Source: Fragilariopsis cylindrus CCMP1102
Lineage: Eukaryota; Bacillariophyta; Bacillariophyceae; Bacillariales; Bacillariaceae
Assembly: GCA_900095095.1 (NCBI GenBank)
Contig: FMBT01000366.1
Location: forward strand, 62,001-126,000
Direction of reading: 5' to 3'
Length of the DNA: 64,000 nucleotides
Shown here: in pieces, positions 1-64,000 of the stretch
How the letters are laid out: every line of letters starts with the position of its first letter
Numbering within the stretch: position 1 is the stretch's first letter
Made by a program: the position numbers and the translations under genes
The notes under the pieces: model-generated
Databases searched by the model: none
What the model saw: the letters and a program-made list of their open reading frames with translations, nothing else
Told to the model about the DNA's origin: nothing

Positions 1-119
1 TGATTTTTACTGTTTGTCGTTCTGCTCTTTATCTTGTCGAGACACATACCCCTTCACCGACTCTCACGCCTCTCTTTCTCTTTGTCTCGTTTGCGTACTC
101 CTTATATCTCCACACTCAG

Positions 120-937
120 GTTATCTTTATCTCCAAAATACGATGTTTGCTGGGTCGTTACCATCAAAATTCCCTAATGGATTAATCGAATTAGATATTG
201 CTAATAGTATGATAACAGGACCGTTGGACGGGAAAGCATTTGAAGGTCTGACTGCATTGCGATTCTTACTAATGGATGGTATACAATTTAATAGTTCGAT
301 ACCAACAGAAATTGCATCGTTACCAAATTTGGAATACTTATTCGCAACCGATGCTATGATAACAGGTGATTTGTCATATATGGAAGATATGTCAGTCATA
401 TTTGAACATTGGGTTGATCGTAATCCAATGCTGGGTGGAACGATTCCTAACTTTATTGGTAAATTAACAACTCTCCAATCCTTTTCGATAGCGGAATGTA
501 ACTTTGTTGGTACAATCCCAGAAAGTATTGGTAACTTAGCATTGATGCAACAGATGTGGTTATATGGGAATCAATTATCAGGTGAAATCCCTGCATCGAT
601 TGGTGACTTGAAATTTATCAGAATCTTTCAGGTAGAAGATAACAATTTAAGTGATAGTATGCCAGAATCAATTTGTGATAATTTTTCTACCGGTATGCTT
701 GAAGTACTAGGTGCAGATTGTGAAGACGTTGATGTAAGTTAACACAGAATTGATACATACCTGCATAATACTATGCTTCAGTCGTTAACCGGTATTTATA
801 TGTTCCGTATTCTATTTGGTAGTACCTTTACTAACACCTGCTCCAACACATTTCTCTTTCTCTCTATTCCCTCCTTTGTTTTTTAGTGTCCATGCTGTAC
901 CTGCTGTACTGTCGAAGAGTGCCGAGAATTAAATTAG
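120..937 (+). CDS. Leucine-rich repeat protein, 3' part of gene
   Basis: The visible exon (120-733) encodes about seven plant-type LRRs of the LxxLxxxxNxxxGxIPxxIGxL kind, for example G-T-I-P-E-S-I-G-N-L and G-E-I-P-A-S-I-G-D-L. A pyrimidine-rich tract ending in CAG at 117-119 looks like the acceptor of an upstream intron, so the 5' end lies outside the window. A donor GTAAGT at 734 and acceptor TTTTAG ending at 886 define a 153-nt phase-0 intron. The last exon (887-937) adds a Cys-rich tail, CPCCTCCTVEEC, before a TAG stop. Secreted or membrane LRR proteins ending in such a Cys cluster are common in diatoms (family knowledge). No ligand can be named from the sequence. Confidence 0.8.
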
Positions 938-2736
938 AGAACGTACCTGCCGCAAAAAAAAGAAAAATCATGTAAAGTAAAGTAAATCTTGATGCATCGA
1001 TCCATTCGTCATATGCACACTAACCAATCAATAAGCATCGATGGATATCCCCTCGATCCTTACTATGCAACGTGTCATAAAAGAGATGATGGATGAATGA
1101 TGTTATTTTACCAAGTTCAATTCATAAAAAGAGTAGCCAGAATAAAATTTACCATGAGGTAGTTTAGTAAAAATAGGAAATGCTATCAGATAAAATAAAG
1201 CGTTTTCACATTCATAATATTATTCAATCTCAACTAGTTACAGTAGTTGTAGATGATGACCTTAGAATTTGGATGGAAATAATAGTTATAGTATTAGAAC
1301 TAATTTCATAGGACAAACAAATCTTATCATGCTGTGACAAACAAAAAGGGGGTACATACATAGCATATTTTACCAAGTAGGAAAGAGTAGACCAAAACTA
1401 AGAGCATGACAGCAATACATTTTTTGCATAAAAGGAGCTGCAGATTCAACTGACTCATCTAGCTAGAATGCCTTGTGGTGACTTGAAAAGCTACCCATTG
1501 ATGCGAATAGTGCAGCTTGACACAACATTTATTGCATTTAGATGAAAATAATGAGGGACACTGTATTGTACTAGAAGTATAATTAGAGTGTAATTTAATA
1601 GCTGCTACTCAAGTCCCAACTACCTCAACAGAGACAAGACAGTCACCAGCCAGCTCATCACTGCTGCCCCAACTCCTCGCAATGCTTTTTGTGTTACCTC
1701 TTATCTCTTGATTTTGAGCTAAAACAAGGATCTCTTTAGTGTGGGTAAATCCTATCATCAGTGGGGTCTAGGAACCCTAAATAGAAACCCTAAATAATTG
1801 AAAAGTGTCAACAAGATGCAAGTTTACCTACTTTCTAAAGAGTACGCACACACACACACATACACATCATTATATGATTTGTACGTGAGAACCAATTCAA
1901 ACAGTATGACCACAGACAACTGGAGATATCTTCTATTAGACCACCAACCACCAGCAACACAACTAACTACACAATCTAATAATTACCTAACATATCAATA
2001 AGGGAACATTCATAATACTCAGGAAGGAGATTTGATGCTTTATTTGATACTTATAATTCTCCTCTCTCTCTCTTTCTTTCTCTCTCATTTGCGCTATCTA
2101 TATGTCAAAGATTTATCGATGATGCATTCATTTTCACTCCCACAGGAAAGATCCATACTGTGCCATGCCTACATCTACGTCTAGACTGTTAGATTCCTCA
2201 ATCCTATCCAGGAATGAATGAAGTAATATTGAAGATGGCATGGCACTACTGTGTAACATGCATTCTTTCATTTCATTGGAGTGTAGTCTGTCCGCCATCC
2301 ATACTGTACGGTATTTGAAACGATTACAGCCTAGTATGCGCGGGAAAACTGCATTGTTCGTCGCTTGAATCTTTATTTTATTAAGTGCTCGACTTCAAAA
2401 CACACGCTAGTAGGAAAACACGTAGACTTGTACAGATACCGGCATTATATATTTTATCGTTATAACCTTCGGAATCGTGATAAAAATGCCCTCCTACCTA
2501 TTATATAAATTTTTGAGGGTCACAAACGCTCGACTGTGAATCTCTGAATTTAGAGATGCAAACAGCACATCATCTTAGAGCTACTAGTAACTAACAGCTT
2601 TGCACCTCCATTCAAGATCCAGATATCGACCAGATCATCAAATAGATAGATAGCAAGCAACGCAATCAAACGAGAGGAATCTACTACGCAATTTTGCGTC
2701 TGTATACTGAATTCGTATCATCATATCATCATCATT
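938..2736. other. Intergenic region, no gene seen
   Basis: AT-rich non-coding sequence between the LRR gene and the bromodomain gene. It holds a CA microsatellite near 1846-1860, a pyrimidine (TC) tract near 2052-2090 and a telomere-like motif pair listed separately. The only ORF of any length (about 1798-2001) opens with TTG and is low complexity. Confidence 0.6.
1773..1794 (+). repeat. Pair of telomere-like AAACCCTAAA motifs
   Basis: AACCCTAAA (1773-1781) and AAACCCTAAA (1785-1794) lie three bases apart. They match the plant-type telomere unit CCCTAAA and the telo-box promoter motif of plants. Two copies are too few to call an interstitial telomere. Confidence 0.35.
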
Positions 2737-5700
2737 ATGCAGAACGACCAACAGACTGCCATGCCAGAAGATGGAGGCTCAACAGCAACAGGAGCAATGA
2801 TGCCCTCTTCATCATCATCTGCTGCCACCAATGACAATAATGATCCTCTACCACCCGTCGCAGAAAGAATGACGATGACGACGACGACGACGACGACGAG
2901 TGTGATGAAAGATGAAACAAAACTGGAAGAACCGGTAGTAGCAATGGAGACACCACCAACTGCAACAACAACTGCAACTGCAACTGCACCAACGGCGATA
3001 ATGGATGATTCATTTTCTGCTTCGAATATGACTGCTGTTGAAACAACAACATCATCATCGTCGTCGGTGAAGGTGAAGACGGCACAACAACAACATGCCG
3101 CTGCTGCTGCTGTCGTCGTCGAGAATGGTACTACTACTGCCGTTTTTGAAATGGAGGAAGACAACAACAACAACAACAACAACGACGACAACAAGCCAAT
3201 CGTATCTGATCCAGCAGCAGCAGCAGCAGCAGCAGATGAAGATGAAATTATGACGAAGACGGAGGACAATAATAAACCCATCGAAGAGAAGACAGAGGAT
3301 GTATCGGCATCGGCAGAAGTCGCAGACACTGCTGGGACTGGGACTGAGACTGTGAATGAACATGGAACGATGTTTAGTCCTAGTGGTAGACCGAGACGTC
3401 CACGTGCAGCAGCAGCAAAAGCTGCCGCTGTAGAAGCAGTAAAAGAAACACCATCGGCATCGGCATCGGCATCAAAATCAAACAGTAATAATAAGACACC
3501 TGCTTTATCACCAACCACTCTATTAAAACAAAAAGAAGAAAAAGATAATTTAAATATTGGACGGTTAGTAGAACAAAATAAATTTACTATTAGTACTACG
3601 GGAATAACTTCATCAGGAACAAATTCAGAAACAGATGGAACCGGTATACCATCAGGACAATATTATCCACATCATGGAAAGATTTTGGAAAAGAAACCAA
3701 AAGATGGACGTATACCATCACGGTATGTGATTCGTTGGGAGAATCCTATTATTACTAGTAGTACTACATCGGAAGAAAATGCTGTTGAGGTATGTAAAGA
3801 AGATGAATGGATTGAAGATGAATTAAAAGAACATGATGAATTAATATTAGATGGACGAAATCCATTTAAATCATACAATTCACGTCGGCCTGAAAAATCA
3901 CGTTACACACAACCGCTAAAGCATGCATTAGAGAATGTACGTGAACGTTATCATAAATTAGTTGTTAGGGATATTGAACATGAAGAAACTGATATAGCTA
4001 ATAATAATGAAAAGGATGATAAGAATGAAGAAAAAGAAGACGATTCCGGTAATAATAATAAGGGTGGTGATTTACTATCAACATTAGTTCTGATGGCGGC
4101 ATTAGAAGATGCATTGCAAACATCATTGCAATATCAACAACAACAAGAACAAGAACGACAACAAAAGGAAGGACAGGAAGAGCAACAAAATATTGTTTCT
4201 ACTACCAGCAGAAAGAAAAAGAATTTGAATTTAGAAACACATCCACCATTATACTACAGTTCGAATCCCAATCAATACTTGACTGCACCATCTCATGAAG
4301 CAGATGAAGAAGAAATTAAAGTATTATTGGAACAATCGAAAAATCCAAAAGCGGTACTTACACCTGCTATGTTAGCACAACGTATTCGATCCGGATGTGA
4401 ATGGGCATGGACCTACCTGCAACAACAACAACAACAGGAAGATGAGGAGGGGAATGTACAACAACAACCAAAATTTCTCGATGAACCAACAGAAGATAAA
4501 ATTCTGCTACAAGAATAGAATTAGAAACAATGAATACAAAAGCGGGCATATTATTTGATAAGGAACTTAAATCTCCATCCGAAACATAACAATAAGACAA
4601 TTTAGTAATGGTGATTTTGGTGATGATTTTGAACGACGAATATCATCACGTGCTGCAACAAAATCAGAATTATTTGATCCAACATCGTATGGTGTTGACA
4701 TAGTGGCAGACGATCGACACGTAATACAATGTTGCATCGTATGCCGAATCACATTCAATGGTTATTCCTGAACCGAATCCAGTCCAAAAAGGTGGCAGAG
4801 TTGCATTATGGTGGTTAAAAACATTGGAAGAAAAACAAAAACAGAACAACAAGTAAACGAAATGAAGAAGAAGAGGAAGTTGAAGAAGAAGAAGAAGCAG
4901 AGACGCAGAAATGAAAGACGATGGCGACGTCACTACTACTATTACTACTCCTACAACCGCGAAGAAGAAGAAGAAGGAGGAGTTGGAGGAAGAAGTTGTT
5001 GATGAAATCATCGATGAGACCGAAGATGAGGAAGCAACTAAAGCTGACGACGATGAAGATTTTTCCATGTCAAAAGATGGGGGTAGTGAAGATGAATCAT
5101 TAGAGGATGTTGTAAAGGAACGCGCGGGGACATTAAGCCCGATTTCGGAACAAGAACAACAAGATGATGAGGATGATGAGGATGATGAAGAAGAAGACGA
5201 GGAGGAGGAAGAAGAAGAAGATGAAGAGCATGCTATTATTTGGGACAATCCATATCTACAACCATCATTTCCAGCACTGTTAGAATATTTATCAAAACCA
5301 AAATCGATATCAGGTGAGGATGTACAACGTGCAATGGATGATATTACATTAAGACTACGTAAGAATAAAAGAACCACAGATCATGGTATACCAATTGAAT
5401 CACTTGAAACATATGATCGTGTCGTATTGGATTGGGAAAATCCTGATCATCCTAAAACTAAGGGTGCCAATGTTGTATTGAAATGTGTATCTGGTGAAAG
5501 TGCTAATGAATTACAACGATTAGATGCTGGTACATTTGGACGATGTAAATTTGAATTAGATATAATTGGACAAAAAGAAAAAACTGTACAGATTCAACGT
5601 AGAGAAGATTTTAATCAACGTGAAATTGAATACAAAGAACGTAAAGCTCAAGATAAATGGAGATTTCGTGGTATCCATGAAGGATATACAATTTGGCCAT

Positions 5701-8700
5701 CATGGGATGATGCTGCAACAAAATGGATTCAAGAGAATGTCACTACTACTACTACTGCTACCGCTACTGGTGTATTAGGATCATCGGCATCGGCGATCGA
5801 ACCAGTCGCTGCCGTTGCTGCCGTTGCTGCCACCGCCGCAGAAGGTACAACAACGGCTGCCGTTGTCGGAAACAACGATGAAGCTTTAGCACGCAGTTTG
5901 GAAGAAAGTGAAGATGCTGCTGGTACTGGAGGACGGCGACGTACAGGTCGCCGTAGTCGTGGAGCTAATGCTGGCAATGAAGGAGTATTTTATGGGAACC
6001 AATCACAGTTGACTCAAAAACAACTTGTTGATGCATTGTTCCGATTAGTAAAAGTGAATTCATTTCAAACTATGATGAAATTACAATCTATGGTCGGCGA
6101 TGATTCATCTGATCCACTTCGCCGATGCCGAATCGCACTTGGGAAGGTTATTTGGAAAAGAAATCTAGTAGCACGACAAGCCGTATCGTCCGATGGGAGT
6201 GATCGAATGTTGTTACAAGAATTAGCGGCCGGGAAACAACTAGTCCAAATTCTACCACCACCTAAAGATGGAGCAATCATTGAGGAGGAAGAAAAGCAAC
6301 CACACCATTCTGAGGAAATCCCTCAAGACGCAAAAGACTTGTTGCAGTATCTATCGCATCTTCATGATACGGAACTCAAGTTGAGAAGTCTCGTATTGAA
6401 ACAACTCGAAGTTATTCCACTGCCCATAATTGCAACTGCAGCAGATGAACGACTTGGATCATTAGAAAATATGGATGCTACTGACTTTGAAGACCCATCA
6501 ACGATCGATTGGAAATCTACCGGTAATTATTTAATCCAAAAACGGATTATCGTCCACCGGTCGAATCGACAATGGGAACGGAAACGACCTCGTGTTATTG
6601 GTATAAAATTCAAGATACTCAGAATCTATTAAATCAGAAGCAGAAGATGCAGAGGAAGGTGCAATGGAACGCCGGATGAGATTCCGTGCAGTCCAACTAA
6701 AGGATCTGGTGGTCAGGATGTGCACAAAGGGGACGTGCTTATCTTAACAGAGGGTCAGGTTCACGCTGGGATGAAAGCAGCGAAATCCAACAAAGCAATC
6801 ATCGAACAGATCGTCATCATTTTCATCATCAACGACGAATCCGTACGCAACTCAAATTGGGAAAAGGATTACGCTAGTTCCTCTCGATGATGGAGAAGAA
6901 GTCCATAATGGATCTGGAGGACCGGCCCTATTACCGAGATTTCGGTTCGTGTGGTCGGTCACGATAATGTGGTAGATCCCGATGATCCGTCGGACATTGA
7001 ATATAGAATTCTTATTCTGCCGGAACTTAACAGCAACGAGAAGGATCCATTTTGGGCCGTTTTGGATGTTCGGGCGGATACTGGTTTAAGTGTATGTCAA
7101 CCAGAAGGTCAAACTATGTGGTATTCTATCGAAAACAAGATTTCCATAAAGACTCACAACCCTACAAGGAATGTGAGAAAATCTTGGATTGGCTTTCTAG
7201 ACAGAGTAAGGCTCAACCCTTCATGGAGCCTGTTGATCCTATTGCCCTAGGTATTCCAACATACCCCGACATTGTGAAGAATCCAATGGACATTACGACT
7301 GTAACTGAAAAGCTGAGAATGGGTCTTATTCTAATATCCCGCCAAGTCAATCGATAGGCAGTAGCCTAGAGTGTCGTATGTTGAATGGTCCTTTCAGAAA
7401 GGACATCGAACAAATTTTTGAAAATGCGATACTATTTAATCCTCCTGATGATTGGATTGCCGTCGCGGCAACAGCCCTGAAGAAAAGTGTCATTAAGAAG
7501 ATAGAAAATGCAGCATATATGGGCGAAAAATCTTACAAGAATTCTGGTGGCGTGAACCAGCGGAAGAGTATGTACGCCGACGAGGACTCTGATGTTGACA
7601 TGTACGTTGACGAGAGCGACAACGATGATGACTTTGGTAGTAGTAGCAGGAGCCGCAATAAACGAAAGCGTTCAACTACTACAAAGAAGGTCACCAACAA
7701 AGCTGATGAGGTAGCTGCTAGACCTTTGGAACATCCAATACGTTTACATAATTGTTTAAAGGACGGTAATGATCTACGGGGAAGATTTTCTGATCTTCCC
7801 GTGAATTCCTATGCCAGTACATATTCCATGCCTTCCGGATGGAGTTGTCGTACGTCCACTGTCACCGCTGCTGCTACCGGCCTTGCTACCACCACCGAAG
7901 CAGAATCAGATGAGAACGACGAAGACGACGAGAACGAGAATTCTCCCACATCCCAAAAGCAACAGGAATACATGCAGGAAATGGCAGAATTATTGGCCTT
8001 ACAAAAGGAATTTGGTGATGTGAGGCTTCAAGTGTAAGAAGATCATCTCGTGCCGTACAGTCGTCTACCGGCGGTCGCACTCGATCGGGAAAGAAGAATG
8101 ATACTCATCGAAGACCGAAGGACTCGAATACTTTCTCGAAATATGATCACCTCCGCCACGATGAATAAAGAGAAGGAGGTACACCAACAGTGGCAATGAA
8201 AAAGCTTTATCCGCCATACCCTCCAGCCGGTTAGATGTGGAAGTATTACAAGAAAAACGTCACGAGGAATATTATTCCATGTTGTATCAAAGATACGAAA
8301 AGGAATTATCCGGTCATGTCGACGGTGGATTCGGAATCTATACCAGTTCATCATTTCCATCATATCTTGGACGGGTCATATCATCCAAAAATTCACATGG
8401 ATATATATGGGAAATCCGTCCACCATTTGTTGTACCGGCATTACGTTGGGTGATCCGTGGTTTAGTCCATTCTGGACATTTAACTGCCACGGAATCATTA
8501 ACGGGTTATAGTGGAGAAAGTGGTAGAACTGGTAATATTGATGTTACAGCTGGTATGATTGTTACCAATGATATATATTATTATGATCCAGAAAAAGTAA
8601 ACCATTTGAAATTTTAGATACACGTATCTTGCAACGTAAGAAACGTGGTGATAAATCAGTCGATGAAGATAGTGATGATGATTTTGAAATGAGTGAATAT

Positions 8701-8766
8701 GAAAAACTCCGTGCCGAACGTGTCGCTCGGAATGCTGAACGTCTTAAAGCATTGGGATTGGCCTAA
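2737..8766 (+). CDS. Large bromodomain protein, interrupted by single-base frame breaks
   Basis: The ATG at 2737 opens 593 codons (to 4518), low complexity at first and then charged and globular. Homologous-looking reading continues in shifted frames through about 4610-4905, then 4911-6632, about 6640-7320 with several breaks, 7323-8036, 8040-8225, 8228-8599 and 8600-8766 (stop TAA). A bromodomain spans roughly 7150-7510: helix-A-like KECEKILDWLS, then EPVDPIALGIPTYPDIVKNP, MDITTV, and after a break IFENAILFNPPDDWI. Bromodomains bind acetyl-lysine on histones, so a nuclear chromatin role is inferred. Acidic Asp/Glu tracts flank the globular parts. At 7321-7323 and about 8595 the frame is restored by one extra G or A in a short run. 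It could be TAF1-like or another chromatin scaffold; I see no decisive TAF1 motif. Confidence 0.6.
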
Positions 8767-9265
8767 TACAGCAAATATAATTGTGACGGGCGGGGGGAGG
8801 GGAGTTTGGGTTTTGAAAATAAATGTAAAGGAAAAAAAAGATCTATGTGTTGTGCAAAACTTGCTACGGTATTCATCATTACTACGTAACAATACTTAAG
8901 GGAGTCATATTATTAGACATTGACTTGGAGGAAAATAAAAGAAATAGTAAAACGAAAATAAATAATAGAACGAACACGAAAAATTGAATGAATAAAAAGT
9001 AGATTCGAAAATAATAATGATAGTATAGAATTTATATATTTAAATTAATAGATGAAGTAGATTCCGTAAAAACGATACTAGTAGTATTGCTGACTTGTAC
9101 GAGTTGTTGCTATCGTGAGAGTGAGTGAGTGAGGTAGCAGTCGGAGGATCGATCGAAAGTACCTTTCTTTCTTTTTTTCGTTTGTTATACTTTTGTTGTT
9201 GTTGTTGTTGTTGTTCCATAATACAGACAGAGAGACAGATATACTATTTATTTTTTCTTATTTTT
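8767..9265. other. Intergenic region between convergent gene ends
   Basis: AT-rich sequence between the 3' ends of the bromodomain gene (+) and GOS1 (-). It contains a GTT/TTG microsatellite near 9195-9216. No gene seen. Confidence 0.5.
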
Positions 9266-10675
9266 TTATCCAAATAAATACCATAATGTAAATAAGATAC
9301 AGGAGGCAATCACACCAATAATAATCATATCATCTTTTGATTTTTACTTTTAATTTTAGCAACTAATGTATTAATACCTGGTATGTTACCAAGAATTTGT
9401 CCCATAGTGGATTGGACTTTCCCTAATGACATCCCCTGATTCCGTAAATCATTACGTATTTCGGTTGCTTGATTAATAACAGCAGCAGCGGCACTGGTGG
9501 AATTTTTATATGTGATCGTTCTCTCATTAAAGAATCCATACCATCATTATCAATTTCAATGAATTTGGTTTGGATGCATTCGAACCTTCCATTAATTTCA
9601 TACGTTCTATTTTACGTGTATGAGATTGTCTTGATTTTTCAAAATCACCTGATAAATCATATATAATTTCTCGATATCGTTTTACTAATAAACTAGAGGA
9701 TTGTGTACCTAATTTTTCGGATGCCGGTTGGAGTTGTGTTGCTACTAAATCTTGTAATGTTGTTAATGTTCTTTGTATATCATGTCGTAATGTTGCTTCA
9801 TCTTCTACTGAGTGCTGGACGATGATGAAGAAGAAGCACCCATACCTGATTCTGCTAAAAGTAAATCATTATTAGATGAATCTGGGATAGAGTGAACAAG
9901 CTGTTATTATTATATGAGTGTTTATGAAAACAAAAAGAGATACAAAAACAGGCGAGCGATGCGCATGTGTTAGAGGATCGACCGGTGGATGGAATAAAGC
10001 AGGTGGAACCAAGGGTAGAGGGGTGTTGCGATTCAGACTCAGATCCATGGTAAAACAGCTAGCGTCTTCATCTCCACCCACCGGAGGAAAGCTGGGTGAT
10101 TCGGATGACTCGGACAAATATTCAGACGATACGGCTCTCTCAGAGCGGGCAAAAAGTGCAGCAAGGAAAAGAAACAGGAAGAAGAAACGAACTGAATCAC
10201 CAGCATCCAGGATCCACACCATCCAGATGGAGAGGCTAGTGGCAGCCGCGACAACGTTCGCCTCTACCACCCAGGACCAATCCCGGGACAACAGGATCCG
10301 TTACGATAGAGATACCCTGAAGAGACAAACGGATGATTTGCATTCATTCGGGATAAAACCAAAAGGACTGGCAAAGCGAATAGACGTTGTTTCAGTAGCA
10401 ACTGGTAAACAAATCAGACTAACATGCTTCCCCCCCCCCCCTCCTCCAACCCTTTCCGGATCGCAATAGACCTGCGACAACAATCTATCCACTAAAACGT
10501 TCTGACAATGATCTTGTCGTTGTCTTCCCAGGATACGGAAAAGATTCAATCTAAAAATCAAGAAAAGAAGAAGAATTCCTTTTAGACTTACCTGTTGATA
10601 TCTAGCAACTTTATCTTCTAAATTACGTTCTAATTTTGTTGCTTCACGTTTTAAACTATCAAATTGAGAATCCAT
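9266..10675 (-). CDS. GOSR1: Golgi Qb-SNARE of the GOS1/GOSR1 (GOS28) family, frame breaks
   Basis: Exon 1 (10675-10592) starts at ATG for MDSQFDSLKREATKLERNLE, 28 codons, and ends at a GTAAGT donor. The in-frame ORF extends upstream only to a TTG, so this ATG is preferred. A 691-nt phase-0 intron (10591-9901) follows. Exon 2 encodes, across about three one-base breaks (near 9812, 9560 and 9340), the GOS1 pattern: helical DIQRTLTTLQDLVATQL, LVKRYREIIYDLSGDFEKS, then the SNARE motif from ERSHIKN through EIRNDLRNQG and QSTMGQILGNIPGINTLV. A C-terminal anchor, MIIIGVIASCILFTLWYLFG, precedes TAA at 9266-9268. GOS1 proteins act in intra-Golgi and ER-Golgi vesicle fusion as tail-anchored Qb-SNAREs. 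The breaks fit missing A bases in short runs. Confidence 0.8.
9924..10469 (+). CDS. Possible ORF nested antisense in the GOS1 intron
   Basis: An open frame from ATG 9924 to TAG 10469 (about 181 codons) lies inside the long GOS1 intron on the opposite strand. It is basic and hydrophilic, with a KRNRKKKR stretch and a Pro run near the end from a C10 homopolymer at about 10431. This intron is several times longer and visibly more GC-rich than other introns here, as if foreign sequence had inserted. A 139-codon frame is also open on the other strand, so the openness may be incidental. I do not recognise the protein. Confidence 0.2.
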   Translation: MKTKRDTKTGERCACVRGSTGGWNKAGGTKGRGVLRFRLRSMVKQLASSSPPTGGKLGDSDDSDKYSDDTALSERAKSAARKRNRKKKRTESPASRIHTIQMERLVAAATTFASTTQDQSRDNRIRYDRDTLKRQTDDLHSFGIKPKGLAKRIDVVSVATGKQIRLTCFPPPPPPTLSGSQ

Positions 10676-12288
10676 TTTGCTACCGCCGTTGCTGCCACCG
10701 GAAGAGGGAGCTGCTGCTCGACGTCGTTGTATGGGTGTATTTGAGAGAATAGTGCTGCCGTTTGTTTGTTTTTGTTTTTGTTTTTTTGTCTTTTTCGTCA
10801 AATGAATAATTATACTGTAGCACTGGCGGAATGAAACTGATTTTAGAGATGTAAGTAATTGGGTTGGATATAAAAGCGAATAGAGCAGAGCAGTCGGTAT
10901 GATGCCTTTTTTAATTCTTGTTATGGATGTTGTTGATCACAAAGCTAATATTCGCTTCTGAAGTTGTTTTGTTTGTGGTTTCTTGTTGTCACGCCAAGTC
11001 TTTTTATGTGCCATGTGTTACTGTAATATGTCTAGATCTCATGTACGAGCTCTCATTTCATCGTTCTTATTTTACGAGCTCGATCTTATTTCCCTAAAGC
11101 TTTAATTCAGTCTTCTCGGCATGTAATTTTGATGTAGATTATACGCACAGTATAATTTTTGTTTGCATTTTATTTTGGTGTGTCTATTGTATAGATTACC
11201 ATCATAATCATTCTTCATGAGGACCAAAACATACAATTTACTACCATTATCATATGCTTTATAACATTATATATTCTGGATGTTCCATTCATCAAGTATC
11301 CTATGATCTTTATACAGTTTTACATAGAAAACTAAGCATTTTGGGGGTGGTGAGGTATGTTGTATCTTATAGTCATTATATGCAGATAATATTATCTTCA
11401 AATCATCAGCATAATATTATCTCTATTAGATCCATCATGCTTCATTAATAATTTAGGGTATTCTGAATTGTTGGATGTTCTTTCATTGTCTGAAGATGTT
11501 GTTGCACAATACTGCTAATAATAATTTACAATATTAGTATTTTCGAAGGAGTGTGTCGATACATAGCTACTTATTGTACCCTATGACTATATGAACGTAC
11601 AGTACATTTCTTTATCTTGCTTACATACGGGGGGAGGATCTTGTTCAAACCCCTTTTTTGAATACTGTACTTGACATCATATGCGTTTCTTTATTAATGG
11701 CGAAATGAAAATCTATCGAGGATGACGTGCGCGCGTGTAAACTCACGCACACGTTGGTTGTGACATGCTTCTTTTTCGGTTGGCTATGCCAACTGATACA
11801 CAAACAATTTAATTAGAGAATTTCAAATTACAGTTAAACTGTTTGAAATTAAATGAATTAAACAAATCGCAGAAAATATCTATTCGAATGAAAATAAAGC
11901 ACCTCTCCTTTCTCGATAGATACAGTGACATCAAATCAAATCGTAACCTTTCCGACTAAAAGTAAAGAGAGAGTGCTGTAGTAGGATAGGAGAGAGGTAC
12001 TAGGAGTACAGCATCATCTCACGATTGATTGACTGACCAACAAAACTTTCCAAGATCAACAAGAGACTGAATTGAACGTATTTTGTAAACAAAAATAAAG
12101 TAATAGTAGAAGCAAAGCGACATAACAAAAAGCAACGACTGAACGAGACAAAACCGACGACGAGACACTTTTCCATTCATCAATTACGCCTACGCCGTTC
12201 GTTGATTGATTGATCAATTCGCATGAGACGACAGGAGTTAGCAACAGTAACAGAACAATAAAAAAATTATTGATTCATTTACTTCATC
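10676..12288. other. Divergent intergenic region between GOS1 and formin
   Basis: About 1.6 kb of AT-rich sequence containing the upstream regions of both genes. Only short chance ORFs are present, and no clear core promoter could be picked. Confidence 0.5.
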
Positions 12289-15200
12289 ATGGCCGATAAA
12301 TCATCATCATCTTTATTATTAGGACGTGGTCCTATTAATTTGAAATTGAATAATGCAGTATATGAAACTGATAGTATAATAGGAGCAGGGATACAATTGA
12401 ATGATCGACAAAGGAAATTATTAGCTGCTAGAAAAAGTGGTGGAAGTTTAAAACCTCCTTCTTCTTCATCATCATCATCGTATGGTAATCATCATCACAA
12501 AGGAGGAGGAGGCAAAGGCGGACACCATTCTCAACAACAGCAGTATTTAGGTGACCAACCAACACGTACAGCTGAAACTGTACCGAATACATTTTCAGAA
12601 GATTCTTCTTCTTCATCTACATCCTTTCATTCAAGAACAACACATCGTTTGAGCAGTAATAATGGCAGTAGCGGTGGCGGTGCTGCTACCGGTGTGAGTG
12701 TGAACAGTGGTAGTAAAGGAATATCACAATCATTGAATAGTGCAGCAAGTCAATTTTATGGACAAAGACTGGAAGGTAAAGAAAAGAAATTATATGATGA
12801 TTCTGGTGCGACATGGAATGATTCACGATCAGAAGCATCATCATCGTCGTCGAAGGTATCATCCGCACAATCATTATCATCTAGGATGTCATCGAGGACG
12901 ACAACGTCGTCCACTGTATCTACTAGTTCTCTTTCACGACTAAAACAATTACAATTGCAAAGGCAGCAAAGGGAGAAACATGACGAAAGTAATGACAATG
13001 CTAATGATAATGATGAGACACGATCAGCATCAGCATCATCATCGGTTGTATCATCGGTAGTATCAGCAGTATCTACTACAGTAGCATCAAGGACAGGTTC
13101 GGGAACTACATCCAATGCAATTTATTCTAGTAATAAGTTGAAACAGTCGCAGCAACAGCAGCAACAGCAACAGACTCGTGATGGTACTCGATCTGAAAGT
13201 TTAACGGATGTTGAACCACATCGTCGTCCAGAATTAAGTCCAATTGATACAGAACCAAAACCAAAACCAATCTCTCCCAGACGGAAGAATCAAGAGCAGC
13301 AGCAGCAGCAGTCTCAACGAAGTTTTTCTACGAAACTTGCCGCCTCGAAGCAGCAGCAACAACAACAACAGAAACACGGGAAACCAACTGCATTGAATAC
13401 ACAGAAAGAAAAAGATACATTTCTACGAAGAACTATGATGCAATGGGCGAAACCATCGTCATCGTCATCATCGTCATCATCATCATCGTTGAGAAGCAGT
13501 AGCAGTAGAACGACGAAATCAGCACTAAAATCGTCATTATCTTCTATTGTACGAGAGGAGAAGGAGGAGGAGGATGGTATGATTCAAAAGGACCCCTCAG
13601 GTGAAATTCCTACTACGAATAGTCAAGTAACGACAAACAGCAGTAAGAATAATAGCAGAAGGATCTCATTTGTACCAAAGAAGACTATTATTCCCAATCG
13701 ATCACCACGTGGACAACAACCATTAATCTCTCCTAAAGATAGAGCTGTTATGAAGAAGATGGCAGAACGTAATCAAAAGAGTAAGAATAACAGTAAGAAT
13801 AGTAAGAAGAAAACTACTTCTGCGGCTACATCAGCTCTATCGCCTCGAGGTGGGAATAGTACTCCACGACGTGCTGGTAAATTAATCAAATCTACATCGA
13901 GTCGTATGATAAAGAAATTAATGTCATCGTCATCATCATCTATTTCATTTTCGTCATCATCGTCATCTTCCTTGAAGGTAGATGAGGAGGAGGTGCAAGA
14001 ACAACAAGCACCACCGATAGTTGAAACAGTACAATCAAACGATAGTCATTTTGATGATGATCATGATGCACCCGATGATGAATATAATGCTTCTTCTTCT
14101 ATCACACCTAAGTCATTTGAATTCAATAGAAGACCTATCGAACAAAGTCCGATATTAGAGGATGTGTTTAAAGAAGAAGAAGATGGCGGCGATGGTAGTC
14201 TAATACCAATAAGCGTATACGAAAAAAATCGACAAGAGGTAGATCTAGTATCTTTAAAAGAAAATTAGGTGGTATGGTAATGGGTGTTATGGATGATTTG
14301 ATTGAAGAAAATGATGTACTATCATCAGATGATGAGTCTGAATTTGAGTCGGATGGTGAAGAAACTGAAGTTGATGATCTCAAGAAAGCACGTTCAATTC
14401 GATCACAAACAGCTATTGTGAATAATGATAAGATTAAACTCAAGATATCTACTAGTACATCAACCGATTCTAGTGATTCGTCGATGATTCAACATCATCA
14501 CGAAATATCAACAACAACAACAACTTTCTCCGAATATTAATAGAATTATTGATGAGAATAAAGAATTTTTACATACCATGCGAGAAGGTCCATTGAAACA
14601 ACACGCTTACTTAGCTTCATCATCTTCGTTGTCATTGAATGCAATCAGTGAAAGTTACGACGAGGAAACGGTAGAATATAAAACTTTTACAAACACATTG
14701 AAGACGGAATTGGCTAGTTCACATGTGAAGTTTTATGATAGTTTTCATGCTATGTTCCGCGATGGGAAATTACCAACTAAACCATTATCGGTATATCCTA
14801 GTTCACTTGATCTTAAAACGAAGGAGGCGATCTCATCTATGAGTAAATATATAACTAATGAACATGATGTTGAATGCTTAATCGAGTCACAGATTATGAG
14901 AGATAATCATCACGTCATCCGTAATCACAACAGCAACAAATCAATCTCTCAATACCAACACCAACGGCAGTCTACAATAAGTCCAAGAAGTGATACTAGT
15001 AGTGATGATGACGACCAAAGCGAGGAATATGGTTCGATCCGTTTAGCATCGTCTACCGATAGTATCAATGACTACGAAGTTACCTTAGATCAACATATCC
15101 GAAATTCTGTTGCTATCCCAGTCCCCTCAGGAAGCTTTGATTCCTCAAACGATTCAAGGTATTTAGATACGAAGAAGACAAAACTGGTAGGACATCATCG

Positions 15201-18200
15201 ATATTCAAACTTCCACCGACATCAGGTGAATCAGTTCCCTTCACTAGTGTCAAGCTTCGATCACGATCGTTTTCAGAGAATCAAAATCAGGAGGAACCGA
15301 TTCCTAAGTCCTGGACGAAAGTTCGACTCCGTCCCGTAGTAAAAACGGATCAACAAAGGAATGATTCTCATGCAGATACCGTCACAGAAACTGCCGAATT
15401 TCATCGTATTGTTCTGAAAAAGACCCCAACAAATGGTTCCGCTTGTGGAGGACCGAAGAAAAACTTTGACATATCTCTCAATACCACTACATCATCCGTC
15501 ACAGATGTTTCTGGAACGGATAAAAAACCAATCGACATTGCAAATGCTGGTAATGCGGAGGGACAACCTATCAAGTTAACGGAAACTCGTGGTTCTGAAA
15601 ATAGACCCATCAAGTTATCTCCAATGAGTGGTACAGAAGGAAAACCAATCAACTTAGCACCATCCAAGGGTGGTGAAGACAATCCGATTAAATTAGTTCC
15701 ATCGACTGGTGGTGAAAGCTACCCAATTGAGATGGCACCATCGATTGATTTAGATTGAATGAGATTATGGTTCCCCTCGTTAAAGAAGCCCGATCGGGTA
15801 CCGACGTCGATATGCATGTAATCGTAGGCAAAAATGGTATAACAAAGGTCCAATCGATTCCGGGACAAACCACCACCAAGGCGAATGTAATATGGCGCAT
15901 CGAACGAGGTAATGTAAAATCTGCATTGCTTGATATATCATCATTTCACGTGAAAGTAATCGTTGCATCCGATGATAAAGTTCACCAAGATCTATGTTTT
16001 CCTACTTCCGCACAATGTATGCGATTCGCCAATGCTCTTCACGAAATGAGTGACACACCACCGAAAACGAACGGTAGCAGTGGCATTAGTCTTGCCAGTA
16101 TTAATGAGAATAAAACCGCCGGAAGTAACGATTCAGTGTATGTTGAACAACTAAGTGACGATGAGCAGAAAGTTCTTGACGAATTTCGCCAACGGAAGAA
16201 GGACCACCAAGACGACGACGGGAGGAACGGTATTTTGAATGCTAAGGACTTTACGAATGAGCTCCTTTCAAGGAATCTTCCTGCACGGAATGCGCCTTCC
16301 GTCACGACGAAGCCGATGAGCGTTGTTAATGCAGATGCTCCATCAAGTCCTCTATCTGAAGTTTCTTGTGCAGAATCGGCTTTATCTCCAGATGCATCAA
16401 AAAAAGCATTCAAGTATCAGTTAATGCTAAAAATGATGAAAGCTTCTAAGAATGACGTCAAACGAAAAATGGAGGAAGATCAAGTCGATCATAAGGTAAT
16501 GGAATTCGTCCTAGGAGAAACCTTACCAAAGAGCGGTAATGCAGCAGCATCTGCACCACCGTCATCTTCGGATATCAGTAATCTTTCACCCGAAGAAGAG
16601 AGAATCGCTTCTACGTACCGAAAAATGTTGAAGATGAGAATTCCTCTGGAAGCTGTCGGTCACAAGATGAAAAAGGAAGGTGTGAATCAAAAGATCGTAT
16701 CGGCTGTGTTAGGAGTTGACGGCGCTTGTGATATTGGTGACAATGAAGAAGATCAGCCAGCAACGTCGAAACCGGATGCTCCCGCCTCTATGAATCTCAC
16801 TTTATCCGAACAGGCCGCAGCTCAAACGTACAAGAAGATGCTTAAAATGTGTATTCCAAAGGAAGCAGTGGCACACAAAATGAAGAAGGACGGAGTGGAT
16901 TCAAAGATCATTGCATTCGTGCTTGGTGTTCCAGCTGCGTCCAAGAATGCTGCATCCTCGTTGACCGCAAATGAAGAGTCCACAGCTGCTACATATCGCA
17001 AAATGCTCAAAATGAGTATTCCAAAGGAAGCTGTACGTCACAAGATGAATAAGGAAGGTGTATCGGAAAAATTATTGCAGCTGTGCTTGGAGACAATAAA
17101 ACGAAAGTACCTGGAAAAGCTGCTACCCAGAAAAAGCGAGGCGGCTTCAAGGCAGGATTTCATTGGAGTCCGATTGCAGACGACGTGTCGATTGCCGGAA
17201 GTGTTTGGTCGAAGACGAAAACAGCAAGCGAAACGGGAGCGAAACAACCAGGACCCGCAATAGATATATCGAAGCACGTTGAGCTGTTCCAAAAAAAACC
17301 AGACAAGGAACTCGAAAAGAAGAAGAAAGCTGCTAAATCTGGTACGGGAAGCAAGGAAATGGCTAAGTTGATCGATTTGAATCGTGCAAATAATGTTGCA
17401 ATTACTCTCAAAGCATTTAATGATTTTTCGTACAAGCAGCTATCGCAGATGATCGAATTCATTGATCCTTACGGTAAGATAAAGGGCGATCGTGCACTCT
17501 TCATGAAAGACTTACTGCCTACCATGGCTGAAGTCAAGGCAATTAAGAGCTACACAGGTGGTGACGACAATCTTGTTACAGCCGAACGGTGGTTTAAGCA
17601 GATTGCTCACATCAAACGTATCGATGAAAAAATTCAAGTAATGCGAACCATCGAAACTTTTAATATGGATGCAGTTGTTCTTGGTAAAAGTTTTAAATTA
17701 TTGACTAATGTTTGCAATCAGATTATGGACAGCGATCGTCTCCCCGACCTTCTTGATATGGTTCGACAAATTGGTAATAGAATGAACGACGGCCGCGGTG
17801 ATGACGCTGTAGGATTCAAATTAGATTTCCTCCCGAGACTCGCCCAAACGAAAGGGAGCGACAAGAAAACATCTGCGTTAGATCTTGTCGTTTTGATTTT
17901 CTGTACAAGAAATCAAAGAGGGAATTTGATGTTATCTGAAGACTTTCCTGATATTCAAGAGGCAAGTCGAATGCAGTTATCTGATCTGACGACGGATGTT
18001 CGGAATTTAGAAGGATCATTTCGGAAGTGCAGGAAAGAATTTGATAACTTGCAAATTGAGCAAGAAGCATCGTTACGTGGCAAACCTCCCCAATCTAATG
18101 CAACAGTTCAAATGGATTCTCGAAGTGAATCTGCTCTCATGCGACCATCATCGCGACCGAGCTCCAGATTGAGACTGAATGGGAACGATGCAAATTCAGA

Positions 18201-19467
18201 AATTGCAGGTATGTCCCTAAATGATGCAATCAAATCCCGTAATGGATTAACCAAAGAAGAGAGCACACCGTCCGTCGTTGAGGTACTTACGCTATTCAAA
18301 AATCGACGGAAGTACAAAGGAACTCGTTGTCACCCCGCGCCAGTCTCATGGCCGCGATGGAAGAGAAAAACTATGGTAAAATGGAGTTCTCACTAGAAGC
18401 ATCCATTAGAAGGTTAGAAAAATTTGTTGCTGAGGTTAATTGCGTCGTATTACCCAAACTTGAAAAAGATCGTCTTGATGCTGTTGAGGCATGTAAAGAT
18501 CTCGCGTCCTTCTTTTGCGAATCTGGTGGTGAAAAAGTAGCAAATAATCTATTGAAAATCCTTGGAGGTTTTGCTGCAGGAATCGACCAAGCCGTTAAGA
18601 AATACGATGAACAGCAAAAGATTTTGAATCGCAAGGAGGCTGCGATGAAGAAAAGAAAGAATGCTGCGGCGTCTACGAAATCTACCTCATCCGCTATTAC
18701 TGCGAAAGAAGGTTCGATCCCAACCAAGATGGAAAAGATACGTCCATCACCAGAGATTTCATCGAAACCTTCTTCTTCAGAGATAGCCGAACAAGGGGAG
18801 AAAAAGTCCCTTGTCCTGATGGTAAATGAAATGCTTAAAATCGCCGGCGATAAAGATATTGAAGATTACATGCAAGGCAAAGTCAATGAAAACCCTGATC
18901 ATCGGCTCAAGAAAATCTATCAGGCGGAGGAATCACGCACCACTTCTGCTCGAGGTGACATTCTAAGCGCAATTAGAAAACGTCGGTCGATCAGCACCAA
19001 CCCGGTTCCTCAACAAGCTTTATCAGACCTTCGTGCAAAACTTGAAGATACAAGGATCGAATTGGATTCGATCCATGTATCAACAGAAAAGAAGCAAGAT
19101 AAATGGTCGTCCGTCCAAAAGCAAGAAAAAGTCGAGTTGCAGATCGTTGGAGTAGTAAGAAGGTAGAAGAAAAAGAATGATAATATCTGATACGAAGGAA
19201 AACAACAGTAACAGAAACAGTCACGATGATTCCATGATGACCACTAAGAAGACAGATTCGGAAATTCTAACATCACTTTCTCAAGATACAAACGACGTGG
19301 AAATTAATCAAAAACAACGCCAATCTTATATGAATCGTTGGGCATCCAAGACACCGGTGTTGGAAGCAACAATGGAAGATCTTGATGAGGAATCAGACAT
19401 TGGCGCATTTCAAGAAATGATTGATAAGCGAAGACAAAAGGCAATAAGCCGGTGGTCCAGTAAATGA
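12289..19467 (+). CDS. Formin (FH2 protein) with PH-like domain and WASH/CCDC53-like repeats, frame breaks
   Basis: ATG 12289 opens a 659-codon Ser/Gln-rich disordered N-terminus. Coding continues in shifted frames at about 14225-14530, 14540-15205, 15210-15750, 15755-17060, 17070-18300, 18305-19130 and on to TGA 19467. Order of parts: disordered region; six 13-residue PIKL-type repeats (about 15525-15745); a PH/EVH1-like domain (15758-16050); four repeats of the YRKMLKMxIPxEAVxHKMKKEGV type (about 16400-17090); an FH2 domain (about 17150-18650) with NNVAITLKAF and GFKLDFLPRL; and a tail with two RW-A/S-SK motifs. FH2 dimers nucleate and elongate actin filaments. The KM-repeat resembles the CCDC53/WASHC3 motif. 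Most breaks fit one missing A at an A-run (14221, about 17070, 18301, 19126); no intron fits them. Confidence 0.8.
15525..15745 (+). repeat. Six tandem 39-bp (13-residue) units inside the formin gene
   Basis: Consecutive units read KPIDIANAGNAEG, QPIKLTETRGSEN, RPIKLSPMSGTEG, KPINLAPSKGGED, NPIKLVPSTGGES and a degenerate YPIEMAPSIDLD. The PI-[KND]-[LIM] core recurs every 13 residues. Confidence 0.8.
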
Positions 19468-20697
19468 TTTCTGGATCATTAATAAAGATATACTAGTATA
19501 ATTTTTTGTGTTATTATTACGTAGCTATCTTATTTTCTGTAGATAAATTATGTACATTTTTTGTTGCTACTATCTAGTTATATATATACTTCTATTTATT
19601 TATATATTTTATTTTATTACATATATATATATATATATAATTTGTTTCTTTAATAAGCAGGTTTTCCTTTGCCATGCAAAATAATAGAGCAAAGGAAGCA
19701 CAACTTACTTACCTAATGTGCTCTTTTCTCAAATAGAACACATATCACATTTCTCTTCAAATTGTGAGTGTATCAACAACTAACTGTCACTACATACTTT
19801 GAGTATCTAGATAATCTATATCTCGATAGTGGTAGTGGATCTGGCAGGAATGATGTACATCAACATATATATTATACAGTACTATGTATTGCATTTCATT
19901 GAGAAAAACTGCCATACCTCCTTCTCCCTGTAGACAATTAATCAAGTCTACATATATGTTTGTTTGCATACGTACACTCATCACCATTGGATCTAGAGTC
20001 TACAATGGCAACATAAAACACATGCTCCACAACTATTTGTTTTAACAAAGGGAGGGAATTCTTCTTCAATATTATGTAAATTGGAGTGCACATATATTGA
20101 CATGTTCTTTTTTGGGCAATTATTGTGAAGTTGTTTGTATACACTACCAGCAGGTACCCTGTATATGCAAGAACTATGTGTCATGCTATCTGGCTAGTAG
20201 GATCTCTCCAGTAATACGCTGAGTATATTACTTTTATCTATCTCTCTTAGTAACATTTCGCATTTCTGAATTCTGATTGGTAGATTACCTGGAGCATCCG
20301 TTATTAAGGAAATTTCATTAGTAGAAAAAGTTTTTTACTCCGGCAATCGAAAGGGGCAGGTGTTACAAAAAAAAGATATTATTTATCCGCCCCTTTCAAA
20401 CACATAAATTTCGCACGAATGATCGTATTAGGTTTGCTGTTGCCCTTGTACGTACAGTACTGTAGGGTTCTTTGGGTGTTCGATTCGATGTGATTCGATT
20501 TATTCTTTGTTTCATTCCACACGCACATCCATCATCCCATTATCCAATCACATCATCATCACCATCAATCACAGTACTTCGTAGGTGATCACAAATTCAC
20601 AAAGAAAGCAGTTGTTTACGTAGTGACAAGCACAGTCTCTTTTGACCCTGCCTACTGTACACTACGATATACAAGGCAAAAATACGAATATATTGAA
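19468..20697. other. Intergenic region upstream of the PAO-like gene
   Basis: AT-rich, with a TA microsatellite near 19618-19640. A perfect 9-bp inverted repeat (GAAAGGGGC at 20349-20357, GCCCCTTTC at 20389-20397) sits about 300 bp upstream of the PAO start. No gene seen. Confidence 0.5.
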
Positions 20698-23359
20698 ATG
20701 ACGTTGATAATCTTTTACTACCACAACTATAATTTGCTGCTGATGGTGGGTTGCAGCTTATTATCATTAGTGATGTTGCTATCGTCGTCGTCGTCATTAC
20801 ATTATTCATGTAATGGGTTTACATTGCCATTGCCAGTTACGACTACAAGAACACGAATGAGAATAAGCACAAGCACAAGCAGCGATACTGCAACATCATC
20901 CACGAATTATCATGAAAAGAAGAAGAATGACGGAAAGACCACAAAGAAGAATGATGACGACAAAAAGAATTATTCCTTAAATCAAATCGAATTAGAAAAG
21001 AAATATTCTAAATTTCCAAGAACATGGGTACCAATCGCCTCCATCTATGAATTAGATCCCAATCGTCCTACACCACAACTATTTTAATCAACAGTATGTT
21101 TGTTATCAAGATCAACCAAGTGGTCAATGGATTATCATGGATGATATCTGTCCACATCGATTAGCACCATTATCGGAAGGTAGAATTAATCGTAATACAG
21201 AAACTAGTAGTACTGACGATGATACTGATAAGAAAAAGGGTAAAAAAAATAAGGATGCAGAAATTAGTAGTATTATATCCACATCCTTACAATGTTCCTA
21301 TCATGGATGGGAATATGATGGTCTCAATAATGGTAAATGTATTGGAATACCACAAATATCCGAACAAGAAAAGACTGCATTATTATCATCCACATCCAAT
21401 TCAAATCGTGCCTGTGTGAAATCCTATTCAACTATAGTACATAAAAATATTTTATGGTTTTGGCCCTGGAAAGTAGATTCCTTATCAATCTTAGGACAAC
21501 ACAAAAAATATCCTGAAGGGATGATGGAAAGTATCAGTATCAATGCTATACCATCTACCTATACACGTGATTTACCATACGGATGGGATACACTTGTAGA
21601 AAATTTAATTGATCCCGCACATATACCCTTTGCACATCATAATTTACAAGGGAAACGAAAGGATGCTATACCAATCTATATGTCTATACCAGAATCGTTT
21701 TCAGATACTACTGTAGAAAGTACTGATGGTGGGAGCAAAAAGAATGATGGTGGTGAAACAGGTTTTTATTTTGAATGGTCTGATCGTACAAGTAAGTGTT
21801 AGTTAGTTAATGGTGGTTTGTTTTCGCTTTTTTCTGGATTTTTTTGTTCTGTTCTGTTGTGTTCTGTTTTGTCAATGTGATGATGGGTCTGGTGCTACGA
21901 GTGGTGCTACGAGCTGATGCTACAGGATGTTTGTTTTTGTCACCGCTACTAATATACGTACAGGACTGCTACTGAGTTACGTTACGTCAATCTTTGAACT
22001 TCTGCTACTACTGCTATTGCTACTACTGCTGCACTGCTACTGTACTACTATACTACTACTGTTGATAAAGTAAAAGCGGCGATGTGATTTAGACTAGACT
22101 TAGACTAGACCAGCACACATGGAGGGGGGGGGGAAGTCGTAGTATTCAGCAGCAGGAGGAAATTCGATTTGATTCGATTCGACCGATCCGTGAAGATCAG
22201 AGCTGACATTGATATGACGTACGCGGTGCATTTGTCGTTCGTTCGTTTGTCCGTTTGTTTGTTTGGAATGTTGAATGTGATGATGATGATAACAACGAGC
22301 AAGATGACAACGATGAAGTGACATCTATTTTGACTCATACTCTTCCTACTGTTCTATTTTTTTATACCTATCACTTTTGTACGTACGTATAGGGGGCAAA
22401 CATCGTGGCGGTACAGGTGAATTCAATGCACCGTATGGGGTTTCCTATAATGCACATTATTATGATACAAAAGAAGAAATGTTAGAGAAACGTGGTACAC
22501 ATTTAATTAAATTAAAAAATAAATTAAGAGTAAATGCAAATGCAAATAATAATGGTGGCGACGACGACAACGGAGGTTTTGGAAATAAATGAGGACGAAG
22601 ATAAAGAAAAAGACGATGCAGGATTTAAATTAGGTGCATTATGTATACCAACAAAACCAGGTTGGTCACGTGCTATTATTATGGCTGGACCAAGTAAGGA
22701 GGAAGGTGATAATAAAGAAGAAGAAGAAGCTGAAAAAGTAGTAGTAGTAGTAAGCAAAGAAGAGGAAATGAAGGAAAAGGAAATGAAGAAAAAGAAAAGA
22801 AGAAAAATCTTTATTTGGAATATTATTTTCAATTATACCAGTTTGGGCAATACATTTATTAAGCAATAAATTTTTAGATTCCGATTTATCATTCTTACAT
22901 TATCAAGAACAAGAACGATTACGTCATATACAGGATGGTAGATATGATGGTGGATCGAATGGATATTATATGCCAGCCCAATCGGATCGATGTATATCTG
23001 CATTACGTAAATGGATACCAAAATATACAAATTATTTAGGTGATGGTTCTCCATCCAATAATAAATATGAATTACCAAATACTATACCAAGAAAAGAATT
23101 ATTTGATCGGTATGTACAACACACATCTCATTGCCGTCATTGTCAAAAGGGATTAAAGCAAATTCAAACAAAGATTATACCAAGATTATATGGTGTTATG
23201 ACAATATCAATTTTAGCAAGTGGATTTAATTTATTTCGTGGGTATAAATTAGTAACAAAATTGATTGCTCTGCTGTCATTTGGTTTGATACGATTAATAA
23301 CAGCAAAAATTGAACCAGCATTTAAAGATGGTGAATTTAAACATTATGAAAATGATTAA
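20698..23359 (+). CDS. Pheophorbide a oxygenase-like Rieske [2Fe-2S] monooxygenase, frame breaks
   Basis: ATG 20698 begins a hydrophobic leader (about 25-45 residues in) followed by NGFTLP, suiting plastid targeting in a diatom. Rieske ligands are CPH in DICPHRLAPL and CSYH in LQCSYHGWEYDG. They are about 47 residues apart because of a Lys/Asp-rich insertion. The mononuclear iron site is NLIDPAHIPFAHH (D, H, H). A 601-nt phase-1 intron (21792-22392) joins exactly as AGG. The C-terminus has two hydrophobic stretches and the PAO-type RYVQHTSHCRHCQKGL with its CxxC. Breaks occur near 21083 (one extra T; the restored frame reads QLFNQQYVCY), about 22590 and about 22800. The family includes PAO (chlorophyll breakdown), TIC55 and CAO; the C-terminal CxxC and membrane part favour PAO/TIC55-like. 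Confidence 0.85.
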
Positions 23360-23676
23360 TTGAAAAAGAAAAGAAAAAAAGTATTGCGTCTCGATTGGGA
23401 TTATTTCTGTGCGAAATAAGCAAAATAGATAAACGAAGAAGATAAAGATGTCGACTTACAAGCAATAACCATTATTTAATTAAAAACTCTAAATAATCAA
23501 ATAAGACCTTATGAATGACTGTTTAAAAAAAGAATCTTTTTGATACTACTTCTACCTAACTAACTAATTAACTAACTAACTAATGTACTAAAAGTAGTAC
23601 TGCAGGACAAACGAGAACATCTTCTAACGTAGGTAAGCTACAGCACTACAGTAGTAGCTATTTTATCGTTCGTTAC
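23344..23676 (+). repeat. Left arm of large inverted duplication
   Basis: Begins in the last codons of the PAO-like gene and runs through its 3' flank. Its reverse complement recurs at 33552-33898, with shared blocks such as ATTATGAAAATGATTAATTG, GTATTGCGTCTC and GCAGGACAAACGAGAAC and only small indels. Confidence 0.85.
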
Positions 23677-23944
23677 TTTTTTTTGGGAAATGATTTATTT
23701 GGTAGAGATGATTTTGAATAATACTTTTTCTTCCTTTTTAGTATTTTTTCCGTAAATAAGTAAATAATGTTTGTTGTGTTAATGATGATGCGCTGGATAT
23801 TCTTTTAAATTCTGGTTTACTTTATAATTTATATGTATAGATATAGAGACGACAGACAGTATGTGTGGTATACGATAGTGGGGGATATAGTGAAACAGTA
23901 TTGATTTATACTATGTCTTCCAAAGGGAAACAATGTGCATAAAA

Positions 23945-25935
23945 TTAACTAAATTTGGGGAACATAACTCCGTCAACAACGTGAGCAACTCCGTTGCAGA
24001 ATTTGATATCAGTTTGAATGATCTGAGGAGAAGACAAAAGTTGAGTATTCCCGGCACCATTCTGATACATCGCACTGTTGATGCATTTAGTACGACTTGA
24101 ATCACCGTTGAACATTTCAATTTTTTCTCCACACTTGAGGTCATCGCTGTTGAGGATTTTACCAGGAACGGCATGGAACATAAGGATATTGTTCACAGCA
24201 TCATTGGACAATGGTTCAAGTATTTCTCCAGCTTTCTCAAAAGCATCATCATTGGGAATGAAAAACGTCCATGTTTCTTTGTCAAAGGAGGAATCTAGTT
24301 TAGCAGCCTTTAAGGCATCACAGAAAGAGTAAAATCCTTGCCGTTGCAAACAATGTCATCTATTTATATTTATAAATTAATAGAGAGCAAGAAGTGGTTA
24401 GTAGAAGCATCAACTGTGTTCGATAATGGAATGGATTCGAAGGAGCAAAGGATTATAAATGTGAGACGCATACAAACTTACCGAGTGATTCACACTTGTC
24501 ACGTCTTTATCATTGTCGTCGCTATCACCATCTCCTAGCATATTCTCAGGATCAACAATTGTGACAATAGCACACTGTGTCCAAACCTGTGGAGTTTGTT
24601 CGGAATCCCATCTCCAGCTAACAACGTAATCACCATTGAGACCTTCAGGAACCTTCAATTCGTCAACAACTTTCCAATGGAATATAACAGCTTCCAAATC
24701 AGGAGAATTTCCAAAGGACCATAACCGTAATATCCCGGAGGAGCGTGATCCGTGAACGCCGGTTCCGTGCAGTTTTCATTAACACTACCATCAGTGTTTA
24801 AGAAGTATTTGCATGGAGAGATACCAAGTTTCCTCCATGTGCTACCCTTTGGCATAACACCGTCGGTATTATTGTCATCAATATCCATCGCTTCAAACGT
24901 AATGTTTGCGGTGTGGTACCGTCATCAGATGTTGCAATGAATAAAGATTTATCACTGGCAAATTCCATCACGGTTGCTTGAAAGCAGGTTTCGTCAAGTG
25001 TGTTGTTAATCAAGTTAACAAGAGGACAGAGACGATATTGATGCCTCCTCCGTGGTTGGCATTGAGGGTATATGATCCTTCAACAATCTCTCCTGAGGTC
25101 CAGACAGTTGGATATGCAGCTACCGAGTCACCCTGTGCATTTTGCATCCGCATGTTCACCTCCCAGGATAGAACGGTAGATCCTAAAGTGCCAACAGGAG
25201 GGTCCATATTCTTAGGCGGCATGTCTCCGTTGACGGCTCCACCTTCACCGTGAATCAAACGATAGAAACCATCGTCGGGTCCAGCAATGTAATCTCTTGC
25301 ATCTGAAAATTTCCACCCACCAAGAACGCCGCAAGAATCTACGAGGGGTGCAGTTCCAGGAACAAACCACGGATTGCCTGCAAAAATTGATGCCGAAATA
25401 TTGCCTTTGTATACCTCAGTCTGCCTATATTCCATATCCTTCGCACACTCTTTGGTATCATTTTTATACCCTAACGAAAACGCGAATCCCGGAATTTCGC
25501 AGTCGCCATCACGGTAAATCGTCGGATTTGAAATCTGGTCCAGACTTTTTAAAGTAGGTTCCATTGATTCTTCGCAAAACTTTCCGGGAGGTTTATTTTG
25601 ACCCTACAAGAGAAAGGAATAAGATAGATGAATAGAGAGGAGATAGTTGAACAAATAATGAGATGATTTGACAATAGCAGAAAAGTGAATGTGTCCGCAA
25701 GAATTATTGTACTACTATCACTTACGGTTGCCGTGCATCCTGGTGCTGTTCCAGTTGTAAACCAATTAACATTATAGATATCTGCCGCATTTACAAGACA
25801 TTCACCACTGCATGGGTTTGTCATCTTCTCCGTACCCTCAGGATCAACCAGTCTACCATGTCCTAGCACGGATAGAAACACAGAAGAAGTGATTGTGATC
25901 CGAAGAAGGCAAGCATTACTAAACTTCATCATCAT
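23945..25935 (-). CDS. Secreted LPMO-like protein with C-terminal fasciclin domain, copy A (disrupted)
   Basis: The start is a run of ATGs at 25935. A signal peptide ends in SVLG, followed by HGRLVDPEG, so the mature protein would begin with His as in lytic polysaccharide monooxygenases. The second His of a copper brace would be in ANHGGG. The C-terminus is a FAS1 domain (TWTFFIPNDDAFEKAG; HVVDGVMFPKF). Two 122-nt GT-AG introns lie at 25604-25725 and 24360-24481; copy B lacks both precisely. Relative to B, single bases are missing after GGAGGAGG near 25046, near 24915, near 24715, about 24497 and about 24328 (CTTTC versus CTTTTC). These are sequence errors or early decay. LPMOs oxidise chitin or cellulose and FAS1 mediates adhesion; the substrate is unknown. 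Confidence 0.65.
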
Positions 25936-26275
25936 TGTAGTGTTATTTATCTTGCGAAGAGAAAAGAAGTGGGAGATTCTTGTTGTTGTGAAATAAGAAA
26001 CGTAAATCAAGTAAGTAATGATAAATTAACAGGCAGTGCTGACTGTTGACAAAAAAATTCGGAGCTTCTTTCATTTCGCAGGATTTTTTTCATTTTTCAA
26101 ATCTTCTCTTTCCTATTTCGCTCTACCGTGCCAGTTTCGTGCTACCAGTTTCGCGCTACCAGGGGCATGCGCTTCACTGGGCATAGGTGATTCACAGCTT
26201 GGTTCACGTTCGCAGATCCTTCTTTCAATAAATACTACCACAATAGGTCCATTCGCCACCATCATCTTATATTTG

Positions 26276-26500
26276 GCAAGCATTACTTAACTTCATCATC
26301 GTTTGTATTGTTATTTATCTTTGTATTTAATAATAATGAGTCAATTGTACTCGTCACGTACTGTACTTCGAAGTACTGTACCGTATATTCAGTACCGTAT
26401 TCAATACCGTATTCAGTATGTGTTGTACAGTACAGTACAGTAGCATGCAAAAATATCTTCGCCGATTTCGCTACTTTATTTACCGTACGACGCGCTATCA
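26276..26500 (-). repeat. Promoter-like repeat R, copy a, with fragment of the LPMO-like gene start
   Basis: On the minus strand this reads as in the sequence ahead of LPMO-like copy B: the GCGCGTCG start, GTAGCGAAATCGGCGAAGATA, TTTTTGCATGC, several 12-bp GAATACGGTACT-type units, GACTCATTATTA and AAGATAAATAACAATACA. It then gives two ATGs and about six codons of the LPMO-like N-terminus before homology stops. It lies about 340 bp upstream of intact copy A, so the promoter block was separated from the gene or is a further partial copy. Confidence 0.75.
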
Positions 26501-26604
26501 ATCATCACAACAAACTATTTAGATCCTTTTCATTATTGCGTAGTACTAGTACTACTGTATTCCTCTTTGACGATAATCGATCGCTATAATTGAATGTCTC
26601 TACG

Positions 26605-26927
26605 TACTTCCTCCGTGCAACCGTAACTTCACGCGCGCTATGAGGCGAAAATTTAGCACGTTATTCACACCCTATCACTCAAAAAGCTAAATAATGCCCA
26701 GAAAATAACTAGCAAATACTAGTAAAACTATTCATAATTCAACTGTGTGCAAGTCTATCAATAGTATACAATTTCTTTCCAAATTTGAAGGTTCCATCTG
26801 AACTATTATTCTACACAGATTTCATAATATATCAACATCCATAAGGTTCTACCCTTTTTTTATTTTCCAAGCATGTTAATTTTTCAAACAATAGCGCGCT
26901 TGAAGTTACGGTTGCACGGAGGAAGTA
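26605..26927. mobile_element. MITE 1, TA-flanked, long terminal inverted repeats
   Basis: TA dinucleotides (26605-26606 and 26926-26927) bound CTTCCTCCGTGCAACCGTAA...TTACGGTTGCACGGAGGAAG, with inverted repeats of about 35 bp reaching GCGCGCTAT. About 320 bp and no coding capacity. The interior shares long blocks with MITE 2. The TA target and CTTCCTCC end recall Tc1/mariner-derived Stowaway-like MITEs. Confidence 0.85.
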
Positions 26928-26999
26928 CGCTTTTTCCATACTATATTCTCAGTCGTACGTACGTGAGCGTATTATCTCTCGAATTGAAATTATTTGAAA

Positions 27000-27351
27000 T
27001 ACTTCCTCCGGGCAACGCTAAACGCGGAGGGGGCTATCGGCTAAACATTTTAGCCTTATTAACACGCTATCACTCAAAAAACTAAATAATGCCCAAAAAA
27101 TAACTAGCAAATACTAGTAAAACTATACATCATTCAACTGTGTACAACTCTATCAATAAACAATATCTTTCAAAATTTGAAGACTCCATCTAAAGTATTA
27201 TTCTACACAGAATTCATATATCAACATCCATAAGGTTCTATATTTCCTGCTAAAATAGGCAACGTGATAGACGAAATTAGCATGTGTTAATTACGCGCAA
27301 AAATTAACAACCGATAGCCCCCTGCGCGTTTAGCGTTGCCCGGAGGAAGTA
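27000..27351. mobile_element. MITE 2, same family as MITE 1
   Basis: TA (27000-27001, 27350-27351) flanks CTTCCTCCGGGCAACGCTAA...TTAGCGTTGCCCGGAGGAAG. The inverted repeats extend about 40 bp with small differences (GGGGGCTATCGG versus CCGATAGCCCCC). The interior matches MITE 1 over AACTAGCAAATACTAGTAAA and ATCAACATCCATAAGGTTCT. No ORF. Confidence 0.85.
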
Positions 27352-27510
27352 ATTACTAATTGCTGTGTCGTCCAGTCGTTGAAATAGATTAAAAAGGGTC
27401 ATTTATTTTTCTTAATTAATAATTTTTTACACTTTCTTTACTACCGTTAACATCATATATTGATTGGTTCAAAGAAAGACAAAAAAAAAGACAAGAAGTA
27501 AAAACAGAAG

Positions 27511-29280
27511 ATGGTGAATATAAGCACTACTACCAATGGTGGAAGTAGTCATAGTAGGCATAATGGATCATCAAAATCGTCGTCATTGTCAGGGAATAAG
27601 AATATGAATTTGAACAAGAAAAAGAAAAAGAAAATGATTAGTATATATTCTATTCTATTCACAATAATATTATTGTTAATTGCTATTGAAATTATCGCGT
27701 ATACGTATATAAATTTACCAGAAAGTAATGAAAGCAGCAACGAAGTACAAACACTAATTTTAGAACAACATAGTCAACAACAGCGCCAACAACAACAACA
27801 ACAACAATCACCAATATTAACACCAAAACAACAACGTCAAAACAAAAATCAAAAATTACGATTAGAAAATCAAAACTTTCATGACAAACAAAATTATATG
27901 AAAAACAACAACAAGAATTACGTCAAAGTATACAAAAGTATGATAATACCACACTGGAGGAACGAATAAAAACATCATTGAAAATACAAAGTATGGGTAT
28001 CTCCAAAGAGGAATATACCTTAGATGAAATACCACCCTGGTCTCAAATTATATCAAATTTTAATTCTGTGACAAAAAATGATATTGAAAAAGATGATAAT
28101 GATGACGATGAACCAATTATACTTGGTTTACACGAATATTGTCCAGATTATCGACAACAATATCAGCATCAAAATAATATTGCCACCGGTCCCGCTGGTA
28201 TGTTTTCAACTGGTACTAATTTAATTGCTATCTTAATGAAAACAAATTGTCGAAGTCCCTCTGCCGAAAGAACCAGAGCAAGAGGTTTTAATTTAATACA
28301 AGTTCCGGTACGTTAAAAATTGAATTATATTGAATTGAATTGAATTGAATTGAATATACAATTCATTACTAGACATCTTTGACGATGCGACGGTGACGTT
28401 GACGCTGATGAGATATTTTATCTTTCTAAAAATGTATTTTCTCATCTTTCTTTTCCTTTTTCTCTTTTTCTCTATAAATAATAAGTGGGGAAAACATAAT
28501 CCAGCCGATGCCAGAACCTATCGTCATCGAGTGACGAATCCAAGAATTACTGGTGGTAATAAAAATTATGATGCCGTCTTACCAATCGTAGCAATCCGAC
28601 ATCCCTATACCTGGATGACAGCTATGTGTCGACATTCGTATCAAACACGATGGAAACATGTCCGTGATCATTGTTACGAATCATTATATTTACAGAATCC
28701 TATATTAAAAGTACCCTATGGCTTTAAAAATTATACCACAATCGATCCAACTACAGGAACAAGTGTCACAAAAAATGTCACAAATTCTTATAAGTCCTTA
28801 GCGGATATGTGGGTCGAATGGTATAAACCCTATTATCTTGATACACTCTATAATAATACACCACGTATTATGGTCCGTCATGAAGATTTAGTCTACCGGC
28901 CGAAAAAAGTAATTACCTCCATCTGTGAATGTGTCGGTGGTACCATCCGTTCCGATGGATTTCAATATAAAGAAGATTCTGCGAATGAAGGTAAAGGACA
29001 TGGCAAACATCGATCAGGATTATTAACAGCAATTATAAAATATGGTCAACCATTAGAAGATTGGTATGCATCCTATACAAGTACCGATCGTAAGATAATG
29101 AAATCTGTCTTTCAAGGTAATGAGAATGAGAATGATGAGAATAATGAGAATGAGAATGTGAAATTAATGCGTACTATATATAAAACATTTCAATATAAAT
29201 TATATGATGATCTATCAGATCCAATACGTAATACAGGATGGGAACAGAAAATGAATCCCATATTATTTCCACCCACCTGA
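27511..29280 (+). CDS. Type II membrane sulfotransferase-like protein
   Basis: ATG 27511; about 530 residues if one missing base near 27890 (A-run) is allowed. A Lys-rich cytosolic head is followed by one membrane span (about residues 46-66) and a Gln/Asn-rich stem, the usual Golgi type II layout. The PAPS-binding P-loop-like motif is GPAGMFSTGTNLIAILMKTNC minus its last residue, and the 3'-phosphate motif is VAIRHPYTWMTAMCRHSY. A 178-nt phase-0 intron (28308-28485) joins QVP to WGKHNPA, restoring the VPWGKH motif. MVRHEDLVYRP is the third conserved block. Such enzymes move sulfate from PAPS to glycans; the acceptor cannot be predicted. It ends at TGA 29280, convergent with the next gene. Confidence 0.7.
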
Positions 29281-29493
29281 ATGAATGAATCCACCCTGAA
29301 TCCACCCTGAATCACCACCTACCTATTTACCTAATAACATCAAAACAATAACCACAACAATACAATAATAACCATGGATAGATGTAAAATATTATATCAA
29401 AAATATACTATTTATCATTTAATTCAATTCAATTCGATTCTAGACGATTTATCTATTTCAATTTATCTTATTTTATTTATTATACAATCATCA

Positions 29494-29997
29494 TCACAGC
29501 ATAGCAGCCACCAACGGAGACAATAACGACGACTGTACGACTGCACGGAATCTATTTGCTTGATAATAAGATAAATCATTCTTACTACTGGACGACGACG
29601 ACAACGACGGTTGTGATGGTGGTGATGATGATTCTTCACAGCATTCCTCACATGGAAATACCTCATCTGACACTAAATCGGATTCTAGTTGATCGTTGTT
29701 GTCAATATTGTTGTTGTCATCGATCGGCCGTCGTAATACATCATTTAACCATTCGTTAAAAGCTAAATTCACAGTTGTACCATTTATAGATGCTTTTATA
29801 GGTGCTTTCAACCATACTTTATCTAAATCTTCCTCTGAATCATTCAAATCACCAAGTACTGTATGGAATTCACAGGAACTCAAAAATATCTATGATGATG
29901 AGCGACATCAGTTACTTCTTCTTGTTCGCAATTTACAACCGATGATGACAATAATAAACACGTAATATAGTAGCCCAAATGGCAATTTGTTCATCAT
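29494..29997 (-). CDS. Small secreted protein, unknown function, two frame breaks
   Basis: Double ATG at 29997/29994 opens a hydrophobic leader (PFGLLYYVFIIVIIG), then VNCEQEEVTDVAHHHRYF in a shifted frame. After one missing T in TTTTT (about 29888) follows SSCEFHTVLGDLNDSEEDL, NGTTVNLAFNEWLNDVL and an acidic, Cys- and Ser-rich tail to TGA 29494. About 165 residues. The family is not recognised. The first about 45 codons and upstream region recur as a truncated copy at 32460-32680. Confidence 0.5.
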
Positions 29998-30099
29998 TCT
30001 TTTTATGTCCTTACTTCAGTTCTCTTCTTCTGATTTTGGTACTGTGTAATTAAGTGTGTCTTGTATTTTTAATTCTTTATTCGTCACTTCTATTCTTCA

Positions 30100-30210
30100 A
30101 TGCTTTTTTGCTTTTCGAGTTTGTGGTGATGGAAGCGCGTCGTGCGGTAAAAGTAGCGAAATCGGAAAGATATTTTTGCATGCTACTTCGAACTACGTGA
30201 CGCGAAAGCG
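30100..30210 (+). repeat. Promoter-like repeat R, copy b (no iterons)
   Basis: Reads GTGGTGATGGAAGCGCGTCG, AAAGTAGCGAAATCGG, ATATTTTTGCATGCTACTTC and GTGACGCGAAAGCGACGAAAC, like copies c and d but without the 12-bp GAATACGGTACT block. It lies upstream of the small secreted-protein gene (29494-29997, -). Confidence 0.7.
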
Positions 30211-30417
30211 ACGAAACTCTCTCTGAGCACGCAATTTCTGGATTGAAACTCAGGAGTTTTTTGGTCGCGCGAACTAAATTGAGAGCAAACAATCAACGTT
30301 TAAGGAATATTAGGTCATCTGCACCAGCTGGCGAACCAACAATTACTGAATCAATCCATCAGTCTGGTAATGGATCCGGTACTCCCGATCCGGTACTGGA
30401 TCCGGCAATGCTTATAT

Positions 30418-30700
30418 GCATTTCGAGTTTGTAATTTATTATTTTATGTCATGCCTTCAGTTATGTGGTGGTGATGATGGAAGCGCGTCGCACGGTACGG
30501 TGAATAAAGTAGCGAAATCGGCAAAGATATTTTTGCATGCCACTGTGCACACATACTGAATACGGTACTGAAAACGGTACTGAATACGGTGCACAGTACT
30601 TCGAAGTACGTGACGCGAACGCGACGAAACGAAAAGACTATTACTAGTGTTGCGACTGATCTACAATTGACTCATTATTAAATACCAAGATAAATAACAA
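30418..30700 (+). repeat. Promoter-like repeat R, copy c, upstream of LPMO-like copy B
   Basis: Shares GTAATTTATTATTTTA, GGAAGCGCGTCG, GTAGCGAAATCGGCAAAGAT, TTTTTGCATGC, three GAATACGGTACT-type units (30558-30595), then GTGACGCGAACGCGACGAAA and GACTCATTATTA. It ends just before the copy B start codon, so it is the likely promoter and 5' UTR. Confidence 0.75.
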
Positions 30701-30707
30701 TACAACG

Positions 30708-32458
30708 ATGATGAAGTTTAGTAATGCTTGCCTTCTTCGAATCACGATCACTTCTTCTGTGGTTCTATCCGTGTTAGGACACGGTAGACTGGTTTATCCT
30801 GAGGGTCCGGAGCGGATGACAACCCTTGCCATGGTGAATGTGTTGTAGGTAACCTGGTAGACAGTAACGTGGTAGACCCCTACAATTTTAATTGGTTTAC
30901 ATCCGGAACAGCACCAGGATGCACGGCAAACGGTCAAAATACACCTATCGGAGGAAAGTTTTGCGAAGAAGTCATGCAACCTACTTTAAAAAGTCTCGAC
31001 CAGCTTTCAAATCCAACATTTTACCGTGATGGCGACTGCGAAAATTCAATCGCAATGTATCTGTATAAGAACGATACCAAAGAGTGTGCGAAGGATATGC
31101 AATATAGGCAGACTGAGGTATACAAAGGCAATATTTCGGCATCAATTTATGCCAGCAATCCGTGGTTTGTTCCTGGAACTGCACCCCTCGTAGATTCTTG
31201 CGGCGTTCTTGGTGGGTGGAAATATTCAAATGCAAGAGATTACATTGCTGGACCCGGCGATGGTTTCTATCTTGAATCCCACGGTGAAGGTGGAGTTGTC
31301 AACGGAGCGATGCCGCCTAAGAATATGGACCCTCCTGCCGGAACTTTAGGATCTACCGTTCTATCCTGGGAGGTGAACATGCGGATGCAAAATGCACAGG
31401 GTGACTCGGTAGCTGCATATCCAACTGTTTGGACCTCAGGAGAGACTGTTGAAGGATCATATTCCCTCTATGCAAACCACGGAGGAGGACATCAATATCG
31501 TCTCTGTCCTCTTGATAACTTGATTAACAACACATTTGACGAAACCTGCTTTCAAGCAATGGTGATGGAATTTGCAAGTGATAATTCTTTATTCATTGCC
31601 ACATCTGATGACGGTACCACCACTGTAAACATTACATTTGACGCGATGGATATCAATGACAATAATACTGATGGTGTTATGCCAAAGGGTAGCACGTGGA
31701 GGAAACTTGGTATCCCTCCATGCATAAACGCTTTTACTGGAAACTGCACGGGACCGCAGTTCACGGATCACGCTCCTCCTGGATATTACGGTTCTTATTT
31801 CGATGTTGCTGTAAAGTCTCCTGATTTTGAAGCTGTTACAAATCGTTGGAAAGTTGTTGACGAATTGAAGGTTCCAGAAGGTCTCAATGGTGATTACGTT
31901 GTTAGCTGGAGATGGGATTCCGAACAAACACCACAGGTTTGGACACAGTGTGCTATTGTCACAATTGTTGATCCTGAGAATATGCTAGGAGATGGTGATA
32001 GCGGCGACAATGACAAAGACAATGACAAGTGTGAATCACTCAATGACATTGTTTGCGGCAGCCAGGATTTTATTCTTTTCTGTGATGCCTTAAAGGCTGC
32101 TAAATTAGATTCCTCCTTTGACAAAGAAACATGGACGTTTTTCATTCCCAATGATGATGCTTTTGAGAAAGCTGGAGAAATACTTGAACCATTGTCCAAT
32201 GATACTGTGAACAATATCCTTATGTTCCATGCCGTTCCTGGTAAAATCCTCAACAGCGATGACCTCAAGTGTGGAGAAAAAATTGAAATGTTCAACGGTG
32301 ATTCAAGTCGTACCAAATGCATCAACAGTGCCATGTACCAGAATGGTGCCGGGAATACTCAATTTTTGTCTTCTCCTCAGATCATTCAAACTGATATCAA
32401 ATTCTGCAATGGAGTTGCTCACGTTGTCGACGGAGTAATGTTCCCCAAATTTAGTTAA
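30708..32458 (+). CDS. Secreted LPMO-like protein with C-terminal fasciclin domain, copy B (intronless)
   Basis: ATG 30708; about 583 residues if one A is restored near 30820 (ATGACAACCC read as ATGACAAACCC gives MTNPCHGEC as in copy A). The signal peptide ends SVLG, followed by HGRLVYPEG, placing His first in the mature protein. CGVLGGW, ANHGGGHQYRLCP and GDYVVSWRWDSEQTPQVW match LPMO-type cores, and the two His could form the copper brace. FAS1 spans roughly the last 130 residues (FFIPNDDAFEKAG, GVAHVVDGVMFPKF). Many NxT/S sites suggest glycosylation. Likely role: oxidation or binding of an extracellular polysaccharide with adhesion; the substrate is not deducible. The two introns of copy A are absent. 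The gene lies between direct copies of repeat R. Confidence 0.75.
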
Positions 32459-32459
32459 A

Positions 32460-32680
32460 TTTGCGCACATTGTTTCCTTTTGGAAGACACAGTATAGATC
32501 ATCATCAGTATCGCTACTATTATTAATGGAAGCAGTAGCCGCGACTACGGACCTATGATGATAAGCGACATCATCAGTTATTTCTTGTTCGCAATTTACA
32601 ATAACTGCTGTTGTACTACCGATGATGACAATAATAAGCACGTAATATAGTAGTAGCCCAAATTTCATAGTTCTTTTCAT
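32460..32680 (-). pseudogene. Truncated copy of the small secreted-protein gene
   Basis: ATG 32680, then MKFGLLLYYVLIIVIIG and VNCEQEITDDVAYHHR match the N-terminus of the gene at 29494-29997. Similarity then ends and the frame runs antisense through the 3' end of LPMO-like copy B (to about 32303). The duplicated unit includes the upstream region and repeat R copy d, so it is a 5' fragment carried by duplication. Confidence 0.6.
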
Positions 32681-32787
32681 ATTCCTACTTCAGTTCTTCT
32701 TTTTCTGATTAGTACTAGCTGTGTAATTACTTCGAGGTATGCGTGTAATGTGTTTTAATTCTATATATGTCGCTTCTTCTTCAATGC

Positions 32788-33075
32788 TTTTGCTTTTCGA
32801 GGTTTGTAATTTATTATTTTATTTCTTCAGTTCTTTGTGGTGATGGAAGCGCGTCGTACTTACGGTAAAAGTAGCGAAATCGGCAAAGATATTTTTGCAT
32901 GCTAAAGTACAGTACACATATAATGAATACGGTACTGGATACGCTACTAAATATGGTACTGAATACGCTACTGAATACGGTACTGTACGTTCGAAGTGCG
33001 TGACGCGAACGCGACGAAACGAAAAGACTATTAGTGTTGCGACTGGTCGGTCTACAATTGACTCATTATTATTAA
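32788..33075 (+). repeat. Promoter-like repeat R, copy d, five iterons
   Basis: Same order as copy c, with an expanded block of about five GAATACGGTACT-type 12-mers at 32922-32985, then GTGACGCGAACGCGACGAAA and GACTCATTATTATTAAA. It lies between the truncated secreted-protein copy (-) and a 5'-truncated membrane-protein fragment (+). Confidence 0.75.
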
Positions 33076-33079
33076 ACAC

Positions 33080-33361
33080 CATAGTGATTGTCGTCTATGC
33101 TTTGCTATCTTCGGTCTCGTTGCTGCACTTAGATACAGTGTATGTATGCTTGGTACTGGGGTCTTCTTTATCCTTGTTCAATTCGGATACTCCATTTATG
33201 AAATTTTTGCGTTCGATTCATACAACACAGGTGGAGATATTGGCACCATTATTGCCCTTATCATCGGATATGGATTATTTCTTTATCCAGTTATCGGATT
33301 GATCACTGAAATTAAGAGTGGGGTTATGAGTTGTGAAACTTATCCCCGTGAAGGTATGTAA
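33080..33361 (+). pseudogene. 5'-truncated membrane-protein fragment fused to repeat R
   Basis: An open frame begins directly at the end of repeat R copy d without an ATG (CRLCFAIFGLVAALRYSVC) and continues MLGTGVFFILVQFGYSIYEIF, then GTIIALIIGYGLFLYPVIGL, ending PREGM before TAA at 33359-33361. The first in-frame ATG is 33146. Two or three hydrophobic helices are visible. GTATGT at the end could be a donor. The family is not recognised; it looks like the remains of a multi-span protein. Confidence 0.4.
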
Positions 33362-33551
33362 AGTTGTTGTTCGAATCTTGTGATATATATGTATCTCTTT
33401 CCTCTCTCCTCGCCTATCTAACGAAATCTATTCTCATTATTCCTACCTATAATCGCTACCACCCACCAACTTCAATACTACACTAGCCTATTCCTGCTGC
33501 TGTAGCCCAAAAGTTTGATTAAATAGGAAATGAAGAAAAATACATGGCAAT

Positions 33552-33898
33552 GTAACGAACGATAAAATAGCTACTAGTGCTGTAGCTTACCTACGTTGGA
33601 AGATGTTCTCGTTTGTCCTGCAGTACTACTTCTGGTAGTGGGCAGTTAGTTAGTTAGTTAGTTAGTTAGTTGATCAGGTAGGTAGGTAGAAGTAGTATTG
33701 AAAAGATTCTTCTTTAAAACAGTCATTCATAGGTCTTATTTGATTATCTAGGGTTTTTAATTAAATAATGGTTATTGCTTGTACTAAGTCGCACATCTTC
33801 ATCTGCTTCGTCTACCTATTTTGCTTATATTTCGCAAAAAAAAAACGATCCCGAGACGCAATACTTTTTCTTTCTTTTTCAATTAATCATTTTCATAA
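33552..33898 (-). repeat. Right arm of large inverted duplication
   Basis: Reverse complement of 23344-23676, including on the minus strand the last few codons and stop of the PAO-like gene (CATTTTCATAAT region at 33885-33898). Because it contains a gene end, this arm is the derived copy. Confidence 0.85.
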
Positions 33899-35171
33899 TA
33901 AGAATCGAAGGAATGAATCAACGTTTAAGGAATATCGTACTACTGTATGTATCTTGTATGAGGTGTACTGTCGTAATAATTCTATTTACGGTATGCATAC
34001 TCTAGTTCGTATAAACCATACCCTCTAGAACGTACTGTACTGGACATATCAGTTTATTATGGATTGATGATTCGGACGATCATTATCATAATATGTGCTA
34101 TCATGTTACACAGTACAGTACAAGAATAACGGGTCAAAAAAACACCCGTTATCATTTTTAACCTCATTCATTATTATTTTTTGATACGTTCAGATACTTA
34201 TCTAATTTATTGAGGTTCATTAATTATTGTATTTTTCATTTAATGTGATACAGTACTATACCTGGTACACGCTTTCATTCTGTTATTTGTTTTGTGATTT
34301 TTATCTGTGAAGTAAAGCATGAATGAAATATATATAATATAAATAAATGAAGAAATAATACAAAAGGTGCGGACGAATCAATCGGTGTATCAGTGGGATT
34401 ATAAAGTATCAGTTGGTTTGAATTAGAAGGTGAATTAGTCGATGACTTATAGACAGCGAATCAATCAGTCGGTGTATCAGTAGGATTGTACAATAGTGAT
34501 ACAAATTATTTTATCTAAAAAAAAGATTTCTTGCGATTTAACGCACTGCATAAACCCGAAGAGCGGTTACTCTTCTAAGCGTCATTCACTTCCAAATACG
34601 CAATCCCTTCGTTCTTCACGATCACCTACAAATAGAGAGTCGCGCGTGAATGGAAATTCGCCTGTCAATACACAGTAAACCTTCCACGGAGGTTTTCTTA
34701 TGTATTTCTCATCACGAATACATCATTATTTTGTAAGTATTCGCTTTCTTTGACAAAAAAAATGGTGCTAATATTGTTATTCGGTATTGGATTTTTTAGT
34801 CATTTTTATGGAGTCGCCAATTCCCTTAAATAATATTTGATCGAAATGCTTGGTGATGCGACTTCGATGACTTCGTACTACTGTATAGTTCACCTTTTTT
34901 TGCTTCACTAAAATTGTGTCCGATCACAATATATCATATACAGTACCGTATTTCCGTATCTCTGGATGTTTCTTCTTTTATACATAGAAAGGAAAGCGCT
35001 AATAACCAAAACAAAGAAGAAAAAAACAAAGAAAAGGACAAGAAGAGATGAAACAAAGAGACAGCCGGTAGTAGCACAAATACAAAAATACAAATACATT
35101 ATAAGGTGTGTGTGTGTGTGTGTGTGGTAACGATTCTCACTATTTTATATCGCACGGATACATTACATACG
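33899..35171. other. Intergenic region
   Basis: AT-rich and without a convincing gene. Contains a perfect 9-bp hairpin (ATAACGGGT 34126-34134, ACCCGTTAT 34144-34152) with a C-A7-C loop, and a GT microsatellite at 35106-35125 just before the next gene. Confidence 0.5.
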
Positions 35172-36368
35172 ATGGCAATGCAACGTTTTATTCAAGATTT
35201 ACGTCTAGATTTACCATTATTATCTTTGGACGACGGTGACTATAACATTGTTCTTGTAAGTGACAATGCTCGGGTAATCAAAAAATCAACATCTTCGACA
35301 TTCTCTGCCCTACGGAATAACAACAAGAATGAATACGATCGATGGGGTACTAGTTGTGGTAGCAAGAGTCTAAATTCGAAAAATAGAGGTAGTAGTAGCA
35401 GCATAAAACGAAGAAGAATGAATGATTCTTCTTTAAGTATTCCAAAAAGGAAATTGACAAAACCTACGACTACGAGGGATTGTTGCTTGACTGTTCCTAA
35501 AAGAAGTTGGATAGGATCATCGTCGTCATCATCATCGTTATCATCATCATCATCGCCATCAGCAATAGCAACAGCAACAGCTACAGCTACAGCAACAGCT
35601 ACAGCAACAGCAACAGCTACAGCTACAGCAAAAGCAAAAGCAAGGGCATCAACGAGATTAACAGTAGCAAACGCACTAGCTAAAGCTACAGCTACACCTA
35701 CAGCAAAAGCACCCGTAGTAGATAGAGGACTGCATAAAAGAGATTCGTTGGAAATTACAAAATATCATAATGCTACTCGTAATAATCGTTACAATGACAA
35801 CCATCAAGCAAACTCCTCGTCAGATCGGAACTTTTCTTGGTCTTCAAAAAACACAATAAAAGAAGACCCATCTGCCATTAATAAGATGATTAACAGCAAC
35901 AGTAAAATCTACGTAAACAATAATACTCGTGTTGTTCGTCAAGTTATTCCCTCATTGTTGACAACACTTTCGATGTCAATCTCAGCTTTGTCGTTCACTT
36001 CTATGTCTTCATCGAGTTCAATTGAGAATAAGATGAGAGGTAATAACAGAAATGCATCATTATCCAAACAACACAACATGTATGATGGAAACACAAAAAA
36101 GGCTGATAACGTTAATGTTATTGGTAAATTACAACGTGCATTAGGGTTGGGGCTAGGGTTAGGCACCATCGACGGCATCAAGAAGAAAAGGAAGAAAAGG
36201 AAGAAAATCAATACTGTACTAACAAGAACAAAAGAAAGTGCACACGTATTTCCTCCAGCGAACGCTAACTACGCACAGGGCTATGGTAGGAAATTTTCAC
36301 AAGAAAAACGCGTAGGAAAACCCTTAAAATCGGGGCTAAAATCTACCCCATCGACAGTAAAGATATAG
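35172..36368 (+). CDS. Unrecognised low-complexity protein, paralogue 1
   Basis: Start chosen at ATG 35172 (MAMQRFIQDLRLDLPLL); the open frame extends upstream into a GT repeat without ATG. About 398 residues. Shared with the neighbour at 37493 in the same order: NIVLVSDNARV, YDRWGTSC, two copies of a CLTVPKRSW/SLSIPKRKL motif, DSLEITKY and SDRNFSW. Between them lie Ser runs and an Ala-Thr/Ala-Lys tract. The last about 40 codons, from about 36247, lie inside a MITE-like element, so the present C-terminus and stop come from an insertion. No known domain; a disordered protein carrying short linear motifs is likely. Confidence 0.6.
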   Translation: MAMQRFIQDLRLDLPLLSLDDGDYNIVLVSDNARVIKKSTSSTFSALRNNNKNEYDRWGTSCGSKSLNSKNRGSSSSIKRRRMNDSSLSIPKRKLTKPTTTRDCCLTVPKRSWIGSSSSSSSLSSSSSPSAIATATATATATATATATATATAKAKARASTRLTVANALAKATATPTAKAPVVDRGLHKRDSLEITKYHNATRNNRYNDNHQANSSSDRNFSWSSKNTIKEDPSAINKMINSNSKIYVNNNTRVVRQVIPSLLTTLSMSISALSFTSMSSSSSIENKMRGNNRNASLSKQHNMYDGNTKKADNVNVIGKLQRALGLGLGLGTIDGIKKKRKKRKKINTVLTRTKESAHVFPPANANYAQGYGRKFSQEKRVGKPLKSGLKSTPSTVKI

Positions 36369-36464
36369 TGGGATTTTAAAGTTTTCGACTCACTCACTCT
36401 CCACGCCTTTATAGTGTCTCCTCGCAATAGCCCTGTGCGCAGATAGCGTTCGCTGGAGGAAGTA
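36247..36464. mobile_element. MITE 3, shorter relative, overlapping a coding end
   Basis: TA (36247-36248, 36463-36464) flanks TTTCCTCCAGCGAACGCTA...TAGCGTTCGCTGGAGGAAG. The inverted repeats continue to GCACAGGGCTAT/ATAGCCCTGTGC. The ends resemble MITEs 1 and 2 (CTTCCTCC, AACGCTAA), but the about 140-bp interior is different. Confidence 0.8.
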
Positions 36465-37492
36465 CGTATACAGCTGGAATGATAGATTATCGCATCGTCA
36501 CTCGGGATCGAATGAATCATGGATACCTTGTCGATGCTATTGTATTCAGGTCCATTTTGTCATTCCTACAAAAATACGATTGAACGTCAATAGTGCCATT
36601 CAATTTCCAGTACCGTTTTACTGTTGTTGTGACGAGGAAACGAGAGAATTTTGCATACTTCCCCACATAAAAGAATGGTTGGAGCGATCCCGTTTTATAG
36701 AATGTGTGAGGGCTTATTACTAGCTCGAGATATCTAGATATTACTTACTCGTATCAATTATTTGCACGCTAACAGAAGTTCTTTACGATTAAAAAAAACT
36801 CTTAAATAGAAAAACGGATAAAAAGTATTTATTGAAATTGGCTTTATTCGATTTTGCTACGTATTATTTGATAATTAAAAATATGCTCACTTTTTTCTGC
36901 AAGTGATTATCAAAATAGCCCGCCGAAAAACAACAATTTGTAGTCAAGATATAATGATCGGATAAATCCACAATTATGCTCATTCTTTCCACTTTCGGCG
37001 TTCCGAAAATGTTCAAGAACGCAATTCGAACGTGAACTTGTCCGCCGGCACAGCGTTGTCCGTTTATTCTTTCAAGTTTTCGATATCTTGTTTTAATTAG
37101 TAGTATGTTCCTTCACTTTTCGCAGCACCATTAAGTAGATTCAATACGTGGAGTTGAAGAGAGCGAAAAGGGCTCAGGTGAAGTGGGTGAGGTGATATAA
37201 ATGACCGCATGAAAATATGTCTTCACTAGAGTATTTTCACAATCGCCTCTTGTCAACAGATGTATCTCAGTATACCACCGCTAAGATAAATAAAATATAT
37301 TGTAATCACAAATACAGTCAATGTGAGTCCTTTGATATAGATTGATATTGTTACAAGCCATTTGATTCATGGCATACTTTATATCTCATAAAAGTTTTGC
37401 TTCCTCCTCTAACCATAACATCTACTATTACTTTGCTTCCATTTCTATCTCTATCTATACAAAAGGAACAGAAGAAACGAAAATAAATAGCA
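36465..37492. other. Intergenic region between the tandem paralogues
   Basis: AT-rich sequence with no gene seen. Confidence 0.5.
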
Positions 37493-39166
37493 ATGATACA
37501 ACGCCACTCGTCTTCATCGTCGATGTCGTCGCTACCGTCACTCTCGCCGTTATCATCATTATTGAAGAAACAAGGTATGCAAATACGGAGAGTCGATAAG
37601 GATAGCAATAGTAACGACTATGTCGGTACTAGCACTTCTTCCTCATGTAGTAACGCAGCAGGAGTAGCGATGCATAAACCCACAGACTTTACTGCACTGA
37701 ATTATTTTGTGGCAGATTTATCTCGCTTGTTCTTATCTCCTCCCATAGAAGAAGGAGAACATCAAACTACTAATTTTGACTGTAAAGGTGTTATTCAAAA
37801 GGCAATAGACGAAGCCGAAGAAGCGGATGCTGAAGTCCAAGACCATCATCATCAAAGATTTATTCTTGTTTGTGATAATGCTCGTGTTTTTGCTAATTCT
37901 CGTCCAAAGCAGCAGCAACAGCAACAGCAGCAATACTCATTGTCGTCAAATTCATTGAACACGTCATCGTCATCGACGACGGCAATGGGGATGGGAATGG
38001 TATCACAAAGATCTGTATCATTTTCTCCTCTAACAGACAGGAATAAGAAGAAGATGAACAAGAAGCAACACGATCGTTGGGTTTCGGATTGTAGTAGTAC
38101 CATTACACGTAGCTATGGTACGAGTAGTGGTAGCAGCAGAAGTTGTAAAAGTAGTAGTAGAACCAGCATTAGCACTACATCATCAGCAGGGACTGCGTCT
38201 ACAACTGGTAGTAACAATACTGTCCGAATACGAAGGAATAGTGTTGATTCGTGTTTGAATATCCCAAAAAGAAGCTGTGATGACTTTTCATCATCATTAT
38301 CTGCATCAGCAGCATCATCAGTAGGAATAATACAAAAATTACGTAAACCTGATTCGATTGAATTTACACAGGCAGATACAGCACAATATATTAACTACTG
38401 TCAAAACAAAAGTAGCAACAGTACTGATACTCGTCCTGGTCATAATCAACGAACACTTTCAGAATCATCTGATCATAATTTTTCTTGGCGCAACATCAAG
38501 GATAATACATCGAATCCATCACCACCACCACTCACAGCAGAAGAAGAAGAATCAATTCTATATGCTGCTACGACCCGTAACATCAATGGTAGTAGCAACA
38601 ACTGTAACAACAAATACGGTGCAACTACTACTACTACTACTACTACCACTGCTGGAGGACTCAATAATACTGATAATAATTGTAGGACACGTCGCACTTG
38701 TAGTGATCGTTTCTTTCTACTATCACCGGAGGTATTCGAACCATCATTATCAGAGGAATATTATCTACCTATCAGTGATTCTAGAAGTAATAGTAATTTT
38801 AGAAGAGCAAGATCTGCAGCAGATTCTTTATCTAAAGCATTAGGTGCTATGGCACCAAAAACATTATCATCATCAGCATCATCAAGAAGAAGAAGAAGAG
38901 ACAATAATAGTAATAATAATAACAAAACATCAGCATCAGCATCAACGAGAAGAGGAAGAAGAAACACCACAAACAATCAGAATGATAATATTAGTAAAAG
39001 TGATGCAGTTCAGGTATCATTATCATCCTCCATGGGCAGCTTACAACCACCATCACAACCAAAACTGCTGCACCGCGAACAACAACAACAACAACGACGT
39101 GCATCATTTGATACGGCACCAAAGATAGCTATAAGAGTAAGTAGTATTGAAAGAATCCAAGGGTGA
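37493..39166 (+). CDS. Unrecognised low-complexity protein, paralogue 2
   Basis: ATG 37493, 557 residues, intact. Ordered blocks shared with the gene at 35172: FVADLSRLFL (near residue 72), FILVCDNARVF (about 121), HDRWVSDC, DSCLNIPKRSC, DSIEFTQ and DHNFSWRN. Ser, Gln, Thr and Asn runs separate them, with a basic Arg-rich stretch near residues 460-490. The C-terminus RASFDTAPKIAIRVSSIERIQG minus its last two residues is not shared. No enzyme or structural domain is recognised. The IPKR and RR-S contexts could be docking or phosphorylation motifs (inference). Tandem arrangement indicates local duplication. Confidence 0.7.
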   Translation: MIQRHSSSSSMSSLPSLSPLSSLLKKQGMQIRRVDKDSNSNDYVGTSTSSSCSNAAGVAMHKPTDFTALNYFVADLSRLFLSPPIEEGEHQTTNFDCKGVIQKAIDEAEEADAEVQDHHHQRFILVCDNARVFANSRPKQQQQQQQQYSLSSNSLNTSSSSTTAMGMGMVSQRSVSFSPLTDRNKKKMNKKQHDRWVSDCSSTITRSYGTSSGSSRSCKSSSRTSISTTSSAGTASTTGSNNTVRIRRNSVDSCLNIPKRSCDDFSSSLSASAASSVGIIQKLRKPDSIEFTQADTAQYINYCQNKSSNSTDTRPGHNQRTLSESSDHNFSWRNIKDNTSNPSPPPLTAEEEESILYAATTRNINGSSNNCNNKYGATTTTTTTTTAGGLNNTDNNCRTRRTCSDRFFLLSPEVFEPSLSEEYYLPISDSRSNSNFRRARSAADSLSKALGAMAPKTLSSSASSRRRRRDNNSNNNNKTSASASTRRGRRNTTNNQNDNISKSDAVQVSLSSSMGSLQPPSQPKLLHREQQQQQRRASFDTAPKIAIRVSSIERIQG

Positions 39167-39939
39167 TATTGTATATTAAATAAGCAGCATCACTATACAA
39201 ACTAATTCATAAGAAGCAGCAGTAGCCATTGACAACATATAGATATACAGTTTACAGAGTAGAGTACAGTACTGCACTATAGGTAACACTCCGCACTAAC
39301 GTACAAGATATCAACTTATAGCTAATTTCTGCCCTTTCGATATCATTAGGCACTGGACAGAGCTATGTATGTAGAATTAGTACCAGTATCTGGGTGTTCG
39401 GTTCCGGATTTTTTTTAAGATATCTCTTATGTTAGTGTGGTGGAGTGTACTAGTAGTCAGTTAATTACTCGTACGTACGTACGCGCCTATAAAATAATTT
39501 GTAGTATGCATGAATATAGTATGTAGCATATATATGTAAGCTACAGTATGTATGTATGTATGTACGGTATGCATGTATGTACGGTATGTAAAATGTGAAT
39601 GAATTCAGTTACAGTACAGTACTGTATTTCTTTATTTTTATCTCTTTTTTTCTCTCGTTCGTTTTAAAGTGATAATGTATGTATGTATGTATAGAATATG
39701 TAGGATTATAGGACAACCGTATGTGTATAAGATAAATGAATGCAACTAAATTGGAAGTAGTACCTGGGAGCGGGAGCGGTACGGTACACGTACAAGTTCG
39801 CTTTCTTTCATTTTTATTTATTTTAAATTTATTGTTCTGACTTTTTATTCTTTGCTTTTCTCTTTTTGATTATAGTTTATTAAAGAATACAATATGCTGT
39901 TGTTGTTATTACATTATACGTATGTTTACGTATTATATT
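39167..39939. other. Intergenic region between convergent genes
   Basis: Contains GTAT/GTAC-rich simple repeats (about 39545-39590 and 39676-39692) and ACAGTAC palindromes. No gene seen. Confidence 0.5.
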
Positions 39940-41412
39940 TTAATTAAAATCACGATCCGGAAATAATTTGGGTGCAATTAATGTCCAACCATATAATGAT
40001 AATGCAAACCATTGTGCAATACCTAGTATAGCCATATTTACTTTCCCAATGGTTGGATTTGCGGCATTATGATTATTTGAGTCGTCGTTTGAGTCAGAAT
40101 CATCTGAGTCAACAAAGTGTCCATCCACTGTACCCCATCCTGTTAATATCATAGCCACATAACAGGAAATCAATGCTAATACAATATTTAATTTCCAGAC
40201 ATGATTTAATGAGGAACTTTCTGTTGTTCCTGTACTACTTCCAGTTGATACCATACCAGTTGTTGCTGCTACTTCACCATCCATTAATGGTATATCTAAA
40301 TTTAATTCTTGGCTAGACGCACCATCGTTAGTAGTTGGTAGAACAGCTTTTGCCGATTGAACACTTTCTGTCGTTAAACGTGTTTCGGCACTCCAGGACC
40401 ATCCGGTCCATATTAATGATATTGTTGTGAACAATAGTCCAATTGTGATACCCCAGATATCATTGGATCCTAATTGTGGATTACAGTCACCTTTTGGATT
40501 TGAGGATATAATACTAAAACATAAATAGATTGCATAGATTGATACCACACCGGATGTTAATAAGGAACCTTCTGTACCACTGAGTTGTATAGCAGTGATT
40601 GCGATAATACCCAGCAATGTCAAAGTAATCACCCATGTATTACCAGCACAACCACCTTCACCGTGTCCAGTATAATGTGAATACATAAATCCAATACAAA
40701 TTACACAGGTGGTATATAATGACACACATATACCCACAATACCATGTAACCAATTCGACCCGCTACCAAAAGATAATCGATCTGATTCACATGATTTTTC
40801 TACCCAATCATCATTCCAATTATAAGCCACATCAATTAAAATAATTTGTTGTAATATTACAAATAAAAATGCACCCAATCGTGCTAACCATAAATAATAA
40901 CTGGTAAAGATTGGTCCATTCGAGATAAATATACTTATTAACAGACTAAATCCAAAAATAGTATATTTAGCGGGCCATGCTTCACGATTTAATTTCGGTG
41001 AATATTTTGTAGCAATGGCATTAATCAAGAAGTAAAATGTACTCAAGCAAGTTGGACGGAAGACACCAGCATTACCAGCACATTGTTCCACTAATTTCAT
41101 GGAATTATCATGATCAAATTCATCATAATACTGTCCACATGTCCCGTCTTCATCAAACCACGCATTATGAATATGGGATGATATACCTGGTATCCATTTC
41201 AAAATTTTCCAAAAACCACCATCTTTATTAATAATGGAGGGACCAATGGAATATTGAAATAATAAAGAGGTGGCAATGACAATTGCTAATAATAAGACCG
41301 AACGTTTTCGTCCCGTAGTACCAATATCCGAGGTACCAAAACAGGTATTACATAATGACGACGATGCGGTACAACAACAATAGAGTGCTGCTAAACTTAA
41401 TGTTTGTCCCAT
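39940..41412 (-). CDS. Serine incorporator (SERINC/TDE1 family) membrane protein
   Basis: Intact single-exon ORF of 490 residues from ATG 41412, close to the usual SERINC length. The N-terminal Cys-rich AALYCCCTASSSLCNTC is a family hallmark. About ten or eleven hydrophobic segments follow. Family-like motifs include GVFRPTCLSTFYFLINAIA, then NGPIFTSYYLWLARLGAFLF and YAIYLCFSIISSNP. A Ser/Thr-rich acidic loop precedes the last helices (MAILGIAQWFALSLYGWTL). SERINC proteins sit in the endomembrane system and plasma membrane. They were named for serine incorporation into lipids and have more recently been linked to lipid scrambling. Confidence 0.9.
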   Translation of the reverse strand: MGQTLSLAALYCCCTASSSLCNTCFGTSDIGTTGRKRSVLLLAIVIATSLLFQYSIGPSIINKDGGFWKILKWIPGISSHIHNAWFDEDGTCGQYYDEFDHDNSMKLVEQCAGNAGVFRPTCLSTFYFLINAIATKYSPKLNREAWPAKYTIFGFSLLISIFISNGPIFTSYYLWLARLGAFLFVILQQIILIDVAYNWNDDWVEKSCESDRLSFGSGSNWLHGIVGICVSLYTTCVICIGFMYSHYTGHGEGGCAGNTWVITLTLLGIIAITAIQLSGTEGSLLTSGVVSIYAIYLCFSIISSNPKGDCNPQLGSNDIWGITIGLLFTTISLIWTGWSWSAETRLTTESVQSAKAVLPTTNDGASSQELNLDIPLMDGEVAATTGMVSTGSSTGTTESSSLNHVWKLNIVLALISCYVAMILTGWGTVDGHFVDSDDSDSNDDSNNHNAANPTIGKVNMAILGIAQWFALSLYGWTLIAPKLFPDRDFN

Positions 41413-42443
41413 ACTGTAATGTTTTTATTTTTTAAGATCGATTTAGCAGCAGAAAGAGTAAGTAAAACGAACGAACGCTAACAATGTTGTTAGTTTCTCT
41501 TTTGTTGAAACTAAGGGTACTCTTGCTGTTGTTGGATGTTGCTGCTGTTTTCTTGTATCGTATAATCGACTTATGATCGTGTTCAATCGTATCTCTGTTC
41601 CTTTCTTTTTGTGTCTTTGATATGAGCGAAGAAAGATTAATGTTCCATTTCACGTGACACGACGCTTTTTGTGAATAGGATTTTTTGAAAAGGGACGAGC
41701 TATTTTTTCAAAAAAAATAATTGTCGATTGGGTCGTGCTGTTGCTTTTTTCAATTAGCTATTGTGAATGCATACTGTAGTTAGTTAGTACTGGAATAGTG
41801 TTTCTTCCGTTCCTTTCACGTCAATTTGCTTTTATTTTATTCGATTTTCGTCGTCGAGTCGAGTCGCGCCAGTCGTGGATATGTGAGTCGAGTGAGTCGA
41901 GTCATTCGAGATTCGCAACAAACATGTCGTACCCGTAATACACCATATCTTGAGCTAACTAAACGAACAAAGAAACAAAACATAAAATGCCGCGTGGAAC
42001 CATCTACTTCGTTTATTTTATACATCGTCCTATTACATATTTTACAGTACTAGTACATACATTATCACTTTAAAACGAATGAAAAAGAGATAAAAATAGA
42101 GAAATAACTGAATTCATAGGTCCTACAAGTATTGTACTGTATATTGTACTCCTTTTTTTTAAATTTATATGTAATAACTATTATATTTTTACGTTCGTTC
42201 ATTCACTCATTCATTGGTTCATATAGTATTGCATGTATTCCCTTTTTTTTATAGATCAATAGACATTTTTTCTTTCTTTGTTTCAATTATAATAACTTAG
42301 TACTCTTTTGTTATAATTTTTGTTGGTTGTTTTATTTTGTTGTTATACATATATTATATCCTGTTCAATTTTTCTTCTTTTTCTTCTTTTTTCTTCTTCT
42401 TCTTCTTCTTCGTTAAAATTGAATAGATAAATAAATCTATCCT
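41413..42443. other. Intergenic region with a promoter-like repeat and a TTC tract
   Basis: Upstream of the serine incorporator and downstream of the secreted barrel protein. Contains GAGTCGAG-rich sequence at 41870-42003 that partly recurs at 44738-44850, and a TTC microsatellite at 42391-42411. No gene seen. Confidence 0.5.
41870..42003 (+). repeat. Direct repeat, copy 1 (partner at 44738-44850)
   Basis: GAGTCGAGTCATTCGAGATTCGCAAC minus its last six bases opens the copy, and AAACGAACAAAGAAACAAAA with a following AAATGC..GGAACCA block closes it. Both blocks recur in order at 44738-44850, with a different middle. Confidence 0.55.
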
Positions 42444-43915
42444 TTAAATTGCTTTAGGTCCCAATGGTAAACGTTGATTAGTAGTTAGAAAGATTTTCTG
42501 CACGATAACACCAGTATCTTTTCCAAAGAATGATGTTGTTGGTTGTGGTTGTGGTTGTGGTGGTGGTATTGGTATTGGTTGTGGTATTGGTATTGGTGGT
42601 GGTGGTGGGTCGTCGTCGAAATTAAGTGGTAAATCGTCGTCTCGAGGTGGTCGTGGAAATGGTGGTGGTGGTTGTACTGATGGTGTAACAGATGGTTGTG
42701 CTGATGTTGATGGTTGTACTGATGTTGATGGTTGTACTGACGTTGATGGTTGTACTGATGGTTGTGATGATGATGTTGGTTGTTCTGATGGTTGTGCGGA
42801 TGCTGAAGGTTGTGCTGTTGGTCTATTTGTTGGTTCATCTGTTAATGTTGGGGATGATGTTGGTGATTCAGTTGTAATTACTATCGGGAATTCACTACGT
42901 TGCGCGACGGTAATTAAATCAAATGAACCCTTAATACCATTATATCGTCCTATACCACCAAAGACAAATCCTGGAAAGGATGGGGGGAGTGCAAATCGAC
43001 CATTTATATCACCACTACTGCCACTGCCCTGTTCAGGATTGAGGACGCCATTGTTTTGGACGTTCACCAAGAACATGCGTTTTTGTGATAATGGTGAGAA
43101 ATTAAATCGTGTTCCTGCATAGATATGAACACAATCAGTTGGACTGCCCAAACATAAATCATAAAAGCAACTGTGTGAAATGATCTTGGTGATAGTTTTT
43201 GCATTAGTAACTGTACATTTTCCGCCAAATGTAAAATCATCATCAATTACTGGGACAGTTTTGGGTTGTAATACCTCAGCTTGTTCAGCAAGAAAACCAG
43301 ATAGAAATTTCGGTACAAGTTCGACCGAACTTGTTCGGTACACACCACCAGATGAGATAAAATATGATCCTTGGAATGAGATCCTATCTGTGATGTGATG
43401 TGATGTGATGAATATAAAAATGGAGATGAAGATGAGGATGTTGTATAAGAGGAAGTAGAAGAACAGAAACAGAAATAGACTAGGCAATAGGAATCGTGTG
43501 ACATCATTTCGGCGTGCACAACAAAACGAATACTGCACATCATCCAACTCGTAAAAACGAAAACAAATCGACAGAACAAGCGTTTTCACCTACCTTGAAT
43601 GGTCGGTGGATCAACAAGAGTAACATCTTTAGGAGAAGTAACAACAGTATATGCGCGAGTGAAGATCATTTCCTCCTTTTCCTTGTTGTAAATCCTGATA
43701 CGGTCGGGAGGTGCAAGTTGACGTTCCGAATCAGGTCTTCGAACGAGTATTCTTCCAGCGCTGGCGGCCTGATTCTTCTTGTTGGCGTTATTGTCAGTCG
43801 TCGATTCAGCAGCGGCAGTAGCGGCAACAATAGAGCTGAAACCGACTGTTACCAACACAATAAGACAAATAATCTTATAGATCGGTCGAGTCATCATCAT
43901 CATCGTAGTCATCAT
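42444..43915 (-). CDS. Secreted protein: dirigent/AOC-like barrel plus Pro/Ser/Thr-rich tail
   Basis: ATG 43915 begins a Met-rich N-terminus and signal peptide (IICLIVLVTVGFSSIVAATAA). A 206-nt phase-1 intron (43388-43593) joins PPTIQ-D to RISFQGSYF. Total 421 residues. The globular part (about residues 60-255) ends in GGIGRYNGIKGSFDLITV, which resembles the GGTGxYxGxxG signature of dirigent/allene oxide cyclase beta-barrels; it contains paired Cys. The tail has PTSSPTLTDEPTNRPT, repeated QPSTSVQPS units, then PPPP/IPIPQPIPIPPPQP. Such stalks in diatoms are typical of cell-surface or wall proteins. The function is inferred only from this layout; no enzymatic residue can be assigned. Confidence 0.65.
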
Positions 43916-44737
43916 AATCAACTATCTCGTGTTGGAAAAAATTATCGGCAAGTTACCCTATTTTATTTGTGTGTGAGTGTGGTGCTCGTCTGTGTGATAT
44001 GAGTGAGCGGGGGTAAGCTTTAATCCAATGCGAAATACGAAACAGCGCCAGGATATCATGAGTAAGTTACGTCCTCTGGTTCACAATAAATGTCACGTGT
44101 TTTACCGCGAGTGCTAATTACCAGCCACACATTAATTAACCTCATATCTTTTATTGACTACTACACCGATTTGTCGCGTCAAAAATAGGATCTTCTTTTG
44201 TGGTTCTGCATCGCAACAGGAGACCAACATCAGCAACACATATCCTAAATAAATTGGCGCTTTTTTTGTTTGAATTGTTGCCTTTTCATCGGAATATTAA
44301 GATTAAATAAAATTAAATAATGAGAATAACGTTCCTAACTGTTAGGTAGAGTGAAACTCCGATGACATACCATAGCACGAACGGCGATATATAACAAAGA
44401 ACACTTGGTATTAATAATGGCCGTACGTTGACATTTAACGTGAACCAGAGGACAAAGCATAAAACATCCGAAAAAGAAAAAAATTATCAATCTAATTGTG
44501 TAAGTAATTAAACATTTCTATCAGTCCCCCTACTCGCGTGGAGGGCAGTGTGAAGAACTATGTCCTCCACGCGCCCAGTACGTCAGAGTTACTTATGGAT
44601 CCGAATGATTAATTATGCAACCACTCGCCGAGCTCAATCTCTTTCGAAAGTTCTCTTTTGTTGTATTAGCGCGTCAGAGTTACGTAGATCAATTAGAAAA
44701 AAACAACTCGCTGAGCTCAATATCTTTTCGAAAAGAT

Positions 44738-44850
44738 ATATGAGTCGAGTCAGTCATTCGAGGTTCGCAACTCGTGATTGGGCGTCACAATCACAATTCC
44801 GCACAACAAACGAACAAACAAAACAAAACACAAAATGCGGGGGAACCACT
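44738..44850 (+). repeat. Direct repeat, copy 2 (partner at 41870-42003)
   Basis: GAGTCGAGTCAGTCATTCGA, then TTCGCAAC, and later AAACGAACAAACAAAACAAA with AAATGC..GGAACCA, in the same order and orientation as copy 1. The pair brackets the secreted barrel-protein gene. Confidence 0.55.
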
Positions 44851-44876
44851 ACCCACACAATAATTATAAGTAGCCG

Positions 44877-44877
<1 letters not shown>

Positions 44878-44919
<42 letters not shown>

Positions 44920-44920
44920 C
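44878..44920 (+). repeat. CAA trinucleotide microsatellite
   Basis: About 14 uninterrupted CAA units, 60 bp upstream of the start codon at 44980. Confidence 0.95.
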
Positions 44921-44979
44921 GAAGAATCGAGGAAGAATCAAAGAATAAAGGATCCAATACCGTATGACCAAGAGTAAGA

Positions 44980-45555
44980 ATGTCGAACTTTACGTTTCAA
45001 CCTCCTACACCTACACCATCATCCTATCATGATACAAGTACTAGTAATTATTATGAAGGGAATATACAATTAATGGAGGCACGATATTTAGAATTATGTT
45101 CCTCAATACGTGCATTGTATCGTTCCATTAATGATATACGTGAATTTATAACCACTACTAATGACGATAACGATAGTACTAATACTGATGACAATGATAG
45201 TAATAATGACGACAACGACGACAATAATTGTAATAATGATTTTATAGATGCAATAAATGAAAATATTTTGTTATTTCAGAAACAACGTTTCGAATTATAT
45301 AATATAGTGAATGGAATGAATAATTTAAATACTAAAATTATGGATGTACCAGATGATATATATATTATGGTTGTCGATAACGATAGCAATAACGATGCTG
45401 CTACGACTGCTACTACTACTACTGCTATTAGTAGTGTTACTGCTGCCATCGCCGCCGCCACTATCAATACTACTACTACTACTGCTGCAACTACTAATAC
45501 TACTAATACTAGAGAAGACGACAACGACAATTCACAACAAGGGTTTCACTTGTAA
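44980..45555 (+). CDS. Small unknown protein with helical core
   Basis: ATG 44980, 191 residues. Two helical, heptad-like stretches (QLMEARYLELCSSIRALYR and DFIDAINENILLFQKQRFEL) flank an Asn/Asp-rich loop. The DFxDAIxEN..xxxKxRxEL pattern resembles a small helical module in short eukaryotic proteins, but I cannot name the family. The C-terminus is Thr/Ala/Asn low complexity encoded by ACT/GCT repeats. Confidence 0.5.
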   Translation: MSNFTFQPPTPTPSSYHDTSTSNYYEGNIQLMEARYLELCSSIRALYRSINDIREFITTTNDDNDSTNTDDNDSNNDDNDDNNCNNDFIDAINENILLFQKQRFELYNIVNGMNNLNTKIMDVPDDIYIMVVDNDSNNDAATTATTTTAISSVTAAIAAATINTTTTTAATTNTTNTREDDNDNSQQGFHL

Positions 45556-46493
45556 TAGTATTATTATAGATGCAAATATGATATGATTTGAAGGAAGTAG
45601 AAGAAGCAGAAAAGAAAAAGAGACATGATTTGAAGGAAGAAGAAGACGACGAAAAAAGAGACATCGCATCGCATATTCCACACCGAATATCAATTTATCT
45701 TCAAGACGATAGATGATAGATGATGATCATAACAAATCCAAATCGGAATCGAAATCAAAATCAATATCAAACGGTACTGCAGTATTATTTACTACTATAT
45801 TGTACTTCCAGTGAATTCACATGAAGTAGTATACTATATGTATCATATAGAAAAATTTCAATACGATTGGACTAATGTATTTTTAGTAGAAAGACTACAT
45901 ATTTTTTTTTCCATAACGATAATATTTCTTTAGGTTGTTTGTTTTATTATGTATGGAATGTAAGAGATGTGCGTCGATATTGCTCCACGCCATATTCGGT
46001 TTCGATTGACTGCTGTGCATTGGTAGTCTCCCTCTTGTGTTCTTGTGCATTGTTAGTCTCCCTCTTGTGTTCTTGTTGATATATGCTGTCTAGTATCCTA
46101 TTCTCTCTCTCTCTCTCTACAGATAGGAAATATACCCTATATCGGGGCTGCAAGATGCAACTAGATACACCGACATACACCATTTCCACGGCTAGGTGTT
46201 AATATCTCTCTATGACATGTGATGTTGGGACTAGAAATTAAACAGTCTTATCTACTTGAAAAGTGGCACAGCTACCGTATAGAAACTATCGAAAAAGAGT
46301 AATACTGTAAAATGCCATTTGGGTGCTTTTCATTAGTTGTTAGCGTTTCATATTCATTCCACTGCTTCTGTGCAGTAAGTAGTAAGTCCTACCTCAAGGC
46401 AAACTTCGGTAGCTAGAGAACACGTTCTCAATTGGGTACCACAACTTCGTGCGAACGGTTCTGATCTTAGAAGGTCTAGCATCATCTTTTAAA
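45556..46493. other. Intergenic region with a 30-bp tandem duplication
   Basis: Two adjacent 30-bp copies (46015-46044 and 46045-46074), one mismatch, containing TAGTCTCCCTCTTGTGTTCT. A CT tract follows at about 46102-46118. No gene seen. Confidence 0.6.
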
Positions 46494-47742
46494 TCATTCT
46501 AAATTATGTATTGTTACATCACGTTTATCATTATTATTATCACTGTTATTGTTATTGTTATTATTGGTTGCGGTGGTGATCATATTATCAGTACCACCGA
46601 CACGTACATGACCGATTCCTGGTACAGTAATGGATTCAGGAAGATGTCCATGTTTATATTCATACCAGACATAATACATTCTTGGACAAATTAAAAACCA
46701 AATAGGTAAAAGTGATTTCAATATCAATATAATACCAATAATCAAGAAAGGATCTACTCGTGCATTATCTTCTATATCCCATATTAAGGAAAAGATTAGA
46801 ATAATTGCAATATCTAATACCACACCCAAGATGATTAGAATGAATATCTTCCGACCTTCACTTATTTCTTCATTTGTATTTCGCACCTTCCATGCCAGAA
46901 CCAATATACCCAAGCCAATTATGATATCAATTGTGAACATAGCAATATTTAATCTCTGCAAACCATAGCATTGACAATATCCATTATTATTATTAAGATT
47001 GACTATAGTGCTAAACTGCAACGGTTTTGTGACAGTTAATGCAATGAGTACTATTGCGCTCAAAATTACTGATATTATATACGGACCAAGTACATTCTGT
47101 GGTTTTATTGTTTGATTCTTTCTAAACAATGTTACCTTGTAAACACGATACGTTTTTGCAAATAATATAGTATTGGTCAGTACAACTCCCATCCATGCCA
47201 CCATTGCAACAACATTGCATCCTATATCATACGCCTTTTGTTGTCTTGATGAAAAGATATCAATATTATCAAAAGTAAGTGTTTCATTGTTGTTGCTGTT
47301 GTTGCTGTTGTTGTTGTAGAGTACTACAGATGCTGTCCCTTCGTCATCATTTGTCGTATTAAGAAACACATAGTTACTTAATGTTCTATTTGTATTAATA
47401 TACACAATCGTTCTGGTAAAACTGTCACACGTTATAAATATATTAAAAATCAAAGGAGATACTAATAAAATACCCGCAATGCATAATTGATAAAGATATA
47501 CTGTTTATTTTCATTTTTTGAATAGAGAGGCGAGAATTTAGATTTTTTTAATCATGTAGTGTTAGAAAAAGAATAGTGCATGATGTGTTACAGTATTAAT
47601 CTCATATAGGAAAGATAAACTTACCTGGTTGACCTAACGAAACAATCACTTTCTTTCGATTGTAGTATACAAAGATACATGATCCGATACAAAATAAAAC
47701 CACAAGAACGCATAAGAAAAGATTAATCGTGATTGTGCTCAT
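46494..47742 (-). CDS. Class C (GABA-B-like) 7TM receptor domain protein, no ectodomain
   Basis: Exon 1 (47742-47625) starts at ATG and encodes TM1 and RKKVIVSLGQP. A 124-nt phase-1 intron (47501-47624) joins exactly to VYLYQLCIAGILL. Total 374 residues. Seven hydrophobic helices are visible: TM3 with AWMGVVLTNTILFAKTYRVY, TM5 ending LAWKVRNTNEEISEG and TM7 with SLLPIWFLICPRMY, all typical of the 7tm_3 domain of GABA-B-like receptors. The TM2-TM3 loop is Asn-rich and the C-terminal tail Asn/Asp-rich. The Venus-flytrap ligand domain expected before TM1 is absent, and I see no upstream exon before 48186. Likely a membrane signalling protein; the ligand is unknown. Confidence 0.8.
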
Positions 47743-48243
47743 TGTAATGATTGATCGATAATAGTTAGTTAGTTAGTTAGTTAGTTAGTTGGTTTGGTTA
47801 CTGTTAATACGCTATCGCTTACACTTTACACTTAAGTCGATGTTGTAATAAGATGTTGTGAAGAAAATTAATTCAAAAAGTCGAATTTTTGACCCATATT
47901 AGCGCGATAACAGTAATTAACGCGCTTCACTCATAAGATTTTCACTTAATAAGAAAGCACGTGCTTTTGAACGGAGTTGTATTGTATATTAATAGAACTG
48001 TTTTAGTCCCATTTTGAGGGAGAAACTCCCCTTTAAAATATAGAACCCAAATACAATGCTGATAGCGGCACTATAGCTTGAGTGAGTCCTGTTGAGAGGA
48101 GAAGTATAGAACGAATAACAGATTGAATAGTAGAGTATAGCCTATTATCAATATATATCTCTAAGTAGGGTAGTCATTTTTACTATTAGAAGTTTGAAAG
48201 GGGTCCCATTTGAGGTGTTTTTTTATAAAAAATAAAATTATTC
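47743..48243. other. Intergenic region
   Basis: Contains a GTTA tandem repeat (47765-47792) upstream of the receptor gene. No coding sequence seen, and no N-terminal half of the dynamin-like fragment. Confidence 0.5.
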
Positions 48244-48249
48244 GTGTAC

Positions 48250-49411
48250 TGTAGAATCGACTCCCACTTAGTAAATAATAGCCACACCTCTTTGTCAATG
48301 GATATTAATGGGTATGTAACTGGTCCTAAGCTTTTGAACGTCATCCTCGTTGATCTTCCAGGTTTCCATACTTCCGATGATGCAGACACTAAGACCGTGA
48401 ATGATATGGTGAAACGGTATGTTAAAATGCCAGGAACACTTGTCTTACACGTTGTCAAAGGTGATCAAGACTATGCAAGTCTACTCGGACACGATTTTAT
48501 GCGACGAGTTCCGAAACATGATGAAGATGATGCAGGTCGTGTCACTGTACTCACCCATTGTGACAAATTTGATGTGACGTCTGAAGCAGATGCCATCCGT
48601 CTCCGAACAACACTCGATACGACTGCAAAAAATAGCACGCTTACCATTGCTTTTATGGGGAATGCAAAAGAAGATGAACACGAACAAATGAAACTAAACC
48701 ATTTAATAAACATGGATGGCATGATCGTTTCTAAGTTGATGCAATGGCGTTGTCAATCCACCTAGAAGATCGAATGCGAGAACATATGAATACGCAATTC
48801 CCCAAGGCAATCGCGAAACTAAAAGCGACTCTTGTAGATACAAACGAATGGCTGGAGAGTATAAGAGGGAGAGAGATCTCCTGTTGAAGTTTTGTGTGAG
48901 ATGGTGTAAACTGTCCGTGAAAATGAAAAGAATAAACTGATTTGCGTTTGGTGTTGAATATCAAAAATTTCAAGTTACGGCCTGTAAAGTCAAAAAAAAT
49001 CACGCAACGGGACAAATTTGAAGAGGAATTTGAACCTGGGCAGCTTATCAGCTTAGAAATAGATGACAAAATGGTGGATCAGTACTTTGTGAAGAAGACT
49101 GAGGACGACAAAGTTATTTTGATATACGAACATGGAGACAAAACTGTAACTAAATCCATCAGTGAATTATATAGTTTAGAGGTATGGCAAGTATCGACTG
49201 CATGGTTGAAGACATCGAAATGCTTGCTCATGATCGTGGTATACGTAATCTCGTTCATGCTGACAATCAATCGATCATTACAATTTATGCGAATGAATTC
49301 GCTGAGCATTATAAGTCAATTCTACAGGATACTCTTCGCGATGAAAATGGTCGAATTGTAAATTTGACTATTGGAGGCATTGTCGTACCGAAATTTTTGG
49401 GGTGTATTTGA
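48250..49411 (+). pseudogene. Truncated dynamin-like GTPase gene
   Basis: The first frame (48250-48765) carries the middle of a dynamin-type GTPase: GPKLLNVILVDLPGFH (DxxG, G3) and VLTHCDKFD (G4-like). The P-loop half is missing upstream. After a shift the text continues SIHLEDRMREHMNTQFPKAI and SPVEVLCEMV, followed by an in-frame TAA. A further frame (about 48945-49180) is acidic/basic and Tudor- or SH3-like (QYFVKKTEDDKVILIYEHGD). The last frame (49184-49411) resembles a dynamin stalk (IRNLVHADNQSIITIYANEF). Loss of the 5' half, several shifts and a nonsense codon make this a pseudogene rather than a sequencing artefact. Confidence 0.65.
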
Positions 49412-50030
49412 TCTACTATTTCTGACATGAGATGGGATGATTCCGATGAACTTGACCAACGATACGTCTACACACACACACACACACATAAATCAATGGC
49501 GATTAGTTCGACTATTGTTTTGTAACTTAAGATAAATATTGTATCCTCCAAACCATATATAGTAGCTGCTAATAAAGTGAAAATACTATATAGTAGTCGT
49601 AAATTATAACTATGCATGTCGTCTCAAAGTTACTTTTTATCATACATGACTAGTGCATTTACACAATCTTATCAGTATCAGTATATCACATTTGTCCTGT
49701 CCGTCTTTGATCCAAAAGGAAAATGGATTCACACGAAGAACCTTTTTTTGGTACATCGACGATGAATATGCGTACGTATGAAACATGTAGGTCTAATATA
49801 CATATATATATAGAGAGAGTGCAGTACATGTACGAGGTAGATCGGTAAAAAATAGTGGCTGTATGTACCGGGTACACGGCATTACGGTAATAATATCAAT
49901 CATCGAAGGATTCTCGGTATATTAGTCGCAACGACAACGACAACGACAACGACAATCTCCATCATTGTCGATTTCATCGTCATCATCGTTGGTTCTCATT
50001 CTTATTTGTCCTTCTTCAATTTCCTATTTA
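49412..50030. other. Intergenic region
   Basis: Contains a CA microsatellite (49471-49488), a TA/GA tract near 49800-49820 and a CGACAA repeat near 49931-49955. No gene seen. Confidence 0.5.
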
Positions 50031-51266
50031 CTAATCATAGTTATCATCACCACCACCACCACTACAACAACAATCACAATTGCACGAACATGGAACAACA
50101 CATCCACAACAATACAGATCACAACATTTGAATTTGCATTTTGCATTGATGACATCACAGGCAAAATCACCTTCATTTTCAAAGAACATATAATCAATTA
50201 AATGTAAAGCGGCTAACATGACACCTTTTTCTTGGGGTTTCATAGTCGGAGGGACGTGCATAGTAAAATTATCAGCATCGGTAGCCAATTCTTTCGCCAA
50301 ATTTGCTAATCCATCGGGTTTTTCTTTCACAATCTTTCCTAGTTTTTTGCCCGACGGGTCACGAATTGTAAAGGTATGATCACAACAAATACCAGCAATG
50401 CAACAGAAAGCTTCTGCTTGAATAGAGGCAATGGGATCACTCCCTTCACCCTCTCGACTCATGACATCAAGTTTAGGTGAAAAAATCCCACCAAGAACCG
50501 GTTGTTGGATATATCCAATCAATTTCGAGGGATCTTCTTCCGATAATTCGGGAGAGCCTTCCCCCTCATAGACACTCATTTCTTGACGACAACAACGACA
50601 ACATGCACAACATTGTCCACATTTACATGGTCGATCCATATGCATCACACCATGTTCGGTATCAATTTCTGGTAGGTACACATGTAATTTCAATGCATGA
50701 TTCGGACGGCAACAGACTATAAAAAAGAAATGAAAATGAAAATGAAAATCAATCAACAGCCAACAACAACAACAAAAAGATAAATGGAAAATTGCGTTTT
50801 TGTTAGTTTTTAGTTGTTGAATATACGAGACAAAAGTTATCAATCAATTACTATTCAAAACGCAAATCAGTACTTACCTCGATTGGTACAATTGCATCCA
50901 CAATATTCGGAAGTTTCAATGACACGGAATTTCTTTCCACCATCGTTGGTAAAGACATCGTATTTGTTGGCAGTTTCACCAAATGCACCCAAGGCTGACA
51001 TGTTGATGGCATTGGCCGCAGCCTAATATCAACAACAACAAAAGGTAAAACGGAAGTGTAAGAAAAACAATAATATATGTATGTATCCTACCTATATCAG
51101 CAGCGATGACGGCCGTCAACGGACGACAAAAATACGATTGATTTATATCTTATCTTACCTGAACGGCGGCTTCCATAATTTCTACTTCCTGTTTGATGAT
51201 TAATCGAGAAGTGTCCTCTAATACACCTTCCAATGCGGAATCATAATCTGCTGCTACTTCTGCCAT
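50031..51266 (-). CDS. Phospholipid scramblase family protein
   Basis: Three exons: 51266-51159 (ATG, MAEVAADYDSALEGVLED), 51022-50878 and 50716-50031. The introns are 136 nt (phase 0) and 161 nt (phase 1), and all junctions keep frame. 312 residues. Scramblase-type features are YDVFTNDGGKKFRVIE, the Cys-rich CKCGQCCACCRCCRQEM in the middle, IGYIQQPVLGG, FTIRDPSGKKLGKI and the C-terminal acidic NFTMHVPP..KGVMLAALHLIDYMFFE block. The tail is Cys-rich (CCDLYCCGCVVPC) followed by Gly/Asp. These proteins are thought to act in Ca2+-dependent lipid movement between membrane leaflets. Cys clusters may be palmitoylated (inference). Confidence 0.85.
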
Positions 51267-51765
51267 TGTGTTGTTGGGTGGTAATTGTTCTGATGTATAC
51301 GTCTACTGATCTAGTCTAGTCTAGTCTACTACTACCCAACTGTTCTAGTAATGTGTGGATAATAATAATATAATGTTCGGTAATGTAGCATTGCGTTACC
51401 ATCGACGTCGTCTACAGTAGTCCTATGATTCTCTGTTACTGTTAGTCGTGGTTTGTTATATTGAAGATTCATCCTCTTCATTATTGACGTCATTTTTTGA
51501 CGATTTGAAAATGAGACGCCGCGCCAGACAGCTTTTTTTTTATTTTAGTCGTGTTGGAATTTGAGTCGGGGAAGGCTATTATTGGGGTTTAAAGCGGAAG
51601 TGTACATTGTTATAAAAGGGGCATACAGTATATTATAACAAATAGTTACCCCCTTTCTCCCATCACGAAATCGATCGATGGATTGGCAACAACGACGACG
51701 AAAAACGATAACATCAATCTTCACTTTCCGAAGGCAAAAGAAGCAACAAAATCAATGAACAGATA
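51267..51765. other. Divergent intergenic region between scramblase and lumen protein
   Basis: A shared 500-bp upstream region with a short TAGTC repeat at about 51312-51327 and a TATA-like site at 51611. No gene seen. Confidence 0.5.
51611..51618 (+). promoter_or_regulatory. TATA-like element upstream of the lumen-protein gene
   Basis: TATAAAAG about 150 bp before ATG 51766. Position and sequence fit a TATA box, but in AT-rich DNA this is weak evidence. Confidence 0.3.
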
Positions 51766-52926
51766 ATGATGGCGTGTAGAAGAAGGACGACGACGAGGAC
51801 GAACAAATTTTCATTGGTGGATGTAACTACGACTACAGCGATCATACTACTTTTATCATTATTATTATCCACGACATCAATAATAACGTCGTCGTCGTCG
51901 TCGTCGTTCTTTATCATTGTGCAGTTTGCAGAATCATTCTGCAATAACTCACCTTTAAAATTACAGCAATCTCGACATCATCGTCGTCATCATCCAAATA
52001 AATCATTATCGAAAATAAAAACAAAAACAACAACAAGAACAATAGCAGCAACCAATAATAAATCAGTACTCTTCGTCGACGTCGTCGTTATTGCAGATGA
52101 TGATGAACGAAGAAGAAATAATGTCATTAACAGCCAAGATTGTATGAATATCAACAACGATGTGATAGAAACATCATCTTCATCTTTATCGTCATTGACT
52201 ACTCTTACAACTTCCAATAATAATCATGCTGCCGCCACTACCATTATCAATCGAAGAGATTTATTTGGAAATATAGCATCAGCAACGACATTTGCAGCCA
52301 TGACAGTAGGAATACGACCAGTGTATGCCTATACACCGGATCCGGATAAATTACAAGAATCCTTATACTTTATCAGTAGAGTACAAGAAGCAACAGTCCA
52401 ACAAGAACGATTTATCACAACTGCCTATAACAATCAAAATACAAATACAAATACAAATCAAAGTAGTGCAAAAGTACTTCAGTCGAAATTAAAATTAACA
52501 TTACTGTTGGTGGAAAAGAATTATAAACTATTAGACCAAATTAATTATTGTAGTCAATATATCCAACCGGAAGAGAAATTAATTGATTCCAGTGCAGCTG
52601 GATATCAGGCAGTAGAGGAATTACAAAATGCTATTGAGTATGTCCGTAATGATAATAATTGGAATAATAATCACAATGACAATAATAATAGTGGTGGTGG
52701 TGTCACAGAACAACAATATACATATTTGATATCCTCATTGAAAGAATGTCGTGATCAATTATTTTTATTTTTGAAATATATTGAACCAAAAGAAAAATTA
52801 AACATTGCCAGATTACGTGTGGAAAACGAAAATAGACAAAATCGAATTGAATTTGGGGATGCTGACGATATTGAGGATAATAAGAATGCTGGTGTATACA
52901 ATCCTGTTATATTACCATGGAAATAG
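51766..52926 (+). CDS. Predicted thylakoid lumen protein with bipartite plastid leader
   Basis: ATG 51766 (preceded by another ATG in a different frame), 386 residues, intact. A hydrophobic signal segment (residues about 24-55) ends at AESFC, resembling the diatom ASAFAP cleavage motif. A basic disordered region follows, then a twin-arginine thylakoid signal, NRRDLFGNIASATTFAAMTV, and a cleavage context PVYAYTPDPDKL. The mature part (about residue 186 on) is helical: LQESLYFISRVQEATVQQER, LKLTLLLVEKNYKLLDQINY and a C-terminal four-helix-like region with an Asn-rich insert. PsbQ-like helical bundles have a similar layout, but I cannot assign a named subunit. Its role in the lumen is inferred from targeting only. 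Confidence 0.65.
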   Translation: MMACRRRTTTRTNKFSLVDVTTTTAIILLLSLLLSTTSIITSSSSSSFFIIVQFAESFCNNSPLKLQQSRHHRRHHPNKSLSKIKTKTTTRTIAATNNKSVLFVDVVVIADDDERRRNNVINSQDCMNINNDVIETSSSSLSSLTTLTTSNNNHAAATTIINRRDLFGNIASATTFAAMTVGIRPVYAYTPDPDKLQESLYFISRVQEATVQQERFITTAYNNQNTNTNTNQSSAKVLQSKLKLTLLLVEKNYKLLDQINYCSQYIQPEEKLIDSSAAGYQAVEELQNAIEYVRNDNNWNNNHNDNNNSGGGVTEQQYTYLISSLKECRDQLFLFLKYIEPKEKLNIARLRVENENRQNRIEFGDADDIEDNKNAGVYNPVILPWK

Positions 52927-53007
52927 AATAAATAAATGAACAATAAAGTAATCCTCTCAAAAAATATGCTTATTTTCCAAACAAACATCTACCCTAGCTT
53001 CGATTTG

Positions 53008-53160
53008 TTTTGTTTTGTTTCGCTTTTGTTCGCGCAAATATTTAAAAAAAAGGGATGAAAAACTTTTTTGACTGAGAATCGTAGGTTTTGATTTGATTTG
53101 ATTTGTTTTGATTTGATTTTGATTCACTGTATTTACCTAAATTATACACGACTGAAAATA
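53008..53160 (+). repeat. Inverted repeat, left arm (partner 56520-56770)
   Basis: Contains GTTTCGCTTTTGTTCGCGCA, GATGAAAAACTTTTTTGA, a GATTT-rich stretch and AAATTATACACGACTGAAAA. All recur in reverse complement and in order at 56520-56770. Confidence 0.8.
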
Positions 53161-53365
53161 AAAAAGTAAGGGAGGGGGACGGCGGTGCGGGGAAACATCG
53201 CTTGCTTGCTTTTTTTTAACAAAAAAGAAAGATACAACACAATAACAAACCCTCCTTTTCCTAAAAATCATTCGAACATACTCTTCTTTTCTTCTTCGTC
53301 CATATCTCATTTTCTATTTGAATAGTCACCTATACCTCGTCGTAGAACTGTATTTAAAGATCGCA

Positions 53366-55027
53366 ATGAAATTGAAATCATCATGGTATTCGAAGTCGTC
53401 ATCGTCGTCGTCAAAGTCAAAGTCAACTACAGCTAAAGCAAATACAAATACAAATACAACTACAAAAAGTACCACTAATTATATATTTGTATTTTGTTTA
53501 TTAGGTATTGGTTATTATCTTGGTTGTCAACATTCATTAATAATTGCATCCACAACTCAAACGTCAACGTCAACAACGCCACAATCAACGCCACAATCAA
53601 CGCAATCACTACCAGGTTTAAATTCATTTGCTTCATCGTCATTATCAAAAAGAAGTAGTAATGCAAATTCTGCATCATCATTTCAATTACATGAACATAT
53701 TACATTGATAGAAGATCGAAGTAAATTTCAAAAAATCATGATACCAAAAGTACATAAACTTTTAACAGAAGAAAATATCAAAAAACTAAAGTTAAAATGT
53801 CCAAAAGAAGTTCGTGATAATGAATTACAACCTTACATTGATATTCTAATTAATATACAACAAAATTCATCTTACTACGAGAGTGCTCAAAATAATTCAA
53901 ATACCACCAATTCGACTAATTGTCCTGTACTTTTTCTATATTATTATGAAGGTGGGACACAAATGACAAAAACATGGCTCGAATACTACTCCAATATAAA
54001 AACCAAACAGTGTATCAATTTTATTGTCAATAAAAGAACACTTGAAAATCAAATTAATACAACACGTCTATTAAAGGATCAATATGGATATAATATTATT
54101 GGTAGTAAATCCTATGTCAAACAAGATAAAACCATTAGTATGAGTTTAGGTGAAATCAAAAAACAATATAATGATAATGTTGTAGTGAGTGTCAATGATT
54201 TAGATCATTTATTAGTATGGTTTGATAATGGAGGCGGCGAACCACCTTACGACAGAAACGGAACTGCAACCAAAGTCAAATCAAAACCATATCGATATTC
54301 CACCTATACCGATATTGTGATGACCTATATCTATGAATTATTATCGACACCAGGATGTCCGAATGAGAAAAATGTTCATGAAAAATATGTAGTACCCTGT
54401 ACCTGTTTAATGCATAATAATGACGTATATGAATCCACTGTCATTGATCATACAACAGGTATTAAAACACCCGATCGTATGATCTGGTCGGAATATGGTA
54501 TCACTAATCGTTTTCATCCTACTGCAAATTTTTATTTAAATCGTTCTCAAGAAAATTCTACTGTAAATTCCAATGGTACATCCCAATTTCAAAATAATTA
54601 TGCTTATACAATTGGTACAGTGTATTCGAATTTAAAAAATTATAATTATGATATGATCACACATCATAAAATTGGTTACAAAACACATAAAATATATGCA
54701 AGAGCAATACATGTTGGTATTATCCATGCCCGATCGACGAATATGATCCAATCACTTGTGAAATATCATCATTTTTTAAGTAATCAACATACGAATATGT
54801 TTCGATCGTCGTCCAGTATTGAATCTATTAATGATGCCTTAGGATGTTCCATTGATAATACCCAAGCTATTATCAATAATGAAAAAAAATGTCGAAAAGT
54901 CAAAGAATTTGCGAATATATTAGTCATTGGTCATCAAAAACGATCGTGTTTAACTGCAGGACAATCAAGTGATTATATTAATGAACAGCATTGTATATCG
55001 GATATGACATGTTGTTTAACATATTAA
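53366..55027 (+). CDS. Type II membrane protein, possible Golgi glycosyltransferase
   Basis: Start placed at ATG 53366; the frame is open upstream only to TTG. 553 residues, intact. A Ser/Lys-rich head is followed by one membrane span (NYIFVFCLLGIGYYLGC, about residues 36-52), a Ser/Thr/Pro stem and a large lumenal domain with about ten NxT/S sites. Conserved-looking blocks are VLFLYYYEGGTQMTKTWLEY, VVSVNDLDHLLVWFD (a DLD that could act like a DxD metal site), RMIWSEYGITNRFHPTANFY and HARSTNMIQSLVKYHHFL. The C-terminus has many Cys. I do not recognise the family; glycosyltransferase is suggested by topology and the DLD motif only. Confidence 0.55.
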   Translation: MKLKSSWYSKSSSSSSKSKSTTAKANTNTNTTTKSTTNYIFVFCLLGIGYYLGCQHSLIIASTTQTSTSTTPQSTPQSTQSLPGLNSFASSSLSKRSSNANSASSFQLHEHITLIEDRSKFQKIMIPKVHKLLTEENIKKLKLKCPKEVRDNELQPYIDILINIQQNSSYYESAQNNSNTTNSTNCPVLFLYYYEGGTQMTKTWLEYYSNIKTKQCINFIVNKRTLENQINTTRLLKDQYGYNIIGSKSYVKQDKTISMSLGEIKKQYNDNVVVSVNDLDHLLVWFDNGGGEPPYDRNGTATKVKSKPYRYSTYTDIVMTYIYELLSTPGCPNEKNVHEKYVVPCTCLMHNNDVYESTVIDHTTGIKTPDRMIWSEYGITNRFHPTANFYLNRSQENSTVNSNGTSQFQNNYAYTIGTVYSNLKNYNYDMITHHKIGYKTHKIYARAIHVGIIHARSTNMIQSLVKYHHFLSNQHTNMFRSSSSIESINDALGCSIDNTQAIINNEKKCRKVKEFANILVIGHQKRSCLTAGQSSDYINEQHCISDMTCCLTY

Positions 55028-55125
55028 AAATAAATAAATAAATAAATAAATATCAAACTATCAAAATGAAACAGTAAGAACTATGTCATTATCATCGTCG
55101 TCGTCTTTATCTTAATTAAATGTTT

Positions 55126-56376
55126 TTATATTCCTCTCTTTCGTTTCCGCTTTTCTGAATCACGATTATTGTTAATTGCTTTACTAGTAGAACTATCTAC
55201 TGTCATTGCCGTCACTGTCGCATGCTTTGATGATAGTAGCGTATGTAAAATATCAGGTTGTCTCCGTAATAGGAAATACACACAATCTAAGTGAATATTT
55301 TCGTCGATAGCTGCCATTATCAATGCCTCTGTAGTATTGATTGGTGTGTCCGAATTTCGAATAAGAGTGTCTTCTACGCTCTTCATCACTTCTTCATATC
55401 CAAATCTTCCACAAGCCTCTTGGAAGGGTGTGTCATCATAACCGTCTGTAGTGAATAATAAACAAATACCTTTCTTGTTAGGGAAGTAACGAATTCCAGC
55501 CTCAAATACCAATCTGAATCCTCGAATGGAAGATTCGGATGCAGCAAGATGAAGTGGTAGCCATCCTGAATTAATACGATGAAATAACGAACTCGGATCC
55601 CACTCAATCAAGAACCGAAATCGCGTATCTGCATAATTAAACAACCTGTCCAAAAGGTCATACCTTTGGATGTCTTCTTTTTTGAAAACCCCCATTTTTC
55701 TCAACTGTACCAAAACTTGTAAATATTTACTATCAATAGTTTCGTTATGTTCTCGATTATGAAGTTTAATCGGATCACTCGACATTAAATTTTGTAGAAC
55801 ATTCACATCATAATAATCTGGACATAACAACCCACCGTGAAATGATTCCTCAAAAATGCCGAACATGCCGAACTCTATTGCTAGCCTAACTAATAGAGGG
55901 ATAAACGAAACAGCTTTCAGGTTGCACATACGATTACCCTGCTCGCCACTGTGCGAAAATGCGAGTAGTTGAACTGGATAGAATGATTCTGTATAATCAT
56001 TGCCAAGGTCATCGTCATCGTCATCATCGTCATCATCGTCACCCCATACAATAATGACTTTTGTCGTCAGCACCTTCGGAAATAACCGAATAGCTGTTTC
56101 AACTTCCTGTTCCGTATCACGATCACTATCTAAACCACAATAATTCTCTAGTTTATTTCAACAAATCATACCATGGATTTTCGATTGAACTGTATTCAAA
56201 AATTCTTCTATTAATTCATCTATTTCATTCCTTGTTTCCAAAGGCAATTTTTTCTTCTGTTGAAGGACCGACATTATTTGAAGATGTCTTTGTTCAGCAG
56301 CCTCAGCAGCAGTAACAGCAGCATCGGCTTCCAGCTGATCTTCGTCCACTTCATTATCAATATTGTTGTTGTCCAT
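55126..56376 (-). CDS. Ankyrin-like protein of a diatom-expanded family
   Basis: ATG 56376. Two stretches in the same frame (56376-56158 and 56157-55126) are separated by an in-frame TGA. A pair of compensating indels gives the better reading: one missing base before TGGTATGAT and one extra A before TAAACTAGAG, turning GMIC-stop into WYDLLNKLENYC. About 416 residues. An acidic Ala/Glu N-terminus and coiled helix precede IRLFPKVLTTKVIIVWG, then an Asp run, the LPLHLAASESSIRGFRLVFE ankyrin-like unit, GYDDTPFQEACGRFGYEEVM and TEALIMAAIDENIHLDCVYF. The C-terminus is basic (KRKRKR), possibly a nuclear signal. Many close relatives exist in pennate diatoms (family knowledge); function unknown. Confidence 0.7.
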
Positions 56377-57327
56377 GGCTCCTATCTCTTTGCCTGCTTT
56401 CGTCTACGTTTTTGTGTTATGTTTATATGTTTATGCGTTTGTGTTGAATGTTGGCTGTTGTGTGTGAAAAAGTTTCCAGGAGCGAAGGTAATTTACTGTT
56501 TTTAGTCTCAAAAAAGTCCTATTTTCAGTCGTGTATAATTTAATCATGGCGTTTCACATATAAAATTTATAGACAGTATTTGATAAATTATTATGTACAG
56601 TATGGGGGTTGGATATTATTAGATAAATACAGCAGTGTACAGAATACGATCAAATCAAATCAAATCAAATCACATCACATCAAAAACTCATACAATTCTC
56701 AAATCAAAAAAGTTTTTCATTCCATTATTTTTATATATTTTTTTGCGCGAACAAAAGCGAAACAAGACAAAAAATTGAAGTTACACTACGTTTAGAAAAT
56801 AAGCAATATTCATTTCTATTATATAGTGGATGGCAGGCAAATTTTCGAATCAATCGTATAAGAGAGAAGGAAAACAAATAGAAGAATAGAGTAGTAGAGT
56901 AATAGAAAAAGTACTGGGTACAGAAGTGTTTATCATTGTTATATTAATGAGCTATCTGGTCAGTTTTATCACTAGAGCATTGAAAGAGGACCATTATATC
57001 AACGAGTATAATGTTTGAAGTTTTTTTCTAAGATATGAAAATCACAGCATGTGTATTAGAATCAGTCGACTCCCATCAAAAAGATAGCAGCGGCACTTCT
57101 ATGCCGCTGGGTGTACCATCATCTCCATTATCTCCTTCACAACATTTTGGTATCATTAATTTATCTTCATTTGACCGATCGATCGATCGATCGATCGGTT
57201 TGTCGTCCGTATTACCGCGTTCGAATACTACAAGCGAAAACAGTCTCCAGGGCCAGCCAGGTCAAAAATTTCAATCGCCCAATATTATTTTAAGCGCGCG
57301 TGTTCGCACTCAATTCGCTCTACGTAA
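56377..57327. other. Intergenic region
   Basis: Contains the right inverted-repeat arm and a GATC microsatellite (57177-57196). A 98-codon ORF at 57035-57331 (+) opens with ATG but has no recognisable features. Confidence 0.5.
56520..56770 (-). repeat. Inverted repeat, right arm (partner 53008-53160)
   Basis: Reverse complement of the left arm, with about 95 bp of extra sequence between the GATTT-rich part and the TTTTCAGTCGTGTATAATTT end. Confidence 0.8.
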
Positions 57328-60300
57328 TTAAGAAGATTCTTCGATTTCTTTTGGCAATGATAGATGTTTTCTTGGTCTGTGCGCACTAAATTCGCGCGAT
57401 GACGAAGGGGACGATGATTCTTCGTTTTTTTTGTTGATTTCTTTTGGCAATGATAAATGTTTTCTGGGTCTTCTAGTGGATGGTGATGCCCTGGTTGTCT
57501 TTGATCTTGCTGACTTTAACAGAAACGACGATTGCTGAGCTGATAGTGATAGTGCTTGCATCGTCCGTCCTTTAGGACTTAAAAATGATGGATTATAGGA
57601 ACCATCAGCAGTACTAGTTTCGACTTTAGCAGCATTAGTAGTAGTAGCAGCAGCAAAAGAACCGTCTACTGCGTTCCCCCGTCCAGTAATAGTACTTTCG
57701 ACATCAGTGGTATTAGATAATGGAAGGGTATATTCAAGATCAGAATCACTGATGTCATTATTGTAGTAGCAGCTGCTACTTCCACTCATGTTGAGATGAG
57801 ATGGTGGCGGTGGTGGCGGTAGTACGGCGACTCCTGCTTCTGTTTTTGTAAACGGTTCTTGATGCTTGTCGTGGCCACCTTTTTTATCGCGACTGCTATT
57901 GTTGTTGTTGTTGTTGTTATTGTTCATATCAATGATGTTCACTGCACAAGCAATCCTCTCATCGTCGTCGTCGTCGTCGTCGTCATCATTGTTATCTTCG
58001 TTCTGCTTGTGATATAAACTAATATCTATAGTGTTATCAAAACATGATACTCGTCGTTCTGGTAATTGTGGAGGACGACATATCGATGATTCGTCATGAG
58101 AAAAAGCATTGATAACATTATTGTTGTTATTCATTTTTGTCCCTACGATAACAACATCGTGACGATCTTCATGGAAGGAATACCCGCTATTATTGTCATC
58201 CTCGTCATTACAATCAATAGCATCGTTCTCGGTAGTAGTAGCAGCAGTAATAGTGGGGTGTTCGACGTCGTCGTAGTGTTCCTCCTCGAAGTGTTCCTCT
58301 TCGTTGATGGACCGATGACTGACCGTAGTATTGATATTATTATTACTGTTCCTTATATAACTATTACTATTACTACTATGATTCATCAACGAAGGAGCAA
58401 ATAAAGATGATGCAATACTCGATCGTGATGTATTTGATACCAGTGAAACATACTCATCAGTCGATATCCCTGAATCGCTTCCATAACCATTTTTATTCCA
58501 AGAATAATGAGTATTACCACTTGGTCTTTTTGGTGTTACAGGCGGTGCGGTATCGTCCCAAGAACCACAATAGTCAACATTGTTATTATTATTACGTGGT
58601 GTGGTCATTGCCATTGATAAAGGTGACGCATCATAACAGTCGCTGTTGCTTTTGTTATAATAATTAGTAGTACTACTACTACCATTGTTGTTGCTTGAAT
58701 CGATATTAAAATTCCAACCACTATCATTATCATCATAATTACTATTACTATTACTATTCCAACCACAACAATTACTACTATTAGTTACTGTCATTGCCAT
58801 TGTTTTTGGTGTTAAAGACACATTACTGTTGTCACTATTATTATGTTTGCAACTCGTACTACTACTACCACCTTTTCTTGTAGGTTTTCGTAGCAATCCT
58901 GTCATTGGTGGTGGTAGTGCTTGATCTTGATCTTCGATATTATCTTCGTTTTCATCGTCATCGTCATCGATCGAAAATAGAGGTGGAGCAGGTGGAAGAA
59001 GCTCTACTTCTTTTTTCTCCTTATAATCCTTGCTATTAAAATTATTATGATGATGCTGTTGAACTAATGATGAAAGATCATTCAATGTCATAGAAGCCTC
59101 CAATTCAAATAATTGATGTGGGACAGTAATACTGCTCGGTTCTTCTATTTCTTCTTCATAGAATTCTTCTTCATCTTCAACTTCTTCTTCATAGAAATCA
59201 TCTTCTTCTTCTATATCATCATCGAAATCATAATCTTGTTCGTCGTCGTCGAATGGTAATAAAAGAGATACATTACTACTGATATTGCTGCTGTTGCTGT
59301 TATTATTGATATTGTTATTAGAATTAGAATTATCATGACTGCTATGTAATGCTGCTAATGCATCTTCAATTAATGCATGTGCAGATAATTCTATTGATTC
59401 TCTTCGTATTGGTTGTGATAAAGATAAAGTAGAGTTTGCACGATTGATGACTGCTCCTGCTCCTACTCCACTACCACACCCATTGTTATTATTATTAATA
59501 CTACTATAACTTTTAGATAGCTGTCGAATACTAAGACTACGACTTGTAACAAGACCACGTCCCATTGATAAACCACGTTGTAATCCTTTCTTAGTATACC
59601 CACAAGTCCGAGGAGTACGAAGAGGAGTACGAAAGGGAGTAATTCCATTATCAGGATTTCCACTACTAATACCACTGCAATAATGAGTAATAGTCTTAGG
59701 AGTAATAGTACCCCTGCTGACACTATTGCCATAATTGTTGCCTACTCCGTGATTGTTATTGGGATGAGTAGGAGTGGAAGTAACAGTAGGAGAGGAGCAT
59801 AATACTGTAGGAAGGCTCCTATGTTTACGTGGTGATGGTGATGGTGATGGTGAGGGTAGTGTAGTACTATTTGCTTCCCATCGTTGTATTGATTGTTGAC
59901 GTGTCAATCTTGCTGGTTGCCATGGTTGTTGTGGTGACGTTCTGCAACTATTGTTATTATTATCCATGCTACTTCGACGATTCCTATTACGATCATTTTT
60001 GTTATTATTACTATTGTTACCGATAATACTATTATCCATGCTACTTCGGCGATTACTATTACTACTGTTATTATTATTATTGAATAATAATGCACGAGGA
60101 GAAGGACTCGGAGTAGTAGTAGTAGTAGTAATGATAGGAGACTTCAAAGTCGTCATCGTCAACGATGACGTTGACGATGTATGCGATGATGATGATAGCT
60201 CGTCATTACGATGAATAGATGATGAAGATGATGAAGAAGAAGCATGATTATGAGACTTCAATAATGGAAGCGTCGCCGTCGTCGATGGATGAGAAGCTTC

Positions 60301-61673
60301 GGTATCATCATTACTATTACTATTCTTAACAGGAATAGTAGTAGAACTATCATCATTATTGTCATCACTATCGATATTAGTCTTCATGGAGTATGATGGT
60401 GAGGATGGTGAAGAAGAAGAATGAGAAGCATCGTCAGTATCATCGTCATCATTATTACCAATATTATTAGCAGGAATAGTACTAAAACTATCATTTTTAT
60501 TGTCATCACTATTATCGAGAACAGTAGTCTTCATTGATGGTAATGAGGATAGTGAGAGTGAAGAAGAAGAAGATGATAATGATGAGGATGATGGTGGTGG
60601 TAGTTGTAGTGCTGTCTGTGCTGCTGCTTGTGGTACAGTTGGAAGTGGCGATGCATTATTATTATTGTCATCACCACTATTATTATCGAAAACATCAGTT
60701 TTGATGGATGAGGAGGATGGTGCAGAAGAAGATAAGGATGATGATGGTTGTAGTTGTAGTGTCTGTGTCTGTGCTATTTGTGGTACAGTTTGTAATTGCA
60801 ATACCTGCTGTGCTTGCGCTGGATGCTGCTGCTGCTGCTGTGCCGTTTGATTATTATTTTTATGATGCACCACTACCGCCTGCTGCTTTTTATTGTTGGA
60901 GCTGGAATAACTGGAACTACAATTGGAACTGTTGTAATCTGCAGTAAATAGTGAAGGAGGAAGCACCGATTATATTGAGGATGAGGATGAGGCCCATATC
61001 GATGTTGACGATTATGAGAAGCTTCTCTCTCGTTGTTGTTGTTTTTGTTTTTGTTATAATCAAAAACGGAACAAGCATTATTCTTCTTCTTATTCATTCC
61101 TGATGAGGATGAGGAGGATGCAATCGTTTGGATACTGGATGATAGACTACCCAGTGTACTAATAGTACCATAACTACTTCTTCGTGTGGCTCTACCACCA
61201 CCACTAATACTACCACTAATAAAACTAAGATTAGTACTCAGAGTACTAATAGTATCATAACTCCGTCTTCGAGTAGCTCTTGTCGCATTATTATTCGTAA
61301 TGAGAGGGTTACCATCCAGACTGTCTCTGTGCCGCTGGAATAACAGACTTGTACTGGTTGTACTTATACTGGTTGTGGTTGTTCTTGTTGTGATGGTTCT
61401 TCTGGTGGTTGCAGTGGTTGTGGTGGTATGATTCGTTAAATTATTTAATAAATTAGTATCTTTCTCCGACGACGATCCATTATTATTATCAGCAGCAGCA
61501 ATTGTACTAGTAGTAATATCATCCGTATTATCATCTGTTGAAAATGACATACCAACTGACGATGATGATGGATCGTCGGGTAGAGATAATACTGACGCTG
61601 ACTGCGACGCTGACATTGATAATGGCAACGACGCAATAGATGTATTTGTATTGTTCATAGAAGAATAGTTCAT
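57328..61673 (-). CDS. Large disordered Ser/Asn-rich protein with RRxS motifs
   Basis: ATG 61673 opens the first frame; after one missing base at about 60970-61000 the frame continues to TAA 57328, about 1448 residues. Almost all is low complexity (Ser, Asn, Asp, Thr, Gln runs). Short basic motifs recur: RATRRRSYDTIS and RATRRSSYGTIS, NRRSSMDN twice, RRESIEL, ERRVSCFDN and, at the end, RPRKHLSLPKEI twice. RRxS/T is the consensus for basophilic kinases (PKA/CaMK type). Two acidic stretches (near 58960 and 59180) and Asp runs separate them. No folded domain is seen. A signalling scaffold or regulatory protein is possible, but the function is unknown. Confidence 0.6.
57343..57471 (-). repeat. 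Two 36-bp direct repeats at the 3' end of the RRxS gene
   Basis: Copies at 57343-57378 and 57436-57471 share GATTTCTTTTGGCAATGATA plus TGTTTTCT-GGTCT with two mismatches. Each encodes RPRKHLSLPKEI on the minus strand. Confidence 0.85.
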
Positions 61674-64000
61674 AATGTATATGAGTTATTGTTTTATGAT
61701 CGCCGTACCGTATACTGCTTAATAATAAGGTATTGTATTGTCTATTGTATGTTGTCAATCTTATTCCGATGCGTATATGAATACCGGTATGGGAATGAAA
61801 AATGAGAAATGAAAATTCTTTAGGCCAATACAAATAATATGAGTGTAAGTAATTAAAGAAATTGGGCAATTTTTTGTCGGTGCTGTTCCGCAGTCACTGG
61901 TACACAACATAAATCTGAAAGGGAAAATGATCTCAATAATGAGACTTTTTCGGCTGGACAAATACGGTGTAAGCAAGTTCCTCAGGCTATTTATTCTTAA
62001 TTTTTCTGCTCTTTCCTCGTGTATGTGCCAAATGCGTGCCCAACATTGAAGAAGGAGCGAGGAATACTACGTGACATCATACAGTATTTCATACAGTATT
62101 GTACAGGATCAAAAAATAAACAATGCCTAGGCATATACATTATTACAAAAATACGACATTAATGCCTTTTAAAGCCTATTTAAACGCCACCAAAGAATAT
62201 TTAAATGTCATTATGATAAATTAAGACTGTGAACCAGTGACTTTTATTTAGGGTGCGCGGCAATACACAATTGGGAGGTACAGTATGTAATCGATGAATC
62301 TTCAAGAAAGTAGTTTCTACTTCGACATAAAATAAATAATAAATCGTCTTTTCTTGTAAGTAATATAAATAATAATATATCAATTATGCCTTTTAATGTC
62401 ATTAATGATAATATCATAGTCAATTGCACAAAAAATAATGTCATTTTCAATTTTTATTTATTTATGTTAATCGCTTTACCGTGGTAGACGACGTATAAAA
62501 TCTTTAGCACGTTCTACTGTACTTACGGCACGTTTTTTTGAATCGCATCATGCATACGGTACCACGAATAAAAGTATGTTTATGCCAGTCAGTAATGCCA
62601 TTATCTCATGACTTCATGTTTCCGTAGATTAATTAATTCATCGTCTTTTTTATTACTTCAACCTGTAGTCATTCGCAATATATATTATATGTAATAGTAA
62701 CCGCTCATAATATCAAAGAAATAATGCTTTTACTCTATGCATTGTAACTCACTCACTCACTCACTTACTTACATACCGGTATACAACATAACTTGAACAT
62801 GAAGATACTTTCTTGTTTTATTATGAGTGAGGCTGATATGATGTGTCCAGTACCTATTGTACTGTATGCTTACTGTACTGTACTGTACTGTACTTTTCAT
62901 CCATATGTGCACTACTCTTATACAACATAGGTATATATATATATATATATATATATCCTCATATCCATATACTTCATTCAACTGCTATCAGTGTTCAGAT
63001 CCACTATCAGCCCATCTTCCTATGCAGCAACTAGCATATAATATGAATAGCACCAGCAACAAAAACAATAGCAATGATACTACTGCATACCATATGTTGT
63101 TACATTGGATTGCTTCTCAGTCAGTCATAATTGATATTAAATTTGTTGTCTATATAGATCTCTGATTCTAAAGGCTCTCACAGTTACCTATTCTATAACC
63201 CCCATAGTGTAGTGATGATGTCCATGTTTTGCTCTCTGCTGCATTGAATAGAACCATTTTCTGTGCAGATGGTATTTTTATTGTCATGGTGCTGGTTGGA
63301 TGGAAAAGAAGAAGAAAATATATCAGTGCTGCTACTGAGCGAGTCATATCTGTGGTGACATTATGCGTGCTGGTTGGAGTGTGGCTGTTGCATAGGGCAC
63401 TGCATGTGTAAGGAGATGTGTGAGCAGACAGACCAGTAACTTTTGTAAAGAAAAAAGAAAAAAACAGATCCACACAGAGCTAGCCAGAAACAAATTGAGA
63501 GGACCAGCAAATCTAAACAACTACTGTTACTCCATTGCCGAACAAAACAATTTAATTTAAACTCCCATGGCACAAGTAACAACGGCAGCCCTAATAGTAC
63601 AGCTACCAGTCAACCACTATCCCCAGCGCACAAGCAACATCCTGGTTCGGTTTACCAGGAAGAAAGTAGAATGACCCTAATTCCAGGGTATGACATGAAA
63701 AACCTCCTGTCCAGGGGGTACCACCTCCCATCTGGTACCCTGCTGTGGCAAAGCAGGCCTGCCTCACATTTACCGTTGTAATAACTTGATTTTTGCTGTG
63801 TAATTCCACAGAGCAATACTAACAGTAGAGCTGGGCAAGGTTGCAAACAGTGCTTGGTATATACATGACATACCCTGTGGATACATCACGGGTGGAACAG
63901 TTGGTCTTGCTTGGACCAACTAAATTGTATCATCAACTCACAGGCCTTCGAAGATGGAGGAGTTGGCATACCCCCAAGTCAACATCTAGGTGCACCTACA
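61674..64000. other. Intergenic region, no gene recognised
   Basis: AT-rich up to about 63100, with an ACTGT repeat (62871-62894) and a TA microsatellite (62932-62956). From about 63600 the sequence is less AT-rich, with short hairpins such as GGGTACCAC...TGGTACCC (63717-63740) and TTGGTC...GACCAA (63901-63919). Frames of 60-100 codons on both strands show no domain or repeat support. Confidence 0.5.

Follow-up and report, generated by a model that had tools for sequence, protein, structure and literature searches.

Intron loss in an inverted pair of LPMO-like/fasciclin genes of the diatom Fragilariopsis cylindrus

Many studies of intron loss compare species and see just the start and the end of the process. 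Reverse transcriptase (RT)-mediated loss has been described for 441 precise intron losses in Dictyostelium discoideum (PMC4683709) and for losses in rat and mouse (PMC3652778). In the excerpts of these two papers drawn on here, the RT model predicts losses that are exact, adjacent and weighted towards the 3' end, and the PMC3652778 excerpt adds that adjacency and 3' bias were not found by all studies. Three further systems are close to the one described here, each cited from an excerpt of its source. Paralogous plant OPR genes keep subsets of conserved introns, with the 3' ones lost (PMC2688005). Intron transfer between paralogues is recorded for Chironomus globins (Hankeln 1997, cited in PMC3443670). 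Mouse preproinsulin I is a semi-processed retrogene, with introns partly kept and partly lost (PMC3449122).

Here we consider a gene with two introns (copy A) and an intronless gene (copy B), which lie about 5 kb apart as inverted duplicates. As in the D. discoideum, rat and mouse losses, so far as the excerpts describe them, the absences are exact, adjacent and perhaps 3'-biased, and the flanks are kept. Unlike those cases, an intermediate (two of four introns lost) and an end state (four of four lost) stand together at one locus. The likeness to the OPR genes lies in the subsets of conserved introns kept by paralogues; the OPR losses of the excerpt are spread over plant lineages, whereas those seen here belong to one locus of one genome. 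Conversion involving intron-bearing and intronless paralogues recalls the Chironomus globins as cited, and one tract common to A and the paralogue C659 spans intron 1; here, however, transfer is a minority reading, and the exchange may have gone in either direction. Partial retention of introns is a feature in common with preproinsulin I. Unlike that gene, as excerpted, the locus has common flanks at the DNA level, no A-run in the 160 bases past the stop codon of B and no target duplication visible by eye.

The A/B locus is a tidy new instance of an already known process. Forms with four, two and no introns coexist in one genome, so that the model of recombination with cDNA can be tested directly in a silicified alga. 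The paralogues, otherwise similar, also let one ask whether intron loss alters expression. In our preferred reading, to which we assign a probability of roughly 0.75, a four-intron gene underwent inverted duplication as DNA and introns were removed exactly by recombination with cDNA. The four-intron LPMO-like/fasciclin gene, situated beside a PAO-like gene, would have been copied as DNA and inverted together with its flank. Reverse-transcribed spliced mRNA would have recombined with the chromosomal genes, resulting in exact intron removal. The cDNA intermediate and the involvement of reverse transcriptase are inferred, not observed.

Layout of the duplicated locus

The window is a stretch of 64,000 nucleotides, part of contig C47 in a genome of 67.9 Mb and 818 contigs. 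Silicon-transporter genes, known also from some other silicifiers, occur in this genome (PF03842, 27 matching stretches). The features of the locus are collected in Table 1.

Table 1. Features of the A/B locus, in positions of the window
Feature	Position	Strand	Method
A-side arm: 3' flank, last four PAO-like codons and stop	23343..23679	-	blastn
Copy A, LPMO-like/fasciclin gene; first ATG 25935, TAA 23948-23946	23946..25935	-	
Intron 4 site in A, intron exactly absent	23997..23998	-	
Intron 3 site in A, intron exactly absent	24184..24185	-	
Intron 2 of A, 122 nt, GTAAGT..AAATAG, absent from B	24360..24481	-	
Intron 1 of A, 122 nt, GTAAGT..TTGTAG, absent from B	25604..25725	-	
Insertion with dispersed repeat, between A start codon and A upstream block	25954..26274	.	
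A-side upstream (promoter-like) block, running into 47-bp duplicate of gene start	26275..26511	-	blastn
B upstream (promoter-like) block and gene start	30468..30732	+	blastn
Copy B, intronless LPMO-like/fasciclin gene	30708..32458	+	
Intron 1 site in B, exactly absent	30931..30932	+	
Intron 2 site in B, exactly absent	32042..32043	+	
Intron 3 site in B, exactly absent	32218..32219	+	
Intron 4 site in B, exactly absent	32405..32406	+	
Second, direct copy of B's upstream unit (29890-30680), downstream of B	32553..33071	+	
Dispersed segment between B and B arm; copies on C48, C72, C307, 83-87%	33098..33540	+	
B-side arm of inverted duplication	33549..33899	+	blastn

The first-pass annotation had proposed an inverted segmental duplication, and comparison of the window with itself (blastn) recovers both its arms and the inverted gene pair. 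The arms, on opposite strands, are 84.0% identical over 363 columns with 38 gaps (E 5.8e-105). The gene bodies align in two inverted blocks, 24467-25603 against 30932-32057 (88.4%) and 23902-24359 against 32043-32501 (95.4%). The arms had been said to include flank and the last codons of a PAO-like gene. Indeed, the upstream pheophorbide-oxygenase-like gene, which scores above the cut-off for both Pfam Rieske (51.2 bits) and PaO (29.8 bits), contributes its last four codons and its stop codon (YEND*) to the common arm stretch. The presence of these codons and the stop means that DNA, not mRNA, was copied there. The claim that the duplication occurred at the DNA level also holds, because the arms and the upstream block are common to both sides. 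A DNA search of the genome with positions 21000-23700 found no second allele of the flank; its 21 matches were the query itself, its arm, and 19 short matches of at most 82 bases.

The upstream blocks of the two sides are 72% identical with 64 gaps in the same self-comparison. In the DNA search of the genome, matches to this block are confined to the contig, save ones of at most 51 query bases, and the block is not present at the paralogues elsewhere. The promoter block that the first-pass annotation had described as shared is thus common to both halves, but it does not adjoin the start codon of A. The two are parted by about 320 bp that include a dispersed repeat and border on a 47-bp duplicate of the gene start. 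Similarity upstream of A and of the paralogue C81 was considered as a shared promoter and dropped: the letters concerned are a dispersed repeat with dozens of matches. On the other side, the upstream unit of B occurs in two copies that are 70-77% identical (blastn). The gap of about 1.05 kb between B and its arm consists of the second of these copies followed by the dispersed segment, after which the arm begins. The locus is more rearranged than had been described.

Intron loss within the family

To find paralogues, the genome was searched at the DNA level with the A half and at the protein level with B; the 10-kb loci recovered were aligned and measured. Five of them span the gene (C81, C659, C464, C501 and C645). 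Two fragments, C439 and C213, cover about codons 306-401 and 320-401 of C501; both are limited to the later part of exon 2 and, stopping short of any intron site, are not included in the intron counts.

Alignment of the two halves confirmed that A has two 122-nt GT..AG introns and B has none, as reported earlier. At these two junctions B has the spliced length unchanged, with one substitution near each. In all five paralogues the gene is interrupted by four GT..AG introns, 105-142 nt long and identically placed (20/20 introns), introns 3 and 4 being 109-111 and 123-138 nt long. The intron phases in C464 and C501 are 0, 1, 0, 1. Removal of all four introns leaves open frames of 600 aa in C464 and 593 aa in C501, which indirectly supports the predicted splicing; the remaining paralogues (C81, C659, C645) have one or two single-base frame breaks each. 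Introns 3 and 4, the 3'-most ones, are missing from A as well as from B, though present in every one of the five paralogues. The first-pass annotation had missed their absence from both copies. The absences are exact to the base in 6/6 cases (two in A, four in B), with the spliced length kept, and no lost or duplicated exon letters were seen at the six junctions in the alignment of A, B and the paralogues. Given four introns in all five close paralogues, intron loss within this family is shown.

It had previously been left open whether A gained its two introns after the duplication, possibly as introners, or B lost them. The lack of both introns in B is in itself compatible with gain, and intron 1 is also absent from three of the four distant LPMO outgroups: site 1 is uninterrupted in C341, C557 and C72, and C456 stops short of it. 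However, both introns occur at the same sites, with alignable sequence, in 5/5 close paralogues, and gain in A is therefore rejected as having next to no probability. Intron 2 of A is 93.4% identical to that of C81 and 92.6% to that of C659; intron 1 is 93.4% identical to that of C659 and 72.6% to that of C81. A genome search with each intron plus a few flanking bases gave the introner idea no support either: it returned two matches for intron 1 and five for intron 2, self included, and all were members of this family. These counts apply at the sensitivity of the search, which misses copies near 70% identity and indeed overlooked intron 1 of four paralogues (69-73% identical). Thus, of the two options, gain in A falls and loss in B, of the type expected from cDNA, is supported.

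Ancestral presence of the introns holds for this family, not for deeper relatives. Sites 3 and 4 are uninterrupted in a fasciclin relative on C500 and, to judge from these comparisons, the family may have gained its introns on its stem, before the loss in A and B. Such a gain leaves the later loss untouched.

Recombination with cDNA and the order of the losses

The losses are exact, adjacent and 3'-most, and the flanks are kept, which fits recombination with cDNA. Neighbouring introns are missing together, 3 and 4 from A and 1-4 from B, and were presumably lost simultaneously. The 3' bias is weak, since random loss of two introns from four would remove the two 3'-most ones, as in A, with a chance of 1 in 6. 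The non-transcribed flanks are kept in that the arms and upstream block are common to both sides, with the B side rearranged. The genome contains at least 150 matches above the cut-off to the Copia-type reverse transcriptase domain RVT_2 (150 of 264 candidates scored).

Six independent genomic deletions would be another way to the same six absences, and end joining has been put forward as a means of precise deletion (PMC3652778, as excerpted). However, at none of the six sites is a base lost or left over, and the missing introns are neighbours, so that this origin is very improbable.

One possibility is that B, or A, is a retrocopy, arisen by insertion of a reverse-transcribed mRNA that was fully spliced in the case of B and semi-processed in the case of A. 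Homology of B to the paralogues outside the locus extends little beyond the coding sequence, from about -28 to about +40, and an A8 tract (23684..23677) lies exactly where the segment proper to A meets the common flank. On the other hand, both sides of the locus have the upstream block and the far 3' arm in common. No A-run is present in the 160 bases past the stop codon of B, and no target-site duplication was seen at the junctions when inspected by eye. As for the A8 tract, the homology between A and C81 reaches about +150 and ends some 110 nt before it. A retrocopy is therefore unlikely, with perhaps one chance in eight, and recombination of cDNA with chromosomal copies is preferred.

Under cDNA recombination the most likely order is from four introns to two to none by two nested events, to which we give slightly less than an even chance. 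Firstly, before A and B diverged, introns 3 and 4 would have been lost through a 3'-partial cDNA. Secondly, a longer cDNA would later have removed introns 1 and 2, in B only. In the protein tree of the LPMO part, rooted on four distant genes, A, B and C81 fall together inside the intron-bearing family, in keeping with ancestral presence of the introns missing from A and B; the support is 79.6/71 for (A,B), 85.9/82 for (A,B,C81) and 92.6/95 for the other four paralogues, and the tree contains a very long ingroup branch (1.43). In the nucleotide tree of all exons A, B and C81 are left unresolved as a near trichotomy (23.2/47). The tree of exons 3-5 favours B with C81 (82.5/77), which argues against a common ancestral loss of introns 3 and 4. 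Informative sites number 21 for A+B, 12 for A+C81 and 7 for B+C81 (binomial p 0.16 and 0.013), and this evidence is weak, because many of them lie in stretches of C81 with signs of conversion by the other clade. The segment trees of the exons conflict in their placement of A, B and C81 and give no consistent timing.

Alternatively, a full-length cDNA may have taken all four introns from B, with the 3' third of A later overwritten by DNA conversion from B. A and B are 95.4% identical in the 3' block against 88.4% upstream, and their synonymous distance is 0.092 at the 3' end against 0.154 upstream. However, the difference in distance is not significant (Fisher p 0.26), and the 3' end is similar in the A-C81 and B-C81 comparisons too (94-96% in exons 3 and 4, 90 and 96% in exon 5), so that it is conserved throughout the subclade. 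Ectopic conversion is evident elsewhere in the family: the dS between C659 and C501 is 0.072 in exons 3-5 and 0.410 in exons 1-2 (Fisher p 6.7e-7). Judging from this contrast, conversion from paralogue to paralogue is real in this family. Conversion of A by B is nonetheless a rather unlikely alternative, though the least unlikely of those considered here, and the nested order is favoured over it without strong support.

Exchange of tracts between paralogues blurs the history of the family, and it raises a further possibility, namely that A and B descend from a wholly intronless gene and that conversion by an intron-bearing paralogue gave introns 1 and 2 back to A. In exon windows 240-300 and 280-340, around intron 1, A matches C659 at 94 and 98% but B at 89 and 87%. 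The A and C659 versions of intron 1 agree at 93.4% despite an identity of just 78.6% in exon 1. The mechanism is a named one with few supported cases, according to the excerpt of PMC3443670. However, in the exon directly upstream of intron 2, A carries letters that are found in B but not in C81 or C659, and this B-like flank would require a second, very tight tract. Over exons 1-2 as a whole, dS from A is 0.154 to B, compared with 0.186 to C81 and 0.384 to C659. Moreover, the exchange between A and C659 could have run either way. Such a return of introns is thus doubtful, about as improbable as a retrocopy. The same low odds attach to two-way traffic, in which cDNA would strip introns and conversion would restore them, so that intron 1 of A, and perhaps intron 2, would come from a C659-like paralogue.

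Gene integrity and encoded protein

Relative to C81, copy A has five single-base deletions that break the frame. Copy B retains an open frame of 551 aa (30803-32458), cut off from its ATG by a 1-nt deletion at column 115 of the exon alignment. Single-base indels number five in A, one each in B, C81 and C659 (the last in the same column as in B), two in C645, and none in C464 and C501. Copy A is either a pseudogene or a gene whose deletions are assembly errors. The excess of indels in A suggests decay, but indels spread over several copies also have the look of assembly errors. For the A-B pair, dN/dS falls from 0.52 in exons 1-2 to 0.24 in exons 3-5.

The fasciclin domain (FAS1, PF02469) is found with Pfam scores of 68.1 and 75.3 bits against a cut-off of 22. 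Scores for LPMO_10 are 18.9 and 17.1 bits, below the cut-off of 23, and the candidate assignment is accordingly worded as LPMO-like only. There is also a weak PDB match to the AA13 structure AoAA13 (E 0.0024). Both the A and B proteins, as read from their sequences, begin with a signal-peptide-like stretch soon followed by a histidine, a feature that has a meaning in LPMOs.

Exchange between paralogues and the protein family

Introns 3 and 4 of the close paralogues on contigs C659 and C501 are 95.5% and 98.5% identical, respectively. The 3' third of these two genes is strongly homogenised, whereas the 5' two thirds are divergent, a pattern of ectopic conversion between paralogues.

In the family of the intronless copy B (30803-32458), the LPMO-like part is fused to a fasciclin domain. 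With the C501 paralogue as query, this part weakly matches the AA13 LPMO AoAA13 (E 0.0024). The family possibly represents an algal LPMO branch.

Surroundings of the two copies

Features in the neighbourhood of copies A and B
Feature	Position	Strand	Basis
PAO-like gene, apparent frame change	22534-23359		open frames
A8 tract	23677-23684		minus-strand reading
Transposon-like element pair	26603-26929 and 26997-27354		blastn of window against itself
Putative small gene, divergent, upstream of copy B	29494-30000	minus	open frames
Truncated duplicate of the putative divergent gene's start, downstream of copy B	32553-32689	minus	open frames, window self-repeat
Dispersed segment between copy B and its duplication arm	33098-33540

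A genome search found 83-87% copies of the dispersed segment on contigs C48, C72 and C307. The segment is overlapped by a 99-aa open frame that has long hydrophobic stretches and no match in Pfam. The reading upstream of copy B as a divergent small gene is possible, and the upstream block of copy B may be a two-way promoter. The paired elements resemble small DNA transposons: their bodies are 82.7% identical, and their terminal inverted repeats start with CTTCCTCCGKGCAAC and adjoin TA.

Sequence quality and the A8 tract

The frame of the PAO-like (pheophorbide-oxygenase-like) gene seems to shift near an A-rich run at ~22815. This may reflect single-base consensus errors in the assembly.

The A8 tract lies exactly at the boundary between the 3' segment of the intron-containing copy A itself and the flank common to copy B. 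It may be there by chance or may be what is left of a poly(A) tail.
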